From a bacterium (GTDB lineage Bacteria > Auribacterota > Tritonobacteria > UBA1439): a stretch of DNA of 64,000 bases. Positions 1-64,000 of the stretch are shown here, piece after piece (position 1 is the stretch's first letter; every line of letters begins with the position of its first letter). The stretch is taken from contig JAQUPF010000004.1 of the NCBI GenBank assembly GCA_028716845.1, positions 62,001-126,000 of the forward strand, given 5' to 3'. The translations under genes and the position numbers were made by a program. The notes under the pieces are model-generated. The model saw only the letters and a program-made list of their open reading frames with translations, had not been told where the DNA came from and made no database searches.

Positions 1-163
1 CCCGATGGTATCCATAGCATCCCACATGGTCTCTCCTGAGGGCATCGACGAGTATGATGATGATATTCGGCCTGGATGACCGCGCGCGCCACACGAGGAG
101 GACGGCAAGGACGAGAGCCAGCCAGAAGGAATACGCAATGGACAGCCTCGCGGTGGCGCGCAT
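1..163 (-). CDS. Membrane-anchored sulfatase/alkaline-phosphatase-superfamily protein, N-terminal fragment
   Basis: Only the first 54 residues are in the window; the gene runs off the left edge. From an ATG at 163 the protein has a short basic start, one hydrophobic segment (about residues 7-25) that would act as a signal anchor, and then PNIIIILVDALRRDHVGCYG. That stretch is the N-terminal metal-binding strand of sulfatases: the Asp (residue 40) normally binds the active-site metal and the DALR..H..CYG pattern is characteristic. The Cys/Ser that becomes formylglycine would lie outside the window, so substrate and activity cannot be judged. An in-frame GTG at 172 is an alternative start. The protein is likely periplasmic and acts on sulfated or phosphorylated glycans; given the adjacent glycosyltransferase operon, envelope polysaccharide is a reasonable guess, not a demonstrated one. 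Confidence 0.8.
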   Translation of the reverse strand, partial: MRATARLSIAYSFWLALVLAVLLVWRARSSRPNIIIILVDALRRDHVGCYGYHR

Positions 164-540
164 CAGGTCCACCCCGCGAGGGAGCCGATTCCGCGAACCC
201 GCGCCACGGGTCGCTTCGGAGGATTCAAAAAGGAGCCCGGATCGAGACCGCTCATCCCCTCCACTCTTTCCGATTCGGCGCAAGTTCTTTATAGCACGGG
301 GAGGGATCGATTTCCAGCTCTTTCCGCGCCTATCCCGGCGACCTCCCGAATGGAGGGACGTGCCAAACACCATTCCACGCCCCGGAACCAAACTGTCTTC
401 AATCCCGGGGATCGGCAGATGGGATGTAACGGGACGGCGGGGCATCCGCGCCGGCGGCAACGCTCACTCTTTCCGTTCAAGACATCGCGGGGGTTGGAGA
501 CGGTCGTGGAATGGGAGCGATCGTCGCTGGCGCCACGGCA
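164..540. other. Intergenic region between the GT operon and the sulfatase gene
   Basis: These 377 bases lie downstream of the minus-strand glycosyltransferase operon and upstream of the sulfatase. I see a promoter-like element near 288-316 on the minus strand. No convincing gene, RNA or strong terminator hairpin is evident; the open frames that cross it have the arginine/proline-rich composition of non-coding frames in GC-rich DNA. Confidence 0.5.
288..316 (-). promoter_or_regulatory. Sigma70-like promoter for the sulfatase gene
   Basis: On the minus strand TGGAAA (316-311) is followed after 17 bases by TATAAA (293-288), which is directly preceded by TGC as in extended -10 promoters. The expected start is near 281, giving a leader of about 110-120 bases before the sulfatase start codon. 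It suggests the sulfatase is transcribed apart from the GT operon upstream. Confidence 0.5.
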
Positions 541-1770
541 TTACGAACCCGCCGCGGGGCGGCCGCGCCCTCCGACCGGCGCTCCCGGGGCCAGGGACGC
601 GTACACGCGCTCCATGGCCGGCGCGAGGATGCGGTAGTCGGAGGTGCGCCGGACGAACTCCAGCCCCGCCCTCCCGACGGCCTCCGCCTTCCCGCCGTCG
701 CGGAAGAGGAGGGAGACGCACCGGGCGAAGTCCCGGTCGCCGTTCGCGACGAGGATGTCCGTCCCGGGCGCGAGGGGGTGCCCCTCGCACCCGATCGGGG
801 TCGACACCACCGGCCTCCCCATCGCCATCGCCTCCAGGATCTTCACCCGCGTCCCCGCGCCCACGAGGAGCGGCACGACATAGACCGCGGCGCGCGCGAT
901 GTACGGCCGCTGGTCCCCCTCGGTGTCGACGATCTCGATCCTCCGGTCCGACGCGAGGGCCGCGAGCGCCGCCGGCGCCCGAGGACCCACGACCGTGAAC
1001 GTCGCGTCGGGGAACTCCCTCCAGACGAGGGGGAGGACGCGCCGCGCGAAGCGGATCACCGCCTCCTGGTTGGGAGGCCAGAAGAGGCCGCCGGTGTAGA
1101 TCATCGAGCGGGGGCGGGGGGCGACGTCCATGGGCGAGAAGAAGGCGGTGTCGACGCCGTTCGGGACGACCGCGATGTCCTCCCGCCCCGTGAGCGCGCG
1201 GAGCGCCCGGCGCTCCTTCTCGGAGGGGACGACGAGGGAACGGAAGAGACCGCAGACCCGCCGCTCGTAGGCGCGCATCCGCATCCACTCGCGGAAGGCC
1301 CGCGCCCGCGCGGCGATCCCCCGCGCGGCGGCGAAAAGCCGCGCGTGGTAGAGGGATTTCACGTCGTAGAGGACGAGGACGGCGGGGAGCCGGACCCCCG
1401 ACCCGTCCAGCCAGACCGCGTTCGGGCTCTGCTCGACCTGGACGATGTCCGCGCCCTCCCCGACCGCCTCCCGAATCAGGCGCCGGGCGGTGCCCTGGAG
1501 GCGCCCCACCTCCCGCACCGCCCCGGGGAGCCGGGAATCGTCCGGGAACAGGAGGGGCCCCTCGGCGGCCGACTCCCCGCCCGGCGCCATGGGCACGACC
1601 CTGATGCCCATCGCCTCCAGGGCCGCCCGCTCCTCGGGGAAGCCCGTCTCCGACGTGAGGAGGGTGAAGGAGTGGCGGGCGCGGAGTTCCCGGAGGTAGC
1701 CGAAGCACCGGGTCTCGCCCCCCGGACCGGGGAGGCGCGGGAGCTGCGTGGAGAGCACGACGATGCGCAT
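541..1770 (-). CDS. Glycosyltransferase family 4 protein
   Basis: A 409-residue GT-B retaining glycosyltransferase and the last gene of the minus-strand GT operon. The N-terminal Rossmann half carries GPGGETR (about residues 15-21), the Gly-rich loop of GT4 enzymes. The C-terminal half has VVPNGVDTAFFSP and GAGTRVKILEAMAMGRPVVS, the donor-nucleotide site; only the second Glu of the usual E-x7-E is kept, as in the sugar transferases of exopolysaccharide systems. The ATG at 1770 has a GA-rich ribosome site (gaaagggg), and the gene begins 27 bases after the previous stop. It probably adds one sugar to an envelope polysaccharide on the cytoplasmic side of the inner membrane. Donor and acceptor are unknown. 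Confidence 0.85.
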   Translation of the reverse strand: MRIVVLSTQLPRLPGPGGETRCFGYLRELRARHSFTLLTSETGFPEERAALEAMGIRVVPMAPGGESAAEGPLLFPDDSRLPGAVREVGRLQGTARRLIREAVGEGADIVQVEQSPNAVWLDGSGVRLPAVLVLYDVKSLYHARLFAAARGIAARARAFREWMRMRAYERRVCGLFRSLVVPSEKERRALRALTGREDIAVVPNGVDTAFFSPMDVAPRPRSMIYTGGLFWPPNQEAVIRFARRVLPLVWREFPDATFTVVGPRAPAALAALASDRRIEIVDTEGDQRPYIARAAVYVVPLLVGAGTRVKILEAMAMGRPVVSTPIGCEGHPLAPGTDILVANGDRDFARCVSLLFRDGGKAEAVGRAGLEFVRRTSDYRILAPAMERVYASLAPGAPVGGRGRPAAGS

Positions 1771-1797
1771 GGTGCCGCCCCTTTCCCCGCCGGGCCG

Positions 1798-2835
1798 CTA
1801 GCCGGCGGCAACCGCCCGGTAGAACCGCCGCATGGCCGGGACGATCTCCCGCCAGTGGAAGGTGAGCGCCCTCGCCCGCGCCTTCCTTCCCATTTCCCGG
1901 CGGCGCGGATCGTCATGCACGAGATCGATGATCGCCCCGGCGATATCCCGGGGGTCCTCCCCCTTCCGGAAGAGGACCACGCAGGAGGGATCGACATAGT
2001 CGCGGATCCCGCCGACGTCCGTGGCAACGGCGGGGAGGCCGCAGGCCATCCCCTCGAGGATCGCGTTGTTGAACGTGCAGTCCAGGAGCGGCAGGAACGC
2101 CAGGTCGGCGCCCCGGTAGAGGCTGAGCAGCTCCTCGTCCGACACGCCGCTCCGAAGCTCCACGCCCTCGAGGTCCCGGAACCGGTGGAAATGCGCCGGG
2201 AAGGTGACGACGATGAACCGGATGTCCGCGTCGCGCGCGCGGACCGCCTCGATCACCCGCCGCATCGTTTCGAAATCGCGCTGCCAGACGCCGACGGAGA
2301 TGCACGTGGGGCCGCGCGCGGCCTCCCCCTCCCCCGGCGAGAAGAACTCCGCGTCGATCGGGTGCGGGATCCTGAATATCCGCTCCGGGGGGAGGTAGCG
2401 CGAGAAGTACGGGACCTGGTTGCTCGCGACGACGTGGATGGCGCTCAATCGCCGGAGGTAGTCCTTCGCCCCGACGTATTGTTCCATGAATTCGGGAAAC
2501 TGGTGGTAGCTCGCGACGACCCGCGCCCCACGGACGCCGTTCAGCAGGCCGAGGTAGCGGTGGCTGTCGTCGCCGTGGATGAAATGGTAGATCCCGCCCC
2601 CGCGCCCCACGATGTCGGCGGCCGCGACCGCCTCCTGCCAGAGGTTGAAGACGGTGTAGTGGAACACCCCCGTCAGGCGGAGCAGCTTCGCGTTGCACCA
2701 GCGGATCGGGAAGGCGGGCTCGTCGTAGCTCTTCATCCGGCTGATCGTGCGGTCCGCCATCTCCCGGACGAGCCGGTAGAGGGCGTTGTGGCGCGAGTGG
2801 TGCGGGTGCCGCTCCTCGATGACCACGACCCTCAC
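1798..2835 (-). CDS. Glycosyltransferase family 4 protein
   Basis: 345 residues. The C-terminal donor domain is clear: RIPHPIDAEFFSP, then NNAILEGMACGLPAVATDVG, matching the GT4 motif with its conserved Glu, followed by GIRDYV. The N-terminal half is diverged and has no obvious GG loop; it includes YHFIHGDDSHRY. The GTG start at 2835 overlaps the TGA of the upstream gene in a 4-base GTGA, so translation is likely coupled. It is the seventh gene of the eight-gene operon. The enzyme probably works with its neighbours on a repeat unit or core oligosaccharide. Substrates cannot be read from the sequence. Confidence 0.82.
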   Translation of the reverse strand: MRVVVIEERHPHHSRHNALYRLVREMADRTISRMKSYDEPAFPIRWCNAKLLRLTGVFHYTVFNLWQEAVAAADIVGRGGGIYHFIHGDDSHRYLGLLNGVRGARVVASYHQFPEFMEQYVGAKDYLRRLSAIHVVASNQVPYFSRYLPPERIFRIPHPIDAEFFSPGEGEAARGPTCISVGVWQRDFETMRRVIEAVRARDADIRFIVVTFPAHFHRFRDLEGVELRSGVSDEELLSLYRGADLAFLPLLDCTFNNAILEGMACGLPAVATDVGGIRDYVDPSCVVLFRKGEDPRDIAGAIIDLVHDDPRRREMGRKARARALTFHWREIVPAMRRFYRAVAAG

Positions 2836-4064
2836 GGGTGGTCCTCCTCCGGCGGATGCTGCGCGCCGGCGGGCGGCGTCGGTCTCCTCAGGACACGGCG
2901 GGCGACCTTCCGGCCCAGCGCCCGGAGCAGCGTGCGGAGGCGGACCGTCCCCGCGAGGTCGGCGTCGGATGCGCGACGCAGGACCTCCCTGATGAGGAGC
3001 CCCCGCGAGGGCATCCGGTCATAGGGCCATGAGGGCTCCTTCGCTGCAAGCGCCCTCTCTATCACGGCGATGAATTGCTTCGCGCACAACTCTATGGAAA
3101 ACCGCTTCGCCCTCTCGTGCGCCGCCGCTCCGACCCGCCGCAACAGGTCCCCTTCGCGCGAGAGTCGCTCGATGACCGCCGCCATCCCGTCCATGGCGCC
3201 GACCGGGACCGTGAAGCCGCTCGCGCCGTCCGCGATCACGCCCCGCACCCCGCTGCTCGCCTCGGTCACCACGGGGACGACGCCGCGCGCCATCGCCTCG
3301 AGCATGCTCACGCTCGTCCCCTCGACCTCCGACACCTGGACCGCGACGTCATGCCCCTCCCAGACGGCCGCCATCTCCCCCGGCGGAACCCGTCCGCAGA
3401 AGCGGACGCGCCCCCCGTGGGGGACGGCCTCCATGCGGCCCGCGAGGGCGGCGAGGTCCGGCCCGTCGCCGACGATGTCGAAGCGGAAATCCACCCCCCG
3501 CGCCAGCAGCCGCTCCATCAGCGGCACGAAATCGAACACCCGGCGGTAGCGCTGCACGACGCGCCCCGCGTAGGCGAGCCGGATCGGCGCCGTCCGGTAC
3601 TCCCGCCGGCAGGGTTCCGGCACATCGACGCCGCACGGCACGACGGCGATGTCCCCGGCGCGCGAGGGTATCCGCGCCGCGAGCTTCGCCGCGCACTCCG
3701 GGCTCACGGCGATGAATGTCGCGATGAGCGGCTCGAACCAGGCCAGCGGGTCGTAGTACTCCTTCCTGCTGTCGCTGTGGCAGACGCCCACCATCCGCAG
3801 ACGGTCGTCCAGCCCGGCGATGTACATCCCCAGGTGGTAGTTCGGCACGACGACGGCGGGCGCCATCCGGTAGAAGACGAGGCACGCCTCGTCGTTGTTC
3901 CGCACGTTGAAGTCGAACTCGCCGCTCGGCTCGCCCCCCATGTTGAGCAGCAGGATCTCGTATCCCGGATGGTCCCGCAGGACGCGGCGCAGTCGGATCG
4001 CCCACGAGGTCACGCCGCTCAGGATGTTGCCGGCGGCGAGGATGACCGGTATTCGACGCGGCAT
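2832..4064 (-). CDS. Glycosyltransferase family 4 protein
   Basis: 410 residues from the ATG at 4064, which is preceded by a good ribosome site (GGAAGGAG, seven bases upstream). A longer reading upstream of that ATG has only shadow-like sequence. Features: AAGNILSGVTSW at the N-terminus; VVPCGVDVP and a LAYAGRVVQRYRRVFDF segment opening the C-terminal domain; and VEGTSVSMLEAMARGVVPVV, which keeps both Glu residues of the E-x7-E donor motif. A basic tail of about 60 residues (LLRALGRKVARRVLRR) may contact the membrane. The 3' end overlaps the next gene by 4 bases; 40 bases separate it from the small protein upstream. Role: a sugar transfer step in surface glycan synthesis; specificity unknown. 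Confidence 0.84.
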   Translation of the reverse strand: MPRRIPVILAAGNILSGVTSWAIRLRRVLRDHPGYEILLLNMGGEPSGEFDFNVRNNDEACLVFYRMAPAVVVPNYHLGMYIAGLDDRLRMVGVCHSDSRKEYYDPLAWFEPLIATFIAVSPECAAKLAARIPSRAGDIAVVPCGVDVPEPCRREYRTAPIRLAYAGRVVQRYRRVFDFVPLMERLLARGVDFRFDIVGDGPDLAALAGRMEAVPHGGRVRFCGRVPPGEMAAVWEGHDVAVQVSEVEGTSVSMLEAMARGVVPVVTEASSGVRGVIADGASGFTVPVGAMDGMAAVIERLSREGDLLRRVGAAAHERAKRFSIELCAKQFIAVIERALAAKEPSWPYDRMPSRGLLIREVLRRASDADLAGTVRLRTLLRALGRKVARRVLRRPTPPAGAQHPPEEDHP

Positions 4065-4104
4065 ATGCCCGCTCCTTCCGATAATGCGCGGTCGACCGTG
4101 CGGA

Positions 4105-4731
4105 TCAGTATCCCTTCCCCGGCGCGCGCGCGCGGCTCCCCCGCCGTCCATGGCGGGCGCGCCAGGCGACCGCCCGCGCGCGCGTCCGGGCGAGCGCGAG
4201 GAGGATCAACGCCAGCGCGGCGCACCGTCCCGCGACCCGGAGCGGCGCCGAGAGGGGGCCCATCCCCCGCCAGATGATGTCCGGGACCGAACGAAGCCGC
4301 GCCTCCCTCCAGGAATCCGGCCGGAAGAAGACGGCCTTCCTCCCCGGGAGGAGGCAGAGCGCGGCCGCGATCACCGACGGATCGGGGGCCGTGAGAACGA
4401 CCGCGTCGTATCCCCGCCGCCGCAGGCGCGCGAGGCCCCGGAACCACGCCGCGGCCGTGGGCGGTTCGGGGCACGGGTGCACCGCGCGGAGGCCGCCGTC
4501 CCGCCGCAGGCCGCCCGCAAGGGGCGCGGCGGCGAGCGCCTCGACCGCCGCCTCCGGGTCGTCGGCGCGGATCGCCCCGAGCGCGGCGGCGAGCGGCCCC
4601 TCCCCGCCGTTCCCCACGACGAGGACGGAGAGCGGCCGGACGATCTCGGAAAGCGACCGGCCCTCCCGCGGATAATGGACCGCCATCCCGACGGCGGCGC
4701 GGGTCGCGCGGGCGAGGAGGGACGCGCTCAC
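4105..4731 (-). CDS. Hypothetical protein in the GT operon, possibly a GT-fold relic
   Basis: 208 residues from a GTG at 4731 that overlaps the TGA of the upstream gene (GTGA), the same coupling used across this operon; gggaggggg just before it fits a ribosome site. I do not recognise the family. Two alpha/beta-like segments are visible: RPLSVLVVGNGGEGPLAAAL (about 40-60) and YDAVVLTAPDPSVIAAALCL. They are followed by GRKAVFFRPDSWR and a hydrophobic, Arg-rich end (AALALILLALARTRARAVAW) that could sit in the membrane. It could be a truncated glycosyltransferase N-domain or an accessory scaffold. Its coupled position argues that it is a real gene; nothing shows catalytic activity. Confidence 0.6.
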   Translation of the reverse strand: MSASLLARATRAAVGMAVHYPREGRSLSEIVRPLSVLVVGNGGEGPLAAALGAIRADDPEAAVEALAAAPLAGGLRRDGGLRAVHPCPEPPTAAAWFRGLARLRRRGYDAVVLTAPDPSVIAAALCLLPGRKAVFFRPDSWREARLRSVPDIIWRGMGPLSAPLRVAGRCAALALILLALARTRARAVAWRARHGRRGSRARAPGKGY

Positions 4732-5927
4732 CTTCCCCCTCCCCGGGCGCACGCCCATTCCTCCCGCACCGCCTCCAGGGTCCGGTCGAGCCCCCCCGCG
4801 AGGATCCGCCAGTCGTAGCGCCCCTCGAACAGGCGCCTCGCCCGCCGTCCCATCTCGCGGCGCGCCCCGTCGTCGCCGAGGAGCTCCAGCACCGCGCGGG
4901 CGAAATCGGCCGGGCCGTCCGCCACGCGGACGCAGCCGCCCCGGCGGTACTCCTCCATGCCGTGCGCGCCCAGGGAGGTCGTGACGACCGCCCTCCCCAT
5001 CGCGAACGCCTCCTGGAGCTTCCCCCGCATTCCGCCCCCTAGGCGCACCGGATTGACGAAGATCCTCCCCCGGGCGATGGACGGCCTGATGTCGTCCACG
5101 CGGCCCACCACGCGAACGCCGGGGACGCCCCGGAGGTCGTCGAGCTCGCGGTCGGCGCCGTTCCCGACGAAGGCGACGGCCGCGCCGGGCCGATCCCGCC
5201 GCACCAGGGGCAGGATCTCACGGCAGAAGTGCCGCGCGGCGTCCGCGTTCGGGAGATGGCCGAAGCTGCCGATGAAGACGCAATCGTCCTCCTCCGCGGC
5301 GTCCGGCAACGGGCGGAAATACGAGCCGTCGGCCCCCGTGGGCACCACGTCGATCCGGAGCCAGGGCTGCCGCCGGAGGATCGTCTCCCTCTCCTCGGGC
5401 GTGAGGGAGATGAGCCGGCCGAAGCGGCCGAACGTCACGTCCTCGAAGCGGCGCCACGTGATCTCCTCGCGGAGGAGGCGCGCCCGCCTGCGGTCGCCCG
5501 CGTGCCGGCGCACGCTCGCGGCGCGGAACGACTGCAGCTCGTGGACCGTCAGGACGGACGGATACCCGCGCGGGAGGAAATGCGCCATGACCTCGTACTC
5601 GACGGCCACCAGGTCGATCGCGCGCCTGGCGAGGACGCGCCGGATCTCTTCGCGGACGAGCGGGCAGCTCCACTCGAACCATATCAGGTCGGGGAGGAGG
5701 GTCGGCGGGACCGGGAGGCGGCGGTAGATCAGTGCCGTGGGGACGGTCCGCACCTCCGCGCAGAGCGGGCGGACCTGGTCGATGCGCGCGAGGTGCTCGT
5801 CGTCCGCGACGCTGACGAGGAAAATCCGGTGGCGGCGGGAGAGCTCCCGGATCAGCGCGTGCATCCGCACGCCGCCCGCGTGCAATCCGGTCACGGGCAG
5901 GTAGGGGGTGATGAAGAGGATGTTCAT
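4728..5927 (-). CDS. Glycosyltransferase family 4 protein
   Basis: 399 residues, GT-B fold. The N-terminus (ITPYLPVTGLHAGGVRMHAL) has the GG acceptor loop; VVPTGADGSYFRP opens the donor domain; GGGMRGKLQEAFAMGRAVVT is the donor loop, again with one conserved Glu, and is followed by GAHGME. It resembles the genes at 541 and 5924, and all three look like the exopolysaccharide-associated GT4 type. The ATG at 5927 overlaps the upstream TGA (ATGA), and its own stop overlaps the next start (GTGA). Likely cytoplasmic and peripheral to the membrane; sugar and linkage unknown. Confidence 0.85.
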   Translation of the reverse strand: MNILFITPYLPVTGLHAGGVRMHALIRELSRRHRIFLVSVADDEHLARIDQVRPLCAEVRTVPTALIYRRLPVPPTLLPDLIWFEWSCPLVREEIRRVLARRAIDLVAVEYEVMAHFLPRGYPSVLTVHELQSFRAASVRRHAGDRRRARLLREEITWRRFEDVTFGRFGRLISLTPEERETILRRQPWLRIDVVPTGADGSYFRPLPDAAEEDDCVFIGSFGHLPNADAARHFCREILPLVRRDRPGAAVAFVGNGADRELDDLRGVPGVRVVGRVDDIRPSIARGRIFVNPVRLGGGMRGKLQEAFAMGRAVVTTSLGAHGMEEYRRGGCVRVADGPADFARAVLELLGDDGARREMGRRARRLFEGRYDWRILAGGLDRTLEAVREEWACARGGGR

Positions 5928-7129
5928 CCCGCCCTCCGCCGCCGGTACAGCTCGACGAACCGCGCGGCGATCCTGCTCCAGTCGTGCGCCGCGGCGAACG
6001 CCCTCCCCGCCGCGACGAGGCGCGCCCGCAGCTCCGCGTCGCGGAGGAGCGACAGCGCGCGGGCGGCCATGTCCGCGGCCTCCTCCGCGAAGAGCAGGTG
6101 CGTCCCGTCCTCGACCGGGATCCCCTCCGCCCCCTTGGCCGTCGAGACGACCGGGACGCCTGCCGCGAAATACTCGAGGATCTTCACCCGCGTCCCGCCG
6201 CCGCTCCGGATCGGCAGGACGGCGACGTCTCCCGCGGCGAGGTGGTCGGCGAGCTCCTCGTCCGCCGCCACACCGCCCGCGAAGACGATATGCGGAGACG
6301 GGGAGTGCGCGGGGGGATCGGGCCCCACGACAAGGAGCCGCGCGTCCGCCCCCTCCCGCCGGACCCGGGGGAGGATGTCGGTCGCGAGCTCGGCGATCGC
6401 CTCACTGTTCGGCCGGTAGGAGCACGTCCCGTGGTAGACGAGGACGGGCCCGCCGCCGAGCCTGTGCCTCCGCCGCACCGCGGCGCCGTCCGCGCGCCGG
6501 AACCTGTCCGCGTCCAGGCCGTGGGGGATGACCGCCACCCGCCCCCGGTCGACGCCGATGGCGGCGAGCCGGTCCCGGTCCTGCGTCGAGACGGCCACGA
6601 CGGCGTCCGTCCGCGCGCACGCCGCCCGTTCGAACCGCTCGATGAACCGCACCGCCTCCGCCGGCAGGTCGCAGGTATCGGCGAGCCGCTGCGTCTCGAT
6701 GTCGTGCTGGACGATGCAGAGGAAGACCCGGCAAAGGGCCCGCGCGGGGAGGCACGGGTAGGCGTAGCCGAGCTTCTCGGCATGGAGGACATCGACGGGG
6801 CGGGTCAGGACGAAATACAGCACCCGGAGCGCGAGGCCCGGGTCCCGCGCGCAGAGGAACTGCGGCCGCTCCGCCTCCGGGATCCCCCTCGAGGCGAGCC
6901 AGCGGTCCGCCCTGCGGCGGATCGTCCGGTGGAGGAGGGAGGACCAGCGGGGGAACGGCCGCGGCTCAAACTCCCCCTCCCGCACCTCGTAGTACGCCGA
7001 CGGGTCGTCCGTGATCACGGTCACGCGGTGCCCCAGGCGCGAGAGGGCGCGCGCCTTCCCCGTGATCAATTTGGGCGCGGCGCTCGCCTGCCCCAGGAGC
7101 CCGCCCATCGTGACGAAGCAGATGTTCAT
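5924..7129 (-). CDS. Glycosyltransferase family 4 protein
   Basis: 401 residues from the ATG at 7129, which overlaps the upstream stop (ATGA); a longer reading through this frame is only shadow sequence. N-terminus MNICFVTMGGLLGQ with LSRLGHRVTVITDDPS is typical of GT4 acceptor domains. VAVIPHGLDADRFRR and GGGTRVKILEYFAAGVPVVS form the donor site. LHAEKLGYAYPCLPARALCR and a short QHDIETQRL segment lie in the middle. It belongs to the same subfamily as the genes at 541 and 4728. Likely one transfer step in a surface polysaccharide; specificity not predictable. Confidence 0.86.
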   Translation of the reverse strand: MNICFVTMGGLLGQASAAPKLITGKARALSRLGHRVTVITDDPSAYYEVREGEFEPRPFPRWSSLLHRTIRRRADRWLASRGIPEAERPQFLCARDPGLALRVLYFVLTRPVDVLHAEKLGYAYPCLPARALCRVFLCIVQHDIETQRLADTCDLPAEAVRFIERFERAACARTDAVVAVSTQDRDRLAAIGVDRGRVAVIPHGLDADRFRRADGAAVRRRHRLGGGPVLVYHGTCSYRPNSEAIAELATDILPRVRREGADARLLVVGPDPPAHSPSPHIVFAGGVAADEELADHLAAGDVAVLPIRSGGGTRVKILEYFAAGVPVVSTAKGAEGIPVEDGTHLLFAEEAADMAARALSLLRDAELRARLVAAGRAFAAAHDWSRIAARFVELYRRRRAG

Positions 7130-8238
7130 CGCGCCGGATCCGGCCGCCCCCTCCCCCGGGCGGGGCGCACCACCGCCTTCAGCCGCCGCATCGGGGCGAG
7201 GAGCGCCCGCCCGAGACGGAACGACGCCGAGCGCTCGTACTCGCCGACCGCCTTCCGCAGCGCGGCGCATTCGAGGTCGAGGTGCTCGATCTCCCGGCAC
7301 AGCGCCACGACCCGGTCCCGCGGGTCCGTCAGCCCCGCGACGATCTCCGCGATGCGCGCCGGGAGGCCGGTGACGCCCCCCGCGGGCGGACGGACGGTGT
7401 CGAGGCCGAGGGGGGTCTCCGCGCGCTCCTCGACCTGGCGAATGATTCCCGCCATCTCCGCGAGGACCCTGTCCGTCGGCCATTCGCCCAGGATGCGAGC
7501 GGACCGCTCCACCGCCCTCACCCGCGCCTCGTGGTAATGCCGGCCGAGGCGCGCGAAATGCCGCCTGGATTCCATGTCGCCGTGGACGCGGTAGCGCACG
7601 GTCGCGCGATCGACGTAGCCGACCGGGCGCGCGGCGGCCATCCGGAGCCACATCTCCCAGTCGAGGGTGAACTCCATCTCCTCGTCGAAGCCGCCCGCCG
7701 CGAGCGCCGCCTCCCGCCTGAAGAGGACGCTCGGGCAGCAGATCATGTTCTTCCGGAGCAGGAGCGTCAGGAAGAACGGCATGGAATCGAAGAGCCGGTC
7801 CCGGTCGAGCAGCTCGTTCGAGAACCACTGCCCCTGCCGGGGCAGCATCGCGCCGCGCTCGTCGATGACCTCGGCGCGGGAGAAAACCATCCCCGCCGAG
7901 GGGTTGGCCTCCATGAAGGCCACCTTTCGCTCGACGGCGTCCGGCGTCATGACGTCGTCCTGGTGGTGGATGACAACGTACGGGCCGATGCCGAGCCGGA
8001 ACGCCTGGTTCCAGTTCGCGCCGATGCCGAGCCGCTCCGGGTTTTGGCGCACCGTGAGGCGGGGGTCCCTGAAGCCGCGGGCGATCTCGAGGGTGCGGTC
8101 GGTCGACCGCTCGTCCAGCACGAAGATCTCGAGATTCCGGTACGTCTGCGCGAGGACCGACTCGATCGACTCGGCGATGTACGCCTCGCTGTCGCCGCAC
8201 GGGATGGCGACCGTCACCGTCTTCATGGCATCGGGCAT
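7126..8238 (-). CDS. Glycosyltransferase family 2 protein with C-terminal coiled coil
   Basis: 370 residues from the ATG at 8238 (GAGGTG five bases upstream); ATG 8226 is an alternative. GT-A fold: VAIPCGDSEAYIAESIESVL at the start, VLDERSTDRT, then IHHQDDVMTPDAV, where QDD is the metal/nucleotide-binding DXD-type motif, and FDEEMEFTLDWEMWLRM, which carries the catalytic-base region. The last 90 residues change character: a helical stretch (VALCREIEHLDLECAALRKA) is followed by SASFRLGRALLAPMRRLKAV, a basic amphipathic motif common at the ends of polysaccharide GTs and likely to attach to membrane. It overlaps the next gene by 4 bases and starts 32 bases after the gene at 8271. Confidence 0.87.
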   Translation of the reverse strand: MPDAMKTVTVAIPCGDSEAYIAESIESVLAQTYRNLEIFVLDERSTDRTLEIARGFRDPRLTVRQNPERLGIGANWNQAFRLGIGPYVVIHHQDDVMTPDAVERKVAFMEANPSAGMVFSRAEVIDERGAMLPRQGQWFSNELLDRDRLFDSMPFFLTLLLRKNMICCPSVLFRREAALAAGGFDEEMEFTLDWEMWLRMAAARPVGYVDRATVRYRVHGDMESRRHFARLGRHYHEARVRAVERSARILGEWPTDRVLAEMAGIIRQVEERAETPLGLDTVRPPAGGVTGLPARIAEIVAGLTDPRDRVVALCREIEHLDLECAALRKAVGEYERSASFRLGRALLAPMRRLKAVVRPARGRGRPDPAR

Positions 8239-8270
8239 CGATACACCTCGGCCGGGGCGACGCGCGTCCC

Positions 8271-9752
8271 TCACGCCGGCGGGAGGAATCTCCGGATGAC
8301 GGCCGCGATCCGGGGGCCGACCACGCCGACGTCGTGGCGCTCCCGCACCTTCCGGGCGCCCCGCTCCCCCATCGCGCGACGCAGGGGGGGGGAATCCAGC
8401 AGCTCGAGCACCCGCCCCGCCATCGCCTCGCAGTCGAGGTACGGCACGACGAAGCCGCAGTCGTCCTCCACGAACTCCGGCGCGCCGCCCCCCCCGTCGA
8501 AGCAGACGATCGGTTTCCCGAGGGAGGCCGCCTCCAGCATCACGAGCGGGAACGGGTCCTCCCGGGAGACGAGGGCGAAGACGTCGAAGAGGGAGAAGTA
8601 GTCGAGCGGGTTCCGCCGGAGGCCGGTGAAGCAGACGCTCCCCTCGAGGCCCAGGCGCCTGACGTCGTGCCTGAAGGTGCCGATGACCGGGCCGTCCTCG
8701 TCCCCGCCGACCCAGAGGAAGAAGACGGGCCGGTCGGGAGAGCGGCCCCGGACCAGCCGGGCGAGGTGGACGAACAGGTCGGACCCCTTCCGCCAGTCCA
8801 CCGTCCCCGCCGCCCCCACGATCGGGGCGCCCCCGGGGATCCGGAGGGAATCCCGGACCTTCCTCGCCCCCTCCTCCGACGGTGGAGACCAGGACCGGAG
8901 GGGGAGGAACTCGTGCACCACGTCGATCATCCCCTCCGGGACCTTCAGGTTCCGCATGAGGCTCAGCTTCACCGCGCGGGACGCCGCGATGTAGTGCGCG
9001 GTGGTCTCCCGCACGGCGTCGTTGTTCGGGCTGCCCGTGATGTGCTGCATGCAATGGTCGAGCTCGTGGGCATGGCAGATGATCGGGCAGCGCAGCGACG
9101 AGAGCTCGGCCTGGATGACGCCGTTCGAGATGGTGTTGGAGTAGATCAGGCCGATGCCGGCCCGCGCGTACCGGCGGCGCATTCGGTCCGCGTGCGCCTT
9201 CTCCTCCTCCGGGGATGGGGGCGGCGCGCCGGGGGGCGGGGCCTCGTTCCAGAGAATGACGGGGGCCAGTTCCTCGAACTCCGGCTGCAGATCTCCCGGG
9301 TCCTTCAGGAGGATCTCGAACGGGATGTCCGTGTGCTCCTTCAGCCAGCGCAGGAGGTGGAGGAGCACCATCGGCGCGCCCATCACGTGCGCGTTATGCG
9401 AGATGAAGAGCACCTTCCGGCGGCCGGCCCGCGGGCGGGCGGCCCCCGGATCGACGGCCGCCCCCTCGTAAAGGGGACGCGGCGAGCGGTGCATCTCCAC
9501 CGCCCGCGCGATCTCCCCCCCCTTCCCCACGTGGCGGCCGAACAGCCGCCGGAGCCATTCCCTGACGGCGTACCACCTCGTCCCGAAGCGCCAGACCGCC
9601 GTCTTCTCGATCTCGGCCAGGGCGAACTCGAGCTTCCGGAGCCGGACATCGAGGTCCCAGATCCGGTCATCCTTCAGGGCGAGGAGCCGCTCCACGGAGG
9701 CCCTGTCGAAGGCTGACTCCTTTTCCCGCACGTTCGCTTCGTCGCCGCTCAT
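8271..9752 (-). CDS. Glycosyltransferase family 4 protein with N-terminal coiled coil
   Basis: 493 residues from the ATG at 9752, first gene of the minus-strand operon. Residues 1-75 form a charged helical region (RLLALKDDRIWDLDVRLRKL) ending in a WRFGTRWYAVREWLRRLFGR motif, much like the tail of the adjacent GT2. The GT-B domain follows: VLFISHNAHVMGAPMVLLHL with a GAPM loop, GAAGTVDWRKGSDLFV, and REDPFPLVMLEAASLGKPIV, a full E-x7-E donor motif, then FVEDDCGFVVPY. The best-conserved GT4 in the operon. The helical start could pair with the coiled coil of the GT2 at 7126 and hold the two enzymes together at the membrane (inference). Confidence 0.86.
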   Translation of the reverse strand: MSGDEANVREKESAFDRASVERLLALKDDRIWDLDVRLRKLEFALAEIEKTAVWRFGTRWYAVREWLRRLFGRHVGKGGEIARAVEMHRSPRPLYEGAAVDPGAARPRAGRRKVLFISHNAHVMGAPMVLLHLLRWLKEHTDIPFEILLKDPGDLQPEFEELAPVILWNEAPPPGAPPPSPEEEKAHADRMRRRYARAGIGLIYSNTISNGVIQAELSSLRCPIICHAHELDHCMQHITGSPNNDAVRETTAHYIAASRAVKLSLMRNLKVPEGMIDVVHEFLPLRSWSPPSEEGARKVRDSLRIPGGAPIVGAAGTVDWRKGSDLFVHLARLVRGRSPDRPVFFLWVGGDEDGPVIGTFRHDVRRLGLEGSVCFTGLRRNPLDYFSLFDVFALVSREDPFPLVMLEAASLGKPIVCFDGGGGAPEFVEDDCGFVVPYLDCEAMAGRVLELLDSPPLRRAMGERGARKVRERHDVGVVGPRIAAVIRRFLPPA

Positions 9753-10053
9753 GGCATACCGTTTCGGAGCCCCGTCGGATTGTGACGCCCGGGAGGCGCG
9801 ACCGCGAGGCCGCTCCCGGAATGCGCGGATTATGGTAGCAAGAAAGAAAGCCCCTTCACATACCATTCAGGGAGAGGCCGCCCGGGATGCCGGCCGGGGG
9901 CCGCGGAAAGTATCGCTTTACCGCCCGGGAGCAAATTCGATATATAATGCCGGAAGGCACACACCGCCGGCCCGACGGGGCCGCGGGCACCCGCCGGGCG
10001 CGCGCACCGATGCCGGTCCCCGTTCCCCGGCCCCCCGGCGCCATCGGGTCCAT
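9753..10053. promoter_or_regulatory. Shared upstream region of two divergent glycosyltransferase operons
   Basis: These 301 bases separate the minus operon (start 9752) from the plus operon (start 10054). On the plus strand TATAAT at 9943-9948 is a perfect -10 hexamer about 105 bases before the gene, but no convincing -35 lies at normal distance (TTTACC at 9917-9922 is 20 bases away). On the minus strand CATAAT (9834-9829), downstream of an AT-rich stretch, could serve the other operon. No gene is evident. Confidence 0.45.
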
Positions 10054-11505
10054 ATGGGCAACCGGTTACTGGACATATTCGTCATCAACTGGTCGGGCGG
10101 GGAGTTTCTCGGGGAGTGCCTGGAATCCCTCTCGAGGATGGACTATTCCCCCCGAAGGATCACCCTCCTCGACCCGCGGAACGAGAACCGCGCCGAATCC
10201 ATTGAGGGAATTCCCGGCCCGATCGAGCGCGCGGCCGTCCCCCCCGGCGCCTCCCACGCCGATCTCCTGAACAGGGCGCTCGGAATGGTCCGTGAGGATG
10301 CCGCGTACGTCGCCTTCGTCGACAGCGCCGTCGGGGTGGAGCCCGAATGGGCGGGCGCCCTGACCGGGGCAGCGGAGGCGAACGGTCGCGCCGGCGTCCT
10401 CATACCGAAGGTCCTGTGCGCGGAGGCCCCGCGGGCCGTCTTCTGCCTCGGTATCAGGACCGGCGCGGAGGGGCGGATATGGGAAGCCCGCCACCTGAAG
10501 GCCGATTCGGCCTCCCTCCCGGACGAGGACCCCGTCGCGCCGTACTGGGGGGCGGCGCTCTTTCCGAAATCCGTCACGGATGCGGTGGGGGCCTTCGACC
10601 GGGCGTTCGGCGTCCATTACGACATGGTCGACTACTGTCTCCGGGCGGCGCGGGCCGGCTGGGGGCGCGTCAGGGTCCCGGAGGCGCGCGCGCTTCTCCG
10701 GCGTCCGACGCCCGTGCACGAGAGCATGGTCAAATCGGATTTCCTGCTCAATCAGGCGAGGCTGATGCTGCTCTTCTATCCGCCGGCGGCGGCGTTCTCC
10801 GGTATCGCGGCGCTCCTCGGGACCGCCCTCTTCGACAGGCGGGGGAGGAGGATGGCGGGCTCCGACCTGCCGGACAGGGGGGGGAGGCGCAGGGCGCTGG
10901 CCGGGGTCATCGGATCGATCCCCCCGCTCCTCCTCGCCCGCCTGCGGCGGCCCCGCGCCGCGACCCCCGCGCGGCGGGGCCCGGACTGCACATCGAGATC
11001 CCCGAGGATGCTGAAGCGATTCCACCCGTCACCTTCCTGCGACCGCTTGTTCCCCTCCCGCATCCTCATGGGCGTCAGCGACGCCTTTCTCGGCGACGGA
11101 TGGACCGAACTGGAGCGGGACTCCCTCGACGGCCATCCGGCGATCCGGTACCGCCGGATGGCGAAGGCGGGCGGGGCGTTCCTCGCGACGCGCAGGGAGG
11201 GGCCCGTGGTGCTCCAGCTCTGCCTCTCCAATCCGTTCCCGGAGTTCCCGGCCCACCCGGTGCGGGTATCGCTCGACGGAGAACCCGCGGGGGAGATCGC
11301 CGTCCACGCCCCCGGCTGGAGGACCTTCCACCTCCCCATCGGCGGGGCGGATGGCCCCCTCGAGATCACGCTCGAGGCGGCCATGACCCGGCGCGAACGG
11401 ATCGCGGGAAGATATGCGGACGTCTCGCTGAAGGTCTCGGAGATCGCGGTATTCCCCGCGGGCTCCCCCTTCCTCAGGGACCCGCTCCCCCCGGTGCCGG
11501 AATGA
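10054..11505 (+). CDS. GT2-like protein with degenerate active site and C-terminal accessory domain
   Basis: 483 residues from the ATG at 10054. It aligns along its length with the GT2s at 12758 and 22017: DIFVINWSGGEFLGECLESL matches their opening strand, VAFVDSAVGVEPEW matches their VALLNNDTEV.PGW, and FGVHYDMVDYCLRA matches IHYCEDVDLCVRI. In the first pair the NNDTE metal-binding motif has become VDSAV; in the second the acidic pair ED has become DM. Both catalytic signatures are therefore eroded. After about residue 320 comes a separate domain (RILMGVSDAFLGDGWTELER) predicted to be beta-rich. The stop overlaps the next start (ATGA). It may be an inactive partner of the neighbouring GTs or use another chemistry. 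Confidence 0.78.
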   Translation: MGNRLLDIFVINWSGGEFLGECLESLSRMDYSPRRITLLDPRNENRAESIEGIPGPIERAAVPPGASHADLLNRALGMVREDAAYVAFVDSAVGVEPEWAGALTGAAEANGRAGVLIPKVLCAEAPRAVFCLGIRTGAEGRIWEARHLKADSASLPDEDPVAPYWGAALFPKSVTDAVGAFDRAFGVHYDMVDYCLRAARAGWGRVRVPEARALLRRPTPVHESMVKSDFLLNQARLMLLFYPPAAAFSGIAALLGTALFDRRGRRMAGSDLPDRGGRRRALAGVIGSIPPLLLARLRRPRAATPARRGPDCTSRSPRMLKRFHPSPSCDRLFPSRILMGVSDAFLGDGWTELERDSLDGHPAIRYRRMAKAGGAFLATRREGPVVLQLCLSNPFPEFPAHPVRVSLDGEPAGEIAVHAPGWRTFHLPIGGADGPLEITLEAAMTRRERIAGRYADVSLKVSEIAVFPAGSPFLRDPLPPVPE

Positions 11506-12761
11506 AGATCCTGCAGATCCACCATCGCTACTGGCCCTACCCCGGGGGCTCGGAACGGTACGTCCAGGAGATGTCCGAACGCCTCGCCGCCGACGGCCAC
11601 GGCGTCACGGTCGTCACCACCGACGCCTGGGACATCGAGCACTTCTACTTCCGGGGGCGGCGGAGGATCGAGACCCGCGCGGAGAGGCACAACGGCGTCT
11701 CCGTCGCGCGGCTCCCCGTCAGGAGATTCCCCCTCCAGCGCTTCGCCTTCAGGCTCCTCGCCTCGCTCCCCTCCCTTCCGGCCAAGGCCATCTTCGCGCA
11801 CCCGTCACCCCTCGTCCCCTCCCTGCGGGGGGAGCTGCGCCGGATGGGCGATGTCGACCTCGTCCATTCCGCGGCCCTCCCGTACACCGCCCTCGTCTAC
11901 GAGGGACTCGCCTTCGCCAGGAGGCGCGGCATCCCGTTCGCCGTCACCCCGTTCCTGCATTTCGGGGAGCCGCACGAGGCGGACGCGATGCTCGCGCACC
12001 TGACGGACGCCCATCTCCACATCTTCCGGGAGAGCGACCTGATCATCGCCCAGACGCGCCTCGAGCGGGAGGTCCTCTGCCGCCTGCCGCTCCGGCCGGA
12101 CAGGATCGTCGTCGTCGGCGTCGGGGTGAACCCCGGGGAGCTGACCGGCGGCGACGGCGCCCGCTTCCGGGCGAGGCACGGCATCGCGCCGAACGACGTC
12201 GTCATCCTCCACGTCGCCGAGATGAGCTCCATGAAGGGCTCCATCCACCTGCTCGAGGCGGTGCGGAGGATCAGCTCCCGGCGGCGGGGCGTCCGGCTCG
12301 TCCTCGCGGGGAACACCATGAAGGATTTCCAGGAGTACCATGACCGCCACAGGGACGCCCTCGCCGGTTTCTGCGTCTTCCCGGGCTGCGTCACGGGGGA
12401 GGAGAAGCGGGACATGTTCGCGGCGTGCGACGTCTACGCCATGCCCTCCAAGAGCGACACCTTCGGCATCGTCTACCTGGAGGCGTGGCTGGCGAGGAAG
12501 CCCGTCATCGGCGCCATGGCGGGGGGCGTGCCGGAGGTGATCGAGGACGGTGTCGACGGCTTCCTCGTCCCCTTCAGTCACGTCCAGATGCTCGCGGAGT
12601 ACCTCTGGAAGCTCGTCAACGACGGGGGGCTGCGGGACGCGATGGGCGCGCGCGGTTACGACAAGGTGTTCGCCCTGCACACGTGGGACAGGAAATACGC
12701 CCTCCTCCGGGACCTGTTCCTGCGGCTCGCGGCGGACCGGGGGCGGACGGCGGCGCCATGA
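11502..12761 (+). CDS. Glycosyltransferase family 4 protein (cassette copy 1)
   Basis: 419 residues. Opens with YWPYPGGSERYVQEMSERLA, the GGSE acceptor loop; LTGGDGARFRARHGIAPND bridges to the donor domain; SKSDTFGIVYLEAWLARKPV is the E-x7-E donor-loop region and is followed by GAMAGGVPEVIEDGVDGFLV, a textbook GT4 nucleotide-sugar site. Closest relatives in the window are the genes at 14253 and 17759, which share the opening and TTDA.(D/H).E. It is coupled to the GT2-like gene upstream (ATGA) and to the GT2 downstream (stop 12759-12761, start 12758). Role: transfer of a hexose-type sugar to a growing glycan is likely; identity unknown. Confidence 0.88.
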   Translation: MKILQIHHRYWPYPGGSERYVQEMSERLAADGHGVTVVTTDAWDIEHFYFRGRRRIETRAERHNGVSVARLPVRRFPLQRFAFRLLASLPSLPAKAIFAHPSPLVPSLRGELRRMGDVDLVHSAALPYTALVYEGLAFARRRGIPFAVTPFLHFGEPHEADAMLAHLTDAHLHIFRESDLIIAQTRLEREVLCRLPLRPDRIVVVGVGVNPGELTGGDGARFRARHGIAPNDVVILHVAEMSSMKGSIHLLEAVRRISSRRRGVRLVLAGNTMKDFQEYHDRHRDALAGFCVFPGCVTGEEKRDMFAACDVYAMPSKSDTFGIVYLEAWLARKPVIGAMAGGVPEVIEDGVDGFLVPFSHVQMLAEYLWKLVNDGGLRDAMGARGYDKVFALHTWDRKYALLRDLFLRLAADRGRTAAP

Positions 12762-14251
12762 ACTCCCCGAAGGTCGCGCTCATCGTCCTCAACCACAACG
12801 GGCTCCACCTCCTCCCCGCCTGCCTCGGCTCCCTCCGGAGGCTCCGCCACGACAACCTCGAGCTGATCCTCGTCGACAACGCGTCGACCGACGGGAGCCT
12901 GGATTTCGTCCGGCGCGCCCACCCGGAGGTGTTCCTCATCCGGAATCCCCTGGACGACGGCTTCCCCTCCGGGATGAACCTCGGCATCCGGCACGCCCTC
13001 GATCGCGGGGCCGAGTACGTCGCCCTCCTGAACAACGACACCGAGGTCGATCCCGGCTGGATATCGGAGATGGTGCGCGTCGCCGGGGCGGATCCGGCCG
13101 TCGGCGCGGTGGCGAGCCGCATGATGTTCATGGACAACCGCCGCCTGATCAACGGCATCGGCGTCTCCATGAACCTCGCCGCCGTCTGCTGGGACACCCA
13201 CCAGGGGAGGATATTCCGCCCGGAGATGGAGCGCTCGGAGGAGACCTACTCCGTCTGCGGCGGGGCGTGCCTCTTCCGGGCGGAGGCGCTCCGCGCGGCC
13301 GGCCTCCTCGACCGCGCCTACATACACTACTGCGAGGACGTGGATCTCTGCGTCCGGATCCGGGACAGGGGGTACCGCATCGTCACCGCCCCGCGGGCGT
13401 TCATCTACCACAAATTCTGCGCCACGCTCGGCCAGGGCTCGCCCCAGAAGACGTACTTCGCCCTCCGCGCGCGCCTCTACCTCATCCTGAAGTTCTATCC
13501 CCCCGACCGGCTCGCCCCCGTCCTCGCGATCGTCTGGCACGACGCCCTGCGGGACCTGGTGCGCTTCGTCGCGGGGAGGCGGTGGGCGCTCGCCCGGGCA
13601 CAGGCGCGCGCCCTCCTCTCCTCCCTCCTGCTCGTCAGGCGGGCGGCCGCGTTCCGGCGCGCCAATCGGGGGCGGTTCGGCCCCGCCGTCCTCGCGGGCG
13701 TCCGGCGGGACCTCGCGGTCGACTGCCTCCCCCCCTACGAGATCGACTACCGCCTCCCCGCGGAGGGGGAGCGGCCCCCCTCGAGGATCCTCGTCGGCGT
13801 CAACGACACGGTCCTGGGGGACGGCTGGCACCGGCGGGAGGGCGGATGCCTCCGCTCCCGCTGGACGACCGACCGGTCGGAGTGCCTCCTCGCGGCGCGG
13901 CCGGGGGAACCGCATGTCCTCCAGCTCCACCTCAGGCAGCCCCACCGCGTCCGGGAGCGGTGCGCCGTCGCCGTCCGCGCCGACGGCGCGGCCGCCGGCA
14001 CCCTCGACTTCCCCACGGGGGGGTGGCACACGCTCCACCTCCCGCTCCGCCCCGCGTCGGAGCGGGTCGCGATCGTCATCGAGCCGGCGGAGATGCTGCG
14101 CCCCGAGGAGACCGGCGAGCGGCGGGATCTCGGCGTCCAGTGCAACGAGGTGAGCCTCCTCCCCGAGGGCTCGCCCCTCATCCGCGCGGAGAGGGTCCGC
14201 GTGCGCCTGGACCCCGCCACGGGCGAGGAACTCGCCGGCGAGGAGGCCTGA
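12758..14251 (+). CDS. Glycosyltransferase family 2 protein with C-terminal accessory domain
   Basis: 497 residues. The GT-A domain (1-300) has VALIVLNHNGLHLLPACLGS, LVDNASTDGS, and VALLNNDTEVDPGW with the metal-binding motif, plus IHYCEDVDLCVRIRDRGYRI, the catalytic-base ED motif: the rhamnosyltransferase-like GT2 pattern. A helical linker (FVAGRRWALARAQARALLSS) joins it to a C-terminal domain from about residue 345 (RILVGVNDTVLGDGWHRREG, later GGWHTLHLPLRP) shared with the genes at 10054 and 22017. It overlaps the upstream gene by 4 bases; the next gene starts one base after its stop. Likely adds a deoxysugar or hexose to an O-antigen or exopolysaccharide. Confidence 0.87.
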   Translation: MNSPKVALIVLNHNGLHLLPACLGSLRRLRHDNLELILVDNASTDGSLDFVRRAHPEVFLIRNPLDDGFPSGMNLGIRHALDRGAEYVALLNNDTEVDPGWISEMVRVAGADPAVGAVASRMMFMDNRRLINGIGVSMNLAAVCWDTHQGRIFRPEMERSEETYSVCGGACLFRAEALRAAGLLDRAYIHYCEDVDLCVRIRDRGYRIVTAPRAFIYHKFCATLGQGSPQKTYFALRARLYLILKFYPPDRLAPVLAIVWHDALRDLVRFVAGRRWALARAQARALLSSLLLVRRAAAFRRANRGRFGPAVLAGVRRDLAVDCLPPYEIDYRLPAEGERPPSRILVGVNDTVLGDGWHRREGGCLRSRWTTDRSECLLAARPGEPHVLQLHLRQPHRVRERCAVAVRADGAAAGTLDFPTGGWHTLHLPLRPASERVAIVIEPAEMLRPEETGERRDLGVQCNEVSLLPEGSPLIRAERVRVRLDPATGEELAGEEA

Positions 14252-14252
14252 G

Positions 14253-15515
14253 GTGCACCTCCTCCAGATCGTCCACCGCTACTGGCCCTACCGCGGCGGC
14301 TCGGAGCAGTACTACCAGGAGATGGCGGAGCGGCTCGCCGCGCGGGGGCACCGCGTCACCGTCCTCACCACCGACGCGTGGGACATCGAGCACCTCTTCA
14401 GGCCGGGGAGGAGGCGCATCGAGGTCCTGCGGGAGAGCCACAACGGAGTCGCGATCAGGCGGTTCCGCGTCCGGCGCTTCCCCGTGGATCACGTCATCGT
14501 CATGCGCTACCTCTCCCGCCTCCCCTCCGCGGCGATGAAGAACATCTTCCGCCCGACCTCCGGCCTCGTCCCGGGCCTCTACGGGCACCTGCTGACGCGG
14601 CGGTTTTCGGACGTGGACATCGTCCACGCCTCCCCGCTCCCGCACAACACGCTCCTGTACGCGGGCCGCCTCATCGCCCGCCGGCGACGGATCCCGCTCG
14701 TCGTCACCCCCTTCATCCACACGGGGGAGCCGTTCGGCGGCCGCGCCGCCGGCGAGTACGGGCGCCCGCACCAGATCGCCCTCCTGAGGAAGGCGGCGCT
14801 CGTGTTCGTCCAGACCGACGCGGAGCGGGCGTTCCTCGCGGCCCGGGGGATCGGCGACGATTCGATCAGCACCCTCGGCATGGGGGTGGATCCGGAGGAG
14901 ATCGCCGGCGGGGACGGCGGCCGGTTCAGGGCGGCGCACGGCATCCCGCCGGAGATCCCCGTCGTGCTCCACGTCGGCGCCCCCCAGCTGGACAAGGGGA
15001 GCGTGCACGTGGTCGAGGCTGCCAGGCTGCTCCTCTCGCGCGGCGACGATCTCCGGGTGGTCATGGCGGGGGTGTGCGGCACCGCCTTCAAGCGCTACCT
15101 CTCGCTGCAGGAGGAGCGGATTCGCGGCAGGATCATCCTCACGGACTTCGTGCAGGGGCGCGAGAAGAAGGACATGTTCCACGCCTGCACGGTCATGGCG
15201 CTCCCCTCGAGGGTGGAGTCGTTCGGGATCGCCTACCTCGAGGCGTGGCTCGCCGGCAAGCCCGTCATCGGGGCGTTCGCGGGGGGCGCCCCCCACGTCA
15301 TCGCCGACGGGGAGGACGGCTGTCTCGTCCCCTTCGCCGACAGCCACATGCTCGCCGAGTACGTCGCCCTCCTCGCCCGGAACCCGTCCCTCGCGCGGGA
15401 AATGGGCGAGCGCGGCAAGCGGAAGGTCCTCGGCGAGGCGACCTGGGAGCGGCGCTTCGAGCGCTTCGAGGCGGCGCTCAGCCGCCTCCTCGGGGAACGG
15501 ACGCCTCGCGGGTGA
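14253..15515 (+). CDS. Glycosyltransferase family 4 protein (cassette copy 2)
   Basis: 420 residues from a GTG one base after the preceding stop. YWPYRGGSEQYYQEMAERLA is the GGSE acceptor loop, TDAWDIEHLFRPGRRRIEVL follows closely as in the gene at 11502, then SISTLGMGVDPEEIAGGDGG. The donor site is VESFGIAYLEAWLAGKPVIG with GGAPHVIADGEDGCLVPF. The similarity to 11502, and of their GT2 partners to each other, points to duplication of a two-gene cassette. Its last 38 bases overlap the 3' end of the convergent SGNH gene. Substrate unknown. Confidence 0.88.
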   Translation: MHLLQIVHRYWPYRGGSEQYYQEMAERLAARGHRVTVLTTDAWDIEHLFRPGRRRIEVLRESHNGVAIRRFRVRRFPVDHVIVMRYLSRLPSAAMKNIFRPTSGLVPGLYGHLLTRRFSDVDIVHASPLPHNTLLYAGRLIARRRRIPLVVTPFIHTGEPFGGRAAGEYGRPHQIALLRKAALVFVQTDAERAFLAARGIGDDSISTLGMGVDPEEIAGGDGGRFRAAHGIPPEIPVVLHVGAPQLDKGSVHVVEAARLLLSRGDDLRVVMAGVCGTAFKRYLSLQEERIRGRIILTDFVQGREKKDMFHACTVMALPSRVESFGIAYLEAWLAGKPVIGAFAGGAPHVIADGEDGCLVPFADSHMLAEYVALLARNPSLAREMGERGKRKVLGEATWERRFERFEAALSRLLGERTPRG

Positions 15516-17466
15516 CCGGGCCGGGCGCGCCGCCGCGCGGCGCCGCCGCTCCCGCGAACGCCGGCATGTTCTCCCCGATCCACCGCAGCATCTCCTCCGC
15601 GACGACCTCGTCCCCGCGCGGGCTCAGGTGCGTGTCGTTGCAGTGATAGAGCAGGGGGGGCGAGAAACTTGCCTCGTGAAGGGCGCGGTGGAGATCGATG
15701 AACGGAATGCCGTTCCGGGCGCAGAAATCAGAAAGGAGCGCCCTTTTCCGGTCGGCCTGTTTCTCGAGCCGGTCCAGGCATTCCGCTGCGTCCATCCCCG
15801 TCATGACGGAGAGATAGCGCCCGGTCCATTCCGGGCCGCGGTCGGCGGCGAGATGTGGCAGGTACACATGGGATTTTGAAGGCATGAAGCAGACGACATA
15901 CCCGATCCCCCGGCTCGCGCATTCGTCCCTGGCCTTTACGAAATCTTCCAGGGCGGTCATCCAGCCCCCGGCGACCCAGTCCATCTCGGGATCGGCGAGA
16001 AGATTCTTCAGCGAATGGGGGCAGAAGGCGATGCGCGGGGCGCCGCGGATCGACGTCAGTTCCAGGTCATTCGCCATCGCGAGCGGCGGGAGGGCGTCCC
16101 CGCCATCCGGATGAGCCCCGGCCGGCGGGGGCTCCGGGGCGGGCGCCGGCTCCACGTAGCGCGGCCGGAGCCGCCCCCACCCCTCCGGCAGGAAATGGGA
16201 GGCGAGCAGATGCTCGAGCGGTGAATCCGTGAAGGCCAGGGGGGGGATGGAGAAGAGGTACGACCATTCCATGAACTCTCTGCAGAGACCGTCGCGGAGG
16301 AACTTGCCGAAGAGGATGTTGTCGTACAGGTCATTCCCCTCGTAGAATACATGGAGCACGAGTCCCGGCCGCCTCGGGAATCCGAACCGCTCCAGGATGA
16401 GCCGCTGCTGGGTCGTTCCCGTGCCGCAGAGGCCGAGATTGGCGCAGGGGACTCCGGATCTCTCCTGGAAGATTTCGCAGAAGGGTCTCGGCGACGTCAG
16501 GCCCTCGAGCAGCGAGTCGCCGAGGAACGCGATCCGCGGATTTCCGGTCCCGTCCCCCGTGATGCGGAATCCGTCATCGTCATAGGCGATCCGGATGTCC
16601 ATGGGGGGATGACAATCCCTCAGGCCGGTCAATTTAAGGTGCCAGAGATCGCCCTCGGAGAACGTGAAGGCCATCCGGCAGTTCGGCTTCCTCCTGAATC
16701 CCATCTGCGCATCGTACAGCGTGTTTCCGCCCCGGATGCGCAGGTAGCGCCTCGGCCGCAGCGGATGGTTTCGGATGCGCTTCTCCACCCGCGCCGGCAT
16801 ATAGGCGGGGAAGAGGCGCAGGAATCCCTCGAGCGTGATCAGCACGGCGCCGGCCATCATGCCGATCGTGATGGCGGCGAACGCAACCCTCCGGCCCTTC
16901 GTCCGCGGCCCGCCCGGCCTCCGCGAGGCGGCCGCCCGGAGCGGGAGGAGGATCGCGAGGCCCGCGATCATCGGGATGAGCGGGAACGGCACGATGCGCA
17001 GGTCGCGCACGCGAACGCCGCCGGAGGATGATTCCAGCGAAAGGACGACCTTTCGCGAGCGGAAACGGAGCGGCACGGATATGTCGCGGGCGCCGCGGAA
17101 TCCCTCCCCGTCGAAAAGGATCTGTTCATCCCCCCCGCCGGAAGGGCGGGCGACAATGCGGAGCCCCGCCGCCGAACCGCCGTCCGGCGGCTCCGCGGAA
17201 AGGCGGAGATGGAATTGGTACAGGGGGGGGAAGGGGAAACGCAGCGCAAAGGTGATCCTCGATACCGGCGGGATGTCGAAGGCCGTGTGGACGATCGAAT
17301 CCCCGTCGATCGGCGTCTCCGTCGTCGGATGCTCCCCTCGGCGCGTGCCGCCCTGATCGACAACGGCGTCCTCGCTCCGCAGGTACTCCGTGGGCAATGC
17401 CAGGAAAAGGAAGAGGGTCGCGAGAATGCCCGAGAGGGCGATCCATGCGGCGGGTGCGCTCCTCAT
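15478..17466 (-). CDS. Membrane-anchored SGNH/GDSL-type hydrolase or O-acyltransferase-like protein
   Basis: 662 residues. Hydrophobic segments lie at about 8-25, 160-178 and 194-214, with a 130-residue extracytoplasmic region between the first two. The SGNH fold follows: IAFLGDSLLEG with Ser318 as nucleophile, GTGTTQQ, FYEGNDLYDN (the Asn block, 377-379), and NDTHLSPRGDEVV with Asp611 and His613 as the remaining triad members. All four blocks are intact. In polysaccharide clusters such proteins transfer or remove acetyl groups, as AlgX/PatB types do; that role is inferred here. Codon use is somewhat less GC-rich than the neighbours. Its end overlaps the convergent GT4 by 38 bases. It has its own promoter near 17718-17746 and a long leader. 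Confidence 0.75.
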   Translation of the reverse strand: MRSAPAAWIALSGILATLFLFLALPTEYLRSEDAVVDQGGTRRGEHPTTETPIDGDSIVHTAFDIPPVSRITFALRFPFPPLYQFHLRLSAEPPDGGSAAGLRIVARPSGGGDEQILFDGEGFRGARDISVPLRFRSRKVVLSLESSSGGVRVRDLRIVPFPLIPMIAGLAILLPLRAAASRRPGGPRTKGRRVAFAAITIGMMAGAVLITLEGFLRLFPAYMPARVEKRIRNHPLRPRRYLRIRGGNTLYDAQMGFRRKPNCRMAFTFSEGDLWHLKLTGLRDCHPPMDIRIAYDDDGFRITGDGTGNPRIAFLGDSLLEGLTSPRPFCEIFQERSGVPCANLGLCGTGTTQQRLILERFGFPRRPGLVLHVFYEGNDLYDNILFGKFLRDGLCREFMEWSYLFSIPPLAFTDSPLEHLLASHFLPEGWGRLRPRYVEPAPAPEPPPAGAHPDGGDALPPLAMANDLELTSIRGAPRIAFCPHSLKNLLADPEMDWVAGGWMTALEDFVKARDECASRGIGYVVCFMPSKSHVYLPHLAADRGPEWTGRYLSVMTGMDAAECLDRLEKQADRKRALLSDFCARNGIPFIDLHRALHEASFSPPLLYHCNDTHLSPRGDEVVAEEMLRWIGENMPAFAGAAAPRGGAPGPVTREASVPRGGG

Positions 17467-17713
17467 CGCGGGAAACCCCGCTCGCCCCCGCCGGATCGGA
17501 CCGGAAACGGCCGATCCGGATCTCCATGCGCCGCGTGCACGCCCGGGATCATGCGGAGCCCTTGTCCATCTCGAAGGAAACGCGGTCCGGGCTGCGGGTG
17601 AGGTGGATGTGCCGGTTGACGCACCGGCAAGACCGCAGGGCGCGCTCCCGGCACGGGCCGAAGGGCGCCCGGTCCCGTCCCCGCCTTTCCCATGCCGCCG
17701 GTCCTCGCTGTGC

Positions 17714-17719
17714 TATAAT
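17714..17719 (+). promoter_or_regulatory. Extended -10 promoter for the GT4 gene at 17759
   Basis: TATAAT at 17714-17719 is preceded by TGC, an extended -10 element. No good -35 hexamer is present 16-18 bases upstream. The predicted start near 17726 gives a leader of about 33 bases before the ATG at 17759. It overlaps the opposing promoter for the SGNH gene. Confidence 0.55.
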
Positions 17720-17746
17720 TGTACCTCGCGCGGGGCGCCGCGTCAA
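17718..17746 (-). promoter_or_regulatory. Sigma70-like promoter for the SGNH gene
   Basis: On the minus strand TTGACG (17746-17741), a 17-base spacer and TACAAT (17723-17718) form a near-consensus promoter. The start would be near 17711, leaving about 245 untranslated bases before the SGNH start at 17466. The -10 shares two bases with the plus-strand TATAAT, so the two promoters should compete for polymerase. Confidence 0.6.
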
Positions 17747-17758
17747 AATCGCCGCCGG

Positions 17759-18994
17759 ATGAGAATCCTCTACGTCTGCCACCAGTACTGGCCGTTCCTC
17801 TGCGGATCCGGGATCTTCTTCCAGGAGATGGGCGAGCGCCTCGTCCGCGAGGGGCACGAGGTCGCCGTCCTGACGACCGACGCCCTCCACTTCGAGCGCT
17901 TCGTGAGCCGGCGGGGGGCGCGGGCCGACCGGACGCGCGAGACGCACAACGGCGTCCGCATCCGCCGCTTCCGCCTCCGCCATCCCCCCCTCCACGAACG
18001 CCTCCGGCGCCGCCTCGCCCGCCTCCCGCACCCCGCGGCCCCGCACCTCTTCGGCACCGGCTTCCTGCCCGGCATGGCGGTCGAGTGCCTCCGGCGACAC
18101 CGCGTCGATCTCGTCCACGGCGGCCTCCTCCCCTACGGCATGCTCCTCCACCTCGCCGCCCGGATCGCCCGCCGCGAGGGGATCCCGCTCGTCTACAGCC
18201 CCTTCATGCACACCGGCGAGCCGGGCGACGACCGCGTCCTCCGGATCCACTCCGACCCGGCCCAGATCCGGCTCCTCGCCGCGGCGGACGCCGTCATCGC
18301 ACAGACGACCATCGAGGCCGGCGCCCTCGCGCGCCTGGGCGTCCCGGCCGGCAGGATCGAGGTCCTCGGCATGGGGGTGAACCCGGACGAGATCGCCGGC
18401 GGCGACGGCGATCGTTTCAGGAAGCGCCACCGCCTCCGGGGGAAGGTCCTCTTCGCCGTGGCGCCGAAGGCGCACGACAAGGGCGCCCCGCACACCGTCG
18501 GGGCGCTCGAGCGCCTCCTCGCCGAGGGCCGCGACGTCTCGCTCGTCCTCGCCGGCCCCACCTTTGAGCAGTTCCGCTCCTTCCTCCGGTCCGTCGCCGC
18601 GCCCGCCCGTGAGCGGATCGTTCTCCTCGAGCGGGTCGAGGGGGAGGAGAAGCGCGACCTCTACGCGGCGGGAGACATCCTCGTCATGCCGTCGCGGAAC
18701 GAGTCGTTCGGCATGGTCTACCTCGAGGCGTGGGCGGCGGGTAAGCCGGTCATCGGCTGCCGGGCCGGCGGCGTCCCCGAGGTCATCGAGGAGGGCGGGG
18801 ACGGCTTCCTCGTCCCGTTCGGCGACGTCGGGGCGATCGCCGACCGCGTCCGGGCGCTCCTCGACGACCCCGCGCGCTCCCGCGCGATGGGGGCGCGGGG
18901 GCGCGAGAAGACCCTCGCCGGATGCACCTGGGACGCCCGCTATGCTACACTGCGGCGCCTCTACGAGAGGCTCGGCCCGCCGTCCGGACGATGA
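17759..18994 (+). CDS. Glycosyltransferase family 4 protein, third paralogue
   Basis: 411 residues from the ATG at 17759. The start parallels the genes at 11502 and 14253, with YWPFLCGSGIFFQEMGERLV, but the GGSE acceptor loop has become CGSG. The donor domain is intact: VLGMGVNPDEIAGGDGDRF, SRNESFGMVYLEAWAAGKPV and GCRAGGVPEVIEEGGDGFLV. Its stop overlaps the start of the radical SAM gene (ATGA), so the two are co-expressed from the promoter at 17714. Loss of the Gly and Glu in the acceptor loop may change acceptor choice. Specific sugar unknown. Confidence 0.86.
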   Translation: MRILYVCHQYWPFLCGSGIFFQEMGERLVREGHEVAVLTTDALHFERFVSRRGARADRTRETHNGVRIRRFRLRHPPLHERLRRRLARLPHPAAPHLFGTGFLPGMAVECLRRHRVDLVHGGLLPYGMLLHLAARIARREGIPLVYSPFMHTGEPGDDRVLRIHSDPAQIRLLAAADAVIAQTTIEAGALARLGVPAGRIEVLGMGVNPDEIAGGDGDRFRKRHRLRGKVLFAVAPKAHDKGAPHTVGALERLLAEGRDVSLVLAGPTFEQFRSFLRSVAAPARERIVLLERVEGEEKRDLYAAGDILVMPSRNESFGMVYLEAWAAGKPVIGCRAGGVPEVIEEGGDGFLVPFGDVGAIADRVRALLDDPARSRAMGARGREKTLAGCTWDARYATLRRLYERLGPPSGR

Positions 18995-20421
18995 AGACGG
19001 TCATCTGCAACCCCCCGTGGCTCACGAAGGACCGGATCGGATTCCGCTCGAACGTCCGGTGGCCCTTCACCGTCCCGCTCTCCGTCTTCAGGGAGAAGGG
19101 CTCCGCCTCCTACCACTTCCCCATCTACCAGGCGTACCTCGCCGCGATGCTGCTGCGGGAGGGGCTCGAGACGGCGGTCGTGGACGCCGTCCTCGACCTC
19201 CTCGACGTCCCCGCCTTCGTCGACCGGCTCGAACGCGAGCGGCCCGGCCTCTGCGTCATCGAGACGAGCACCCCCTCCTTCGACGCCGACCTCGCCGCCA
19301 TGCGCGCCGTCAAGGAGCGGCTCGGCGTCCCGATCGTCGCCATCGGGCCGCACGCCTCCATCTTTCACCGGGAGGTGCTCGCGGCGCACCCGTTCATCGA
19401 CTTCGTCGCCCGCGGCGAGTACGAGGCGACGGTCCTCGATCTCGCCGCCCGGCTCGGCGCGGGCGGGAGCGCGGAGGGGGTCGCGGGCGTGACCCGGCGC
19501 GACGGCGGCGGCGTCACGGTCAACCCCGACCGCCCGTTCATCGAGGACCTCGACGCACTCCCCTACCCGGCGCGGGACCTCTACCGCTGGGAGCGCTACC
19601 ACGAGCCGAACTACCTCGCCCTCCCCTGGATCACCATGATCTCGAGCCGCGGCTGCCCGTTCCGGTGCACCTTCTGCCTCTGGCCGCAGGTCATGTACGG
19701 GAGCAGGTTCAGGACCCGCAGCCCCGGGAACGTCGTGGACGAGATCGAGCACTGCGTGCGGCGCTACCGGCCGGGGGAGATCTTCTTCGACGACGACACC
19801 TTCACGATCGGCAGGCGGCGCGTCCTCGGAATATGCGACGAGATCGTCCGGAGGGGGATCTCGGTCATATGGAGCTGCATGGGGCGCGTGGACACCGTGG
19901 ACGAGGAGATGCTCGCCGCGATGCACGGGGCCGGATGCCGGAAGATCAAGTTCGGCGTCGAGACCGGCTCGCCGGAGATCATGGCGGCCATCAGGAAGGG
20001 GATCGACCTCGGGAAGGTACTGCCGGCGTTCGAGGCCGCGAAGCGGTGCGGCCTCCAGGTGCACGGCACCTTCATGGTCGGCCTCCCCGGCGAGACCGCC
20101 GAGACGGTGCGCCGGACGGTCGCCCTCGCGAAATCCCTCCCGAACGACTCGCTCCAGTTCAGCATCGCGACCCCCTTCCCGGGGACCGAGTTCTTCGATG
20201 ACTGCAAACGGCGCGGCCTCCTCGTCACCGAGGACTGGCGGGACTACGACGGGACGTTCGGCGCCGTCGTCAGCTACCCCCGCCTGGGCAAGCGGGAGAT
20301 CGAGTCGCTCTACGAGCGGGCGAAGCGGGCGTGCTACCCGCGGCGGGGCCGCCTCCGGCGGGCGGCGGCGGCCGCCGGGCGGCGGCTGGGGCGTGCGCTG
20401 CGGCGGGCGCTCCGGAAATAA
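18991..20421 (+). CDS. B12-binding-domain radical SAM protein
   Basis: 476 residues. The first 200 form a cobalamin-binding-like domain: VICNPPW at the start, YLAAMLLREGLETAVVDAVL, GVPIVAIGPHASIF and FVARGEYE, the usual layout although the DXHXXG cobalamin-histidine motif is not seen. DALPYPARDLYRW, the typical linker, precedes the radical SAM core, where RGCPFRCTFC gives the [4Fe-4S] ligands Cys222, Cys226 and Cys229. FFDDDTFTIGRRRV and GVETGSPEIMAAIRKGID are the expected downstream motifs. A basic tail follows residue 450. Members commonly methylate unactivated carbons or rearrange cofactors and lipids; the target here is unknown. Coupled to the GT4 upstream. Confidence 0.85.
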   Translation: MKTVICNPPWLTKDRIGFRSNVRWPFTVPLSVFREKGSASYHFPIYQAYLAAMLLREGLETAVVDAVLDLLDVPAFVDRLERERPGLCVIETSTPSFDADLAAMRAVKERLGVPIVAIGPHASIFHREVLAAHPFIDFVARGEYEATVLDLAARLGAGGSAEGVAGVTRRDGGGVTVNPDRPFIEDLDALPYPARDLYRWERYHEPNYLALPWITMISSRGCPFRCTFCLWPQVMYGSRFRTRSPGNVVDEIEHCVRRYRPGEIFFDDDTFTIGRRRVLGICDEIVRRGISVIWSCMGRVDTVDEEMLAAMHGAGCRKIKFGVETGSPEIMAAIRKGIDLGKVLPAFEAAKRCGLQVHGTFMVGLPGETAETVRRTVALAKSLPNDSLQFSIATPFPGTEFFDDCKRRGLLVTEDWRDYDGTFGAVVSYPRLGKREIESLYERAKRACYPRRGRLRRAAAAAGRRLGRALRRALRK

Positions 20422-20432
20422 CGGGGTCGGCC

Positions 20433-21596
20433 TCAGCGGAGGCCGGCGGCGACGAGCAGCCGCTTGAGCGGGGCCTTGAGCGGCGCGAGGAGCGGGGTGC
20501 GCCTGAACGCCCGGCGGACCGGCACGGACGCGATCGCGAGCGCCTCGCGCACCTCGCGCCGATGCGTCTCCTCCCGCCAGCCGCGCGCCGAGCAGATCCT
20601 GCACGTCGGGGGCGGGTTCGGGCCGAGGATGGCGCGCCGCAGGTCCCGGAACGCCTTCCCGCGCCAGATCTCCTCGAAGCCCGCCTCGTGGAGGTTCCCC
20701 ATTGATTCGAAGAGCGTGCAACAGGGGATGACGTCCCCGGTCGTGGTGACGATCGGCATCGTCCACGGCAGGAAACAGTCCTTCAGCACGGCCGCCGGCC
20801 GCGCCCCCGACGCCGCCTTGTGCGTCTCCGCCGGGGACGGCTCCTCGAACTGATCCGGCGGGAGGAGCGAGATGCCGACGCCGGACTCCCGGGCCGCGGC
20901 CGCCGCCTCGCCGTACCATTTCCTCCCCAGTTCCCGGTGCCCCCACGCGAGCGACTGCCCCCGCACCTCCTTGAAATCGGCCATCTCCTGGACGACGACG
21001 CGCGAGGCGCCGCTCGCCGCGGCGAGCCGGACGACGCCGGGGATCTCCTCTGCGGTCTCCAGCATGCCGAGGGCGAGGAACTCGATCGCCGGCGCCGCCC
21101 TCCCCTGCCGCGCCTTCTCCTCGTTGACGCGGCGCACCCCGGCGAGGAGTTCCTCCAGCTCCCCCCCCTTCCGGATCCGCCGGTACGTCTCGGGACGCGC
21201 GGCGTCGACCGAGATGGAGAGGAAGTCGAGGCCGAGCCGGACGACCGCCGCCGCGATCTCCGGCGTGATGAGCGTCCCGTTGCTGATCGTCCGCACCGCG
21301 ATCCGGTGCGCCTTGAGGCGGCCGAGGATGTCGAGGTAGAGGCCGGGCCTGATGAGCGCCTCCCCCCAGACGCCGCTCAGGTCCACGTAGTCGAGCGACG
21401 GGAAGACCGGCTCGAGTCGGTCGACGACCGCCGGGTCGATGAGGCGGTCCGGGGGCGTCCCCGTGTAGCCGAGCGTCTTGGCGCACATGACGCAGCGCAG
21501 GTTGCAGAGCGACGAGATCTCGATCTGGAGCATCGTCGGGAGCGGGATGAGGCGGGAGCAGAGGTATCGCTTCGCGAGGGCGTTGAGGTATCGCAT
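20433..21596 (-). CDS. Radical SAM protein with SPASM-type C-terminal cluster domain
   Basis: 387 residues. Cys31, Cys35 and Cys38 (SSLCNLRCVMC) bind the SAM cluster; VDLSGVWGEALIRPGLYLDI is the GGE-like motif, and ISNGTLITPEI and FLSISVDAARPETYRRIRKG follow the standard barrel. Further Cys residues (KDCFLPW, VIPCCTLFESMGN, TCRICSARG) match a SPASM/twitch auxiliary-cluster region. Such enzymes modify peptides or sugar moieties, or act in heme and antibiotic pathways; here it sits among glycosyltransferases, back to back with the other radical SAM gene (11 bases apart, convergent). A minus-strand promoter is visible at 21620-21648. Confidence 0.83.
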   Translation of the reverse strand: MRYLNALAKRYLCSRLIPLPTMLQIEISSLCNLRCVMCAKTLGYTGTPPDRLIDPAVVDRLEPVFPSLDYVDLSGVWGEALIRPGLYLDILGRLKAHRIAVRTISNGTLITPEIAAAVVRLGLDFLSISVDAARPETYRRIRKGGELEELLAGVRRVNEEKARQGRAAPAIEFLALGMLETAEEIPGVVRLAAASGASRVVVQEMADFKEVRGQSLAWGHRELGRKWYGEAAAAARESGVGISLLPPDQFEEPSPAETHKAASGARPAAVLKDCFLPWTMPIVTTTGDVIPCCTLFESMGNLHEAGFEEIWRGKAFRDLRRAILGPNPPPTCRICSARGWREETHRREVREALAIASVPVRRAFRRTPLLAPLKAPLKRLLVAAGLR

Positions 21597-21619
21597 GGCC
21601 GGTGTCCGGGTCCGCGCCC

Positions 21620-21648
21620 ACTATAGCCGAACCGCCGTCCGCCTGTAA
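21620..21648 (-). promoter_or_regulatory. Candidate promoter for the SPASM radical SAM gene
   Basis: On the minus strand TTACAG (21648-21643), 17 bases, then TATAGT (21625-21620). The predicted start is near 21613, about 17 bases before the ATG at 21596. The -35 is only a partial match. Confidence 0.45.
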
Positions 21649-21659
21649 AGCGGCGCTGC

Positions 21660-21965
21660 GGACACAAGGGACAAATCGACCACGGATTGTCACGGATCAT
21701 TGACGGATATGGACGGATCGAACTACAGTTCAAAGTCGAAAGCAGCAATATCCTCTGCGTTCTCTGTGCCCTCTGTGGCGAAAGATGATCCGCGTGCATC
21801 CGCGTTCATCCGCGGCGACAACGTTGTCGTGCTGCGGCTCTCCGCGGCAGCCATCAGCCATACAGCTTACGGCTGGCTCAGGGACGCACACGGATCCGTG
21901 CGGATCCGTACTCATCCGTGCTGACCCGCGGCTGGGACTCCATTGTCGTTATCCGCGGCGGCGAC
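21660..21965. repeat. Interspersed repeat copy R1 (inverted orientation)
   Basis: An AT-richer island between the radical SAM gene and the next GT2. It holds short units of the type ACGGAT/CCGCGG in both directions and one arm of the shared element at 21753-21779 (ends CTCTGTGGC), preceded by AACTACAGTTCAAAGTCGAA. The opposite arm is missing. The order and sequence match the copies at 24.3, 27.2, 29.7, 39.6 and 44.3 kb read on the other strand. The last part (ATCCGTGCGGATCCGTACTC) repeats the degenerate GGATCCGT unit. No gene is apparent. Confidence 0.85.
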
Positions 21966-21971
21966 GGACTG

Positions 21972-22000
21972 TTGAACGCCGCCCCCGGTGGCACTACAAT
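21972..22000 (+). promoter_or_regulatory. Sigma70-like promoter for the GT2 at 22017
   Basis: TTGAAC (21972-21977), a 17-base spacer, TACAAT (21995-22000). The predicted start near 22007 falls after the in-frame ATG at 21999, which favours the GTG at 22017 as the true start. Confidence 0.65.
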
Positions 22001-22016
22001 GCCCACGGGAGGGACC

Positions 22017-23426
22017 GTGCGACCCGGACAGCCGCTCGTCCACGTCATCGTCCTCAACTGGAACGGGAGGGAGCACCTCCCGGGCTGCCTCGGCTCGCTC
22101 GGCGCGCTGTCGTACCGGAACGCGAAGGTCGTCGTCGTGGACAACGGCTCGACGGACGGGAGCGCCCGGTACGTCGCCGCCCGCTTCCCCGCCTTCGCCC
22201 TCGTCCGCCTCGAGCGGAACATCGGCTTCGCCGCGGGGAACAACGTCGGCATCCGGCATGCCCTCGCCGCCGGGGCGGACTACGTCGCCCTCCTCAACAA
22301 CGACACGGAGGTGGAGCCGGGCTGGATCGGCGCGCTCGTGGAGGCGGCCGAATCGGACCCGCGCGCCGGGGCGTGCGCGACGAAGATGCTCCACTTCGCG
22401 CGCCGCGACATCATCCAGGGCGTCGGCGTCTGCCTCAACCGGGCCGCCGTCGCCTGGGACCACCTGAACGGCCGGTACGACGCCGCGGCCCCCGCGCCGG
22501 AGCCGGAGGTCATCGCCCCGTGCGGCGGCTCCTTCTTCGCGCGCGCCGCCGCGCTCCGCGAGACCGGTCTCTTCGATCCCGCCTACCTGTTCTACCTGGA
22601 GGACGTCGAGCTCGGCATGCGGATATGGGACGCGGGCTGGCGGATCGTCACCGTGCCGGCGGCGCGCGTCTACCACAAGTTCGCCGCGAGCATGGGGGAA
22701 AACTCGCCCCGCAAGAACTACCTCGTCCTCCGGAACCGGTTCCGGCTCATGGCGAAGCGGTTCCCCCTCCCCGCCGTCCCCGCCTCCTTCGCCGGGGCCC
22801 TCATGGGCGAGTGGGCCGCGGCGAAGGCGAACTACTGGCGGGGCGACCGCCGCCTCGTCGCCGTGCAGGCGCGGGCGATCCTGGCGGGCCTCGCGCGGGC
22901 GGGGGGCCTCCTCGCCGCGCGCCCCTTCGCCTCCCCCCGCCCGTCGGCGAGGTCGTGGCGGTTCGTCAAGCAGGGCGCCCGCCCCCCGCGCGTGCGGCTG
23001 CCGATGCCGGGATCGCCGGGCTGGGAGGAGGCGCGGGGGACTGCGATCGCCCTCGGGGGCGATCAGCCGCCGCTGGGGCCTGGCTGGTACCGCATGTACG
23101 GCGAGGGCGACCGCGAGTACCGCTGGTTCGCGCGGGAGGCCGCCTTCGCCCTCGCCGCGCCGCCGGGAGGAGGGAGCCGGCTCGTCATCGAGGCCGGGAA
23201 CGATTTCGCCCGGCCGGGCGAGATCACCGTCCGCGTTCGCGCGGGCGGCCGCGAGATCGGGCGGTTCTCCCCCGCCGCCGGCTGGCGGGAACATCCCCTC
23301 CCCCTTCCGGCGGCCGGTCCCGGCCCCGTCGTCGTCACACTCCGGGCGGACGGCCTCGTGGAGGCCGAGCGCACGGGCCTCCCCACCGATCTGAGCGCGC
23401 GGGTGAAGTCGGTGCGGATCGAATGA
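22017..23426 (+). CDS. Glycosyltransferase family 2 protein with C-terminal accessory domain
   Basis: 469 residues from the GTG at 22017, chosen because the promoter start lies near 22007 and GGGAGGGA precedes the codon; ATG 21999 and codons further upstream would lie outside the transcript. The GT-A domain has HVIVLNWNGREHLPGCLGSL, VVDNGSTDGS, VALLNNDTEVEPGW and YLFYLEDVELGMRIWDAGWR: all metal and base motifs intact. The linker AILAGLARAGGLLAARPF leads to a C-terminal domain (about residue 345 on) related to those of 10054 and 12758. It stands alone behind repeat R1, unlike the paired copies. GGGGAG/CTCCCC at 23427-23441 is a small hairpin just after the stop. Sugar unknown. Confidence 0.86.
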   Translation: MRPGQPLVHVIVLNWNGREHLPGCLGSLGALSYRNAKVVVVDNGSTDGSARYVAARFPAFALVRLERNIGFAAGNNVGIRHALAAGADYVALLNNDTEVEPGWIGALVEAAESDPRAGACATKMLHFARRDIIQGVGVCLNRAAVAWDHLNGRYDAAAPAPEPEVIAPCGGSFFARAAALRETGLFDPAYLFYLEDVELGMRIWDAGWRIVTVPAARVYHKFAASMGENSPRKNYLVLRNRFRLMAKRFPLPAVPASFAGALMGEWAAAKANYWRGDRRLVAVQARAILAGLARAGGLLAARPFASPRPSARSWRFVKQGARPPRVRLPMPGSPGWEEARGTAIALGGDQPPLGPGWYRMYGEGDREYRWFAREAAFALAAPPGGGSRLVIEAGNDFARPGEITVRVRAGGREIGRFSPAAGWREHPLPLPAAGPGPVVVTLRADGLVEAERTGLPTDLSARVKSVRIE

Positions 23427-23476
23427 GGGGAGGCGCTCCCCCGACACCGCTGCAGATTCATTTTCGGAATTCGGTG

Positions 23477-23506
23477 TTGACTTCCACGGGGGGGGTGGTG
23501 TACGTT
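23477..23506 (+). promoter_or_regulatory. Candidate promoter with a G8 tract in its spacer
   Basis: TTGACT (23477-23482), 18 bases, TACGTT (23501-23506); the spacer contains eight consecutive G residues (23488-23495). It would drive the small membrane protein starting near 23573, with a leader of about 60 bases. Confidence 0.4.
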
Positions 23507-23572
23507 TCTCCAGGCCGGAGGTGCATGCATTCTCTTTCCGTTACAGCGGCGGGTGGTGAAAGGAGGTGGGTG

Positions 23573-24037
23573 TTGAAGAGATTCGTGGCTGCGGTGCTCG
23601 TGGTGTCGTTCGGATGGGTCGGGAGCGCGCTGCCGGTCCTCGCGGGCGGCGACACCCTGTGGGCCGAGCGGATGGCGTCGGAGCCGGCGGCGACCGCGCC
23701 GGCGGACGCGCCGATGGTCCACGTCGGGGAGAAGAATCCGACCAAGGCGGGCCTCATGTCGCTGATCGTGCCGTGCACCGGGCAGTGGTACAACGGCCAG
23801 CTCAAGCACTGGAAGACGGCCACCATGGCGGCGATCGAGGCCGGCTCGATTTTCGTCCTCGTCTACTTCCTCGCGCGCGGTCCGCGCGGCGTCGCCTTCG
23901 CCGGCATGGGCGGCATGATCGCGAACCACGCCTGGAGCGGCTGGGACGCCTGGAACACGGCGAATAAGATGAACCAGGGGCTCGCCCTCGAGTTCGACAG
24001 GAACAGGACGATGGTGAGCTACAACATCCCGTTCTAG
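23573..24037 (+). CDS. Secreted/membrane protein of DUF5683/TM2-like type
   Basis: 154 residues from a TTG at 23573, six bases after a strong AAAGGAGG ribosome site; the adjacent GTG at 23570 would leave only three. A signal peptide is clear (KRFVAAVLVVSFGWVGSALP, cut near VLAGG). After a short linker NPTKAGLMSLIVPCTGQWYN resembles the NPxKA..LS...PG.GQ.YN signature of DUF5683/TM2 proteins, then a hydrophobic pair (IEAGSIFVLVYFLARG and VAFAGMGGMIANHAW) and SGWDAWNTANKMN, also typical. The family has no firm function; members lie in the inner membrane of many Gram-negatives. It appears monocistronic, with a hairpin terminator after it. Confidence 0.72.
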   Translation: MKRFVAAVLVVSFGWVGSALPVLAGGDTLWAERMASEPAATAPADAPMVHVGEKNPTKAGLMSLIVPCTGQWYNGQLKHWKTATMAAIEAGSIFVLVYFLARGPRGVAFAGMGGMIANHAWSGWDAWNTANKMNQGLALEFDRNRTMVSYNIPF

Positions 24038-24065
24038 TCGTCCGAGCGACACACCCACCTTTTCA

Positions 24066-24100
24066 ACGGCCCCCCCGGGACGCGCGTCCCGGGGGGCCGT
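24066..24100 (+). terminator. Strong hairpin after the DUF5683-like gene
   Basis: An approximately 15-bp GC-rich stem (ACGGCCCCC... paired with ...GGGGGCCGT, one unpaired C) around a GCGC loop, 28 bases after the stop. It is followed by TTCCGT rather than a long U tract, so termination is likely but not certain. Confidence 0.6.
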
Positions 24101-24129
24101 TCCGTCCCCTCCCTGATGCAATTGATGAA

Positions 24130-24610
24130 CCAACAGCCGCGGCGGAAACAATGAACTCCTCACCGCGGATCTCCACGGATTGCTTACGGATATGCACGGA
24201 TACGGCTGCAGAAGAAAGAAATGGAGTGTGTGCCGCAGATTGACGCAGCCGCACAACGTTCCTGCCGCGGATGAACGCGGATGAACGCGGATCATCTTTC
24301 GCCACAGAGGGCACAGAGAACGCAGAGGATATTGCCGCTTTCGACTTTGAACGTTCAACTTTGAACTGTAGTTGTTCTCTGTGATCTCCGTGGCAAAAGG
24401 CATACTCTGCTGCGGCTCGTGCGATGAACGGAGTACGAAGGACGAACGACGAACTGCATTTCCAAGATCCGCGTTCATCCGCGGCAGGTACAGCGTGAAT
24501 CTGCGCCAATCCGAGAAGATCCGCAGCAAAGAAACCTGTTTCGCCGCGGCATCCGTGATGATCCGCCATGATCAGCGCACATCCGTGGTGGCTTGGTTCT
24601 TTGATTCCGC
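24130..24610. repeat. Interspersed repeat copy R2 (long form, both arms)
   Basis: About 480 bases without a gene. From 24138 to 24283 it is nearly identical to 29555-29700 (about two differences). Next comes the shared unit: left arm 24301-24327 (starts GCCACAGAGG), a 47-base core (CTTTCGACTTTGAACGTTCA in the middle), and right arm 24375-24394 (ends CTCCGTGGC). The arms are imperfect inverted repeats, 17 of the outer 20 positions matching. Then follow AAAAGGCATACTCTGCTGCG and a GTACGAAGGACGAACGACGA stretch, also found in R4, and finally degenerate CCGCGGAT units ending in GGTGGCTTGGTTCTT. It lies between the terminator at 24100 and the mla operon. Confidence 0.88.
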
Positions 24611-24678
24611 GGCGAATCGCCGTTTGCGCCCCGCCGTTCCGATATGGTATGAAGGGGGCGCGGCGGGAGGGGGAACGG

Positions 24679-25434
24679 ATGTCCTCGATGCGGTGCATCG
24701 CGACCATCGGCGACGCGGCGCGCTTCACGCTCGGGAGCGCCTCCAGGGCGCTCCGCCCGCCGTTCTACGTTCACGAGACGCTCCGCCAGATGGCCCGCGT
24801 CGGCGAGCGGTGCCTCCTCCCCGTCATCTGCGTCGTCGCGCCGTTCGGCATGGTCGTCGCCCTCCAGGGCCTCCAGATCGTCCGCATCTTCGGCGTCGAG
24901 CGGATGCTCGGCAGCATCCTCGTCGTCTCGCTCCTCCGCGAGCTGTCGCCCGGCCTCTGCGGGATCATGATGGCCGCCCAGGCCGGCAGCACCGCGGCGG
25001 CCGAGATCGGCACCATGCGCGTGAAGGAGGAGACGGACGCCCTCGAGGTGATGGCCGTCGACCCGATCCGGTACCTCGCCGTCCCGCGCCTCATCGCCCT
25101 CACCCTCATGTGCCCGATCGTGAACGCGATCGCCTGCATGAGCGGCATCCTGAGCGGCTCCGTCGCCGCGGTCGCCCTCAAGGGGGTCGACCGGGGCGCC
25201 TTCGTCGCGAACCTCTTCTCCTTCGCGGACGCGATGGACGTCTGGGGCGGCATCGTCAAGACGCTCGTCTTCGGCTTCATCATCGGGGCCGTGAGCTGCT
25301 GGTGCGGCTTCACCGCGAGGGGAGGGGCCGAGGGGGTGGGGAGGGCGGCGAACAACGCCGTCGTCCGGTCCATCATCACCTTCCTCGGCGTGAACTACTT
25401 CCTCACCTCGGCCCTCTTCCGGATCCGGGGGTAG
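24679..25434 (+). CDS. mlaE: MlaE-type ABC transporter permease (paralogue 1)
   Basis: 251 residues from the ATG at 24679, behind a GGGAGGGGG ribosome site. Domain: MlaE/DUF140 permease throughout. VVALQGLQIVRIFGVERMLG is the first family motif; LLRELSPGLCGIMMAAQAGS and EIGTMRVKEETDALEVMAVD are the core cytoplasmic-loop signature that contacts MlaF. About five membrane segments are visible and the usual C-terminal GxxxGxGxAAN-like motif is present (GAEGVGRAANNAVV). The permease would move phospholipid or a related lipid between membranes in Gram-negatives. A second, diverged MlaE gene follows six bases later, so the transporter may use two different permease subunits. Confidence 0.87.
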   Translation: MSSMRCIATIGDAARFTLGSASRALRPPFYVHETLRQMARVGERCLLPVICVVAPFGMVVALQGLQIVRIFGVERMLGSILVVSLLRELSPGLCGIMMAAQAGSTAAAEIGTMRVKEETDALEVMAVDPIRYLAVPRLIALTLMCPIVNAIACMSGILSGSVAAVALKGVDRGAFVANLFSFADAMDVWGGIVKTLVFGFIIGAVSCWCGFTARGGAEGVGRAANNAVVRSIITFLGVNYFLTSALFRIRG

Positions 25435-25440
25435 TGCGGG

Positions 25441-26217
25441 ATGGACCGCGCGCGCCCACACGCCCGCCCGTCGCCGGTCGCCGCCGCGCTCGCGGAGGCG
25501 GGGCGGTGGGGCATCTTCAGCGGCCGCGTCCTGCGCCGCGCCGCGGGGGGGCCGCCGGCGGCGGGCCGGGTGATCGAGGAGGCGTACCGGATCGGCGTCC
25601 AGTCGCTCCTCCTCGTCTGCGCCATCGCCGTCTTCATCGGCGCGAACATCGCCCTCCAGGGCTACCACGCCTTCAGGGAGTTCGGCGGGCAGGACCTCGT
25701 CGGGATTTTCGTCGCCCTCGCCTGCGTTCGGGAGATGGGGCCGATCGTCGCCGGGTCGATGGTCGCCGCGAAGGCCGGCACCGCCATGGCGGCGGCGGTG
25801 GCGACGATGCGCGTCAAGGGGCAGATCGACGCACTCGAGGTGATGGCCGTCGACCCGTACCGCCACCTCGTCCTCCCGCGGCTGGCCGCGGCGGTCCTCG
25901 CCCTGCCGCTCCTCGTCCTGTTCGCCGTCGCCTGCTCGGTCGCGGCGGGCTACGCGGTCGCCGTCCACCAGCTCGGCGTGAGCCCCGCCACCTTCCTCGA
26001 CAACGTCGCCGCCTACACGGGCACGCGCGACGTCCTCTTCGGGATGGCGAAGGGGGCGGTCTTCGGCGTCTTCATCACGCTCCTCGCCTGCTACCAGGGC
26101 TTCGCCTCCGCCTCCGGGCCGGAGGGGGTGGGGAGGGCGACGAACCGCGCCGTGGTGAGCATCTGCGTCGTCTGCATCATCGTCAACTACCTCATGAGCG
26201 AGCTGATGTACGGATGA
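25441..26217 (+). CDS. mlaE: MlaE-type ABC transporter permease (paralogue 2)
   Basis: 258 residues. It repeats the family motifs of its neighbour, including ACVREMGPIVAGSMVAAKAG and AVATMRVKGQIDALEVMAVD and the C-terminal GPEGVGRATNRAVV. The N-terminus (FIGANIALQGYHAFREFGGQ) is the better match to E. coli MlaE. The two proteins share the core signature but diverge elsewhere, which fits functional specialisation more than a recent duplication. It precedes mlaF by 25 bases. It likely sits in the inner membrane and pairs with paralogue 1 around one MlaF dimer; this heteromeric arrangement is inference. Confidence 0.87.
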   Translation: MDRARPHARPSPVAAALAEAGRWGIFSGRVLRRAAGGPPAAGRVIEEAYRIGVQSLLLVCAIAVFIGANIALQGYHAFREFGGQDLVGIFVALACVREMGPIVAGSMVAAKAGTAMAAAVATMRVKGQIDALEVMAVDPYRHLVLPRLAAAVLALPLLVLFAVACSVAAGYAVAVHQLGVSPATFLDNVAAYTGTRDVLFGMAKGAVFGVFITLLACYQGFASASGPEGVGRATNRAVVSICVVCIIVNYLMSELMYG

Positions 26218-26242
26218 GGAACGGGGCCGCGGGCGGATCAGG

Positions 26243-26968
26243 ATGATTGAATACGTCAACGTCTCGAAGTCGTACGGCGAGGTCCACGTCCTCGACGACG
26301 TCTCCTGCTCGATCCCCGCGGGCAGGACCACCGTCTTCATCGGCCCGAGCGGCGTCGGCAAGAGCGTCATGATGAAGATGATCGTCGGCCTCGAGCGGCC
26401 CGACGCCGGCCGCGTCCTCGTCCGGGGCGAGGAGGTCGCCCGCCTCGGCGAGCGCGCGCTCTACCGCCTCCGGCGGCGGATGGGGATGCTCTTCCAGGAC
26501 GGGGCGCTCTTCGACTCCATGACGACGGGCGAGAACGTCGCCTTCCCGATCCGGCGGCACACCCGCCTCCCGGAGCGCGAGATCGCGCGGGTCGTCGCGG
26601 AGAAGCTCGACCTCGTCGGGATGCCCGGCTGCGAGGGGAAGATGCCCTCGGAGCTCTCCGGGGGGATGCGGAAGCGGGTGGGGCTCGCGCGCGCCATCGC
26701 GCTCGACCCGGAGATCGTCCTCTTCGACGAGCCGACGTCCGGCCTCGACCCGCTCACCGCGGACGCCATCGACGAGCTCATCGTCTCGATGCAGCGGCGG
26801 CTCGGCAGCACCTTCGTCGTCATCAGCCACGACATCCCCGGGACGTTCCGGATCGCCGACCGGATCGGCGTGCTCTTCGACACGCGGCTCGTGGCCTACG
26901 GGGAGCGGGAGGAGATCCGCCGCTCGGCTGACCCGCTCCTCGTGGAGTTCTTCTCCAGGACGATATGA
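26243..26968 (+). CDS. mlaF: MlaF-type ABC transporter ATPase
   Basis: 241 residues. Walker A is GPSGVGKS near residue 35; Q-loop GMLFQDGALFDSMT, which is characteristic of MlaF (QDGALFDS); signature LSGGMRKRVGLARAI; Walker B IVLFDEPTSGLDP; H-loop VVISHD. All ATPase residues are present. It energises the adjacent MlaE permeases. The start is ATG 26243 with GGATCAGG before it, the same leader sequence as mlaD at 27453. In most genomes mlaD follows directly; here repeat R3 (484 bases) lies between them. Confidence 0.93.
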   Translation: MIEYVNVSKSYGEVHVLDDVSCSIPAGRTTVFIGPSGVGKSVMMKMIVGLERPDAGRVLVRGEEVARLGERALYRLRRRMGMLFQDGALFDSMTTGENVAFPIRRHTRLPEREIARVVAEKLDLVGMPGCEGKMPSELSGGMRKRVGLARAIALDPEIVLFDEPTSGLDPLTADAIDELIVSMQRRLGSTFVVISHDIPGTFRIADRIGVLFDTRLVAYGEREEIRRSADPLLVEFFSRTI

Positions 26969-27009
26969 AGTCTGATTCGTGCATCGTCCATCGCAAGAAG
27001 CGGCCGAAT

Positions 27010-27440
27010 GGAAGATGAAACAACAGCCGCGGATCTCCACGGATGAGTGACGGATTCTCACGGAGCCTATGACAATGCCGCCGCGGATGGACGCGGATTC
27101 GGGTGGTGAGCCGCGGATGAACGCGGATTCGGGCAGATCAAATTTCGCCACAGAGGGCACAGAGAACGCAGAGGCTATTGCTGCTTTCGACTTTGAACGT
27201 TCAACTTTGAACTGTAGTTGTTCTCTGTGATCTCCGTGGCGGGAAACAGTATCCGTTATCCGCGAAGATCCGCGGGAATCCGCGGTGGATTGGTTCTTTG
27301 CAATGCAACAACAGCCGCGGATCGACACGGATGAGTGACGGTATCTTCACGGATTCTTCCGCTGCAGTATCCGTGATAATCCGTCATGATCAGCGCGCAT
27401 CCGTGGTGGATTGGTTCTTAGTTTCTGAACCGCTGAATGG
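27010..27440. repeat. Interspersed repeat copy R3, inserted within the mla operon
   Basis: This gene-free stretch separates mlaF from mlaD. Left arm 27147-27173, right arm 27221-27240, core as in R2 (CTTTCGACTTTGAACGTTCA). Flanks hold degenerate CCGCGGAT units and two copies of a GGTGGATTGGTTCTT-ended unit (ending near 27299 and 27419). Within the 47-base core the sequence is almost identical to R2. The repeat carries no obvious promoter, so it may interrupt or only lengthen the operon transcript. Confidence 0.88.
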
Positions 27441-27452
27441 GGGGGGATCAGG

Positions 27453-28064
27453 ATGGAACGGAGCTACCGGTACGAGGTGTCGGTCGGTCTCTTCGTCATC
27501 GCCGCGGCGGTCGTCCTCGCCGCGCTCTCGCTCAGGATCTCGCGCGCCCGGGTGCGGGACGGCGTCGAGGCGGACTTCCTCTTCTCGCACGCCTGCGGCC
27601 TCGTCAAGGACTCGCCGGTCTCCGTGGCGGGCGTGGAGGTGGGCTTCGTGAAGGCCATCCGCCTCGACGCGGGGAGGGCCCGCGTCACGGCGCGCGTCCG
27701 GTCGGACGCGGCCCTCGGCCGCGACATCCGCGCGACCATCCGCCAGAAGAGCCTGCTGGGGGAGCCGTACCTCGAGATCGTCCCCGGGGACCCCGGCTCG
27801 CCGCCGCTCCGCGACGGGGACCTCGTCACGGCCACCGTCACCCCCGTCCAGGTCGACCAGGCCTTCTCCTGGCTCGGCCGGCTGCTCGAGGGGATCGAGC
27901 CTGAGGAGGCGGCGCGGCTCGTCCGCGCCCTCGCGGAGGACCCGGCGGCGGTGCGCCGGATCGTCGCCCGCGCCGACGACCTCCTCGGGCGGCTCGCGGC
28001 GCTCGACGCCGCCGAGATCCGCGATTTCATCCGGGACCTCAGGATCCGGGCGAGGCTCTTCTGA
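27453..28064 (+). CDS. mlaD: MlaD-type MCE-domain protein
   Basis: 203 residues. One N-terminal transmembrane anchor (YEVSVGLFVIAAAVVLAALS) is followed by an MCE domain: GLVKDSPVSVAGVEVGFVKA is the conserved G..xgspV.i.Gv.VG.V motif, and IRQKSLLGEPYLEIVPGDPG with DGDLVTA completes the barrel. The C-terminal 50 residues are helical, as in proteins that form hexameric rings. It would be the periplasm-facing lipid-binding subunit of the MlaE/F transporter upstream. No mlaC or mlaB is present. The next gene starts one base after its stop. Confidence 0.9.
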   Translation: MERSYRYEVSVGLFVIAAAVVLAALSLRISRARVRDGVEADFLFSHACGLVKDSPVSVAGVEVGFVKAIRLDAGRARVTARVRSDAALGRDIRATIRQKSLLGEPYLEIVPGDPGSPPLRDGDLVTATVTPVQVDQAFSWLGRLLEGIEPEEAARLVRALAEDPAAVRRIVARADDLLGRLAALDAAEIRDFIRDLRIRARLF

Positions 28065-28065
28065 G

Positions 28066-29232
28066 ATGCCGCGCATCGCCTTCTACATCTCCTGCCACGG
28101 CCTCGGCCACGCGATGCGGATGAAGGAGGTCATGGCGCGCCTCCTCGATGAGGAGCCGCGCGCCGCGCTCTTCGCCGTGGGGACCTTCCCGCCCTGGGTG
28201 TTCCGCGAGCCCCCCCGCGTGCCGGTCGCCGTCCGCGCCCTCCGGTGCGACGTCGGCTGCGTCCAGGCCGACAGCCTCCGCCTCGACGTGGCGCGCACGA
28301 TCCGCGAGAACGAGTCGTTCCACGCGGGGATCGACGGCCTCGTCCGCCGGGAGGCGGCGTTCCTCCGGGAGGAGGGGATCGACCTGGTCGTCGGCGACAT
28401 CCCGCCGCTGGCCTTCCTCGCCGCCGAGGCGGCCGGCCTGGAGGGGATCGCGGTGGGAAACTTCTCCTGGGACTGGATCTACGGCGAGTACGCGGAGGCG
28501 GAGCCGCGCTTCGAGCCCGTCGTGCGGGCCGTCCGGGAGGCGTACGGCCTCGCGGACCTCCTCCTCCGCCTCCCCTTCCACGGCGGGATGGATGCCTTCC
28601 GGAACGTCCGCGACATCCCGCTCATCGCCCGCGCCGCCTCCGCCCCGCGGGAGGAGGTGCGCGGTCGGCTCGGCGTCTCCCCGGGGGAAACCCGGAAGGT
28701 GGTCTTCGTCTCGATGGGGGGCCACGCGAACGACGGCATCGTGGAGGATTCGGACGCGTCGGATTTCGGGGACTACCTCTTCGTCTCGTACTTCCCCGTC
28801 AGCCGCAGGATGCGACACCTCGTCATCCCGGCCGACCGCTCGGGGATCCCGCACCCGGACATCGTCCGGGCGAGCGACTGCGTGGTGAGCAAACCGGGCT
28901 ACTGCACGACGGCCGAGTGCATCGCCAACCGCACGCCGATGGCGTACACCTCGCGCGACCGTTTCCGGGAGTACCCGGTCATGGAGGAGGCCGTGCGGCG
29001 CTCATGCCCCTCGGTCCTCATCCCGCGCGATGATTTCCACGCGGGCCGCTGGCGGCCGCACCTCGACGCCCTCTTCGATCGGCTGCCCGGCTTCGCCTGG
29101 CCCGCGATCGACACCGGCGGCGCCGCGGCGGCCGCCCGGGCCATCCTCGCGCGCGCCCGGACCCGGCGGCCCCTCAGCGGCGGCCGCGGGTGTTCTCCCA
29201 GACCCGGTCCACCTGCGAGCCCATCCGGTTGA
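28066..29232 (+). CDS. Glycosyltransferase-like protein (L-arabinokinase N-terminal/MJ1255-like)
   Basis: 388 residues. The N-terminus (IAFYISCHGLGHAMRMKEVM) matches the GHGxGHaxR opening of the GT-B-like family that includes the N-terminal domain of plant L-arabinokinase. GIDLVVGDIPPLAFLAAEAA and GNFSWDWIY are further family signatures, as are VVFVSMGG and ASDCVVSKPGYCTTAECIAN near the C-terminus. The kinase domain of L-arabinokinase is absent. It is co-transcribed with mlaD. Its biochemical role is unproven; a nucleotide-sugar-using enzyme acting on lipid or sugar is likely. The tail is basic and Pro-rich, and its last 59 bases overlap the convergent small gene. Confidence 0.75.
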   Translation: MPRIAFYISCHGLGHAMRMKEVMARLLDEEPRAALFAVGTFPPWVFREPPRVPVAVRALRCDVGCVQADSLRLDVARTIRENESFHAGIDGLVRREAAFLREEGIDLVVGDIPPLAFLAAEAAGLEGIAVGNFSWDWIYGEYAEAEPRFEPVVRAVREAYGLADLLLRLPFHGGMDAFRNVRDIPLIARAASAPREEVRGRLGVSPGETRKVVFVSMGGHANDGIVEDSDASDFGDYLFVSYFPVSRRMRHLVIPADRSGIPHPDIVRASDCVVSKPGYCTTAECIANRTPMAYTSRDRFREYPVMEEAVRRSCPSVLIPRDDFHAGRWRPHLDALFDRLPGFAWPAIDTGGAAAAARAILARARTRRPLSGGRGCSPRPGPPASPSG

Positions 29233-29431
29233 GCTGCGCCGAGATCGACCGCTGGTTGGCGAGGATCTGGTCGAGCTTCGTCATGATCGCCCGCGTGTCA
29301 GACGCGGTGATCGCGGGGGGGGGCGGCGGGGCCTGGAACTGCGCGGCGCCGTGCCGGGCGAAGATCGCCGCGGCGGCGACCGCCGCGATGCCGCTCCCGA
29401 GGATGACCGCCCAACGATATCTGCCGTTCAT
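29174..29431 (-). CDS. Small single-pass membrane protein
   Basis: 85 residues from the ATG at 29431, preceded by GGAAGGAGG at ideal spacing. One membrane segment (WAVILGSGIAAVAAAAIFAR), then a Pro-rich linker (FQAPPPPP) and a helical end (TKLDQILANQRSISAQLNRM) with heptad-like spacing, likely a coiled coil outside the membrane. Family not recognised. An extended -10 (TGCTACTAT) lies at 29489-29497 upstream. It overlaps the 3' end of the convergent GT-like gene by 59 bases, which supports a real but separately controlled gene. Function unknown. Confidence 0.65.
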   Translation of the reverse strand: MNGRYRWAVILGSGIAAVAAAAIFARHGAAQFQAPPPPPAITASDTRAIMTKLDQILANQRSISAQLNRMGSQVDRVWENTRGRR

Positions 29432-29488
29432 CCGAAACCTCCTTCCCGGGGGCCGCGCCGGACCGCATCGGGGAGGCCTCCCGCATCC

Positions 29489-29497
29489 ATAGTAGCA
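29489..29497 (-). promoter_or_regulatory. Extended -10 element for the small membrane protein
   Basis: Minus-strand TGCTACTAT; no good -35. The predicted start is near 29482, about 50 bases upstream of the ATG at 29431. Confidence 0.35.
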
Positions 29498-29549
29498 CAC
29501 TCCCCCTTCATTGTGTTCGCCGTCCGCGTCCCGCATGTCTCATCCCGCC

Positions 29550-29940
29550 GGATCCGCGGCGGAAACAATGAACTCCTCACCGCGGATCTCCACGGATTGC
29601 TTACGGATATGCACGGATCCGGCTGCAGAAGAAAGAAATGGAGTGTGTGCCGCAGATTGACGCAGCCCCACAACGTTCCTGCCGCGGATGAACGCGGATC
29701 CACGCGGATCGAATAATTGAAGGCAGACAGGATTGGATCGTATGGTGCCACAGAGGGCCCAGAGAATGCAGTGGATATTGCCGCTTTCGACTTTGCATGC
29801 TCAACTTTGAACTGTGGTTGTTCTCTGTGGTCTCCGTGGCAAAAGGCATACTCTGCTGCGGCTCGTGCGATGTACGAAGGACAAACGACGAACTGCCATG
29901 GAATCCGTGGAAATCCGCGGTCGATTGTTTCTCATGACGG
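29550..29940. repeat. Interspersed repeat copy R4 (long form, both arms)
   Basis: Almost the same 145 bases as in R2 open this copy (29555-29700). The left arm (29747-29773) has several substitutions (CAGAGGGCCCAGAGAATGCA), the right arm is 29821-29840 (ends CTCCGTGGC), and the GTACGAAGGACAAACGACGA stretch follows. The core differs from R2/R3 at a few places (TTTGCATGCTCAAC). The CCGCGGTCGATTGTTTCTCA end abuts the rnc promoter. No gene is seen. Confidence 0.87.
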
Positions 29941-29977
29941 CGGCGGAAAAATTCGTGCAGCGCGGGGGGGCCTGCGC

Positions 29978-29983
29978 TATAAT
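29978..29983 (+). promoter_or_regulatory. -10 element upstream of rnc
   Basis: A perfect TATAAT 22 bases before the rnc ATG, preceded by GCGC. No clear -35 hexamer is present; a G7 tract (29964-29970) lies in the would-be spacer. It lies directly after repeat R4. The implied leader is short, about 16 bases, and contains the ribosome site GGGGAGG. Confidence 0.45.
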
Positions 29984-30005
29984 GGCGCGTTCGGGGAGGC
30001 ACGGC

Positions 30006-30722
30006 ATGCCGGATGAACATGACTTCGAACGCCTCGAGAAGGCGATCCGCTACTGCTTCGGCGAAAGGGAGATCCTCGTCCAGGCGCTCTCGCACTCGTC
30101 CTACGTCCACGAGCATCCCTCGAAGGGGCTGCACGACAACGAGCGGCTCGAGTTCCTCGGCGACTCCGTCCTCGGCATCGTCATCACCCGCTACCTGTTC
30201 GACCGCTACCCCCGCTGCGCCGAGGGGGAGCTCACGCTCATGCGGTCGGTCCTCGTCAGCGAGCCGGCGCTCGCGACGGTCGCGGCCCGCATCAATCTCG
30301 GCGACTGCCTCTACCTCGGCAAGGGGGAGGCGTCGACCGGCGGGAGGAAGCGGAAGTCGAACCTCGCGAACGCCCTCGAGGCCCTCATCGCGGCGGTCTA
30401 CCTCGACGGCGGCATGGAGGTGGCGGGCCGGACGGTCCGGGGCCTCTTCCGCGACGCCCTGAAGAAGATCGAGGCCGAGCGGCACAGCCTCAACTACAAG
30501 AACCTCCTCCAGCACCACTGCCAGGAGGGGAAGCGGGGGATGCCGCGGTACGTCCTCGTCAGCAGCAAGGGGCCGCAGCACGCGAAGGTCTTCAGCGTCG
30601 ATGTCCGCATCGGGGGGGAGACGGCCGGCGCGGGGACCGGCCGGAACAAGAAGCAGGCGGAGCAGGAGGCGGCGCGGGACGCCCTCGAGGCGCTCGGCGT
30701 CATCGACCGGAGGGATGCGTAG
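30006..30722 (+). CDS. rnc: Ribonuclease III
   Basis: 238 residues from the ATG at 30006, with GGGGAGG upstream. The endonuclease domain (about 1-150) has the signature HDNERLEFLGDSVLGIV with the metal-binding Glu and Asp; the second acidic cluster is NALEALIAAVYLDGG. The double-stranded RNA-binding domain (about 160-230) has NYKNLLQHHCQEGKRGMPRY and GTGRNKKQAEQEAARDALEA. Both domains are full length and the active-site residues are intact. It processes rRNA precursors and cleaves dsRNA in the cytoplasm. It is followed by a small membrane-protein gene 54 bases on, then ilvD. Confidence 0.95.
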   Translation: MPDEHDFERLEKAIRYCFGEREILVQALSHSSYVHEHPSKGLHDNERLEFLGDSVLGIVITRYLFDRYPRCAEGELTLMRSVLVSEPALATVAARINLGDCLYLGKGEASTGGRKRKSNLANALEALIAAVYLDGGMEVAGRTVRGLFRDALKKIEAERHSLNYKNLLQHHCQEGKRGMPRYVLVSSKGPQHAKVFSVDVRIGGETAGAGTGRNKKQAEQEAARDALEALGVIDRRDA

Positions 30723-30776
30723 GCCGCCGCGAGCACGCCCCGCGCGCCCGCGGCACCGGAACAGGGGATCGAACGG

Positions 30777-30983
30777 ATGGTCGCCTTCGCCCTTCTCTTC
30801 TTCCTGCTGCTCATCTCGATCATGACCGCCGTCGCCATCATGACGGCGCTCAAGGCGGTGGATTTCATGGACGAGACGCGCGCCTTCCACGAGGAGATGG
30901 CGGGCCTCGAGGCGAAACTGGACGAGATCATCCGCCTGCTCGCGGAGCCCCGCGGCGGCGCGGGGCCGGGAAGGGACGACTGA
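30777..30983 (+). CDS. Small single-pass membrane protein
   Basis: 68 residues. A long N-terminal hydrophobic helix ([20 protein letters not shown]) is followed by an acidic amphipathic helix ([20 protein letters not shown]) with coiled-coil-like spacing and a short Gly/Arg tail. AGGGGA precedes the ATG by seven bases. The family is not recognised. The stop lies one base before the ilvD start, so the two are almost certainly translated together. It may scaffold something at the inner membrane; no function can be stated. Confidence 0.65.
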
Positions 30984-30984
30984 C

Positions 30985-32646
30985 ATGCGGCCGCTGAAAC
31001 ACCGGGCAACGACGGAGGGGGTCGAGCGGATGCCCCACCGGGCGCTCCTGTTCGGCACGGGCCTCTCCCGCGGGGACCTGGAGAAGCCGTTCATCGGCGT
31101 CGCCACCTCCTGGAACGATCTCATCCCCGGCCACACGAACATGCGTTCCCTCGAGCGCTTCATCGAGCGGGGCGTCCTCGCCGCGGGCGGCACGCCGTTC
31201 CTCTTCGGCATCCCGGGCGTCTGCGACGGCATCGCCATGGGACACGAGGGGATGCGCTACTCCCTGCCGCTCCGGGAGCTCATCGCCGACTCGATCGAGT
31301 CGGTCTGCCGCGCGCACGCCCTCGACGGCCTCGTGCTCCTGACGAACTGCGACAAGATCACGCCGGGGATGCTCATGGCCCTCCTGCGCCTCGACCTCCC
31401 GGGGATCGCCGTCACCGCCGGCCCGATGCTCGCCGGCGACTGGCGGGGCAGGAAGCTGTCGCTCGTCCGCGACACCTTCGAGGCGATCGGCCGCTTCAAG
31501 GCGGGCGCGATCGACGAGCGGGAGGTCGCCGAGCTCGAGCTGCGGGCGTGCCCGGGGCCGGGCTCCTGCCAGGGGATGTACACGGCCAACACCATGGCGT
31601 GCCTGACGGAGGCGATGGGCCTCTCGCTCCCCTTCTGCGCGACCGCCCCCGCCGTCTCGGCGGAGAAGCTCCGGGTCGCCCAGGCGAGCGGGGCGCGGGC
31701 CGTCGCGCTCGTCCGCGACGGCGTCACGGCGCGCCGCGTCGCGACCGCCGCCGCCTTCAGGAACGCGATCCGCGCGGACATGGCGCTCGGCGGCTCGACG
31801 AACACCGTCCTCCACCTCCCCGCCATCGCGCGCGAGGCGGGCGTCCCGCTGCCGCTCGGGGAGTTCGACCGGCTCTCGTCGGAGACGCCGCACCTCGTCA
31901 ACATGCGGCCGGGCGGCGACTGGTGCATGGAGGACCTCCACCGGGCCGGGGGGATCCCCGCCCTGCTGTCGGTCATGCGCGGGATGATCGAGGACAATCC
32001 GACCGCGGGCGGGCAGGGCATCCTCGAGATCGCCGCCGCGGGGGAGGTCTTCGACGGGACGGTCATCCGGACGCCCGCGGAGGCGCACAGCCCCGAGGGG
32101 GGGATCGCGATCCTCTCGGGGAACCTCGCCCCGGACGGGGCGGTGATCAAGCGGAGCGCGGTCAAGGCCGAGCTCCGGCGGTTCAGCGGGCGCGCCGCCG
32201 TCTTCGACGGCGAGGAGGAGGCGATGGCGGCCGTCATGGGCGGGCGCGTCGGCCCGGGGACGGTGGTCGTCGTCCGCTACGAGGGGCCCCGCGGCGGGCC
32301 GGGGATGCGCGAGATGCTGTCGCTCACGGCGGCGATCGTGGGGCTCGGCCTCGCCGATCGCGTCGCCCTCGTCACGGACGGCCGCTTCTCCGGCGGGACG
32401 AAGGGCCCCTGCGTCGGCCACGTCTCCCCGGAGGCGATGGCGGGGGGGCCGATCGCCGCCGTGCGCGACGGCGACGGGATCCTGATCGACATCCCGGGCC
32501 GGTCGCTCACGGTCGCCCTCCCGCCGGAGGAGATCGCCGCGCGCCTCGCGGCGTGGCGGGCGCCTGAGCCGAAGGTGAAGGCCGGCTACCTCGCCCGCTA
32601 CGCGCGCGCCGTCTCGTCGGCGGCGGAGGGAGCGGTCTGTATCTAA
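30985..32646 (+). CDS. ilvD: Dihydroxy-acid dehydratase
   Basis: 553 residues, usual length. It dehydrates dihydroxy acids to 2-keto acids in valine, leucine and isoleucine synthesis, in the cytoplasm. Three Fe-S ligand Cys are in place: Cys80 (GVCDGIAMG), Cys122 ([12 protein letters not shown]) and Cys195 ([16 protein letters not shown]). The C-terminal part has GKPD-like [22 protein letters not shown], the conserved substrate-binding motif. Start ATG 30985, one base after the small gene. It leads the ilvD-ilvB-ilvN-ilvC-leuA block. The next gene is 91 bases away and the gap holds an inverted repeat. Confidence 0.96.
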
Positions 32647-32657
32647 TTCGTCCATCG

Positions 32658-32699
32658 ATCGTATTTCGCGGATTGAAGACGGGCCGCGCGAAATACGAT
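32658..32699. repeat. Perfect 13-bp inverted repeat between ilvD and ilvB
   Basis: Arms ATCGTATTTCGCG (32658-32670) and CGCGAAATACGAT (32687-32699) enclose 16 bases. The following TACGAAGTACGAAG resembles the tail of repeats R2 and R4. There is no U tract on the plus strand. It may be a short remnant of the interspersed repeats, or an mRNA hairpin within the operon. Confidence 0.55.
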
Positions 32700-32737
32700 G
32701 TACGAAGTACGAAGCAGGCACCACGGGGGCAGGGCGC

Positions 32738-34462
32738 ATGAAAGGCTGCGAGATCGTCGTCGAGGCGCTTCTGAGGGAGAAGGTCGAGGTCATGTTCGGC
32801 TATCCCGGCGGCATGATCATGGACGTCTTCGACGTGCTCTACGGATCGCCGATCCGGTTCATCCTCACCCGGCACGAGCAGGGGGCCGCGCACGCCGCGG
32901 ACGGCTACGCCCGCGCCACGGGGAGGGTCGGCGTCTGCATCGCCACCTCCGGCCCCGGCGCCACGAACCTCGTGACGGGCCTCGCGACCGCCTACATGGA
33001 CTCGGTCCCGGTCGTCGCCATCACCGGCCAGGTGCCGACGCCGATGATCGGGAACGACGCCTTCCAGGAGGCGGACATCGTCGGGATCACGAGGCCGATC
33101 ACGAAGCACAACTTCCTCGTGAGCACCGTCGAGGAGCTCCCGAGGATCCTCAGGGAGGCGTTCCACATCGCCTCGACGGGCCGCCCCGGGCCGGTCCTCA
33201 TCGACCTGCCGAAGGACATCCAGAAGGCGGAGACGGACGCCCGAATGCCGGAGAAGGTGGAGATACGCGGCTACAAGCCGACCTACGCCGGCCACCCGCA
33301 GCAGGTCAGGCGGGCGGGCGCGGAGATCGCCCGGGCGAAGCGGCCGGTCATCTACGCCGGGGGCGGCGTCATCAGCTCGGGGGCGGAGCGGGAGCTCAAG
33401 GCGCTCGCCGTGAAGGCCGGGATCCCGGTCACCACCACCCTCCTGGGGCTCGGCGCGTTTCCCGAGACCCACGCCCTCTCGCTCGGCATGCTCGGCATGC
33501 ACGGGACCGTCTACGCGAACTACGCGATGATGGAGTCGGACCTGATCGTCGCCGTCGGGGCGCGCTTCGACGACCGCGTCACCGGCAAGCTCGCCGCGTT
33601 CGCGCCGAACGCCCGCATCATCCACATCGACATCGACCCGGCCTCCGTGCAGAAGAACGTCAAGGTGCACATCCCGATCATCGGCGACGTCCGGAACGTC
33701 CTCGGCCAGCTGAACGAGATCGCGCGGAAGGGCGACACCGGCGAGTGGCTGAAGCGGGTCGCGGCCTGGAAGCGCGAGCATCCGCTCGCCTACAGCCGGA
33801 AGGACGGCCTCAAGCCCCAGTTCGTCATCGAGACGATGCGGGAACTCACGAAGGGTGAGGCGATCGTCGCGACCGACGTCGGCCAGCACCAGATGTGGGC
33901 GGCGCAGTACTGCAGGCCGGTGCGGCCCCGGACGTTCCTCACCTCCGGCGGCCTCGGGACGATGGGCTACGGCTTCCCGGCCGCCCTCGGGGCCCAGGCG
34001 GCGTTCCCGGACCGGCTCGTCGTCGTCATCTCCGGCGACGGGAGCTTCCAGATGAACATCCAGGAGCTGGCGACCGCGGTGGAAAACGACCTCCCGGTCA
34101 AGGTCCTCGTCCTCAACAACGGCTACCTCGGGATGGTGCGGCAGTGGCAGCAGCTCTTCTACAAGGGGCGCTACGCCTCCACCTGCCTCGCGCGCGACGC
34201 CCGCTGCCCGACGATCTGCGACGGGAAGGCGAAGAAATGCCCCCCGTACGTCCCCGACTTCCTCAAGGTCGCCGAGGCGTACGGGGCCGCGGGGATACGG
34301 GTGGAGCGGGAGCGGGAGGTCGCCCCCGCCCTCCGGGAGGCGTTCAGGATACGGAAGCCGGTCGTGGCGGAGTTCATCGTCGCGCGGGAGGAGAACGTCT
34401 TCCCGATGGTGCCCGCGGGGGCGGCGATGCAGGAGATGATCAAGGGGATCGACCTGGCCTGA
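32738..34462 (+). CDS. ilvB: Acetolactate synthase large subunit
   Basis: 574 residues. It condenses pyruvate with pyruvate or 2-ketobutyrate with TPP, FAD and Mg2+. [20 protein letters not shown] holds the catalytic Glu; [20 protein letters not shown] and [20 protein letters not shown] (the TPP/Mg2+ GDG...NN motif region, completed by [14 protein letters not shown]) are intact. Near the C-terminus, after LFYKGRYAS, an insertion carries four Cys (483, 490, 494, 501; spacing C-x6-C-x3-C-x6-C) before the usual [12 protein letters not shown]. This insert is not in E. coli IlvB and might bind a metal. It is followed by ilvN after 33 bases including a run of 11 G. Confidence 0.95.
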
Positions 34463-34495
34463 GCCCGCCGGGGGGGGGGGAGCGGGGATACGCGC

Positions 34496-34966
34496 ATGAA
34501 ACACACCATCAGCGTGCTCGTGGAGAACAAGTTCGGCGTCCTCGCCCGGATCGCCGGCCTCTTCAGCGGCCGCGGTTACAACATCGACAGCCTCTCCGTC
34601 GCCGAGACAATGGACCCGAGCGTCTCCCAGATGACCATCGTCGCCCAGGGGGAGGACCGGATCATCGAGCAGATCACGAAGCAGCTCAACAAGCTCGTGG
34701 ACGTCATCAAGGTCCAGGACTACGCGGGCGAGGAGTACATCGAGCGCGAGCTCGTGCTCGTGAAGACGCACACGACCTCGGAGACCCGCGCGGAGGTGAT
34801 GCAGATCGTGGGCATCTTCCGCGGGAAGATCGTGGACGTGGACCGCGCCTCGGTGACCGTGGAGCTCACCGGGACGGAGGACAAGATCGACGCCCTCCTC
34901 AACCTGCTGAAGCCCTTCGGCATCCGTGAGCTCGTCCGGACGGGGAAGATCGCCATCGCGCGGTAG
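34496..34966 (+). CDS. ilvN: Acetolactate synthase small (regulatory) subunit
   Basis: 156 residues. ACT domain first: [20 protein letters not shown] and [20 protein letters not shown] are the standard start and valine-binding region. The second half ([20 protein letters not shown]) is the C-terminal activation domain. It binds the large subunit and gives feedback inhibition by valine. Start ATG 34496, after GGATACGCGC; the G11 tract just upstream (34470-34480) could affect local mRNA structure. The next gene is 36 bases on. Length and motifs match the family. Confidence 0.94.
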
Positions 34967-35002
34967 GGACGCCCGCGCCGCGCCGACAACAGGGAGGTCA
35001 CC

Positions 35003-35998
35003 ATGGCCAGGATGTACTACGACAAGGACGCCGATCTTCGGCTGCTCAAGGGCCGGACGGTCGCCGTCCTCGGCTACGGCAGCCAGGGGCACGCCCAGGC
35101 CCTCAACCTGCGCGACAGCGGCGTGCGCGTGATCGTGAGCGAGCTGGAGGGGACCGAGAACCGGCGCGCCGCCGTCAAGGACGGCTTCAAGCCCGTCCCC
35201 GCGGCCGAGGCGGCGAAGGGGGCCGACATCATCCACTTCCTCCTCCCCGACGAGGTCCAGGCGGCCGTCTTCGAGCGGGACGTCCGCCCCGCCCTCAGGA
35301 AGGGGATGGCGCTCGGCTTCTCGCACGGCTTCAACATCCACTTCGGGCGGATCCGCCCCCCGAGGGAGGTCGACGTCTACATGGTCGCCCCGAAGGCGCC
35401 GGGCCACCTCCTCCGCCGCGTCTTCACGGAGGGGAAGGGGGTGCCGTGCCTCCTCGCCGTCCACCAGGACGCCTCGAAGAAGGCGAAGGCGCTCGCCCTC
35501 GCCCACGCGAAGGGGATCGGCGGGACGCGGGCGGGGGTCATCGAGACGACCTTCGCCGAGGAGACGGAGACGGACCTGTTCGGCGAGCAGTGCGTCCTCT
35601 GCGGGGGGCTCACCGAGCTCGTCCGGGCCGGCTTCGACACCCTCGTCGAGGCGGGCTACCAGCCGGAGATCGCCTACTTCGAGTGCCTCCACGAGATGAA
35701 GCTCATCGTGGACCTGATGCACGAGAACGGCATCCAGAACATGCGCTACTCCATCAGCGACACCGCCGAGTACGGCGACGTGACGCGCGGCCCGCGCATC
35801 ATCACCGCCGAGACCCGCGCCGAGATGCGGCACATCCTCGCCGAGATCCGGAGCGGCCGCTTCGCCCGGGAGTGGATCCTCGAGAACATGGCGGGCAGGC
35901 CCGTCTACACGGCGCTCGTGCGGCAGGGGAAGGAGCACCTCATCGAGAAGGTGGGGGCGAAGCTCCGCGCGATGATGGCCTGGATCGGCAAGCGGTGA
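35003..35998 (+). CDS. ilvC: Ketol-acid reductoisomerase
   Basis: 331 residues, the short class I form. It isomerises and reduces acetolactate with NADPH and Mg2+. GYGSQGHAQ (residues 24-32) is the nucleotide-binding loop; [15 protein letters not shown] and the acidic [17 protein letters not shown] motif hold Mg2+ ligands, and [20 protein letters not shown] completes the active site. GGAGG lies seven bases before the ATG. It is the fourth gene of the branched-chain operon, 10 bases before leuA. No defects are visible. Confidence 0.96.
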
Positions 35999-36008
35999 GA
36001 ACCCGGAC

Positions 36009-37559
36009 GTGAGCGCGAACAGAGACCGGCTGTTCATCCTCGACACGACGCTGCGGGACGGCGAGCAGTCGCCCGGCGCGAGCCTGGACGAGCGGGAGAA
36101 GCTCGAGGTCGCGCAGGCGCTCGCCAGCCTCCGCGTGGACGCCGTCGAGGCCGGCTTCCCGATCGCCTCCCCCGGCGACTTCGCCGCCGTCCGGCGGGTC
36201 GCGGCCGCCGTCCGCGGCCCCGCCATCGTCGCCCTCGCGCGCGCCCTCCCGAAGGACATCGAGGCGGCCGCCCAAGCCCTCGAGAAGGCGGAGCGGCCCC
36301 GCATCCACGTCTTCCTCGCCACCTCGGCGATCCACCGGCGCTTCAAGCTCAAGAAGGCCAAGGACGAGATCCTGCGGATCGCCGCCCGTTCCGTCCGTCT
36401 CGCGCGGAAGTACGCGGACGACGTCGAGTTCTCCCCCGAGGACGCCTCCCGCACCGAGCCGGACTTCCTCGCGGCGGTCGTCGAGACCGTCATCCGCGCG
36501 GGGGCGCGGACGGTCAACATCCCCGACACGGTCGGCTACGCCACGCCGGACGAGTTCGGGCGGCTCTTCCGCATGCTCGGCGAGCGCGTCCCCTCCATCG
36601 GGAAGGCGGTCCTGAGCGCGCACTGCCACAACGACCTCGGCCTCGCCGTGGCGAACTCCCTCGCCGCCGTCCTCGGCGGCGCCCGCCAGGTGGAGTGCAC
36701 CGTCAACGGCATCGGCGAGCGCGCGGGGAACGCGTCCCTGGAGGAGATCGTCATGGCCGTGCGGACCCGGCCAGACCACTACGGCGTCCGCACCGCCGTC
36801 GACACGCGCCGGATATGGAAGACGAGCCGGCTCGTGAGCCGCCTCACCGGCATCCCGGTGCAGCCGAACAAGGCGGTCGTCGGCGACAACGCCTTCGCCC
36901 ACGAGGCGGGGATCCACCAGGACGGCATCCTCAAGGAGCGGCGCACCTACGAGATCATGACGCCTGCGTCGGTCGGCTGGAGGGGCACCTCGATGGTCAT
37001 GGGGAAGCACTCGGGCCGCCACGCCTTCCGGGAGCGGCTCCGCGCGCTCGGCCACCGGCCGGGGCCGCAGGAGCTCGAGCGGGCGTTCCGGCGGTTCAAG
37101 GAGCTCGCCGACAAGAAGAAGTGCATCTTCGACGACGACCTGGAGGCGATCATCGAGGACGAGATCAGCGCCATCCCGGAGGAGTTCCGGCTCGACTACA
37201 TCAGCATCTCGAGCGGCAACAGGACGCTCCCGACCGCCACGATCCGGCTCGCCCGCGGCGAGCGGCTCCTCCAGGACGCCGCCTGCGGCGACGGGCCCGT
37301 GGACGCCGCGATGAAGACCATCAAGCGGATCACCGGCGTCGAGGGGCGGCTCGCCGACTACGCCCTCCGCGCCGTCACCGGGGGCACCGACGCCCTCGGC
37401 GAGGTGACGGTGAAGGTGACCTGCGGCCCGCATACCGAGACCGGCCGCGGGGCGAGCACCGACGTCATCGAGGCGAGCGCGAAGGCCTACCTCAACGCGA
37501 TCAACAAGATCATCTGGCGGCGGAGGCAGAAGAAGCGCACCGCCGCGCCCCGTTTCTAG
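36009..37559 (+). CDS. leuA: 2-Isopropylmalate synthase
   Basis: 516 residues from a GTG. The catalytic TIM barrel begins with [17 protein letters not shown] (metal Asp and conserved Arg); [18 protein letters not shown] gives the metal-binding His205 and His207; [17 protein letters not shown] and [20 protein letters not shown] are the next signatures. The C-terminal LeuA dimer domain (about 390-510) with [12 protein letters not shown] is complete, so leucine feedback is likely. It catalyses the first committed step of leucine synthesis from 2-ketoisovalerate and acetyl-CoA. Although CimA and NifV share the barrel, the length and the motif around the LeuA dimer domain support leuA. Confidence 0.93.
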
Positions 37560-37584
37560 GCGCGCGGCCGACCAGGCGGCGAAC

Positions 37585-38379
37585 GTGGACCTCCCCTCCC
37601 TCTTCATCCTCGTCCTCGGCGCGGCGGTCGGGTCCTTCCTCAACGTCTGCATCCACCGCCTCCCGCGCGAGGAGTCGATCGTCTCGCCGCCGTCCCACTG
37701 CCCCGGCTGCGGCGCGCCGATCAGGCCCTCCGACAACATCCCGATCGCCAGCTTCCTCCTCCTCCGGGGGCGCTGCCGCTCCTGCGGCGCGCCCATCCGG
37801 CGGCGCTACATCGCCGTCGAGGCGATCACCGCCGCGGCCTTCCTCCTTCTCTGGCGCCTCCACGGCGGCTCCCCCCCGATGTTCGTCATCGCCGCCGCCT
37901 TCTCCTGCGGCCTCATCGTCGTCTTCTTCGTGGACATCGAGCACCAGATCATCCCCGACGAGATCAGCCTCGGCGGGATCCCGTTCGGGCTGCTGGCGAG
38001 CGTCGCCCACCCCGCCCTCCAGGCGGCCGATACCCGGACCGCGGCGCTCCTCTCGTCGGCCGCGGGGGCGGCCCTCGGCGGGGGGATCTTCTGGCTCATC
38101 CGGGTCGCCGGGGGGAGGATATTCAGGAAGGAGGCGATGGGGCTGGGCGACGTCAAGCTCATGACCGCCCTCGGGGCGCTCCTCGGCCCCTCCCTCGTCC
38201 TCTTCACCACCTTCTCGGCGGCGGTCATCGGATCGGTCGTGGGCCTGTCGCTCATCGCCGTCGGCAAGGCCGACCTCGGGTCGCGCCTGCCGTTCGGACC
38301 GTTCATCTGCGCCGGGGCGGCCCTCGCCTTTTTCTGGGGGCGCGCCTGCATCGGCTGGTACGTGGGCCTGCTCGGCTAG
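37585..38379 (+). CDS. pilD: Type IV prepilin peptidase / N-methyltransferase
   Basis: 264 residues from a GTG. GSFLNVCIHRLPREESIVSP is the family opening; the methyltransferase region has two CxxC pairs (CPGC, CRSC) for zinc. The aspartic-protease pair is VDIEHQIIPDE and GLGDVKLM (GxGD). About seven membrane helices follow. It cleaves and methylates type IV pilin-like prepilins at the inner membrane, needed for pili, type II secretion or DNA uptake; the adjacent dprA suits the last. No pilin gene is in the window. Start 25 bases after leuA; the gene may be read from the ilv transcript. Confidence 0.92.
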   Translation: MDLPSLFILVLGAAVGSFLNVCIHRLPREESIVSPPSHCPGCGAPIRPSDNIPIASFLLLRGRCRSCGAPIRRRYIAVEAITAAAFLLLWRLHGGSPPMFVIAAAFSCGLIVVFFVDIEHQIIPDEISLGGIPFGLLASVAHPALQAADTRTAALLSSAAGAALGGGIFWLIRVAGGRIFRKEAMGLGDVKLMTALGALLGPSLVLFTTFSAAVIGSVVGLSLIAVGKADLGSRLPFGPFICAGAALAFFWGRACIGWYVGLLG

Positions 38380-38403
38380 TCCCGTCCGCGGGGGGGCCGC
38401 GCC

Positions 38404-39498
38404 GTGACCGAACTGGAAGCGCTCGTGGCGCTCAACATGGCCGGCGGCATCGGCCCGGCGACGGTCCGGCGCCTCCTCGAGCGTTTCGGGTCCGCGACGG
38501 CCGCCCTCGGGGCGCCGGCGGAGGCGCTCCGCCGGGTGGAGGGGATCGGCCCCGAGGGGGCGGCGCTCGTGCGGCGCGCCCGGGAGGAGGACGCCGCCGG
38601 CGAGATCCGGAAGGCCGCCGGGGCGGGCGCCGCCGTCATCTCCATCCCGGACGAGGCGTACCCGGAGCCGCTCCGCCAGATCCACGATCCGCCGCCGGTC
38701 CTGTACGTCCTCGGAAAACTGTCGCCCGCCGCCGCCAGGATCGCCGTCGTGGGCGCCCGCCGCGCGACGCCGTACGGCGCGGCCTGCGCCGAGCGGCTCG
38801 CGCGCCACCTCGCCGCCGTCGGCCTCACCGTCGTCAGCGGCCTCGCGCGCGGAATCGACACCGCCGCCCACCGCGGCGCCCTCAAGGGCGGGGGCCGGAC
38901 GATCGCCGTCCTCGGCGGCGGCCTCGGCCGCCTCTACCCGCCCGAGAACCGGTCCCTCGCGGCGGAGATCGCCGCCTCGGGCGCCGTCGTCTCCGAGTTC
39001 CCGATGGAGACGCCGCCCCACGGCCGCAACTTCCCCCTCAGGAACAGGGTCATCAGCGGCCTCTCGCTCGGCGTCCTGGTCGTGGAGGCGGCCCGGCGGA
39101 GCGGCGCCCTCATCACCGCCGCCCAGGCGCTCGAGCAGGGGCGGTCGGTCTTCGCGGTCCCGGGGAGGATCGACTCCCCCCTCTCGCGCGGGACGCACGC
39201 CCTCATCCGGGACGGCGCCAGGCTCGTCGAATCCGTCGAGGACATCCTCGAGGAGTTCCCCTACCTGTTCCCCCGCCCCGGGCGCCCCGAAGGCGGGGAG
39301 GCGGCGCCCCGGATGCCGGCGCTCCCCCCGGACGAGGATGCCGTCCTGAAATGCCTCTCGATGGAGGGGCGGCCGATCGACGAGATCATCGCGACGACCG
39401 GCCTCCCGGCGCCCGCCGTCTCCGCGGCGCTCCTGTCGCTCGAGATCAAGCGCCTCGCCGTCCAGCTGCCGGGCAAGGTGTTCCGGCGGACCTGCTGA
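38404..39498 (+). CDS. dprA: DNA processing protein DprA
   Basis: 364 residues from a GTG, 24 bases after pilD. N-terminal helix-hairpin-helix-like part (AGGIGPATVRRLLERFGSAT), then the Rossmann-like core: VGARRATPYG, VSGLARGIDTAAHRGALKGG and VLGGGLGRLYPPENRSLAAE, the DprA motif set, followed by NFPLRNRVISGLSLGVLVVE and SGALITAAQALEQGRSVFAV. The last 60 residues form the winged-helix tail. It loads RecA onto incoming single-stranded DNA during transformation. Nothing is missing from the fold. Confidence 0.94.
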   Translation: MTELEALVALNMAGGIGPATVRRLLERFGSATAALGAPAEALRRVEGIGPEGAALVRRAREEDAAGEIRKAAGAGAAVISIPDEAYPEPLRQIHDPPPVLYVLGKLSPAAARIAVVGARRATPYGAACAERLARHLAAVGLTVVSGLARGIDTAAHRGALKGGGRTIAVLGGGLGRLYPPENRSLAAEIAASGAVVSEFPMETPPHGRNFPLRNRVISGLSLGVLVVEAARRSGALITAAQALEQGRSVFAVPGRIDSPLSRGTHALIRDGARLVESVEDILEEFPYLFPRPGRPEGGEAAPRMPALPPDEDAVLKCLSMEGRPIDEIIATTGLPAPAVSAALLSLEIKRLAVQLPGKVFRRTC

Positions 39499-39511
39499 CC
39501 CCTCTCCGGAA

Positions 39512-39745
39512 TAGGAACCAATCCACCACGGATACAAAGAACCAATCCACCGCGGATTCCCGCGGATCCAACTACAGTTCAAAGTTGAACGTTCAAAGTC
39601 GAAAGCGGCAAGATCCTCTGCGTTCTCTGTGCCCTCTGTGGCGAAATATGATCTGCCTGAATCCGCGTTCATCCGCGGTAAATGTCCTTCTCTCCGCTAA
39701 TATCCGTCAATAATCCGTGTCGATCCGCGGCTGTTGGTGCATAGA
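39512..39745. repeat. Interspersed repeat copy R5 (inverted orientation, one arm)
   Basis: Lies between dprA and topA. Two GGAACCAATCCACC/GAACCAATCCACC units (the other strand of GGTGGATTGGTTC) start it; AACTACAGTTCAAAGTTGAA and the arm at 39616-39642 (ends CTCTGTGGC) follow in the opposite orientation to R2-R4. The second arm is missing. The CCGCGG units and GTTCATCCGCGGTAAATG come next, and the topA promoter starts 28 bases after the repeat. No gene. Confidence 0.85.
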
Positions 39746-39772
39746 GCCCCGGGGGCGGTTCCCGGAATGGCT

Positions 39773-39800
39773 TTGACCGGCCCCCGGAGGCGTGTATAAT
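39773..39800 (+). promoter_or_regulatory. Sigma70-like promoter for topA
   Basis: TTGACC (39773-39778), 16 bases, TATAAT (39795-39800). The predicted start near 39807 leaves a leader of about 20 bases containing GGCCGGAGGCC before the ATG at 39827. The best-matching promoter in the window. Confidence 0.75.
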
Positions 39801-39826
39801 CGCCCCCGCGGCCGGAGGCCGTTCCA

Positions 39827-42025
39827 ATGGCGAAATCGCTCGTCATCGTCGAGTCGCCCGCGAAGGCGAAGACGATCAACAAGATCCTCGGGAAGTCGTT
39901 CACCGTGACCGCCTCCATGGGCCACGTGCGCGACCTCCCGAAGAACAGGATCGGGGTGGAGATCGAGAATGATTTCGCCCCGAGATACGTCATTCCGGCG
40001 AAGAACAGGAAGCTCATCGCCCAGCTCCGCCGGGCGGCGCGCGCCGCCGCGCGGATCTACCTCGCCCCCGATCCCGACCGCGAGGGGGAGGCGATCGCCT
40101 GGCACCTCCGGGAGGTGCTCGCCCCCGCGAAGCGGCCGATCCGCCGGGTCGCCTTCAACGAGATCACCGAGCGCGCCGTCCGCGAGGCGTTCGCCTCCCC
40201 GGGGGAGATCGACGGCCGCAAGGTCGATTCCCAGCAGGCCCGCCGCATCCTCGACCGGATCGTCGGCTACAAGCTGAGCCCCCTCCTCTGGCGGAAGGTC
40301 GCCCGGGGCCTGAGCGCCGGCCGCGTCCAGTCGGTCGCCGTCCGGCTCATCTGCGACCGCGAGGTCGAGATCAGGAACTTCCGGCCCGAGGAGTACTGGA
40401 CGATCGAGGCGGCGCTCGAGCGCGCCGAGGCCCCGCACGAGCGGTTCACGGCGCGGCTCGTCGGGATCGACGGCGGGAAGGCGGATATCCGGGACGGGGA
40501 GCACGCGCGCCGGGTCTCGGAAGAGGCCCGGGCGGCGCGTTGGGCCGTCGTCGGCGTCACGGAGAAGGAGCAGCGCCGGCGGCCCCCGGCGCCGTTCATC
40601 ACGAGCACCCTCCAGCAGGCGGGGGTCAACCGGCTGCGCTGGCCGATCGCGAGGACGATGAAGGTCGCCCAGGAGCTCTACGAGGGGCTCGAGCTGGGGG
40701 CGAAGGGATCGGTGGGCCTCATCACCTACATGCGGACCGACTCGGTCCGCGTCTCGGACGGCGCCCAGGCGGAGGCCCTCGACTACATCCGCGCGCGGTA
40801 CGGCGATCCGTACGCCCCCCGGAAGCCGAACGTGCACCGCTCGCGGAAGGGGGCGCAGGGGGCGCACGAGGCGATCCGGCCGACGTCGATCGCCCGCGAC
40901 CCGGACGCCGTCAGGCCCCATCTCACGAAGGAGCAGCACGCCCTCTACGCCCTCATCTGGAACCGCTTCACGGCAAGCCAGATGTCCCCGGCGGTCCTGA
41001 AGAAGGTGACGGCCGACATCTCGGCGGGCCCCTTCCTCTTCAGGGCCGGCGACACGAAGGTCCTCTTCCCCGGCTGGCTGCGCGTCGAGCGGCAGGAGGT
41101 CCGCGGCGAGGACGAGGCCGAACTGCCGCCCCTCCGGCCCGGCGAGGCCCTCACGTGCCGGTCGGTGGAGCCGAGCCAGCATTTCACCTCGCCGCCGCCC
41201 CGCTACACGGAGGCGACGCTCGTCCGGGAGCTCGAGGAGAAGGGGATCGGGAGGCCGAGCACCTACGCCCCGATCATCGCCACCATCCGGAAGCGGCGCT
41301 ACGTGGAGAAGGCGCAGGGCCGGCTCGCCCCGACCCCCCTCGGCGAGACCGTCAACGGCCTCCTCGTCGACGGCTTCCCCGAACTGATCAACGTCGAGTT
41401 CACCGCGCGGATGGAGGAGGAGCTCGACGAGATCGAGTCCGGGGCGATGCGGCGCGAGCAGGTGCTGCGGGACTTCTACGCGCCGTTCATGGAGTCGCTC
41501 GCGAAGGCCGAGCACACCATGAAGACCATCCGGAAGCCGTCCGAGCCGACCTCGGCGCGCTGCGCGAAGTGCGGCCATCCGATGGTCATCCGCCACACCC
41601 TCCGGGGGGAGTTCCTCGCCTGCTCCGCCTTCCCCCGCTGCCGGAACACGATGCCGATCGCGGCGGAGGAGGACGGGAGCTTCCGGATCGAGGAGGCCGC
41701 GACCCTCGACGAGGCCTGCCCGAAATGCGGCAAACCGCTCATGGAGCGGCACGGCCGCTACGGCAAATTCATCGCCTGCAGCGGCTACCCGGCGTGCCGG
41801 TACGTGAAACCGGACTACGTCGGCGTCGCCTGCCCGAGGCCGGGCTGCGGCGGCCAGATCGTCCGCCGGCGGGGACGGGGCGGCACGCGGTTCTTCGGCT
41901 GCGCCAACTACCCGGCGTGCCGCTTCCGCGCCCGCTCCCCGGAGGAGCTCCAGCACCAGACCGGCGGCGCGCCCGGCGCGCAGGCCGGGGAGGGAGGGGG
42001 CCCCGGGCATGGACCCGCTCGTTGA
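39827..42025 (+). CDS. topA: DNA topoisomerase I
   Basis: 732 residues. The Toprim domain starts IVESPAKAKTINKILGKSF and has LAPDPDREGEAIAWHL (metal-binding DxD). The active-site Tyr301 lies in GLITYMRTDSVRVS. The decatenation and hinge domains follow normally. Three C-terminal zinc-ribbon modules are present (CAKCG...CSAFPRC; CPKCG...CSGYPAC; CPRPGCG...CANYPAC). It relaxes negative supercoils by single-strand passage. Its 3' end overlaps the recombinase gene by 17 bases, so expression is coupled. Its own promoter lies at 39773. Confidence 0.96.
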   Translation: MAKSLVIVESPAKAKTINKILGKSFTVTASMGHVRDLPKNRIGVEIENDFAPRYVIPAKNRKLIAQLRRAARAAARIYLAPDPDREGEAIAWHLREVLAPAKRPIRRVAFNEITERAVREAFASPGEIDGRKVDSQQARRILDRIVGYKLSPLLWRKVARGLSAGRVQSVAVRLICDREVEIRNFRPEEYWTIEAALERAEAPHERFTARLVGIDGGKADIRDGEHARRVSEEARAARWAVVGVTEKEQRRRPPAPFITSTLQQAGVNRLRWPIARTMKVAQELYEGLELGAKGSVGLITYMRTDSVRVSDGAQAEALDYIRARYGDPYAPRKPNVHRSRKGAQGAHEAIRPTSIARDPDAVRPHLTKEQHALYALIWNRFTASQMSPAVLKKVTADISAGPFLFRAGDTKVLFPGWLRVERQEVRGEDEAELPPLRPGEALTCRSVEPSQHFTSPPPRYTEATLVRELEEKGIGRPSTYAPIIATIRKRRYVEKAQGRLAPTPLGETVNGLLVDGFPELINVEFTARMEEELDEIESGAMRREQVLRDFYAPFMESLAKAEHTMKTIRKPSEPTSARCAKCGHPMVIRHTLRGEFLACSAFPRCRNTMPIAAEEDGSFRIEEAATLDEACPKCGKPLMERHGRYGKFIACSGYPACRYVKPDYVGVACPRPGCGGQIVRRRGRGGTRFFGCANYPACRFRARSPEELQHQTGGAPGAQAGEGGGPGHGPAR

Positions 42026-42896
42026 ACGGTACCTCTCTCACCTCCGCGCGGAGCGAAACGCCTCGCCGCACACGCTGACGAACTACCGGCGCGACATCGA
42101 CCGCTTCGGCCGCTTCCTCCTCCCGCGCGCCGGCGCGGCGGAGCCGCCCTGGAAGGCGGCCGACCGGTCGCTCATCCGGCAGTACCTCGCCGAGCTCAAC
42201 CGCGCCTCCCTCTCCCGCGCCTCCGTCGCGCGGGCGGTCTCGGCCCTCCGCTCCTTCTACCGGTTCATGGTGCGGGAGGGGGCGCTCGCGGCGAACCCGT
42301 TCCTGGGCGTCACGGGGCCGCGGCGGGAGAAGACCCTCCCCCGCTTCCTCGACGTGCCGACCGCCCGCCGCCTCATGGAGGCGGCGGCGGGGGACGATCT
42401 CCTCACGCTCCGCGACCGCGCGATCCTCGAGACGCTCTACAGCACGGGGATGCGGGTCGGCGAGCTCGTCTCGCTCAACGTCGGCGACATGGACCTCCTC
42501 GGCGAGGTGCTGCGCGTGCGGGGGAAGGGGAACAAGGACCGGCTCGCGCCGATCGGCCGCGAGGCGGTCCGGGCCCTCGCCGCCTATTTCCGCGTCCGCG
42601 GCGCCGCCGCGGGCCGACGCGCCCCCGCCTTCGTCAACAGGGACGGCGGGCGGCTCACGGCGCTCTCGGTCCGCGCCGTCGTCGGGAAGTACGTCCGGAA
42701 GGCGGCGATCGAGGGGAAGGTCTCGCCGCACTCGCTCCGGCACTCGTTCGCCACGCACCTGCTCGACGCCGGCGCCGACCTCCGCGCGGTGCAGGAGCTC
42801 CTCGGCCACTCGAGCCTCTCGACGACGCAGGTGTACACGCACGTCACCGCGGAGCGGATGAAGAGGGTGTATGAGAAAGCCCACCCCCGCGCCTAG
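42009..42896 (+). CDS. xerC: Tyrosine recombinase XerC/XerD
   Basis: 295 residues. SAM-like N-terminal domain (SHLRAERNASPHTLTNYRRD), then the catalytic domain with Arg149 (STGMRVGELVSLNVGDMD), Lys in RGKGNKDR, His241 and Arg244 (HSLRHSFATHLLDAGADLRA), His267 (LGHSSLSTTQ) and nucleophile Tyr276 (VYTHV). All six catalytic residues are intact. It resolves chromosome dimers at dif as part of XerCD; whether it is XerC or XerD cannot be fixed here. The topA-xer order is common. Its end overlaps waaA by 26 bases. Confidence 0.92.
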   Translation: MDPLVERYLSHLRAERNASPHTLTNYRRDIDRFGRFLLPRAGAAEPPWKAADRSLIRQYLAELNRASLSRASVARAVSALRSFYRFMVREGALAANPFLGVTGPRREKTLPRFLDVPTARRLMEAAAGDDLLTLRDRAILETLYSTGMRVGELVSLNVGDMDLLGEVLRVRGKGNKDRLAPIGREAVRALAAYFRVRGAAAGRRAPAFVNRDGGRLTALSVRAVVGKYVRKAAIEGKVSPHSLRHSFATHLLDAGADLRAVQELLGHSSLSTTQVYTHVTAERMKRVYEKAHPRA

Positions 42897-44235
42897 GGAC
42901 GAGGGGCGGCCTCCCGGAGGGGGAGCGCGCCGGCGCGGCGGACGCCTCTTCCCCCCCGCCTACAACGTCCTCCTCCACCTCTTCTTCCTCGTCGCGCTCC
43001 CGTACTACGCCGCGCAGATGCTCCGGCGCGAGAAATACCGGGCGGGCCTCCGCCAGCGGCTCGGCTTCTACCCGGCCTCGCTCCGCGGCGGCCGGGGAAG
43101 GATCTGGATCCACGCCGTCTCCGTCGGCGAGGTGCAGGCGGCGCTCCCGCTCGTCGCCCGGCTCCGCCGGGAGCTGCCGGACCGCCCGGTCGTCGTCTCG
43201 ACCGTGACGCTCACCGGCCGGCGGGTGGCGACGGAGCGGCTCGGCGGCTCCTGCGCCGTCGTCTACTTCCCCCTCGACCTGCCGTTCGCCGTGCGGCGCG
43301 CTCTGCGGGCGGTCGACCCGGCGCTCGTCGTCCTCGTCGAGACCGAGATCTGGCCGAACTTCCTCCTGGCGGCCCGCCGGCGCGGGATCCCCGTGGCGAT
43401 CGTGAACGGCCGCATATCCGACCGCTCCCACCGGGGCTACCGCCGCGCGCGCCGGTTCCTGCGGGGTCCGCTCGACGCCGTCCGCGTCTTCAGCATGCAG
43501 ACCGACCTCGACGCGCGCCGCGTCATCGCGATGGGCGCCCCCGCGGACCGCGTCACCGTCGCCGGCAACATGAAGTTCGACTGCCCCGACGCCGCGGCGG
43601 ACCCGGCGGCCGCCGTCCGCGTCGCCCGCGCGCTCGGCCTCCCGGCGGACGCCCCGGTGCTGGTTGCGGGGAGCACGCATCCGGGCGAGGAGCGGATCCT
43701 CCTCGACGTCCTCGAGGCGGCCCGCCGGGACCGGCCCGACCTCGTCCTCGTCCTCGTCCCCCGCCACCCGGAGCGGGCGGAGGAGGTGGCCGAACTCGCC
43801 CGCGCGCGCGGCGAGCGGTGCGCCCTCCGGTCGGGGATCCCGTCCGGCGGCGAGCCCCCGCGGTACGGGGTCCTCGTCGTGGACACCGTCGGCGAGCTCC
43901 TCGACGTCTACCGGTGCGCCACGGTCGTCTTCGTGGGAAAGAGCCTCACCGGCGGCGGCGGCCAGAACGTCATCGAGCCCGCCTGCCTGGGCAGGCCGGT
44001 CGTCTTCGGCCCCTCGATGCACAACTTCAGGGAGGCGGCCGGCATCCTCCTCCGGTGCGGCGGGGCCGTCCAGGCGGCGGATGCCGCCGAGCTCGCCGGC
44101 GCCGTCCGGCGGCTGCTCGCCGACGAGGGGGGGCGCGAGGCGATGGGGAGGCGCGCCGCCGAGGCGATGGCCGGCAGCCGCGGCGCGACGGAGCGGAACG
44201 CGGCGATCATCCGCGGCCTCCTCGCGGCGGAATAA
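42871..44235 (+). CDS. waaA: Kdo transferase
   Basis: 454 residues. A membrane anchor at about 28-50 (YNVLLHLFFLVALPYYAAQM), then the GT30 fold: IWIHAVSVGEVQAALPLVAR is the signature acceptor region; VETEIWPNFLLAARRRGIPV and SRNGRISDRS-like NGRISDRSHRGYRRAR are donor-site residues; the C-terminus has FVGKSLTGGGGQNVIEPACL and a FGPSMHNFREAA signature. It attaches Kdo to the lipid A precursor at the inner membrane; whether it adds one or two sugars cannot be told. An Arg-rich 25-residue start precedes the anchor, so a later start is possible. lpxK follows repeat R6. Confidence 0.93.
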   Translation: MRKPTPAPRDEGRPPGGGARRRGGRLFPPAYNVLLHLFFLVALPYYAAQMLRREKYRAGLRQRLGFYPASLRGGRGRIWIHAVSVGEVQAALPLVARLRRELPDRPVVVSTVTLTGRRVATERLGGSCAVVYFPLDLPFAVRRALRAVDPALVVLVETEIWPNFLLAARRRGIPVAIVNGRISDRSHRGYRRARRFLRGPLDAVRVFSMQTDLDARRVIAMGAPADRVTVAGNMKFDCPDAAADPAAAVRVARALGLPADAPVLVAGSTHPGEERILLDVLEAARRDRPDLVLVLVPRHPERAEEVAELARARGERCALRSGIPSGGEPPRYGVLVVDTVGELLDVYRCATVVFVGKSLTGGGGQNVIEPACLGRPVVFGPSMHNFREAAGILLRCGGAVQAADAAELAGAVRRLLADEGGREAMGRRAAEAMAGSRGATERNAAIIRGLLAAE

Positions 44236-44480
44236 GAATGAATTCACCACGGATTGCCGCTGATCATGACGGATCTTCACGGATTATTGACGGATTATCA
44301 CGGAGACTATGACAATGCCGCTGCGGATGAACGCGGATCATCTTTCGCCACAGAGGGCACAGAGAACGCAGAGGATAGTGCTGCTTTCGACTTTAAACGT
44401 TCAACTTTGAACTGTAGTCGGATCCGTGCGGATCCGTAAGAATCCGTTTTCATCCGTGGTAGATTGGTGCGTTGCATCCG
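44236..44480. repeat. Interspersed repeat copy R6 (one arm)
   Basis: Between waaA and lpxK. It opens with CACCACGGATTGCCGCTGAT-type units, holds the left arm at 44347-44373 and a core ending near 44416 (GAACTGTAGT), then passes into GGATCCGTGCGGATCCGTAA instead of the right arm. It ends with a GGTAGATTGGTGCGTT unit, a variant of the one in R2 and R3. No gene is seen. Confidence 0.86.
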
Positions 44481-44499
44481 CGGCGGAATCGGACCTGAC

Positions 44500-45594
44500 A
44501 TGGACGGACGGCGGTGGCGGGAGATGGTCGAGCGTGAACGCGGGGGGCTCCTCTCCGCCCTGCTCCTCCCCGCCTCACTCCTCTACCGGCTGGGCGTCGC
44601 CTCGCGGCACGCCGCGTATCGCGCCGGCCTCGTCCGCCGGCGCCGCCTCCCCCGCCCGGTCGTGAGCGTCGGCAACCTCGTCGCCGGCGGGACCGGCAAG
44701 ACGCCGGCCGTCCGCCTCCTCGCCGCCGGCCTCCTCGCCCGGGGGATCCGGCCGGCCGTCCTCTCGAGGGGCTACGGCGCCCCCCGTCGCGGCGCGCCGC
44801 CGCTCGTCGTCTCCGACGGCACGCGGCCGCTCCTCGGGGCCGGCGAGGCGGGCGACGAGCCGGTCATGCTCGCGCGCGCGCTGCCCGGCGTCCCCGTCAT
44901 CGTGGATCCGGACCGCGCGCGGGGCGGGGAGGCGGCCATGCGGTTCGACCCCGGCGTCTTCATCCTCGACGACGGCTTCCAGCATCTCCGGCTCGCCCGG
45001 GACGCCGACATCCTGCTCCTCGACTGCCGCCTCCCGTTCGGCAACGGGCGGCTTCTGCCCGCCGGCCTCCTCCGGGAGCCGCCGTCCGCCCTCCGCCGCG
45101 CCGACATCATCGTCCTGACGAGGTGCGAGTCCCCCCCCGATCCCTCCCTCCTCTCCCGGATCGGCCGGGAGAATCCGCGCGCGCGCCTCTTCACCGCGCG
45201 CCACGAGCCGGCCCGCCTCGTCGAGCTCACGTCCGGCGCGGCGCGGGGCCTCGCCTCCCTCGCGGGGGCGCGGGTCGCCGCCTTCGCGGGGACGGGGCGG
45301 CCGGACGATTTCTTCGAGACGCTGCGGTCGTGCGGCGCCGCCGTCGTCGCCGCCCACGCCTTCCCCGACCATCATCCCTACCTCCCCGCCGAGATCGCGG
45401 CGATCGCCGCCGGGGCCTCGAGCGCGGGGGCCTCGGCGATCGTGACGACCGAGAAGGACGCCGCCCGCCTCCCCGCGGCCCCCCGCCTCCCCGTGCCGCT
45501 CCTCGCCCTCGGCGTCGAAATGCGGATTTGCGGGGGGGGGGACGACCTGCTAGACTGTCTCCTCGGCCTCATCGGGAGGGGGGAGGCGCAATGA
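44500..45594 (+). CDS. lpxK: Tetraacyldisaccharide 4'-kinase
   Basis: 364 residues from ATG 44500; ATG 44464 or 44524 are possible alternatives, and the ribosome site is weak. Walker A is VGNLVAGGTGKTP; SRGYGAPRRG, FILDDGFQHLRLARDADILL (Walker B-like) and LLDCRLPFGNGRLLPAGLLR follow in the family order; TEKDAARLP is the C-terminal signature. It phosphorylates the lipid A disaccharide at 4' on the cytoplasmic face of the inner membrane. A run of ten G (45532-45541) lies in its last 20 codons. The stop overlaps the lpxA start (ATGA). Confidence 0.93.
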   Translation: MDGRRWREMVERERGGLLSALLLPASLLYRLGVASRHAAYRAGLVRRRRLPRPVVSVGNLVAGGTGKTPAVRLLAAGLLARGIRPAVLSRGYGAPRRGAPPLVVSDGTRPLLGAGEAGDEPVMLARALPGVPVIVDPDRARGGEAAMRFDPGVFILDDGFQHLRLARDADILLLDCRLPFGNGRLLPAGLLREPPSALRRADIIVLTRCESPPDPSLLSRIGRENPRARLFTARHEPARLVELTSGAARGLASLAGARVAAFAGTGRPDDFFETLRSCGAAVVAAHAFPDHHPYLPAEIAAIAAGASSAGASAIVTTEKDAARLPAAPRLPVPLLALGVEMRICGGGDDLLDCLLGLIGRGEAQ

Positions 45595-46397
45595 GCGAAA
45601 TCCACCCGACCGCGATCGTGAGCCCGGGCGCGGTCATCGCCGACGGCGTGGTTGTCGGGCCGCACACGGTCATCGAGGAGGACGTCTCGATCGGGGCGGG
45701 GACCGTCATTCACGGCTACGCCTGCGTCAAGCGGCACACCTCGATCGGCGAGGGGAACACCCTCCACCACGGCGTGGTCCTCGGCGACGCCCCGCAGTCG
45801 CTCGCCTTCGGGGGGGGCGTCAGCCGCCTTCGGATCGGCTCCCGGAACGTCTTCCGCGAGCACGTCACGATCCACCGCTCGATGTACGAGAACGGCGAGA
45901 CGGTCGTCGGCGACGGCAACTACTTCATGGTCCTCTCGCACGCGGGCCACGACTGCCGCATCGGGAACAACGACATCTTCACGAACTGCGCCCTCCTCGC
46001 CGGCCACTCGACCGTCGAGGACGGCGTCGTCATCTCGGGCGCCGTCGTCGTCCACCAGTTCAGCCGGATCGGCCGCCTCGCGATGATCAGCGGCCTCTCG
46101 GCGATCAACAGGGACATCCCGCCGTTCGTCATCGCCGGCGGCCGGCCGGCCGCGGCCAACGCCCTGAACCTCGTGGGCCTCCGGCGGGCGGGCGTCCCCG
46201 CCGCCCGGCGGACTCGGCTCAAGGAGGCGTTCAAGACGTTCTACTGCGAGGGCCGCAGCGTCGCCGGCGCGATCGAGGAGATCGAGGCCGGGGAGATGAC
46301 GCCGGAGGTCCGGCATTTCATCGACTTCGTCAGGGCCTCGAAGCGCGGCGTCTGCCGCTACGCCGAATGGGCGGAGACCCGCGGCACCGACTTCTGA
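45591..46397 (+). CDS. lpxA: Acyl-ACP-UDP-N-acetylglucosamine O-acyltransferase
   Basis: 268 residues from the ATG at 45591, four bases before the lpxK stop. Left-handed beta-helix hexapeptide repeats run from IHPTAIVSPGAVIADGVVVG; His120 in SHAGHDCRIGNN is the catalytic His. The C-terminal helical domain (GLRRAGVPAARRTRLKEAFK) is complete. It adds the first 3-OH-acyl chain to UDP-GlcNAc. The order lpxK-lpxA is unusual because lpxA usually sits with lpxD and lpxB, none of which is in the window. The stop is 27 bases before the CPBP gene. Confidence 0.94.
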   Translation: MSEIHPTAIVSPGAVIADGVVVGPHTVIEEDVSIGAGTVIHGYACVKRHTSIGEGNTLHHGVVLGDAPQSLAFGGGVSRLRIGSRNVFREHVTIHRSMYENGETVVGDGNYFMVLSHAGHDCRIGNNDIFTNCALLAGHSTVEDGVVISGAVVVHQFSRIGRLAMISGLSAINRDIPPFVIAGGRPAAANALNLVGLRRAGVPAARRTRLKEAFKTFYCEGRSVAGAIEEIEAGEMTPEVRHFIDFVRASKRGVCRYAEWAETRGTDF

Positions 46398-46424
46398 CCG
46401 CCGCCCGCCGCGCGAGGTGACCGC

Positions 46425-47366
46425 ATGAAGCCGCACCGGCGTCTCGCCATCGTCATCCTCGCCGCCGGGCTCCTCGCCTGTCTCGCCTCCCCCGCCGTCT
46501 GGTACGCCATGCAGCGCCTTCGGGAGATTTTCTCCCCCGGCCTCGACCACGCCCTGCGCTACCCGTTCTACCGCGTGATGAACCGGGTCGTCCTCGTCTC
46601 GGCGATCCTCCTCCTCTACCTGAACCGGCGCGGCCTCAATCTCGTCTCGCTCGCCGCGATGGGGCTCCGCCGACCCCCGGGCCGGGCCTCCCTCCTCTGG
46701 CGCGGCTGGCTGCTCGGCGCCCTCTCGCTCGCCCTCATGGTGCTCGTCATGGTGCCGTTCGGTGCGCGGATCGTGGACATCGGCTTCGCGGGCGCCCGCG
46801 GCCTCGCCGGCGGCCTGGCGACGGCGCTCGTCTCGGGCCTCGCCGTCGGCGTCATCGAGGAACTCTTCTTCCGGGGATTCATCCTCCAGGCCCTCCTCGG
46901 CGGCCTCCGGCGCGCGCCGGCGGTGATCGTCACGAGTCTCTTCTTCGCCGTCGTCCACTTCTTCAAGGCGAACGCCATGCCCCGCCCCGCGGCGTTCGAC
47001 CCGACGGCCGGCTTCAGGGCCCTCGCCTACTACCTGCAGCCGCTCCTCACCCCCGCCGCCGTCATCCCCGGCTTCGTCGGCCTCTTCCTCGTCGGCGTCG
47101 TCCTCGCCGTCGCGGTCCTCCGCACCGGCTCCCTCCACCTCGCCATCGGCCTCCACGCCGGCTGGGTCTTCGGCATCAAGGCCGAGGGACTCTTCCTCGA
47201 CCGGGTCGACGCCGTCGTCCCCTGGTTCTTCGGCGACGGCTACGTCGTGACGGGCGTCTTCGGCTGGCTCATGCTGCTCCTGATGCTGCCGGTCGTCCTG
47301 CACGTGGCCGCCTCGCTCCCCGGCCCCGCGACACCGCCCCCCCCGCCTCGGCCCGCCGAGGATTGA
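46425..47366 (+). CDS. CPBP-family intramembrane protease
   Basis: 313 residues with about eight membrane helices. The family signature is present: Glu145, Glu146 and Arg150 (VIEELFFRGFILQALLGG), a second motif FFAVVHFFKANAM with a conserved His, and LHAGWVFGIK with a third His. Members (CAAX protease/Rce1-like) cleave or modify membrane substrates; the target is unknown. It follows lpxA directly and was probably part of the lipid A transcript. A short stretch of repeat-like CCGCGGAT units begins right after its stop. Function in envelope assembly is inference. Confidence 0.83.
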   Translation: MKPHRRLAIVILAAGLLACLASPAVWYAMQRLREIFSPGLDHALRYPFYRVMNRVVLVSAILLLYLNRRGLNLVSLAAMGLRRPPGRASLLWRGWLLGALSLALMVLVMVPFGARIVDIGFAGARGLAGGLATALVSGLAVGVIEELFFRGFILQALLGGLRRAPAVIVTSLFFAVVHFFKANAMPRPAAFDPTAGFRALAYYLQPLLTPAAVIPGFVGLFLVGVVLAVAVLRTGSLHLAIGLHAGWVFGIKAEGLFLDRVDAVVPWFFGDGYVVTGVFGWLMLLLMLPVVLHVAASLPGPATPPPPPRPAED

Positions 47367-47485
47367 CGATGTTTCATCCGCGGATGCCGTCGAACCGTTG
47401 ACGGCTTCCCCTTCCCTCCCTCGTGCATCCGCGACGATCAGTCTTTATCCGTGGAAATCCGCGGCCGCTCTGTTCTCCGTGTGGA
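47367..47485. repeat. Short fragment of the interspersed repeat units (R7)
   Basis: Contains CATCCGCGGATGCCG, CATCCGCGACGATC and CCGTGGAAATCCGCGGCCGC units and ends in TGTTCTCCGTGTGG, an arm-like tail. No complete arm is present. It separates the CPBP gene from the operator of the MNT gene. Confidence 0.55.
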
Positions 47486-47518
47486 CAGCGCGGATTCTCC
47501 GGTATTCGGCCGCCGGAA

Positions 47519-47551
47519 TGTCTGGTATTCCAGACAGTTGTCTGGTATAGT
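47519..47551 (+). promoter_or_regulatory. Operator/promoter of the MNT-HEPN-like operon
   Basis: TGTCTGGTAT occurs twice as a direct repeat, at 47519-47528 and 47539-47548, exactly 20 bases apart. TGTCTGG (47519-47525) and CCAGACA (47530-47536) form a perfect 7-bp inverted repeat around TATT. TATAGT (47546-47551), a -10-like hexamer, overlaps the second direct copy. This layout would let an autoregulator block the promoter cooperatively. The gene begins at 47561. Confidence 0.6.
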
Positions 47552-47560
47552 ACCCCCATC

Positions 47561-48184
47561 ATGAGAACCCCCGACAGCAGCCGGCTGCGGCCGCTCGATT
47601 TTATCCTCTCGGCCCCCAGCCACCTGGCGATCCTCAGGGTGCTGCGCCATGTGCGGGAGGGGCTGAGCGGGCGCGAGATTGCGCGGCGGGCGCGAATCAA
47701 TCACCAGACCTGCGCCCTCTCCCTCCTCCGGCTCGAGAAGCGCGGCGTCGTCCGCAGGCTCGGCGCCGGCAGGAACCAGCTCTTCGCCCTCAATCGCGAG
47801 AATATCCTCGTCCGTGAAGTCCTCCTCCCCCTGCTGGCCGCGGAATACAGGATATTCGAGCTGTTCCGGCAGGATATCGCCCGTATCGCCCGCGGACGGT
47901 GTGTCTCCGCCGTGCTCTTCGGCAGCGTCGCCCGCGGGCTGCACACCGCCACGAGCGATTACGACATCATCCTCGTCGTTTCGCGCAGGAGCCGCCGCGT
48001 CAGTCCCGTGATACGCGAGATCGTCGCCTGCGGCATGGAGCGATGGGGATTCCGCATCTCTCCGATCGTCATGAGCGTCGCGGAATTCAGCGGGAAATCC
48101 CGCGGCGCGGATCGGCTCATCCGATCCGTCCTGCGGGACGGCATCACGCTCTTCGGTGAGGATCTCCGTGGAGTCGCCGGATGA
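47561..48184 (+). CDS. Winged-helix plus MNT-type nucleotidyltransferase (antitoxin-like)
   Basis: 207 residues. The N-terminal part is a winged helix (about residues 18-75: APSHLAILRVLRHVREGLSG, RARINHQTCALSLLRLEKRG). The C-terminal minimal nucleotidyltransferase domain has GSVARGLHTATSDYD: Gly121-Ser122 and Asp133 and Asp135 satisfy GSx10DxD. In MNT/HEPN pairs the nucleotidyltransferase modifies and neutralises the HEPN toxin. Its own winged helix makes it the likely repressor for the operator just upstream. The ATG 47561 follows a -10 by nine bases. Base composition is clearly lower in GC than the flanking lipid A genes, suggesting transfer. It overlaps the next gene (ATGA). Confidence 0.78.
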   Translation: MRTPDSSRLRPLDFILSAPSHLAILRVLRHVREGLSGREIARRARINHQTCALSLLRLEKRGVVRRLGAGRNQLFALNRENILVREVLLPLLAAEYRIFELFRQDIARIARGRCVSAVLFGSVARGLHTATSDYDIILVVSRRSRRVSPVIREIVACGMERWGFRISPIVMSVAEFSGKSRGADRLIRSVLRDGITLFGEDLRGVAG

Positions 48185-48591
48185 ATCCGCCCGCGAGGAG
48201 GAAGAAGGTCGAGCGGACGGCCTGGTCCGAGTACAGAAGACTCGCGCGCGCATTCCGCGAGGCCGCCTCGCTCGCGATGGAATTCGAATACTGGAATGCG
48301 GCGGGTGTCCTGATCGTCCATTCGGCCATCGCCGTCACGGATGCCATTTGCATCAGGATCGGCGGCGTGAAGTCGGCGGGCGATGATCATTACCAGGCGG
48401 GCAACCTGGTCGGGGAGGTTGTCGCGCTCGACAGGGAGGGGACGCGCGCGCTTGACCACTATTTCGCGATCATACAGGAGAAATCAATCGTCTCGTATGG
48501 CGGGAAGACATACCGGCAGCACGAGATCGCCGGCCTCATGCGGCATCTTGACCGCTATCAGCAGTGGGCGGACAGGATGCTCGCGGAGTGA
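48181..48591 (+). CDS. HEPN-like partner protein (putative toxin)
   Basis: 136 residues, coupled to the MNT gene (ATGA). Predicted all-helical. FREAASLAMEFEYWNAAGVL and VHSAIAVTDAICIRIGGVKS resemble the paired long helices of HEPN proteins encoded beside MNTs, and the tail (YRQHEIAGLMRHLDRYQQWA) supplies two more. The catalytic R-x4-6-H motif is not clearly present; candidates are H62 and H95-H97 regions, so ribonuclease activity is not supported directly. The assignment rests mainly on gene pairing. It ends 28 bases before lpxL. Relatives I recall are similarly paired and also lack a strong motif. Confidence 0.6.
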   Translation: MNPPARRKKVERTAWSEYRRLARAFREAASLAMEFEYWNAAGVLIVHSAIAVTDAICIRIGGVKSAGDDHYQAGNLVGEVVALDREGTRALDHYFAIIQEKSIVSYGGKTYRQHEIAGLMRHLDRYQQWADRMLAE

Positions 48592-48619
48592 CGCCCGGGG
48601 GCGCCGCGGGGGGACCATC

Positions 48620-49528
48620 ATGGCTGAAGCGCGCGTATCCATAGGGCACTATCCCGCCTATGTCGTCCTCCTGGCGTTCTGCGGACTCGTGCGCCGTCTC
48701 CCCGGATGGTGCGTCTGGCGGCTCGCCCGCGGCGCCGCCCTCGCCGCGTACCTCCTCGACGGACGGCACCGTCGGCGCGCCGTCTCCAACCTCGACATCG
48801 CCTTCGGCGACACGCTCCGCCCCGCGGAGAAGCGGGCGATCGCCCGCGGGAGCTTCGCGAGCCTCTTCCTCACCATCGCGGAGCTGATCAGGATCCCGCT
48901 CGTCGCGGACAGGATCACGGACACGGTCGGGATGATCACCAGCGGCACGATCCGGCACGCGCGCCGGCGGGGGCGGGGCGTCATCTTCCTCATCAGCCAC
49001 TTCGGCAACTGGGAGATCATGGCGCACCGCTGCGTCGCCGAGGGGTTCCCCCTCGCCTCCGTGGCGAGGCCGCTGAAGAACCCGCTCATCGACGCCGAGA
49101 TCAGGCGCATCCGGACGCTCAACGGCGCCCGGACGCTCGAGAAGAAATGGGTCGCGCGGGAGATCATCGAGACGCTCTCGCGGAACGGCTGCGTCGCCAT
49201 CCTCATGGACCAGTACGCCGGCCGCGAGGCCCCGTTCGTCCCGTTCTTCGGCCGCCCCGTCTCCACGACGCCGGCGGCCGCCCTCCTCGCCCTGAAGACG
49301 GGCGCGGCGCTCATACCGGTCTTCAACGAGCGGCGGGCGCCCGGCCGGCACCGGATGCACGTCTGCGACCCGATCCCGGTCTCCCCGACGGGCGACCGGC
49401 GGCGGGACGTCGCCGGGATCTGCGCCCGGTACAACCGCCTCCTCGAGGAATGGGTCCGGCGCCACCCGGACCAGTGGCTCTGGATGCACCGCCGCTGGCG
49501 GCGGAAGAAGGGGGCCGGCGAACCGTGA
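48620..49528 (+). CDS. lpxL: Lipid A biosynthesis acyltransferase (LpxL/HtrB-type)
   Basis: 302 residues. The acyltransferase signature HFGNWE lies at His127-Glu132 (LISHFGNWEIMAH), preceded by an N-terminal hydrophobic helix (YPAYVVLLAFCGLVRRLPGW). DQYAGREAPFVPFFGRPVST is the second family motif, and HPDQWLWMHRRWRRKKGAGE the C-terminal one. It adds a secondary acyl chain to Kdo-lipid A at the inner membrane. A second LpxL-type gene lies at 59431. The ATG 48620 is preceded by GGGGGGACC. The stop overlaps the GT9 start (GTGA). Confidence 0.92.
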   Translation: MAEARVSIGHYPAYVVLLAFCGLVRRLPGWCVWRLARGAALAAYLLDGRHRRRAVSNLDIAFGDTLRPAEKRAIARGSFASLFLTIAELIRIPLVADRITDTVGMITSGTIRHARRRGRGVIFLISHFGNWEIMAHRCVAEGFPLASVARPLKNPLIDAEIRRIRTLNGARTLEKKWVAREIIETLSRNGCVAILMDQYAGREAPFVPFFGRPVSTTPAAALLALKTGAALIPVFNERRAPGRHRMHVCDPIPVSPTGDRRRDVAGICARYNRLLEEWVRRHPDQWLWMHRRWRRKKGAGEP

Positions 49529-50562
49529 ACGAATTCCGGAACATCGTCGTGCGGGGGATGAACTGGCTCGGGGACGCCGTGATGACGATCCCGGCCGTCC
49601 GCGCCCTCCGGGAGATCTTCCCCGGCGCCGCCGTCACGATGCTCGCACCCGACAATCTCGCGCCGCTCTGGGAGAACGAGCCGGCCGTGAGCGGCGTCAT
49701 CCCGTTCGGGCGGCCGCCTTCGGCGCGGCGGAAGGCCGCCCTCATCCGGCGGCTGCGCGCGGGCCGTTTCGACCTCGGCGTCCTCTTCCCGAACTCGTTC
49801 GAATCCGCCCTCTGGCTCCTCCTCGGCGGCGTGCGCGTCCGGCTCGGCTACCCGACCTGCGGGAGGCGCCTCCTCCTCAACCGGCCGGTGGCCGAACGCC
49901 GGGGGCGCGGCCGCCACCAGGTCCACCGCTCCATGGACCTCGCCCGGGCGCTCGGCCCCGTCACGGTCGAGCCGGTGCCGTCCGTCGCCGTCCCGGCCCC
50001 GGCGGCGCGCCGGGCGGACGAGCTCCTGCGCGCCGGCGGGATCGGAACCGGGGAGCCGCTCCTCGGCATCAACCCCGGCGCGACCTACGGGTCGGCCAAG
50101 TGCTGGCCCCCCGACCGGTTCGCCCGGCTCGCCGCCCTCGCCCGCGACCGGCTCGGCCTCCGCGCGGCGATCGTCGGCGGCGCGGACGAGCGCACCCTCG
50201 CCGAGGAGATCCGCGCGGCGGCGGGCGGCGGCGCGGTGAACCTCGCCGGGGGCACGACGATCATGGATCTCGCGGCGGTCGCCCGGCGCTGCGCCGTCTT
50301 CGTGAGCAACGACACGGGCCCGATGCACCTCGCGGCGGCCGTCGGCACGCCGGTCGTCGCGGTCGTCGGGCCGACCGATCCGGCCGAGACCGGGCCGCTC
50401 GGGAGGGCGGTCGTCGTGCGCGGGGAGGCCGACTGCGCCCCCTGCCGCAGGCGGGAGTGCCCGACCGACCACCGCTGCATGACGCGGATCACCGTCGAGG
50501 AGGTGTTCGCGGCAACGGCGGGGATGGCGGGGGGCGCCGGCGCGGCGGAGGGCCGTCGATGA
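49525..50562 (+). CDS. waaF: Glycosyltransferase family 9, ADP-heptose:LPS heptosyltransferase-type
   Basis: 345 residues from a GTG. IVVRGMNWLGDAVMTIPAVR is the GT9 opening; LGYPTCGRRLLLNRPV, GINPGATYGSAKCWPPDRFA and FVSNDTGPMHLAAAVGTPVV are the expected donor/acceptor motifs, with GPTDPAETGPLG. It would transfer heptose to the LPS core on the cytoplasmic side. Four Cys near the end (CAPCRRRECPTDHRC) are typical of WaaF. A WaaF assignment is preferred over WaaC for this reason and because of the start, but the substrate is not proven. Coupled by 4-base overlaps on both sides. Confidence 0.86.
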   Translation: MNEFRNIVVRGMNWLGDAVMTIPAVRALREIFPGAAVTMLAPDNLAPLWENEPAVSGVIPFGRPPSARRKAALIRRLRAGRFDLGVLFPNSFESALWLLLGGVRVRLGYPTCGRRLLLNRPVAERRGRGRHQVHRSMDLARALGPVTVEPVPSVAVPAPAARRADELLRAGGIGTGEPLLGINPGATYGSAKCWPPDRFARLAALARDRLGLRAAIVGGADERTLAEEIRAAAGGGAVNLAGGTTIMDLAAVARRCAVFVSNDTGPMHLAAAVGTPVVAVVGPTDPAETGPLGRAVVVRGEADCAPCRRRECPTDHRCMTRITVEEVFAATAGMAGGAGAAEGRR

Positions 50563-51698
50563 AGATCGCCTTCCTCATCTGGGATTACTCGCCCGCCCGC
50601 GGCGGGCAGGAGCGCTACCTGTCGCGACTCGCCGGCGCCCTCGCCCGGCTCGGCCACGAGATCCACGTCTTCGCGACCCGGCGCGGGGAGGGGGCGGGGG
50701 ACGGCGTCCGCTTCCACCGCGTCGCGGCGGGCGGGATCGGCCCCGCCACGCGCACCCTCTCCTACATCCGGCGCGCCCGGCGGGCGCTCGCCGCGGAGCG
50801 CTTCGACATCACGAGCGGCCTCACCCGCCACTACCCGCTCGACGTCTTCCGCATGGGGGGCGGTCTCCACAGAATCTGGCTCCAGAAGCGCGGCCCGGCG
50901 GAGCGCCTCCTCGCCCGAACGAGGCCGCTCACCTGGCTCGCCCTCGGCCTCGAGCGGCGGATCTTCGACCCCCGGAACTGCCGGCGCGTCATCGCCAATT
51001 CGCGCCTCTGCCGCGACCAGCTCCTCCGCCTCTACCCGTACCCGGCGGAACGGGTCTCCGTCGTCTACAACGGCGTCGACCACGACCTCTTCCGCCCGGG
51101 CCTCGGGGAGGCGCACCGCGCCGGCCTCCTGCGGCGCCTCGGCCTCCCCGAAACGGCGCCCGCGGCGCTCTTCGCCTCGAACAACCTCGGCCGCAAGGGG
51201 CTCGGGACCGTCTGCCGCGCCCTCGCCCGGATGGGCGACGCGGCGCCGTCGCTCCTCGTCGCCGGCGGGGGAGACGCCCGCCCGTACGAGGCCCTCTGCC
51301 GCCGCCTCGGCGTCGCCGCCCGCGTCCGCTTCCTGGGGCGCCTCGCGGACATGCGGCCCGCCTACGGCGCCGCCGACTACCTCGTTCTTCCGACCCGCTA
51401 CGACCCGTTCGCCAACGTGTGCCTCGAGGCGATGGCGTGCGGCCTCCCGGTGATCACGAGCCGCGACAACGGCGCCGCCGAGATCCTCGACGAGGGGGCG
51501 GACGGCGTCACGCTCGACGCCGGCGACGACGCCGCCCTCGCGGCGGCGATGCGCGCACTCGGCGACCGCGCGGCGCGGGAGCGGATGGGGGCGGCGGCGC
51601 GGGCGAAATCGCTCGCCTACACCGTCGAAAGGAACGCCGGGGAGACGCTCGCGGTCTACCGGCTCGTCCTGGAGGAGCGCCATGCGCGCGCCGTCTGA
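50559..51698 (+). CDS. LPS core glycosyltransferase, WaaG-like GT4
   Basis: 379 residues. IWDYSPARGGQERYLSRLAG is the GT4 acceptor loop as in WaaG (GGxxR). DHDLFRP and NNLGRKGLGTVCRALARMGD begin the donor half; TRYDPFANVCLEAMACGLPV is the donor site with Glu residues in the E-x7-E frame, then SRDNGAAEILDEGADGVTLD. The mid-protein LTRHYPLDVFRMGGGLH fits WaaG enzymes that add the first outer-core hexose. The sugar is not certain. Its stop overlaps the kinase start by 17 bases, and the kinase ribosome site (GGAGGAG) lies inside it. Confidence 0.83.
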   Translation: MKIAFLIWDYSPARGGQERYLSRLAGALARLGHEIHVFATRRGEGAGDGVRFHRVAAGGIGPATRTLSYIRRARRALAAERFDITSGLTRHYPLDVFRMGGGLHRIWLQKRGPAERLLARTRPLTWLALGLERRIFDPRNCRRVIANSRLCRDQLLRLYPYPAERVSVVYNGVDHDLFRPGLGEAHRAGLLRRLGLPETAPAALFASNNLGRKGLGTVCRALARMGDAAPSLLVAGGGDARPYEALCRRLGVAARVRFLGRLADMRPAYGAADYLVLPTRYDPFANVCLEAMACGLPVITSRDNGAAEILDEGADGVTLDAGDDAALAAAMRALGDRAARERMGAAARAKSLAYTVERNAGETLAVYRLVLEERHARAV

Positions 51699-52500
51699 GC
51701 GGGGCGGGACGGTGATCGTCGCCGAGCGATACCGGGACCTCCTCGCCGCCCTCGGCCTCCGCGCCTTCGACGACTTCATCCGCTTCGCCGGCGGCGAGCC
51801 GGTCCGGGAGAAGGGTGACCGCTCGATCGTGCGCCTCTCCCCGCCCGGCTCGCCGCCGCTCTACCTCAAGCGCCACGCCCCCGGCACGGTCCTCGGGGCC
51901 CTCCGCGCCCTCCTCTCCGGCGCCCGGCCGCTCGCCCCGGCGGTCGCCGAGTGGGAGGCGATCGCGGCGGCGCGGGCGGCGGGGGTCGCGACCATGGAGC
52001 CGATCGCCGTCGGGAGCCGGGCCCGCCGCCCCGCGCTCGGCCCCTCCTTCCTCGTCACCGCCGCCGCGCCTGGCCTCCGCCTCGAGGGGGAGGGCCGCTT
52101 TTTCCGGGGGAAATTCAGGGAGCGGCGGGATATAATAGCCGCGCTGGCCGACACCGCCCGGCGGATGCACGCCGCCGGCCTGAACCACCGGGACTTCTAC
52201 CTCAGCCACATCTTCCTGGACCCGGCGGGCGGCGGGCGGCGGATCGTGCTGATCGATCTCCAGCGGCTGCAGCGGAGGGCGCGCGGCCGGAACCGCTGGG
52301 TCGTCAAGGACCTCGCGGCGCTCAACTACTCGTCGCCCGCGCCCGAGGTGAGCCGGACCGACCGCCTCTTCTTCCTCCGCCGCTACCTCCGGGCGGCGCG
52401 GCTGGACGCGGCCGCGCGGCGGTTCGCCCGGCGGATCGCCGCCAAGACCGCCCGGATCAGGGCGCACGACATGAAACGCCGGCAGGAGGGGCGCAGATGA
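51682..52500 (+). CDS. WaaP-like LPS core kinase
   Basis: 272 residues from ATG 51682, with GGAGGAG five bases before it. Lipopolysaccharide kinase (Kdo/WaaP) family: the catalytic loop AGLNHRDFYLSHIFL has His169, Arg170 and the catalytic Asp171; IVLIDLQRLQRRARGRNRWV supplies the metal-binding Asp in the DFG-equivalent (DLQ). LYLKRHAPGTVLGALRALLS carries the ATP-binding Lys. It phosphorylates a heptose or Kdo in the inner core using ATP. The preceding GT4 and following methyltransferase are coupled; together they suggest core assembly. WaaP fits best because of the NHRDFY motif. Confidence 0.86.
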   Translation: MRAPSERGGTVIVAERYRDLLAALGLRAFDDFIRFAGGEPVREKGDRSIVRLSPPGSPPLYLKRHAPGTVLGALRALLSGARPLAPAVAEWEAIAAARAAGVATMEPIAVGSRARRPALGPSFLVTAAAPGLRLEGEGRFFRGKFRERRDIIAALADTARRMHAAGLNHRDFYLSHIFLDPAGGGRRIVLIDLQRLQRRARGRNRWVVKDLAALNYSSPAPEVSRTDRLFFLRRYLRAARLDAAARRFARRIAAKTARIRAHDMKRRQEGRR

Positions 52501-53144
52501 TGACCGATCCGCTCGAGAGGCTGCGGGCGAGCTGGAGCACGCTCTACCGGACGAGGCGCGAGATCCAGCGCAACTTCCCCGACTTCTGGGACCTGAAGAT
52601 CCGGAAGAAGCACCTCGACGTCATCATCGAGGAGATCCGGGACGGCGACTCCATCCTCGACATCGGCGCCTCCACCGGCACGCTGAAGCACCGCCTCACG
52701 GAGGAGTGCGGGCGCCGGGTGAACTACAAGAGCATGGACATCGACCGCCAGACGGAGCAGGATTACTACTCGCTCGCCGAGATCCGGGACCGCTTCGACG
52801 TCGTCTTCCTCTTCGAGGTCATCGAGCACCTCGCCTTCGAGGAGGGGCTGGGCCTCCTCACGACGATCCGGGACCTCCTCCGCCCCGGCGGCAAGCTCAT
52901 CCTCACCACCCCGAACGCCTTCCACCCCAACCGGTACTGGGAGTACTCGCACAAGGTGAGCTACCGCTACGACGAGATCGGCGGCATCCTCATCTCGCTC
53001 GGCTTCCGGGTCAAGGAGATCGTGCGGGTCTACAACGACGCCCTCCTCCGGCGGCTCTTCCGGATATGGGTCGCCGCGCCGCTCCACAAGTACCTCTCCG
53101 TCGACTTCGCCAAGTCCATCCTCATCGTCGCGGTGAAGGGGTGA
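52497..53144 (+). CDS. Class I SAM-dependent methyltransferase
   Basis: 215 residues from an ATG overlapping the kinase stop (ATGA; a second ATG follows at 52500). Motif I is ILDIGASTGTLKHRL (about 53-67); DVVFLFEVIEHLAFEE is the acidic post-motif region and RPGGKLILTTPNAFHPN is motif IV. This is the ubiE/methyltransferase 11-type layout. The N-terminal 45 residues (ASWSTLYRTRREIQRNFPDF) are helical. It could methylate a sugar hydroxyl or phosphate on the growing glycan; the target is unknown. The next gene is separated by 19 bases. Confidence 0.85.
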   Translation: MMTDPLERLRASWSTLYRTRREIQRNFPDFWDLKIRKKHLDVIIEEIRDGDSILDIGASTGTLKHRLTEECGRRVNYKSMDIDRQTEQDYYSLAEIRDRFDVVFLFEVIEHLAFEEGLGLLTTIRDLLRPGGKLILTTPNAFHPNRYWEYSHKVSYRYDEIGGILISLGFRVKEIVRVYNDALLRRLFRIWVAAPLHKYLSVDFAKSILIVAVKG

Positions 53145-53163
53145 CGGCCGCCGGGTGAGACGG

Positions 53164-54177
53164 ATGAAGATCGCGATCCTCACGACGCGGCTCGACAAGC
53201 CGAGCTACCGGTTCCGGATCGGGCAGTTCATCCCGTCCCTCGAGGCGGCCGGCGCCGCCTGCCGCCCGTTCCGGATCCCGCCGCCGGGGCCGGGGCGCTG
53301 GCGGCTGTTCCGGCGCCTCCGGGAGTTCGACATCGTCATCCTCCAGAAGAAGGTCCTGCGCCTCGCGGACCGGGCCGCCCTGCGGCGGGCCGCGCGCCGC
53401 CTCGTCTACGACGTGGACGACGCCGTCATGTTCCGCGATGCGGGCGGCCGCGCCGGCCTCTGCCCGAAGCGGCGGCGGCGCTTCCGCGCGATGGTCCGGA
53501 CGAGCGACCTCGTCCTCGCCGGGAACGACTATCTCTGCCGGTGGGCCGCCGACCACGCGCGGCGGGCGGTCTGCTTCCCCACGGTCGTGGACACCGACCG
53601 CTACACGCCGGGGGAGCGGCCGCCCTCCCCGCCGGTCGTCATCGGCTGGAGCGGCAGCCGCCCGACGAACCCGTACCTCAACCTCGTCCTGCCGGTCCTC
53701 GGCCGCCTCGCCGGGCGCCACCCGATCGCCCTGAAGGTCGTGAGCGACACGTCCGACGGCATCGACGCCTCCCTCGCCGGGCCGCTCCCGATCTCCTTCT
53801 CGGCGTGGAGCGCGGCGACGGAACTCCGCGACCTCAGGGGATTCCACGTCGGGATCATGCCGCTCCCCGACAACGGCTGGGCGCGCGGCAAGTGCGCCCT
53901 CAAGGCGCTCCTCTACATGGCCTGCGGCGTCCCCGCCGTCTGCTCGGCGGTCGGGGCGGCCGCGGACATCATCACGGACGGGACGGACGGCCTCCTCGCG
54001 GCCTCGGCGGACGAGTGGGCCGACCGGCTCGGGCGCCTCATCGCCGACGAGGGCCTCCGGGCGCGCCTCGCGGCGGCCGGGCGGGAGACCGTCGTCGCGC
54101 GCCACTCGGTGGCGGCGCACGCCCCCGTCCTCCTCGACCTGCTCCGCGAGGTGCGGGGCGAACGGGGGGGGCCATGA
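53164..54177 (+). CDS. Glycosyltransferase family 4-like protein
   Basis: 337 residues from ATG 53164; a GTG at 53155 is possible. KIAILTTRLDKPSYRFRIGQ opens the acceptor domain; a variant of YDVDDAVMFRDAGG (VYDVDDAV) is characteristic of a GT4 subfamily in polysaccharide clusters. VIGWSGSRPTNPYLNLVLPV and LPDNGWARGKCALKALLYMA with GVPAVCSAVG form the donor site; the usual Glu of E-x7-E is replaced by Lys in KALLYMACGVP, the pattern of this subfamily. It overlaps the GT2 start by 4 bases. Likely a sugar transferase for outer core or O-antigen. Confidence 0.8.
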   Translation: MKIAILTTRLDKPSYRFRIGQFIPSLEAAGAACRPFRIPPPGPGRWRLFRRLREFDIVILQKKVLRLADRAALRRAARRLVYDVDDAVMFRDAGGRAGLCPKRRRRFRAMVRTSDLVLAGNDYLCRWAADHARRAVCFPTVVDTDRYTPGERPPSPPVVIGWSGSRPTNPYLNLVLPVLGRLAGRHPIALKVVSDTSDGIDASLAGPLPISFSAWSAATELRDLRGFHVGIMPLPDNGWARGKCALKALLYMACGVPAVCSAVGAAADIITDGTDGLLAASADEWADRLGRLIADEGLRARLAAAGRETVVARHSVAAHAPVLLDLLREVRGERGGP

Positions 54178-55142
54178 CGGACGTCTCCGTCGTCGTCGTG
54201 AGCTGGAACTCGAGGCCGTACCTGGAGGCCTGCCTCGCCTCCGTCCTCGCCGGCGGCGGGCCCTCCCGCGAGGTCTTCCTCGTGGACAACGCCTCGTCGG
54301 ACGGCTCCGCCGATCTCGCCCGGGAGCGCTTCCCCGGCGTCGCCGTCATCGAGAACGCGGAGAACAGGGGCTTCGCGGCCGCCAACAACCAGGCCTTCCG
54401 CGCGGCCCGCGGGCGCTACGTCTTCCTCCTCAACCCGGACACCCGGGTCGAGGAGGGGGCGATCGGGCGGCTCGTCCGGTTCATGGACGAGCATCCCGCG
54501 GCGGGCGCCTGCGGCCCGCTCCTCGTCGGGGAGGGCGGCCGGGTCGAGCACGCCGCGCGGCGCTTCCCGACCTTCGCCGCCGCCCTCGGCGCCCGCACGC
54601 CGCTCGGCCGCCTCGGCCTCTTCCGGAGGGCCTGCGACGAGGTCCGGATGCGCGCCGTCGATTTCGGGGCGGTCACGGAGGTGGACCAGCCGTCGGGCGC
54701 GGCGCTCTTCATCCGCCGGGAGGCCCTCGACGAGGCGGGCCCCCTCGACGAGCGCTTCTTCATGTTCTTCGAGGAGGTGGATCTCTGCCGGCGGCTCAGG
54801 GACGCGGGCTGGATCATCTTTCTCCTGCCGGAGGCCCGCGTCACGCACTACGGCGGGAGGAGCAGGCGGCAGGCGCGGGCGCGCATCATCCGGGTGCGCG
54901 CCGAGAGCATGATCCGGTACTTCCGGAAGCACGAGGGGGGGGCGCGGGCCGCGCTCTTCGAGCTTGCCTTCAGGCCGCTCTTCGCCCTCGACGTCTGCAT
55001 CGAGGCGGCGGGCGCCGCCTGGAAGGCGGCGGCCGGCCGGCTCCGCGGGCGCGGGAACGCGCGGGCGATGGACGTGCTCCGCGCGGACTGCTCGTTCATC
55101 CGGCGCGACCTCCTCCCCTTCCTGCTCGGGCTCTGGGAATGA
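54174..55142 (+). CDS. Glycosyltransferase family 2, rhamnosyltransferase-type
   Basis: 322 residues. VVVVSWNSRPYLEACLASVL, LVDNASSDGSADLARERFPG and GRYVFLLNPDTRVEEGAIGR (LNPDT is the metal motif) are followed by FMFFEEVDLCRRLRDAGWII, the catalytic-base region. This is the WbbL-like pattern. C-terminal 80 residues are helical and basic and probably associate with the membrane. Unlike the GT2s at 10-23 kb it lacks the added C-terminal domain. The O-antigen ligase gene overlaps its stop (ATGA). Likely adds rhamnose or a similar sugar; specificity is inferred from family only. Confidence 0.87.
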   Translation: MTDVSVVVVSWNSRPYLEACLASVLAGGGPSREVFLVDNASSDGSADLARERFPGVAVIENAENRGFAAANNQAFRAARGRYVFLLNPDTRVEEGAIGRLVRFMDEHPAAGACGPLLVGEGGRVEHAARRFPTFAAALGARTPLGRLGLFRRACDEVRMRAVDFGAVTEVDQPSGAALFIRREALDEAGPLDERFFMFFEEVDLCRRLRDAGWIIFLLPEARVTHYGGRSRRQARARIIRVRAESMIRYFRKHEGGARAALFELAFRPLFALDVCIEAAGAAWKAAAGRLRGRGNARAMDVLRADCSFIRRDLLPFLLGLWE

Positions 55143-56434
55143 GGCGGGCGGACGACATGCGCGCGAACACCGCAATCCACGGCGCCCTCGACCGGCTCCT
55201 CGCCCCGCTCTTCTGGGCGACGCTCGCCCTCCTCTTCGCCCGGCCGTCGTTCCTCCGGATCCCGACCCCCCTCGGCACGCTCAGCCTCACGAGCGCCAGG
55301 AACATCGCCCTCATCTTCTGCGCCGCCTGGCTCGCGGCGGCGGTCCTCGCCCCCCGCCGGCTCCGCGGGGCGCGGCCGTTCCTCCCGCCCGTCGCCCTCT
55401 TCGTCGGCTGGAGCGCCCTCTCCGCCGCCCTCTCGCCGTTCGGCCCGCCCCGCGAGCGCTGGTCGGCCGTCCTCGAGGCGCTCCTCTACGCGGTCTTCTT
55501 CTGCGCCGCCCTCGACCTGCTCGCGGAACGGCCGTCGCGCCGCCGCGCGGTCATCCGCCTCCTCTTCCCCGTCGCGGCCGGCGTCGCCGTCGTCAACCTC
55601 TCCCGCCACTACGCCCGCGGGACCTGGTTCATCATGGACCAGGACTACCCGATGTGGGACGGGAAGAACGCCTTCGGCCTCTTCATGGCCATGTCGCTCG
55701 CCGCCGCCTCCTCGCTCGCCCCCGCCGCCCGGGGGGCGCGCCGCGCGGTGCCGTTCGCCGCCGGCCTCGCCGCCCTCGCCCTCGGCGTCCTGTACAGCTA
55801 CTCCCGCGGCGCCTGGCTCGGCCTCGCCGCCGCGATCGGCGTCCTGTTCTCGCGGATGCGGCCGTGGAAATGCGCGGCCATCCTCGCCGCCGCCGCCCTC
55901 ACCCTCGCCCTCCTCCCGACGAGGCGGATGGCGCAGCGGTTTTTCGCCACCGGCGGCGAGCGCGACCGGAACCTCGCCCGTCGGATGGCCGTCTGGGACG
56001 GCGCCCTCCGCATGATGCGCGACCGGCCCCTCCTCGGCGTGGGGCCGGGGGAGTTCAGGACCGCCTGCGACCGCTACCTCGGCGAGCCGCCCCCCGGCAC
56101 GCCGGTCGGCCGGCGGGGCAGGCCGATCGTCCGTTACCGGGAGCACGCCCACAACCTCTTCCTCCAGGTCGGGGCCGAGACGGGCCTGCCGGGCCTCGGC
56201 GCGCTCCTCTGGGGGACGGCGGCGGTCGCGGTCGCCGCGCGCGGGCGGTTCCGGCGGGCCCGGGGGGCCGCGGAGACGGCCCTCGCGGCGGGGCTCCTGG
56301 CGGCGCTCGCCGCGTTCCTCGCCTTCTCGCTCGTGGACTCGAGCTGGGCGGGGCGGTTCTCGGGGAGCTCGTTCATGCACATCAACCTGATCGCGGCGCT
56401 GCTCGCGGCGGCGCTCGCCGGGGGCGACGGCTGA
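55139..56434 (+). CDS. waaL: O-antigen ligase/polymerase family membrane protein
   Basis: 431 residues with about ten to twelve membrane helices. The Wzy_C/O-antigen ligase domain is shown by YSYSRGAWLGLAAAIGVLFS (conserved Arg) and the large periplasmic loop beginning GVGPGEFRTACDRYLGEPPP and HAHNLFLQVGAETGLPGLGA, which contains the conserved His. It would transfer undecaprenyl-linked O-antigen onto lipid A-core in the periplasm. Wzy polymerases share this fold, so ligase versus polymerase is not settled; the neighbouring core genes favour WaaL. The kinase gene starts 26 bases after its stop. Confidence 0.82.
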   Translation: MRRADDMRANTAIHGALDRLLAPLFWATLALLFARPSFLRIPTPLGTLSLTSARNIALIFCAAWLAAAVLAPRRLRGARPFLPPVALFVGWSALSAALSPFGPPRERWSAVLEALLYAVFFCAALDLLAERPSRRRAVIRLLFPVAAGVAVVNLSRHYARGTWFIMDQDYPMWDGKNAFGLFMAMSLAAASSLAPAARGARRAVPFAAGLAALALGVLYSYSRGAWLGLAAAIGVLFSRMRPWKCAAILAAAALTLALLPTRRMAQRFFATGGERDRNLARRMAVWDGALRMMRDRPLLGVGPGEFRTACDRYLGEPPPGTPVGRRGRPIVRYREHAHNLFLQVGAETGLPGLGALLWGTAAVAVAARGRFRRARGAAETALAAGLLAALAAFLAFSLVDSSWAGRFSGSSFMHINLIAALLAAALAGGDG

Positions 56435-56460
56435 TCCCCCCGGCCGACACGGCACGGCAC

Positions 56461-58161
56461 ATGGGCGACGAATCGCGGAACGGGATCATCTCGACGACCG
56501 TCTCGGTGCGGGGCGCGCGGGGCATCCGCTGGCGCGTGAACCCGGCCCACGCCCCCCTCTTCCTCGCCGACCGGCAGCCCGACCCGCTCGCCCTCCTCAA
56601 GGGGCGGCGCGGGGAGATCATCAAGCGGTCGCCGGCGCGCGTCATCTTCTCCTCGACGCTCGACGACGGGGACGGGGGCCTCCCCGTCGTCATCAAGGTC
56701 TACCGGCACCCGCGGCTCGGCGACTGGATCAAGGCGAACCTCTGCGGCTCGAAGGGGAGTCGGGAGTGGGACGTCACCGTCGCGGCGGCGGGCCGCGGCC
56801 TCCCGACCGTCGTCCCGGTGGCGTTCGGCGAACGGCGCCGGCTCGGCCTCCTCCAGGAGAGCTACCTCATCACGGTCCGCCTCTACGACTGCCTCACGCT
56901 CGAGGAGGTCCTCTTCTCCCCCGACCGCTCGCGGCGGGCCGGCGGGAGGCGGCGGCGGCGCGTGATCGTGCTGCTCGCCGGGATCCTCCGGCGGATGCAC
57001 GACCGCGGCATCCACCACCTCGACCTCCACCCCGGCAACTTCCTCGTCGGGAGGGACGCGGCGGGCGGTGACGAGATCCACCTCCTCGACCTCCACCGGG
57101 CGAACGTGCGGGCCTCCCTCCCCCCGCGCGCGCGCATCAGGAGCCTCTCCCAGTTCAACATGTTCGCCCGGATCTCGCTGTCGAGGAGCGAGCGGCTCCT
57201 CTTCTTCGACGCCTACTTCGGCGCCGACCGGCTCTGGCAGGAGGAGAAGCGGCTGCTCCTGGAGCGGATCGACTCCCTCACCCGGCGGATGAGCTGGCGG
57301 CTCTGGAGGCGGCGCGAGCGGCGCTGCCTGGAGCGGAACAAGTATTTCATGCGCCTCGACTTCGCCCGGATGCGGGGCTTCGCCCGCCGGGACGCCTGGA
57401 AGGGGGAGATGGCGCGCTTCCTCCTCGGCGGCCTCGTCCCCGGCGAGGGGGCGCTCGTGAAGGAGTCCCGGAGCAAGGCGCTCTGGGAGCGCGGGATGGA
57501 GATCGGGGGGGAGCGGCGGACGCTCGTCATCAAGCACTACCGGCCGAAGCGGGGATGGAAGGCGGCCGCCTACCTGTTCCGCCCCTCGCAGGCCATCCGC
57601 TCATGGAGGGGGGCGTACGCCCTCCGGATCAGGAACATCGAGACGGTGAACGCCGTCGCCGCGCTCGAGGAGCGTCGCGCCTTCGGGCGGCTCGGGAACG
57701 CCTACTTCATCTCCGACAAGGTGCCGGGCGTCGAGCACCTCGCCGCCGCGGCCGCCCGCCCGCTCGACGCCGAAGGCCGCCGGCGCCTCGTCCGCGGCCT
57801 CGCCCTCTTCCTCCGGCGCCTCCACGACCGCGGCGCCGCCCACGGGGACATGAAGGCGACGAACATCCTCGTCGGCGGCCCCGCCGGCGGGCCGTTCTCC
57901 TTCTCGCTCTCCGATCTCGACCTCGTGCGGACGGGGCCGTCCGTCCGGCGCCGCCGGGTCGTCCGCGCCCTCGCCCAGCTCAACAAGTCGCTCCTCGACC
58001 TCGACCGGGCGGACCTGTTCGACCGGCGGCGCTTCCTGCGGATCTACGCCGGCCCGCACCGGCGGCGCGAGGCGGCCGCCCTCTGGCGGGCGGTCTCCCG
58101 CCGGACCGCGGCGTACCTGAGGAAGAGCGGCCGGCGCTTCTCGCGGGGGGGCGGCCGGTGA
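56461..58161 (+). CDS. Tandem LPS-kinase-like fusion (two kinase domains)
   Basis: 566 residues from ATG 56461. Domain 1 (about 1-270): VVIKVYRHPR supplies the ATP-binding Lys; His186, Asp188 and Asn193 lie in the catalytic loop (HHLDLHPGNFLV) and Asp210 in LLDLHRANV. Domain 2 (about 290-560): VIKHYRPKRGWKAAAYLFRP, then Asp463 and Lys465 in HGDMKATNILV and Asp485 in LSDLDLVR. Each half has its own lysine, catalytic Asp and metal Asp, so both could be active. Related enzymes are single-domain WaaP/InaA/Kdo kinases of about 270 residues. It may place two phosphates on the LPS core. Coupled to the GT9 downstream (GTGA). Confidence 0.8.
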   Translation: MGDESRNGIISTTVSVRGARGIRWRVNPAHAPLFLADRQPDPLALLKGRRGEIIKRSPARVIFSSTLDDGDGGLPVVIKVYRHPRLGDWIKANLCGSKGSREWDVTVAAAGRGLPTVVPVAFGERRRLGLLQESYLITVRLYDCLTLEEVLFSPDRSRRAGGRRRRRVIVLLAGILRRMHDRGIHHLDLHPGNFLVGRDAAGGDEIHLLDLHRANVRASLPPRARIRSLSQFNMFARISLSRSERLLFFDAYFGADRLWQEEKRLLLERIDSLTRRMSWRLWRRRERRCLERNKYFMRLDFARMRGFARRDAWKGEMARFLLGGLVPGEGALVKESRSKALWERGMEIGGERRTLVIKHYRPKRGWKAAAYLFRPSQAIRSWRGAYALRIRNIETVNAVAALEERRAFGRLGNAYFISDKVPGVEHLAAAAARPLDAEGRRRLVRGLALFLRRLHDRGAAHGDMKATNILVGGPAGGPFSFSLSDLDLVRTGPSVRRRRVVRALAQLNKSLLDLDRADLFDRRRFLRIYAGPHRRREAAALWRAVSRRTAAYLRKSGRRFSRGGGR

Positions 58162-59180
58162 AGAACATCCTCATCATCAAGCCGAGCTCGTTCGGCGACA
58201 TCGTCCAGGCGCTCCCCGTCGCGGCGCGCGCCCGGGAGACCTGGCCGGAGGCCCGGATCTCCTGGCTCCTCAACACGCAGTACCGGCGCCTCCTCGAGCC
58301 GAACCCGTGCGTGGACCGCCTCTACCTCTTCGACCGCGACCGGTGGCGGAAGCGGCGGGACCTCGCCGGCGCGGCCTCCTCGCTCCTCGCCCTCTGCCGC
58401 GAGCTCCGCGCCGCCTCCTTCGACGCCGTCCTCGACCTCCAGGGCCTCTTCCGGAGCGGCGTCCTCACCCTCGCCGCCGGCGCGCCGGTCCGCGCCGGCT
58501 TCGCCGACGCCCGCGAGTTCGCCCATCTCTTCTACACCGTGAAGGTGCGCGCGGCGCGGCCGGACCTCCACGCGGTGGACCGCTGTCTCCTCGCGGCGGC
58601 CGCGATCGGCTGCCGCGGATCGCGCGTCTCCTTCCCGCTCGGCCTCGGCCCCGGGGAGGAGTCCTGGGCGGAGCGGGTCACCGCCGGGCGCCGCCCGCTC
58701 GTCGGCCTCTCCCCCTCGGGGCGGTGGCGGACGAAGCGCTGGCCCGACGACAGCTTCGCCCGGCTCGGCGAACTCCTCCTCGGGCGGGGGGCGGCCGTCG
58801 CGGTCATCGGCGGCCCCGCGGGGGAGGCCGCGGGCGTGGCGGCGCGGCTCCGGGGGCGGGCGATCGTGGCGGACGACGTCGCCGACCCGCTGCGCCTCGC
58901 GGCCCTCCTCGGCCGGCTCGACCTCCTCGTGACGAACGACACCGGGCCGATGCACCTCGCCGCCGCCGCGGGGACGCGCGTCGTCGCCCTCTTCGGCCCG
59001 ACGAACCCGGACCGGACCGGCCCCTGGGGGGAGGGCCACCGGGTCCTCCGCGCCCCCGTCGACTGCGCCCCCTGCTACGAGCGCGAATGCCCCCGCGGAG
59101 ACGACTGCATGCGCGCCATCACCGTCGAGGCGGTGCTCTACGCCGTGGAGGAGTGCCTGGCCGCCGGCAGCCGCTCCTAG
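58158..59180 (+). CDS. Glycosyltransferase family 9 (heptosyltransferase-type)
   Basis: 340 residues from a GTG overlapping the kinase stop. ILIIKPSSFGDIVQALPVAA is the WaaC-like opening (K..S.GDI); FDAVLDLQGLFRSG, GLSPSGRWRTKRWPDDSFAR and LVTNDTGPMHLAAAAGTRVV follow, with FGPTNPDRTGPWG. It resembles heptosyltransferase I, but four Cys near the end (CAPCYERECPRGDDC) match WaaF-type and the gene at 49525. Sugar: heptose likely, position uncertain. The TAG stop lies at the very edge of the mobile-element arm (59180). Confidence 0.86.
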   Translation: MKNILIIKPSSFGDIVQALPVAARARETWPEARISWLLNTQYRRLLEPNPCVDRLYLFDRDRWRKRRDLAGAASSLLALCRELRAASFDAVLDLQGLFRSGVLTLAAGAPVRAGFADAREFAHLFYTVKVRAARPDLHAVDRCLLAAAAIGCRGSRVSFPLGLGPGEESWAERVTAGRRPLVGLSPSGRWRTKRWPDDSFARLGELLLGRGAAVAVIGGPAGEAAGVAARLRGRAIVADDVADPLRLAALLGRLDLLVTNDTGPMHLAAAAGTRVVALFGPTNPDRTGPWGEGHRVLRAPVDCAPCYERECPRGDDCMRAITVEAVLYAVEECLAAGSRS

Positions 59181-59419
59181 CCACAGAGATCACAGAGAAC
59201 ACAGAGTGCATTCACCATGTATGAGGAATTGACACGCGATATAATCGGCGCGGCAATTGAGGTGCACCGAATCCTTGGTCCGGGACTCCTTGAATCGATA
59301 TACGAGGAGGCACTCTGCCACGAGCTGGACATGCGCGGTATTTCATATGAGAGACAGGCGCCAGTGAGCGTCGCGTACAATGGAAAGACATTCTCCGTGT
59401 TCTCTGTGATCTCTGTGGC
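59180..59419. mobile_element. Miniature GxxExxY element with 27-bp terminal inverted repeats
   Basis: Left arm 59180-59206 (GCCACAGAGATCACAGAGAA then CACAGAG) and right arm 59393-59419 (CTCCGTGTTCTCTGTGATCT then CTGTGGC) are inverted repeats with 26 of 27 bases matching. They enclose a truncated GxxExxY gene. The arms are the same sequence, with a few substitutions, as those of repeats R1-R6. The element sits exactly between the GT9 stop codon and the lpxL start, and no target-site duplication is evident. The combination of perfect-looking termini, a coding gene and dispersed derivative copies is what a mobile element and its non-autonomous relatives would show. Mobility is inferred. Confidence 0.6.
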
Positions 59420-59423
59420 TTAG
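59217..59423 (+). pseudogene. Truncated GxxExxY-family protein (PD-(D/E)XK-type)
   Basis: 68 codons. IIGAAIEVHRILGPGLLESI followed by YEEALCHELDMRGISYERQA is the GxxExxY signature (GPGLLESIY). About 55 residues match; full-length family members are about 120-130 and carry the nuclease-type D..ExK residues in the missing half. After YNGKTF the frame passes into the element's right arm and ends with SVFSVISVA, so the arm supplies the C-terminus. No ribosome site precedes the ATG. Either the gene is decayed or this short form is a deliberate product. The family is found with similar repeats in many genomes, as far as I recall. Confidence 0.72.
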
Positions 59424-59430
59424 AACCGCC

Positions 59431-60387
59431 ATGGCTAAAAGAGTCCGGCATAAATTCAGGAAGGAATTCCTCTACTGGTGCGCGGTCGCGCTCCTCGCCG
59501 GCTCCCGCCTCATCCCCGGCAGGGCGCTCTACGCCCTCGGGACGGCGGGCGGCTGGTGCGCGTACCACCTCCTCCGCCGCGAGCGCCGCAAGACCCTCGC
59601 CAACCTCGAGCTCGCCCTCGGCCGCGAGCTGGGCGGGGCGGAGCGGCGTCGCCTCGCCCGCGCCGTCTTCGTCAACCTCGGCAGGAACGTCACCGAGCTC
59701 GCCCTCTACTCGCGGCTCACGAACGAGAACATCCACGGCCTCGTCCGGATCGAGGGGCGGGAGATCGTGGACCGGGCCCTCGCCGGCGGGCGGGGGATCA
59801 TCATCATCACGGGCCACATCGGCAACTGGGAGCTCATCCCGACCTACTTCGCCGCCCTCGGCTACCGCGGGGGGGTCGTCGCGCGGCGGCTTTACTACGA
59901 GAAGTACGAGCGGCTCCTCTACCGGCTGCGGCGGTCGAGGGGGTTCAGGATCTTCTACCGGGACGAACCGCCGCGGGAGATCCTGCGGACGCTCCGGAAC
60001 AACGGGGTCATCGGCATCCTCGCCGACCAGGACGTCCGCAAGCTCGACGGCGTCTTCGTGGACTTCTTCGGGATCCCCGCCTACACCCCCACCGCCCCCG
60101 TCCTCATCGCCGCCAGGAGCGGGGCGCCGCTCGTCCCCGCCCGGATCATCCGGGAGGGGCGGCGGCACCGGATCGTCATCGACGAGCCGATCCACCTCCG
60201 GCGGACCGGCGACCGGGAGGCGGACCTCGTCCGCGCCACGCAGGCGTGGTCGGACCGGATCGAGCGGTACGTCAGGGAGCGGCCGGAGCAGTGGGTCTGG
60301 ATGCACCGCCGCTGGAAGACCAGGCCGGAGGCCGTCCTCGCGCGGCGGCGCGCGGCGGCGCGGGCGGTCGGGGGGCCGCGGGGATGA
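59431..60387 (+). CDS. Lipid A biosynthesis acyltransferase (LpxL/LpxM-type), second copy
   Basis: 318 residues. The HxxxxE motif is at His129-Glu134 (GHIGNWELIPTY), after a hydrophobic N-terminal helix (FLYWCAVALLAGSRLIPGRA). ADQDVRKLDGVFVDFFGIPA and ERPEQWVWMHRRWKTRPEAV are the other signatures. It would add a further secondary acyl chain to lipid A. It differs enough from the gene at 48620 to act on another position or chain length. The start is ATG 59431, eight bases after the GxxExxY frame, with no clear ribosome site; the element may have displaced it. Its stop overlaps the next gene (ATGA). Confidence 0.9.
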   Translation: MAKRVRHKFRKEFLYWCAVALLAGSRLIPGRALYALGTAGGWCAYHLLRRERRKTLANLELALGRELGGAERRRLARAVFVNLGRNVTELALYSRLTNENIHGLVRIEGREIVDRALAGGRGIIIITGHIGNWELIPTYFAALGYRGGVVARRLYYEKYERLLYRLRRSRGFRIFYRDEPPREILRTLRNNGVIGILADQDVRKLDGVFVDFFGIPAYTPTAPVLIAARSGAPLVPARIIREGRRHRIVIDEPIHLRRTGDREADLVRATQAWSDRIERYVRERPEQWVWMHRRWKTRPEAVLARRRAAARAVGGPRG

Positions 60388-60743
60388 GCGCCCGCCACGG
60401 CCTCTGCATCCTCGAGATCGAGAGGGTCGCCCGGCTCCTCGACCGGCGCGGCGACCGGTTCCTCGCGCGCGTCTTCACCGGCGGGGAGCTCGCCTACTGC
60501 ATGCCGCGCGCCGCCCGCGCCGCCCACCTCGCCTCGCGGCTCGCCGCGAAGATCGCCGCCCGCGCCGCCTTCCGGCAGGCGGGGCTCCGGCCGCCGCCGC
60601 TCGCGGCCATCGAGGTCGTGCGGGACGCCTGGGGAAAGCCGTCCGTCCGCGTCCTGGCCGGGCCGCCCGCGCCGCCCCTCCTCGTCTCCCTCTCGCACAG
60701 CCGCGAGGTCGCCGCCGCCGGCGCCATCCTCCTCGGCCGCTGA
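60384..60743 (+). CDS. AcpS-like 4'-phosphopantetheinyl transferase with altered metal site
   Basis: 119 residues, AcpS length. Fold markers: GLCILEIERVARLL, RVFTGGELAYC, SRLAAKIAARAAF, DAWGKPSVRV, VSLSHSREVAAAGAIL. In active AcpS the first reads G.DIVE.ERI and the third FAAKEA..K, with Asp and Glu binding Mg2+. Here Cys8 stands in place of the Asp and Ile57 in place of the Glu, and the following Lys is lost (Ala61). The downstream GKP and VSLSHS motifs remain. The protein may be inactive, or bind an acyl carrier protein without transferring. It is coupled to an LpxL-type acyltransferase (ATGA), an acyl-ACP user. It converges on the P-type ATPase six bases away. Confidence 0.75.
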   Translation: MSARHGLCILEIERVARLLDRRGDRFLARVFTGGELAYCMPRAARAAHLASRLAAKIAARAAFRQAGLRPPPLAAIEVVRDAWGKPSVRVLAGPPAPPLLVSLSHSREVAAAGAILLGR

Positions 60744-60749
60744 TTCCCC

Positions 60750-63470
60750 CTACTCGATCGGCGCGTACCTGTTCAGCAGCAGCGCGGGGACGACCACGGG
60801 GAGGCCGGCGAGGAGGCAGGCGAGCCCCTGCAGCGGGGTGAGCCGCTCCGTGTGGAAGAGGAGGTTCATGAGGGGGGCCTGGCTGAAGAGGACCTGGAAG
60901 ACGACGACGCAGCCGACGCCGACCGCGGGGACCCAGGCGACCGGCCGGGCGCGGGAGCGCGCGAACGCGGCGAGCGACGGAATGAACCGGCTGATCGTGA
61001 GCAGGTAGAACGTCTCCGCGGCGACGAGCGTCTGGACGGCCATCGTCCGGGCGAGGTCGATGCCGCCGCCCGCGTGCAGCGCCCACTCGAACATCCCGAA
61101 GGCGGCGATCAGGTTGAAGACCGAGACGGCGAGGATCCGCCACAGCATCGGGCCGGAGAGGAGCGGCTCGCCGGGGCGGCGGGGCGGCCGCTCCATCACG
61201 CGCCTCGACTTCGGCTCGAAGGCGAGCGTCGCGCTGAGGGCGACCGAGCTGACCATGTTCACCCAGAGGATCTGCACCGGCAGGATCGGGATCGCGGCGG
61301 CGACGAGGATCCCCATGAGGATCGTCATCGCCTCCCCGCCGTTCACCGGGAGGATGAAGCCGATCGTCTTCAGGAGGTTCCGGTAGACGGTACGCCCCTC
61401 CTCGACGGCCGCCTCGATGGAGGCGAAGTTGTCGTCCGTCAGGACCATGTCCGCCGCCTCCTTGGCGACCTCGGTCCCCGCGATCCCCATTGCCACGCCG
61501 ATGTCCGCCTGCTTCAGGGCGGGGGCGTCGTTGACGCCGTCCCCGGTCATCGCGACGACCTCGCCCCCCGCCTGGAGCGCCTCCACGAGCCGCAGCTTGT
61601 GCTCGGGGGCGACCCGCGCGAAGACCGCGGCGGCCGCCGCCTTCGCGAGCTCCCCGTCCGCCATCTTCGCGAGCTCCTCGCCGGTGTGGACCGGCTCCTC
61701 CTCCCCCTCGATCAGCCCCATCCGCCGGGCGACGGCCCGCGCGGTGAGGGCATGGTCGCCGGTGATCATCTTCACCCGGATCCCGGCCGACCGGCAGGCG
61801 CGCACCGCCTCGATCGCCTCATCCCGGGGCGGGTCGATCATCCCCTGGAGCCCCAGGAGGAGGAGCCCCTCCTCGACGTCGCCCCGCTCGATGGTCCGCC
61901 GGTCCGCGGGGACGGTCTTCATCGCGAAGGCGAGGACCCGGAGGCCGCGCGCCGCCATTTCCTCCGCGGCCCCCTCCGCCGCGCCGCGGTCGAGCGGCCG
62001 CGGCCGCCCCTCCGCGTCGATCTCCTCGCGGCACCGCCCCGCGACCGCCTCGACCGACCCCTTGACGAAGATCGCGTTCTCCCCGCCGTCGCCGTGGAGC
62101 GTCGCCATGTACTGGAACTCGGACTCGAACGGGAGCGCGTCCATCCGCGGCAGCTCCCGCTCGAGCGCCTCCCTCGTCAGCCCCGCCTTCCGCGCCGAGA
62201 CGATGAGCGCCCCCTCGGTCGGGTCCCCCGTGACGGCCGTCCGGCCCTCCTTCTCCTCGAGCCGGGAGTCGTTGCACAGCAACCCCGCGCGCAGGCAGGC
62301 GAGCAGGGCGGGCTCGTCGTCCGCCCGGACCGCCTCCCCGTCCCGCGTGATGGAGCCGTCCGACCCGTAGCCCGTGCCGCCGACCGCGTACGAGATCCCG
62401 CCGGCGCGGATCGCCTGGACGGTCATCTGGTTCTCCGTGAGGGTCCCGGTCTTGTCGGAGCAGATGACGGTCGTGCTGCCGAGGGTCTCGACCGCCGGCA
62501 GCTTCCGTATGATCGCGTGGCGCCGCGCCATCCGGCCGACGCCGATCGCGAGCGTGACGGTGACGACGGCGGGGAGCCCCTCCGGGATCGCGCTCACGGC
62601 CAGGGCGACCGCCGCCTTGAATCCCTCCGCCCAGTCGCTCCCCTGGAGGAGCGCCGCCGCGAAGGTGAACGCGGCGAGCCCCATGATGACGTACAGGAGG
62701 ATTGTGCTGAACCGCGCGATCTTGCGGGTGAGCGGGGTCTCGAGCGAGACGCCCTCCTCGATCAGCCGGGAGATGCGGCCGGTCTCCGTCTCCCGCCCGA
62801 TCGCCACGACGAGCCCCCGCCCCCGGCCGAAGGTGACGAGGCTCCCCGCGTACGCCATGTCGGCGCGGTCCGCGAGCGCGATGTCCGCGTCGAGCGGATC
62901 CGCCGTCTTGCGTACCGGGACCGACTCGCCGGTGAGCGCCGCCTCGCTCACCTGGAGGTCCCGCACGGCCGCGAGCCGCAGGTCCGCGGGGACCTTGTCC
63001 CCCGAGGCGAGCAGGACGAGGTCGCCGGGGACGAGGTCGCGGGAATCGACCCGCGTCGTCTCGCCGCCGCGGATCACGGTCGCCTCGGTCGAGACGGACC
63101 TGGCGAGGGCGGCGATCGCGCTCTCCGCCTTCGACTCCTGGATGAAGCCGATGGCGGCGTTCAGGATCGTCACGCCGAGGATCACCCCGGCGTCCACCCA
63201 GTCCCCGAGCAGGAGGGCGACCGTACCGGCGACGAGGAGGATGTAGATGAGCGGCTGGTGGAACTCCGCGAGGAAACGGAGGAGGGGGCCCCTCCCCGGC
63301 CTCGCCTCGATCTCGTTCGGGCCGGACTCCTCCCGGCGTCGGGCGGCCTCCGCCGGGGACAGCCCGTTCGCCGGATCCGCCCCGAGCCGGCGGGCCACGT
63401 CCGACGCGGGCAGGCGGTGCCACTCGGGGGGGGCCGCCCGTTCGCTCCGCGCGTTCACCGTCGTCGCCAT
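60750..63470 (-). CDS. P-type cation-transporting ATPase (P2A Ca2+-type)
   Basis: 906 residues. N-terminal cation ATPase domain (SPAEAARRREESGPNEIEAR), ALTGESVPV, and phosphorylation site CSDKTGTLTENQM with Asp339; the M4 motif VSAIPEGLPAVVTVTLAIGV is that of P2A Ca2+ pumps. MITGDHALTARAVARRMGLI and MTGDGVNDAPALKQADIGVA complete the ATP-binding and hinge parts. Ten membrane helices are expected. It pumps Ca2+ or Mn2+ out of the cytoplasm; the ion is inferred from PEGLP. The ATG at 63470 is preceded by AGCGACGGCC rather than a strong ribosome site. It converges with the AcpS-like gene at its 3' end. Confidence 0.92.
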   Translation of the reverse strand: MATTVNARSERAAPPEWHRLPASDVARRLGADPANGLSPAEAARRREESGPNEIEARPGRGPLLRFLAEFHQPLIYILLVAGTVALLLGDWVDAGVILGVTILNAAIGFIQESKAESAIAALARSVSTEATVIRGGETTRVDSRDLVPGDLVLLASGDKVPADLRLAAVRDLQVSEAALTGESVPVRKTADPLDADIALADRADMAYAGSLVTFGRGRGLVVAIGRETETGRISRLIEEGVSLETPLTRKIARFSTILLYVIMGLAAFTFAAALLQGSDWAEGFKAAVALAVSAIPEGLPAVVTVTLAIGVGRMARRHAIIRKLPAVETLGSTTVICSDKTGTLTENQMTVQAIRAGGISYAVGGTGYGSDGSITRDGEAVRADDEPALLACLRAGLLCNDSRLEEKEGRTAVTGDPTEGALIVSARKAGLTREALERELPRMDALPFESEFQYMATLHGDGGENAIFVKGSVEAVAGRCREEIDAEGRPRPLDRGAAEGAAEEMAARGLRVLAFAMKTVPADRRTIERGDVEEGLLLLGLQGMIDPPRDEAIEAVRACRSAGIRVKMITGDHALTARAVARRMGLIEGEEEPVHTGEELAKMADGELAKAAAAAVFARVAPEHKLRLVEALQAGGEVVAMTGDGVNDAPALKQADIGVAMGIAGTEVAKEAADMVLTDDNFASIEAAVEEGRTVYRNLLKTIGFILPVNGGEAMTILMGILVAAAIPILPVQILWVNMVSSVALSATLAFEPKSRRVMERPPRRPGEPLLSGPMLWRILAVSVFNLIAAFGMFEWALHAGGGIDLARTMAVQTLVAAETFYLLTISRFIPSLAAFARSRARPVAWVPAVGVGCVVVFQVLFSQAPLMNLLFHTERLTPLQGLACLLAGLPVVVPALLLNRYAPIE

Positions 63471-63576
63471 GGCCGTCGCTCCGGGCGTGCCATCCGCCCC
63501 GTCGGCTGTCCGCGAGACGGGGAACCGGGGATGAGAGTATGCGTCCGAACCGTCCGCGGCCGCCGCAGGGGACCGA

Positions 63577-64000
63577 CTAGCGGACCTCGCGCTCGAACCC
63601 CGCGAAGACCTCCACGACCCCCTTCGCGTCCTTCGCCCTGCAGAGCGCCACGCGCATCCTCGGATTGCGGAGCAGGCGGCTCAGCCGCGCGAGGATGCGC
63701 AGGTGCTCGTCGAGCCTCGGCGTGCAGAGGAGGACGACGACGTGCGTGGGGCGCCCGTCGAACGATTCGAAATCGACCCCCTTCCAGGAGAGGCCCATCA
63801 CGAGGCGCGGCTTCTTGATCATGCCGGCGAGCGGGGCGCGGGGGTGCGGGATGGCGACGCCGTCCGCGAGCGCGGTGGAGCACATCCGCTCCCGCTCGAT
63901 GACCGCCGCCAGGATCCTGTTCCGGTGCTTCGGGTTCACGTCGCCGTGCTCGACGAGGAGGTCGACGAGCTCGGCGATGATCGCCGCCTTGCTCTTCCCG
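63577..64000 (-). CDS. PTS EIIA type-2 (fructose/mannitol, nitrogen-type) domain, partial
   Basis: The 5' end lies beyond the right edge; the reading frame is open to base 64000. GKSKAAIIAELVDLLVEHGD and ERERMCSTALADGVAIPHPR are typical; the His of IPHPRA is the phosphorylated residue. VMGLSWKGVDFESFDGRPTH and VVVLLCTPRLDEHLRILARL complete the domain. About 140 residues are visible and the C-terminus is intact. Such domains act as sugar-PTS or regulatory PtsN-type phosphocarriers, and can also form part of larger proteins; which one applies here cannot be told without the N-terminus. It is 106 bases upstream of the ATPase gene, and may be co-transcribed. Confidence 0.83.
   Translation of the reverse strand, partial: GKSKAAIIAELVDLLVEHGDVNPKHRNRILAAVIERERMCSTALADGVAIPHPRAPLAGMIKKPRLVMGLSWKGVDFESFDGRPTHVVVLLCTPRLDEHLRILARLSRLLRNPRMRVALCRAKDAKGVVEVFAGFEREVR

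Follow-up and report, generated by a model that had tools for sequence, protein, structure and literature searches.

GxxExxY genes probably form the protein-coding portion of a small mobile element, made up of 27-bp inverted arms and one nuclease gene, whose spread we infer to be driven by that nuclease. Our best reading, and a likely one, is a mobile system resembling REPIN/RAYT and built on an unrelated nuclease, with the copy in the window (the whole 64,000-nucleotide stretch of DNA analysed here) as an internal-deletion miniature. A wider proposition stands at about even chances: that these are a class of transposable elements of bacteria and some archaea, in which the sole enzyme, a stand-alone Cas4/RecB-type nuclease, reads the three-unit arms of its own element. 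It would spread both this element and gene-less hairpins, in a single genome as many as hundreds of them, leaving no target-site duplication, and would do so in many lineages that each have their own repeat code. GxxExxY proteins are annotated in many genomes, and we know of no function for them. On our reading the family gains a concrete, testable role, and the CTCTGTGTTCTCTGTGGT-like repeats seen in genome after genome gain an origin in its elements. Should the nuclease indeed drive the spread, the Cas4-type PD-(D/E)XK fold joins the short list of folds that power mobile elements, and its protein lineages, matched to different 7-bp units, offer a ready code for studies of DNA reading.

A half gene between inverted arms

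The initial annotation had placed half of a GxxExxY gene between 27-bp inverted arms at 59180-59206 and 59393-59419, with the right arm coding for the residues SVFSVISVA. The arms were re-found at exactly these positions: the left arm is GCCACAGAGATCACAGAGAACACAGAG (27 bp), and the reverse complement of the right arm, GCCACAGAGATCACAGAGAACACGGAG, is identical to it at 26 of 27 positions. The chance of such a pair at most 250 nt apart in a 64-kb window is about 7e-8 (an uncorrected estimate). The window arm is built of three tandem 7-bp CACAGAG units with a period of 9 bp. The element and its surroundings are as follows.

58158-58161, plus strand: GTGA overlap of the kinase and GT9 genes, contiguous here; in the relative G003 this is the site of an intact GxxExxY element
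58158-59180, plus strand: glycosyltransferase family 9-like (GT9) gene, named from its sequence and by the initial annotation; its TAG stop at 59178-59180 adjoins the left arm
59180-59206, plus strand: left 27-bp arm, GCC and three CACAGAG units of period 9, with boundaries as in the 54-locus profile described below
59217-59423, plus strand: truncated GxxExxY ORF of 68 aa, family positions 1-57 of 116 by profile match
59393-59419, minus strand: right 27-bp arm, an inverted match to the left arm
59431-60387, plus strand: lpxL-like acyltransferase gene (name from the initial annotation), downstream of the insertion

The ORF matches TIGR04256 at positions 1-57 of 116 (68.1 bits, cut-off 35) and PF13366 at positions 2-58 of 117 (65.2 bits, cut-off 22). 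Because both matches cover only these positions, the ORF corresponds to just the N-terminal half of the GxxExxY family, as had been proposed. It stops short of the family's catalytic D67, E77 and K79, and its final nine residues, SVFSVISVA, are supplied by the right arm. Being a half gene devoid of catalytic residues, the window copy is itself a miniature derived by internal deletion, with both arms kept and the catalytic half gone; any mobility would therefore need an enzyme from elsewhere.

Related genomes bear out the insertion at the GT9-lpxL junction, a site that had been put forward for checking. The junction holds an element in the window's genome (G000) and is element-free in G001-G004, which are relatives at the level of the family, close enough for a comparison by junction. 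In the same operon of G003, an intact GxxExxY element occupies the junction between the kinase and GT9 genes; it has CACAGAG arms and encodes a protein of 121 aa, and the kinase reading frame continues through the inserted arm. The two genes are contiguous in G000, G001 and G002, which leaves G003 as the only occupied case among the four read. The window element and the G003 element are lineage-specific insertions at two junctions of one operon.

Two further observations touch on this region. At the kinase-GT9 junction of G002 (locus L230), CGCCGAGGGCACAGAGGACTAG lies directly 5′ of the GT9 start and resembles a decayed arm; going by its sequence, it may be what a lost element left behind. In G006, a genome of the same class, the junction that precedes the lpxL-like gene (locus L129) has arms of two other families, CACTAATT-type on the outside and CGCAGAT-type nested inside them.

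Arms, gene-less copies and gene lineages

GxxExxY genes elsewhere also lie between arms, as a proposed check on the initial annotation required: besides a flanked gene in the same genome, described below, tandem CRCNNAK units point inward on both sides at 101 of 145 loci and in none of 604 random control intervals matched in length and contig. The loci come from the window's phylum and, for 80 of them, from many phyla including the archaeal Methanothrix; this cross-phylum part was gathered with a narrow alignment and so leans towards the RAG-unit clade. At 53 loci, and in no control interval, either side bears exactly three units (3+3), and an ungapped inverted-repeat score that uses no motif reached at least 16 at 46 of 77 loci and at 0 of 308 controls. 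By the strict motif about a sixth of the loci (25 of 145) have no units; several of the loci that the motif missed bear arms of other units (for example ACAGGAT, CACATAAG or GACNAAGAG).

The usual arm is ACC followed by three CRCNNAK units with a period of 8-9, 27 bp in all, and has the edge consensus TT[AC]ACC. In the profile of 54 elements with 3+3 units (median length 467 bp), the arms become complementary at ACC and cease to be so 27 bp further in, with sharp edges, and the spacers between units are matched between the two arms as well. Unit spacings in 143 three-unit arms are for the most part 9+9, 8+8 or 8+9; 9+8 does not occur, and the outer spacing exceeds the inner in one case (10+9). 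One type of GxxExxY-like protein is about 270 aa long (open frames of 242-278 aa); a locus of this type, L030, has no arms, and the type may be a relative that has become fixed or is put to a different use.

No target-site duplication was detectable around the 54 elements: the longest string shared by the flanks was 4.28, against 4.27 after shuffling, and identity at the positions abutting the elements was at background level. The direct repeats TAG at the window element and GATGC at the G003 element are within chance for the set. Duplications could have been erased in old insertions.

Gene-less copies abound in the window's genome. Allowing at most two mismatches, CCACAGAGNNCACAGAG has 18 matches in the window, where 0.09 are expected, and 207 in the whole genome of 2.68 Mb, where the pattern reversed as a control has 3. 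Arm pairs were counted in a sample of this genome that came to about 500 kb. Of the 44 that point inward, 43 are short hairpins; the remaining one, the window element, is alone in having more than 150 nt between its arms, and GxxExxY is the only gene found between arms. Examples in the window are listed here.

21753-21778, minus strand: CACAGAG-type arm within a CACGGAT/CGCGGAT-type hairpin (composite)
24265-24292, plus strand: example arm of the second family, three CGCGGAT units of period 10; this unit class flanks the full-length GxxExxY gene on contig C5
24302-24395, no strand: gene-less CACAGAG-type hairpin, with arms at 24302-24327 and about 24375-24395
27148-27241, no strand: gene-less CACAGAG-type hairpin
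29748-29841, no strand: gene-less CACAGAG-type hairpin, degenerate
39616-39641, minus strand: CACAGAG-type arm with CGCGGAT-type units in place of the partner arm
44348-44373, plus strand: CACAGAG-type arm with CACGGAT-type units in place of the partner arm

In the composites (21680-21830, 39510-39690 and 44240-44460) a CACAGAG-type arm is joined through a shared centre, CTTTGAACGTTCAACTTTGAAC, to a partner arm from the CACGGAT/CGCGGAT family, and the point at which the arms are swapped is nearly identical in several copies. Besides the window copy, this genome has a single GxxExxY gene; it lies on contig C5, is full length (131.7 bits) and is flanked by inverted arms of CACGGAT units. As this sole intact gene belongs to the CACGGAT arm family, the CACAGAG copies in this genome may be stranded without their enzyme.

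The repeats elsewhere had been suggested to be non-autonomous copies of the element. This stands in so far as the gene-less copies share its unit; many of them, however, enclose unrelated DNA between their arms, so that not all can be gene copies with a deletion. Sampled genomes show gene-less hairpins of 65-123 bp (G031), frameshifted and decayed GxxExxY remnants between CACGAAG arms (G012), and elements nested within elements of another unit. In G001, three copies of a gene-less interior of about 330 nt lie between CACGGAT arms (L207-L209), and some of the similarity extends past the arms. Several CACGAAG hairpins of G031 (L234-L253) have about 25 nt in common outside the arms (CTTACTCGAAAAGCCTTTTAAA) and look from their sequence as if embedded in a larger repeat. 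No excision or insertion intermediates were seen. Among 72,556 plasmid records, five held relatives of the one GxxExxY query used, and a search of viral contigs with one clade gave no confirmed carrier.

Unit sequence follows gene lineage. A tree built from 144 proteins shows 9 changes of unit class, where shuffled labels give 37. Shuffling within genomes only, which removes any genome-wide unit preference, gave a mean of 24.5 changes and a minimum of 16 against 8 observed (0 of 500 shuffles). Within the RAG-unit clade, shuffling single letters within phyla gave 0 of 300 at each of three positions, and CACGAAG loci group on the tree, for example those of Planctomycetota, Bacillota, Verrucomicrobiota and Mariprofundus. 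A correlation of arms and genes around the genes alone does not prove recognition, because each gene is passed on along with its own arms.

Repeats away from the genes were also considered by genome. The median number of arms is 41.5 in genomes with a GxxExxY gene and 1 in those without; the summed counts behind these medians count CACGAAG arms twice, and a rerun without the overlap gave the same correlation. Gene-less copies of the matching unit number up to hundreds per gene-holding genome and are mostly rare otherwise. Among 22 genomes chosen by their gene's unit, all 8 with a CACGGAG gene have CACGGAG arms (3-212), and all 7 with a CACGAAG gene have none; the reciprocal test with CACGAAG was weaker (p about 0.01, with some counts unmatched). 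The matching gene-less copies are evidence for action in trans, which is likewise correlational.

The predicted nuclease and the source of spread

The PD-(D/E)XK-like fold that the initial annotation ascribed to the family agrees with a predicted structure (pLDDT 96), whose best structural match is Cas4 SSO0001 (Z 9.6), followed by many PD-(D/E)XK chains with Z up to 7.7. D67, E77, K79 and Q91 are invariant or nearly so in alignment A1 or A3, and the family's D...ExK...QxxxY is the pattern of RecB-type nucleases. Matches to Cas4 profiles are present and weak, a sequence search of solved structures gave no match, and alignment A1 has no invariant or near-invariant cysteine, the four-cysteine set of iron-sulphur ligands being absent. 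GxxExxY is thus predicted from the model to be a Cas4/RecB-like PD-(D/E)XK nuclease. In line with a Cas4-like fold, a passage of a reverse-transcriptase survey (PMC8934634) has a gene that CRISPRone called cas4 and that encodes a GxxExxY domain.

Flanked loci and lineage-specific insertions support the earlier suggestion of a nuclease-derived mobile element, in which the nuclease would be the mobilising enzyme. It would recognise the arms of its own element at the DNA level, probably in the hairpin form that they take when single-stranded, and would cut or trim at that hairpin; host replication or repair would then put the released or copied hairpin in elsewhere. In this way it could move its own element and could also act in trans to move gene-less hairpins that share its unit. 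RecB/Cas4-type nucleases usually process ends and do not join strands, and insertion would for this reason need host functions. The lack of a detectable target-site duplication, taken with arms that can form hairpins, would favour a route through single-stranded or repair intermediates over classical cut-and-paste.

The strongest remaining rival is invasion of the homing type, which we regard as unlikely: older hairpins would have spread by other means, and a free-standing GxxExxY endonuclease would cut them and be copied in by recombination. Homing endonucleases with a PD-(D/E)XK fold exist, one of them (I-Bth0305I) is among the Foldseek matches as a weak one, and gene-bearing copies are few beside the many gene-less ones. 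Against this, gene-bearing elements sit at junctions that have no clear repeat in the relatives examined, most genomes without the gene are nearly repeat-free, and the spread of the hairpins themselves is left unexplained.

More doubtful still is that another enzyme, such as a Y1 (RAYT/IS200-like) transposase, spreads the repeats while GxxExxY is a passenger caught between two of them. Y1 transposases were found in 44 of the 59 genomes searched, the window's genome included, and the same relation to REPs is known for them elsewhere (PMC2817692). Repeat number, however, has a partial correlation of 0.71 with GxxExxY given Y1 and of -0.12 with Y1 given GxxExxY. Two genomes with no Y1 match hold about 100 (G020) and about 154 (G026) repeats, and genomes with at least two Y1 genes and no GxxExxY mostly have 0-4. 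Of 20 Y1 genes, not one lies between two arms, with downstream flanks partly covered, and in the 500-kb sample no gene other than GxxExxY lay between arms. On the strength of the partial correlations and of the Y1 gene flanks, so far as covered, we reject a Y1/RAYT transposase as the driver.

The two other readings fit less well than homing-type invasion. That the nuclease serves the host by acting on hairpins (in processing, genome maintenance or defence), with the repeats as its signals and with no part in mobility, is in keeping with a predicted fold of the RecB/Cas4 end-processing type and with the weak Cas4 profile matches; the patchy distribution, lineage-specific insertions, decayed or truncated copies and nested elements look selfish, and we hold this to be very improbable. 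Regulatory or RNA hairpins (terminators or mRNA stabilisers) that enclose the gene by accident are about as improbable: gene-less copies do form hairpins of 65-123 bp in sampled genomes, but positions 20000-64000 of the window gave no Rfam match, the motif is specific to GxxExxY loci (0 of 604 controls), the unit follows the protein lineage, and a terminator does not consist of arms with a gene between them and about 470 bp from one to the other.

Comparison with known systems

The preferred reading, a mobile element spread by its own nuclease, finds its nearest parallel in REP/REPIN-RAYT systems (PMC2817692, PMC3116915). In both, a short repeat stands in inverted orientation on either side of a gene, the gene and its repeat vary together, the repeats are abundant where the cognate gene is present, gene-less inverted doublets form hairpins, and mosaic and nested arrangements occur. 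The enzymes differ, a PD-(D/E)XK nuclease (PF13366) standing in place of the Y1 HUH tyrosine transposase of RAYTs, and so do the repeats: each REP is a palindrome with a GTAG or CGTC tag (PMC3733652), whereas a GxxExxY arm consists of three tandem 7-bp units and is complementary to the other arm. With a PF13366 gene instead of Y1 between the arms, and no palindromic tagged repeat, membership of REP/RAYT was rejected.

MITEs and TIR transposons share terminal inverted repeats, derivatives by internal deletion, and gene-less copies with matching ends. Unlike them, GxxExxY elements have no detectable target-site duplication and many gene-less copies with unrelated interiors. Unlike DDE elements, they hold one small PF13366 gene in a typical length of 467 bp, too short in the elements examined to house a DDE transposase; lacking both that enzyme and a target-site duplication, they were not assigned to the DDE-type TIR transposons.

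Nucleases of the Cas4, RecB and lambda-exonuclease type resemble the protein in predicted fold and in the D...ExK...QxxxY pattern, Cas4 SSO0001 being the closest by the structural model. Compared with these nucleases, GxxExxY is smaller, is without the conserved four-cysteine iron-sulphur set and stands alone between repeats at the loci seen. PD-(D/E)XK homing endonucleases such as I-Bth0305I are similar as small stand-alone endonuclease genes that would spread themselves; to our knowledge, they invade specific allelic sites and have neither inverted-repeat ends of their own nor dispersed gene-less copies.

A search of open-access full texts found no description of a GxxExxY-repeat system. The GxxExxY passages of open-access papers leave repeats unmentioned, none of six 15-mers of the repeat is printed in the open-access texts searched, and shorter fragments occur in open-access papers that, judged by title, are on unrelated subjects. 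By behaviour alone the system could count within the REP/RAYT kind. We set it apart as one that differs in kind from known systems, because no open-access description was found, its arm architecture is distinct and its enzyme is not homologous to theirs.
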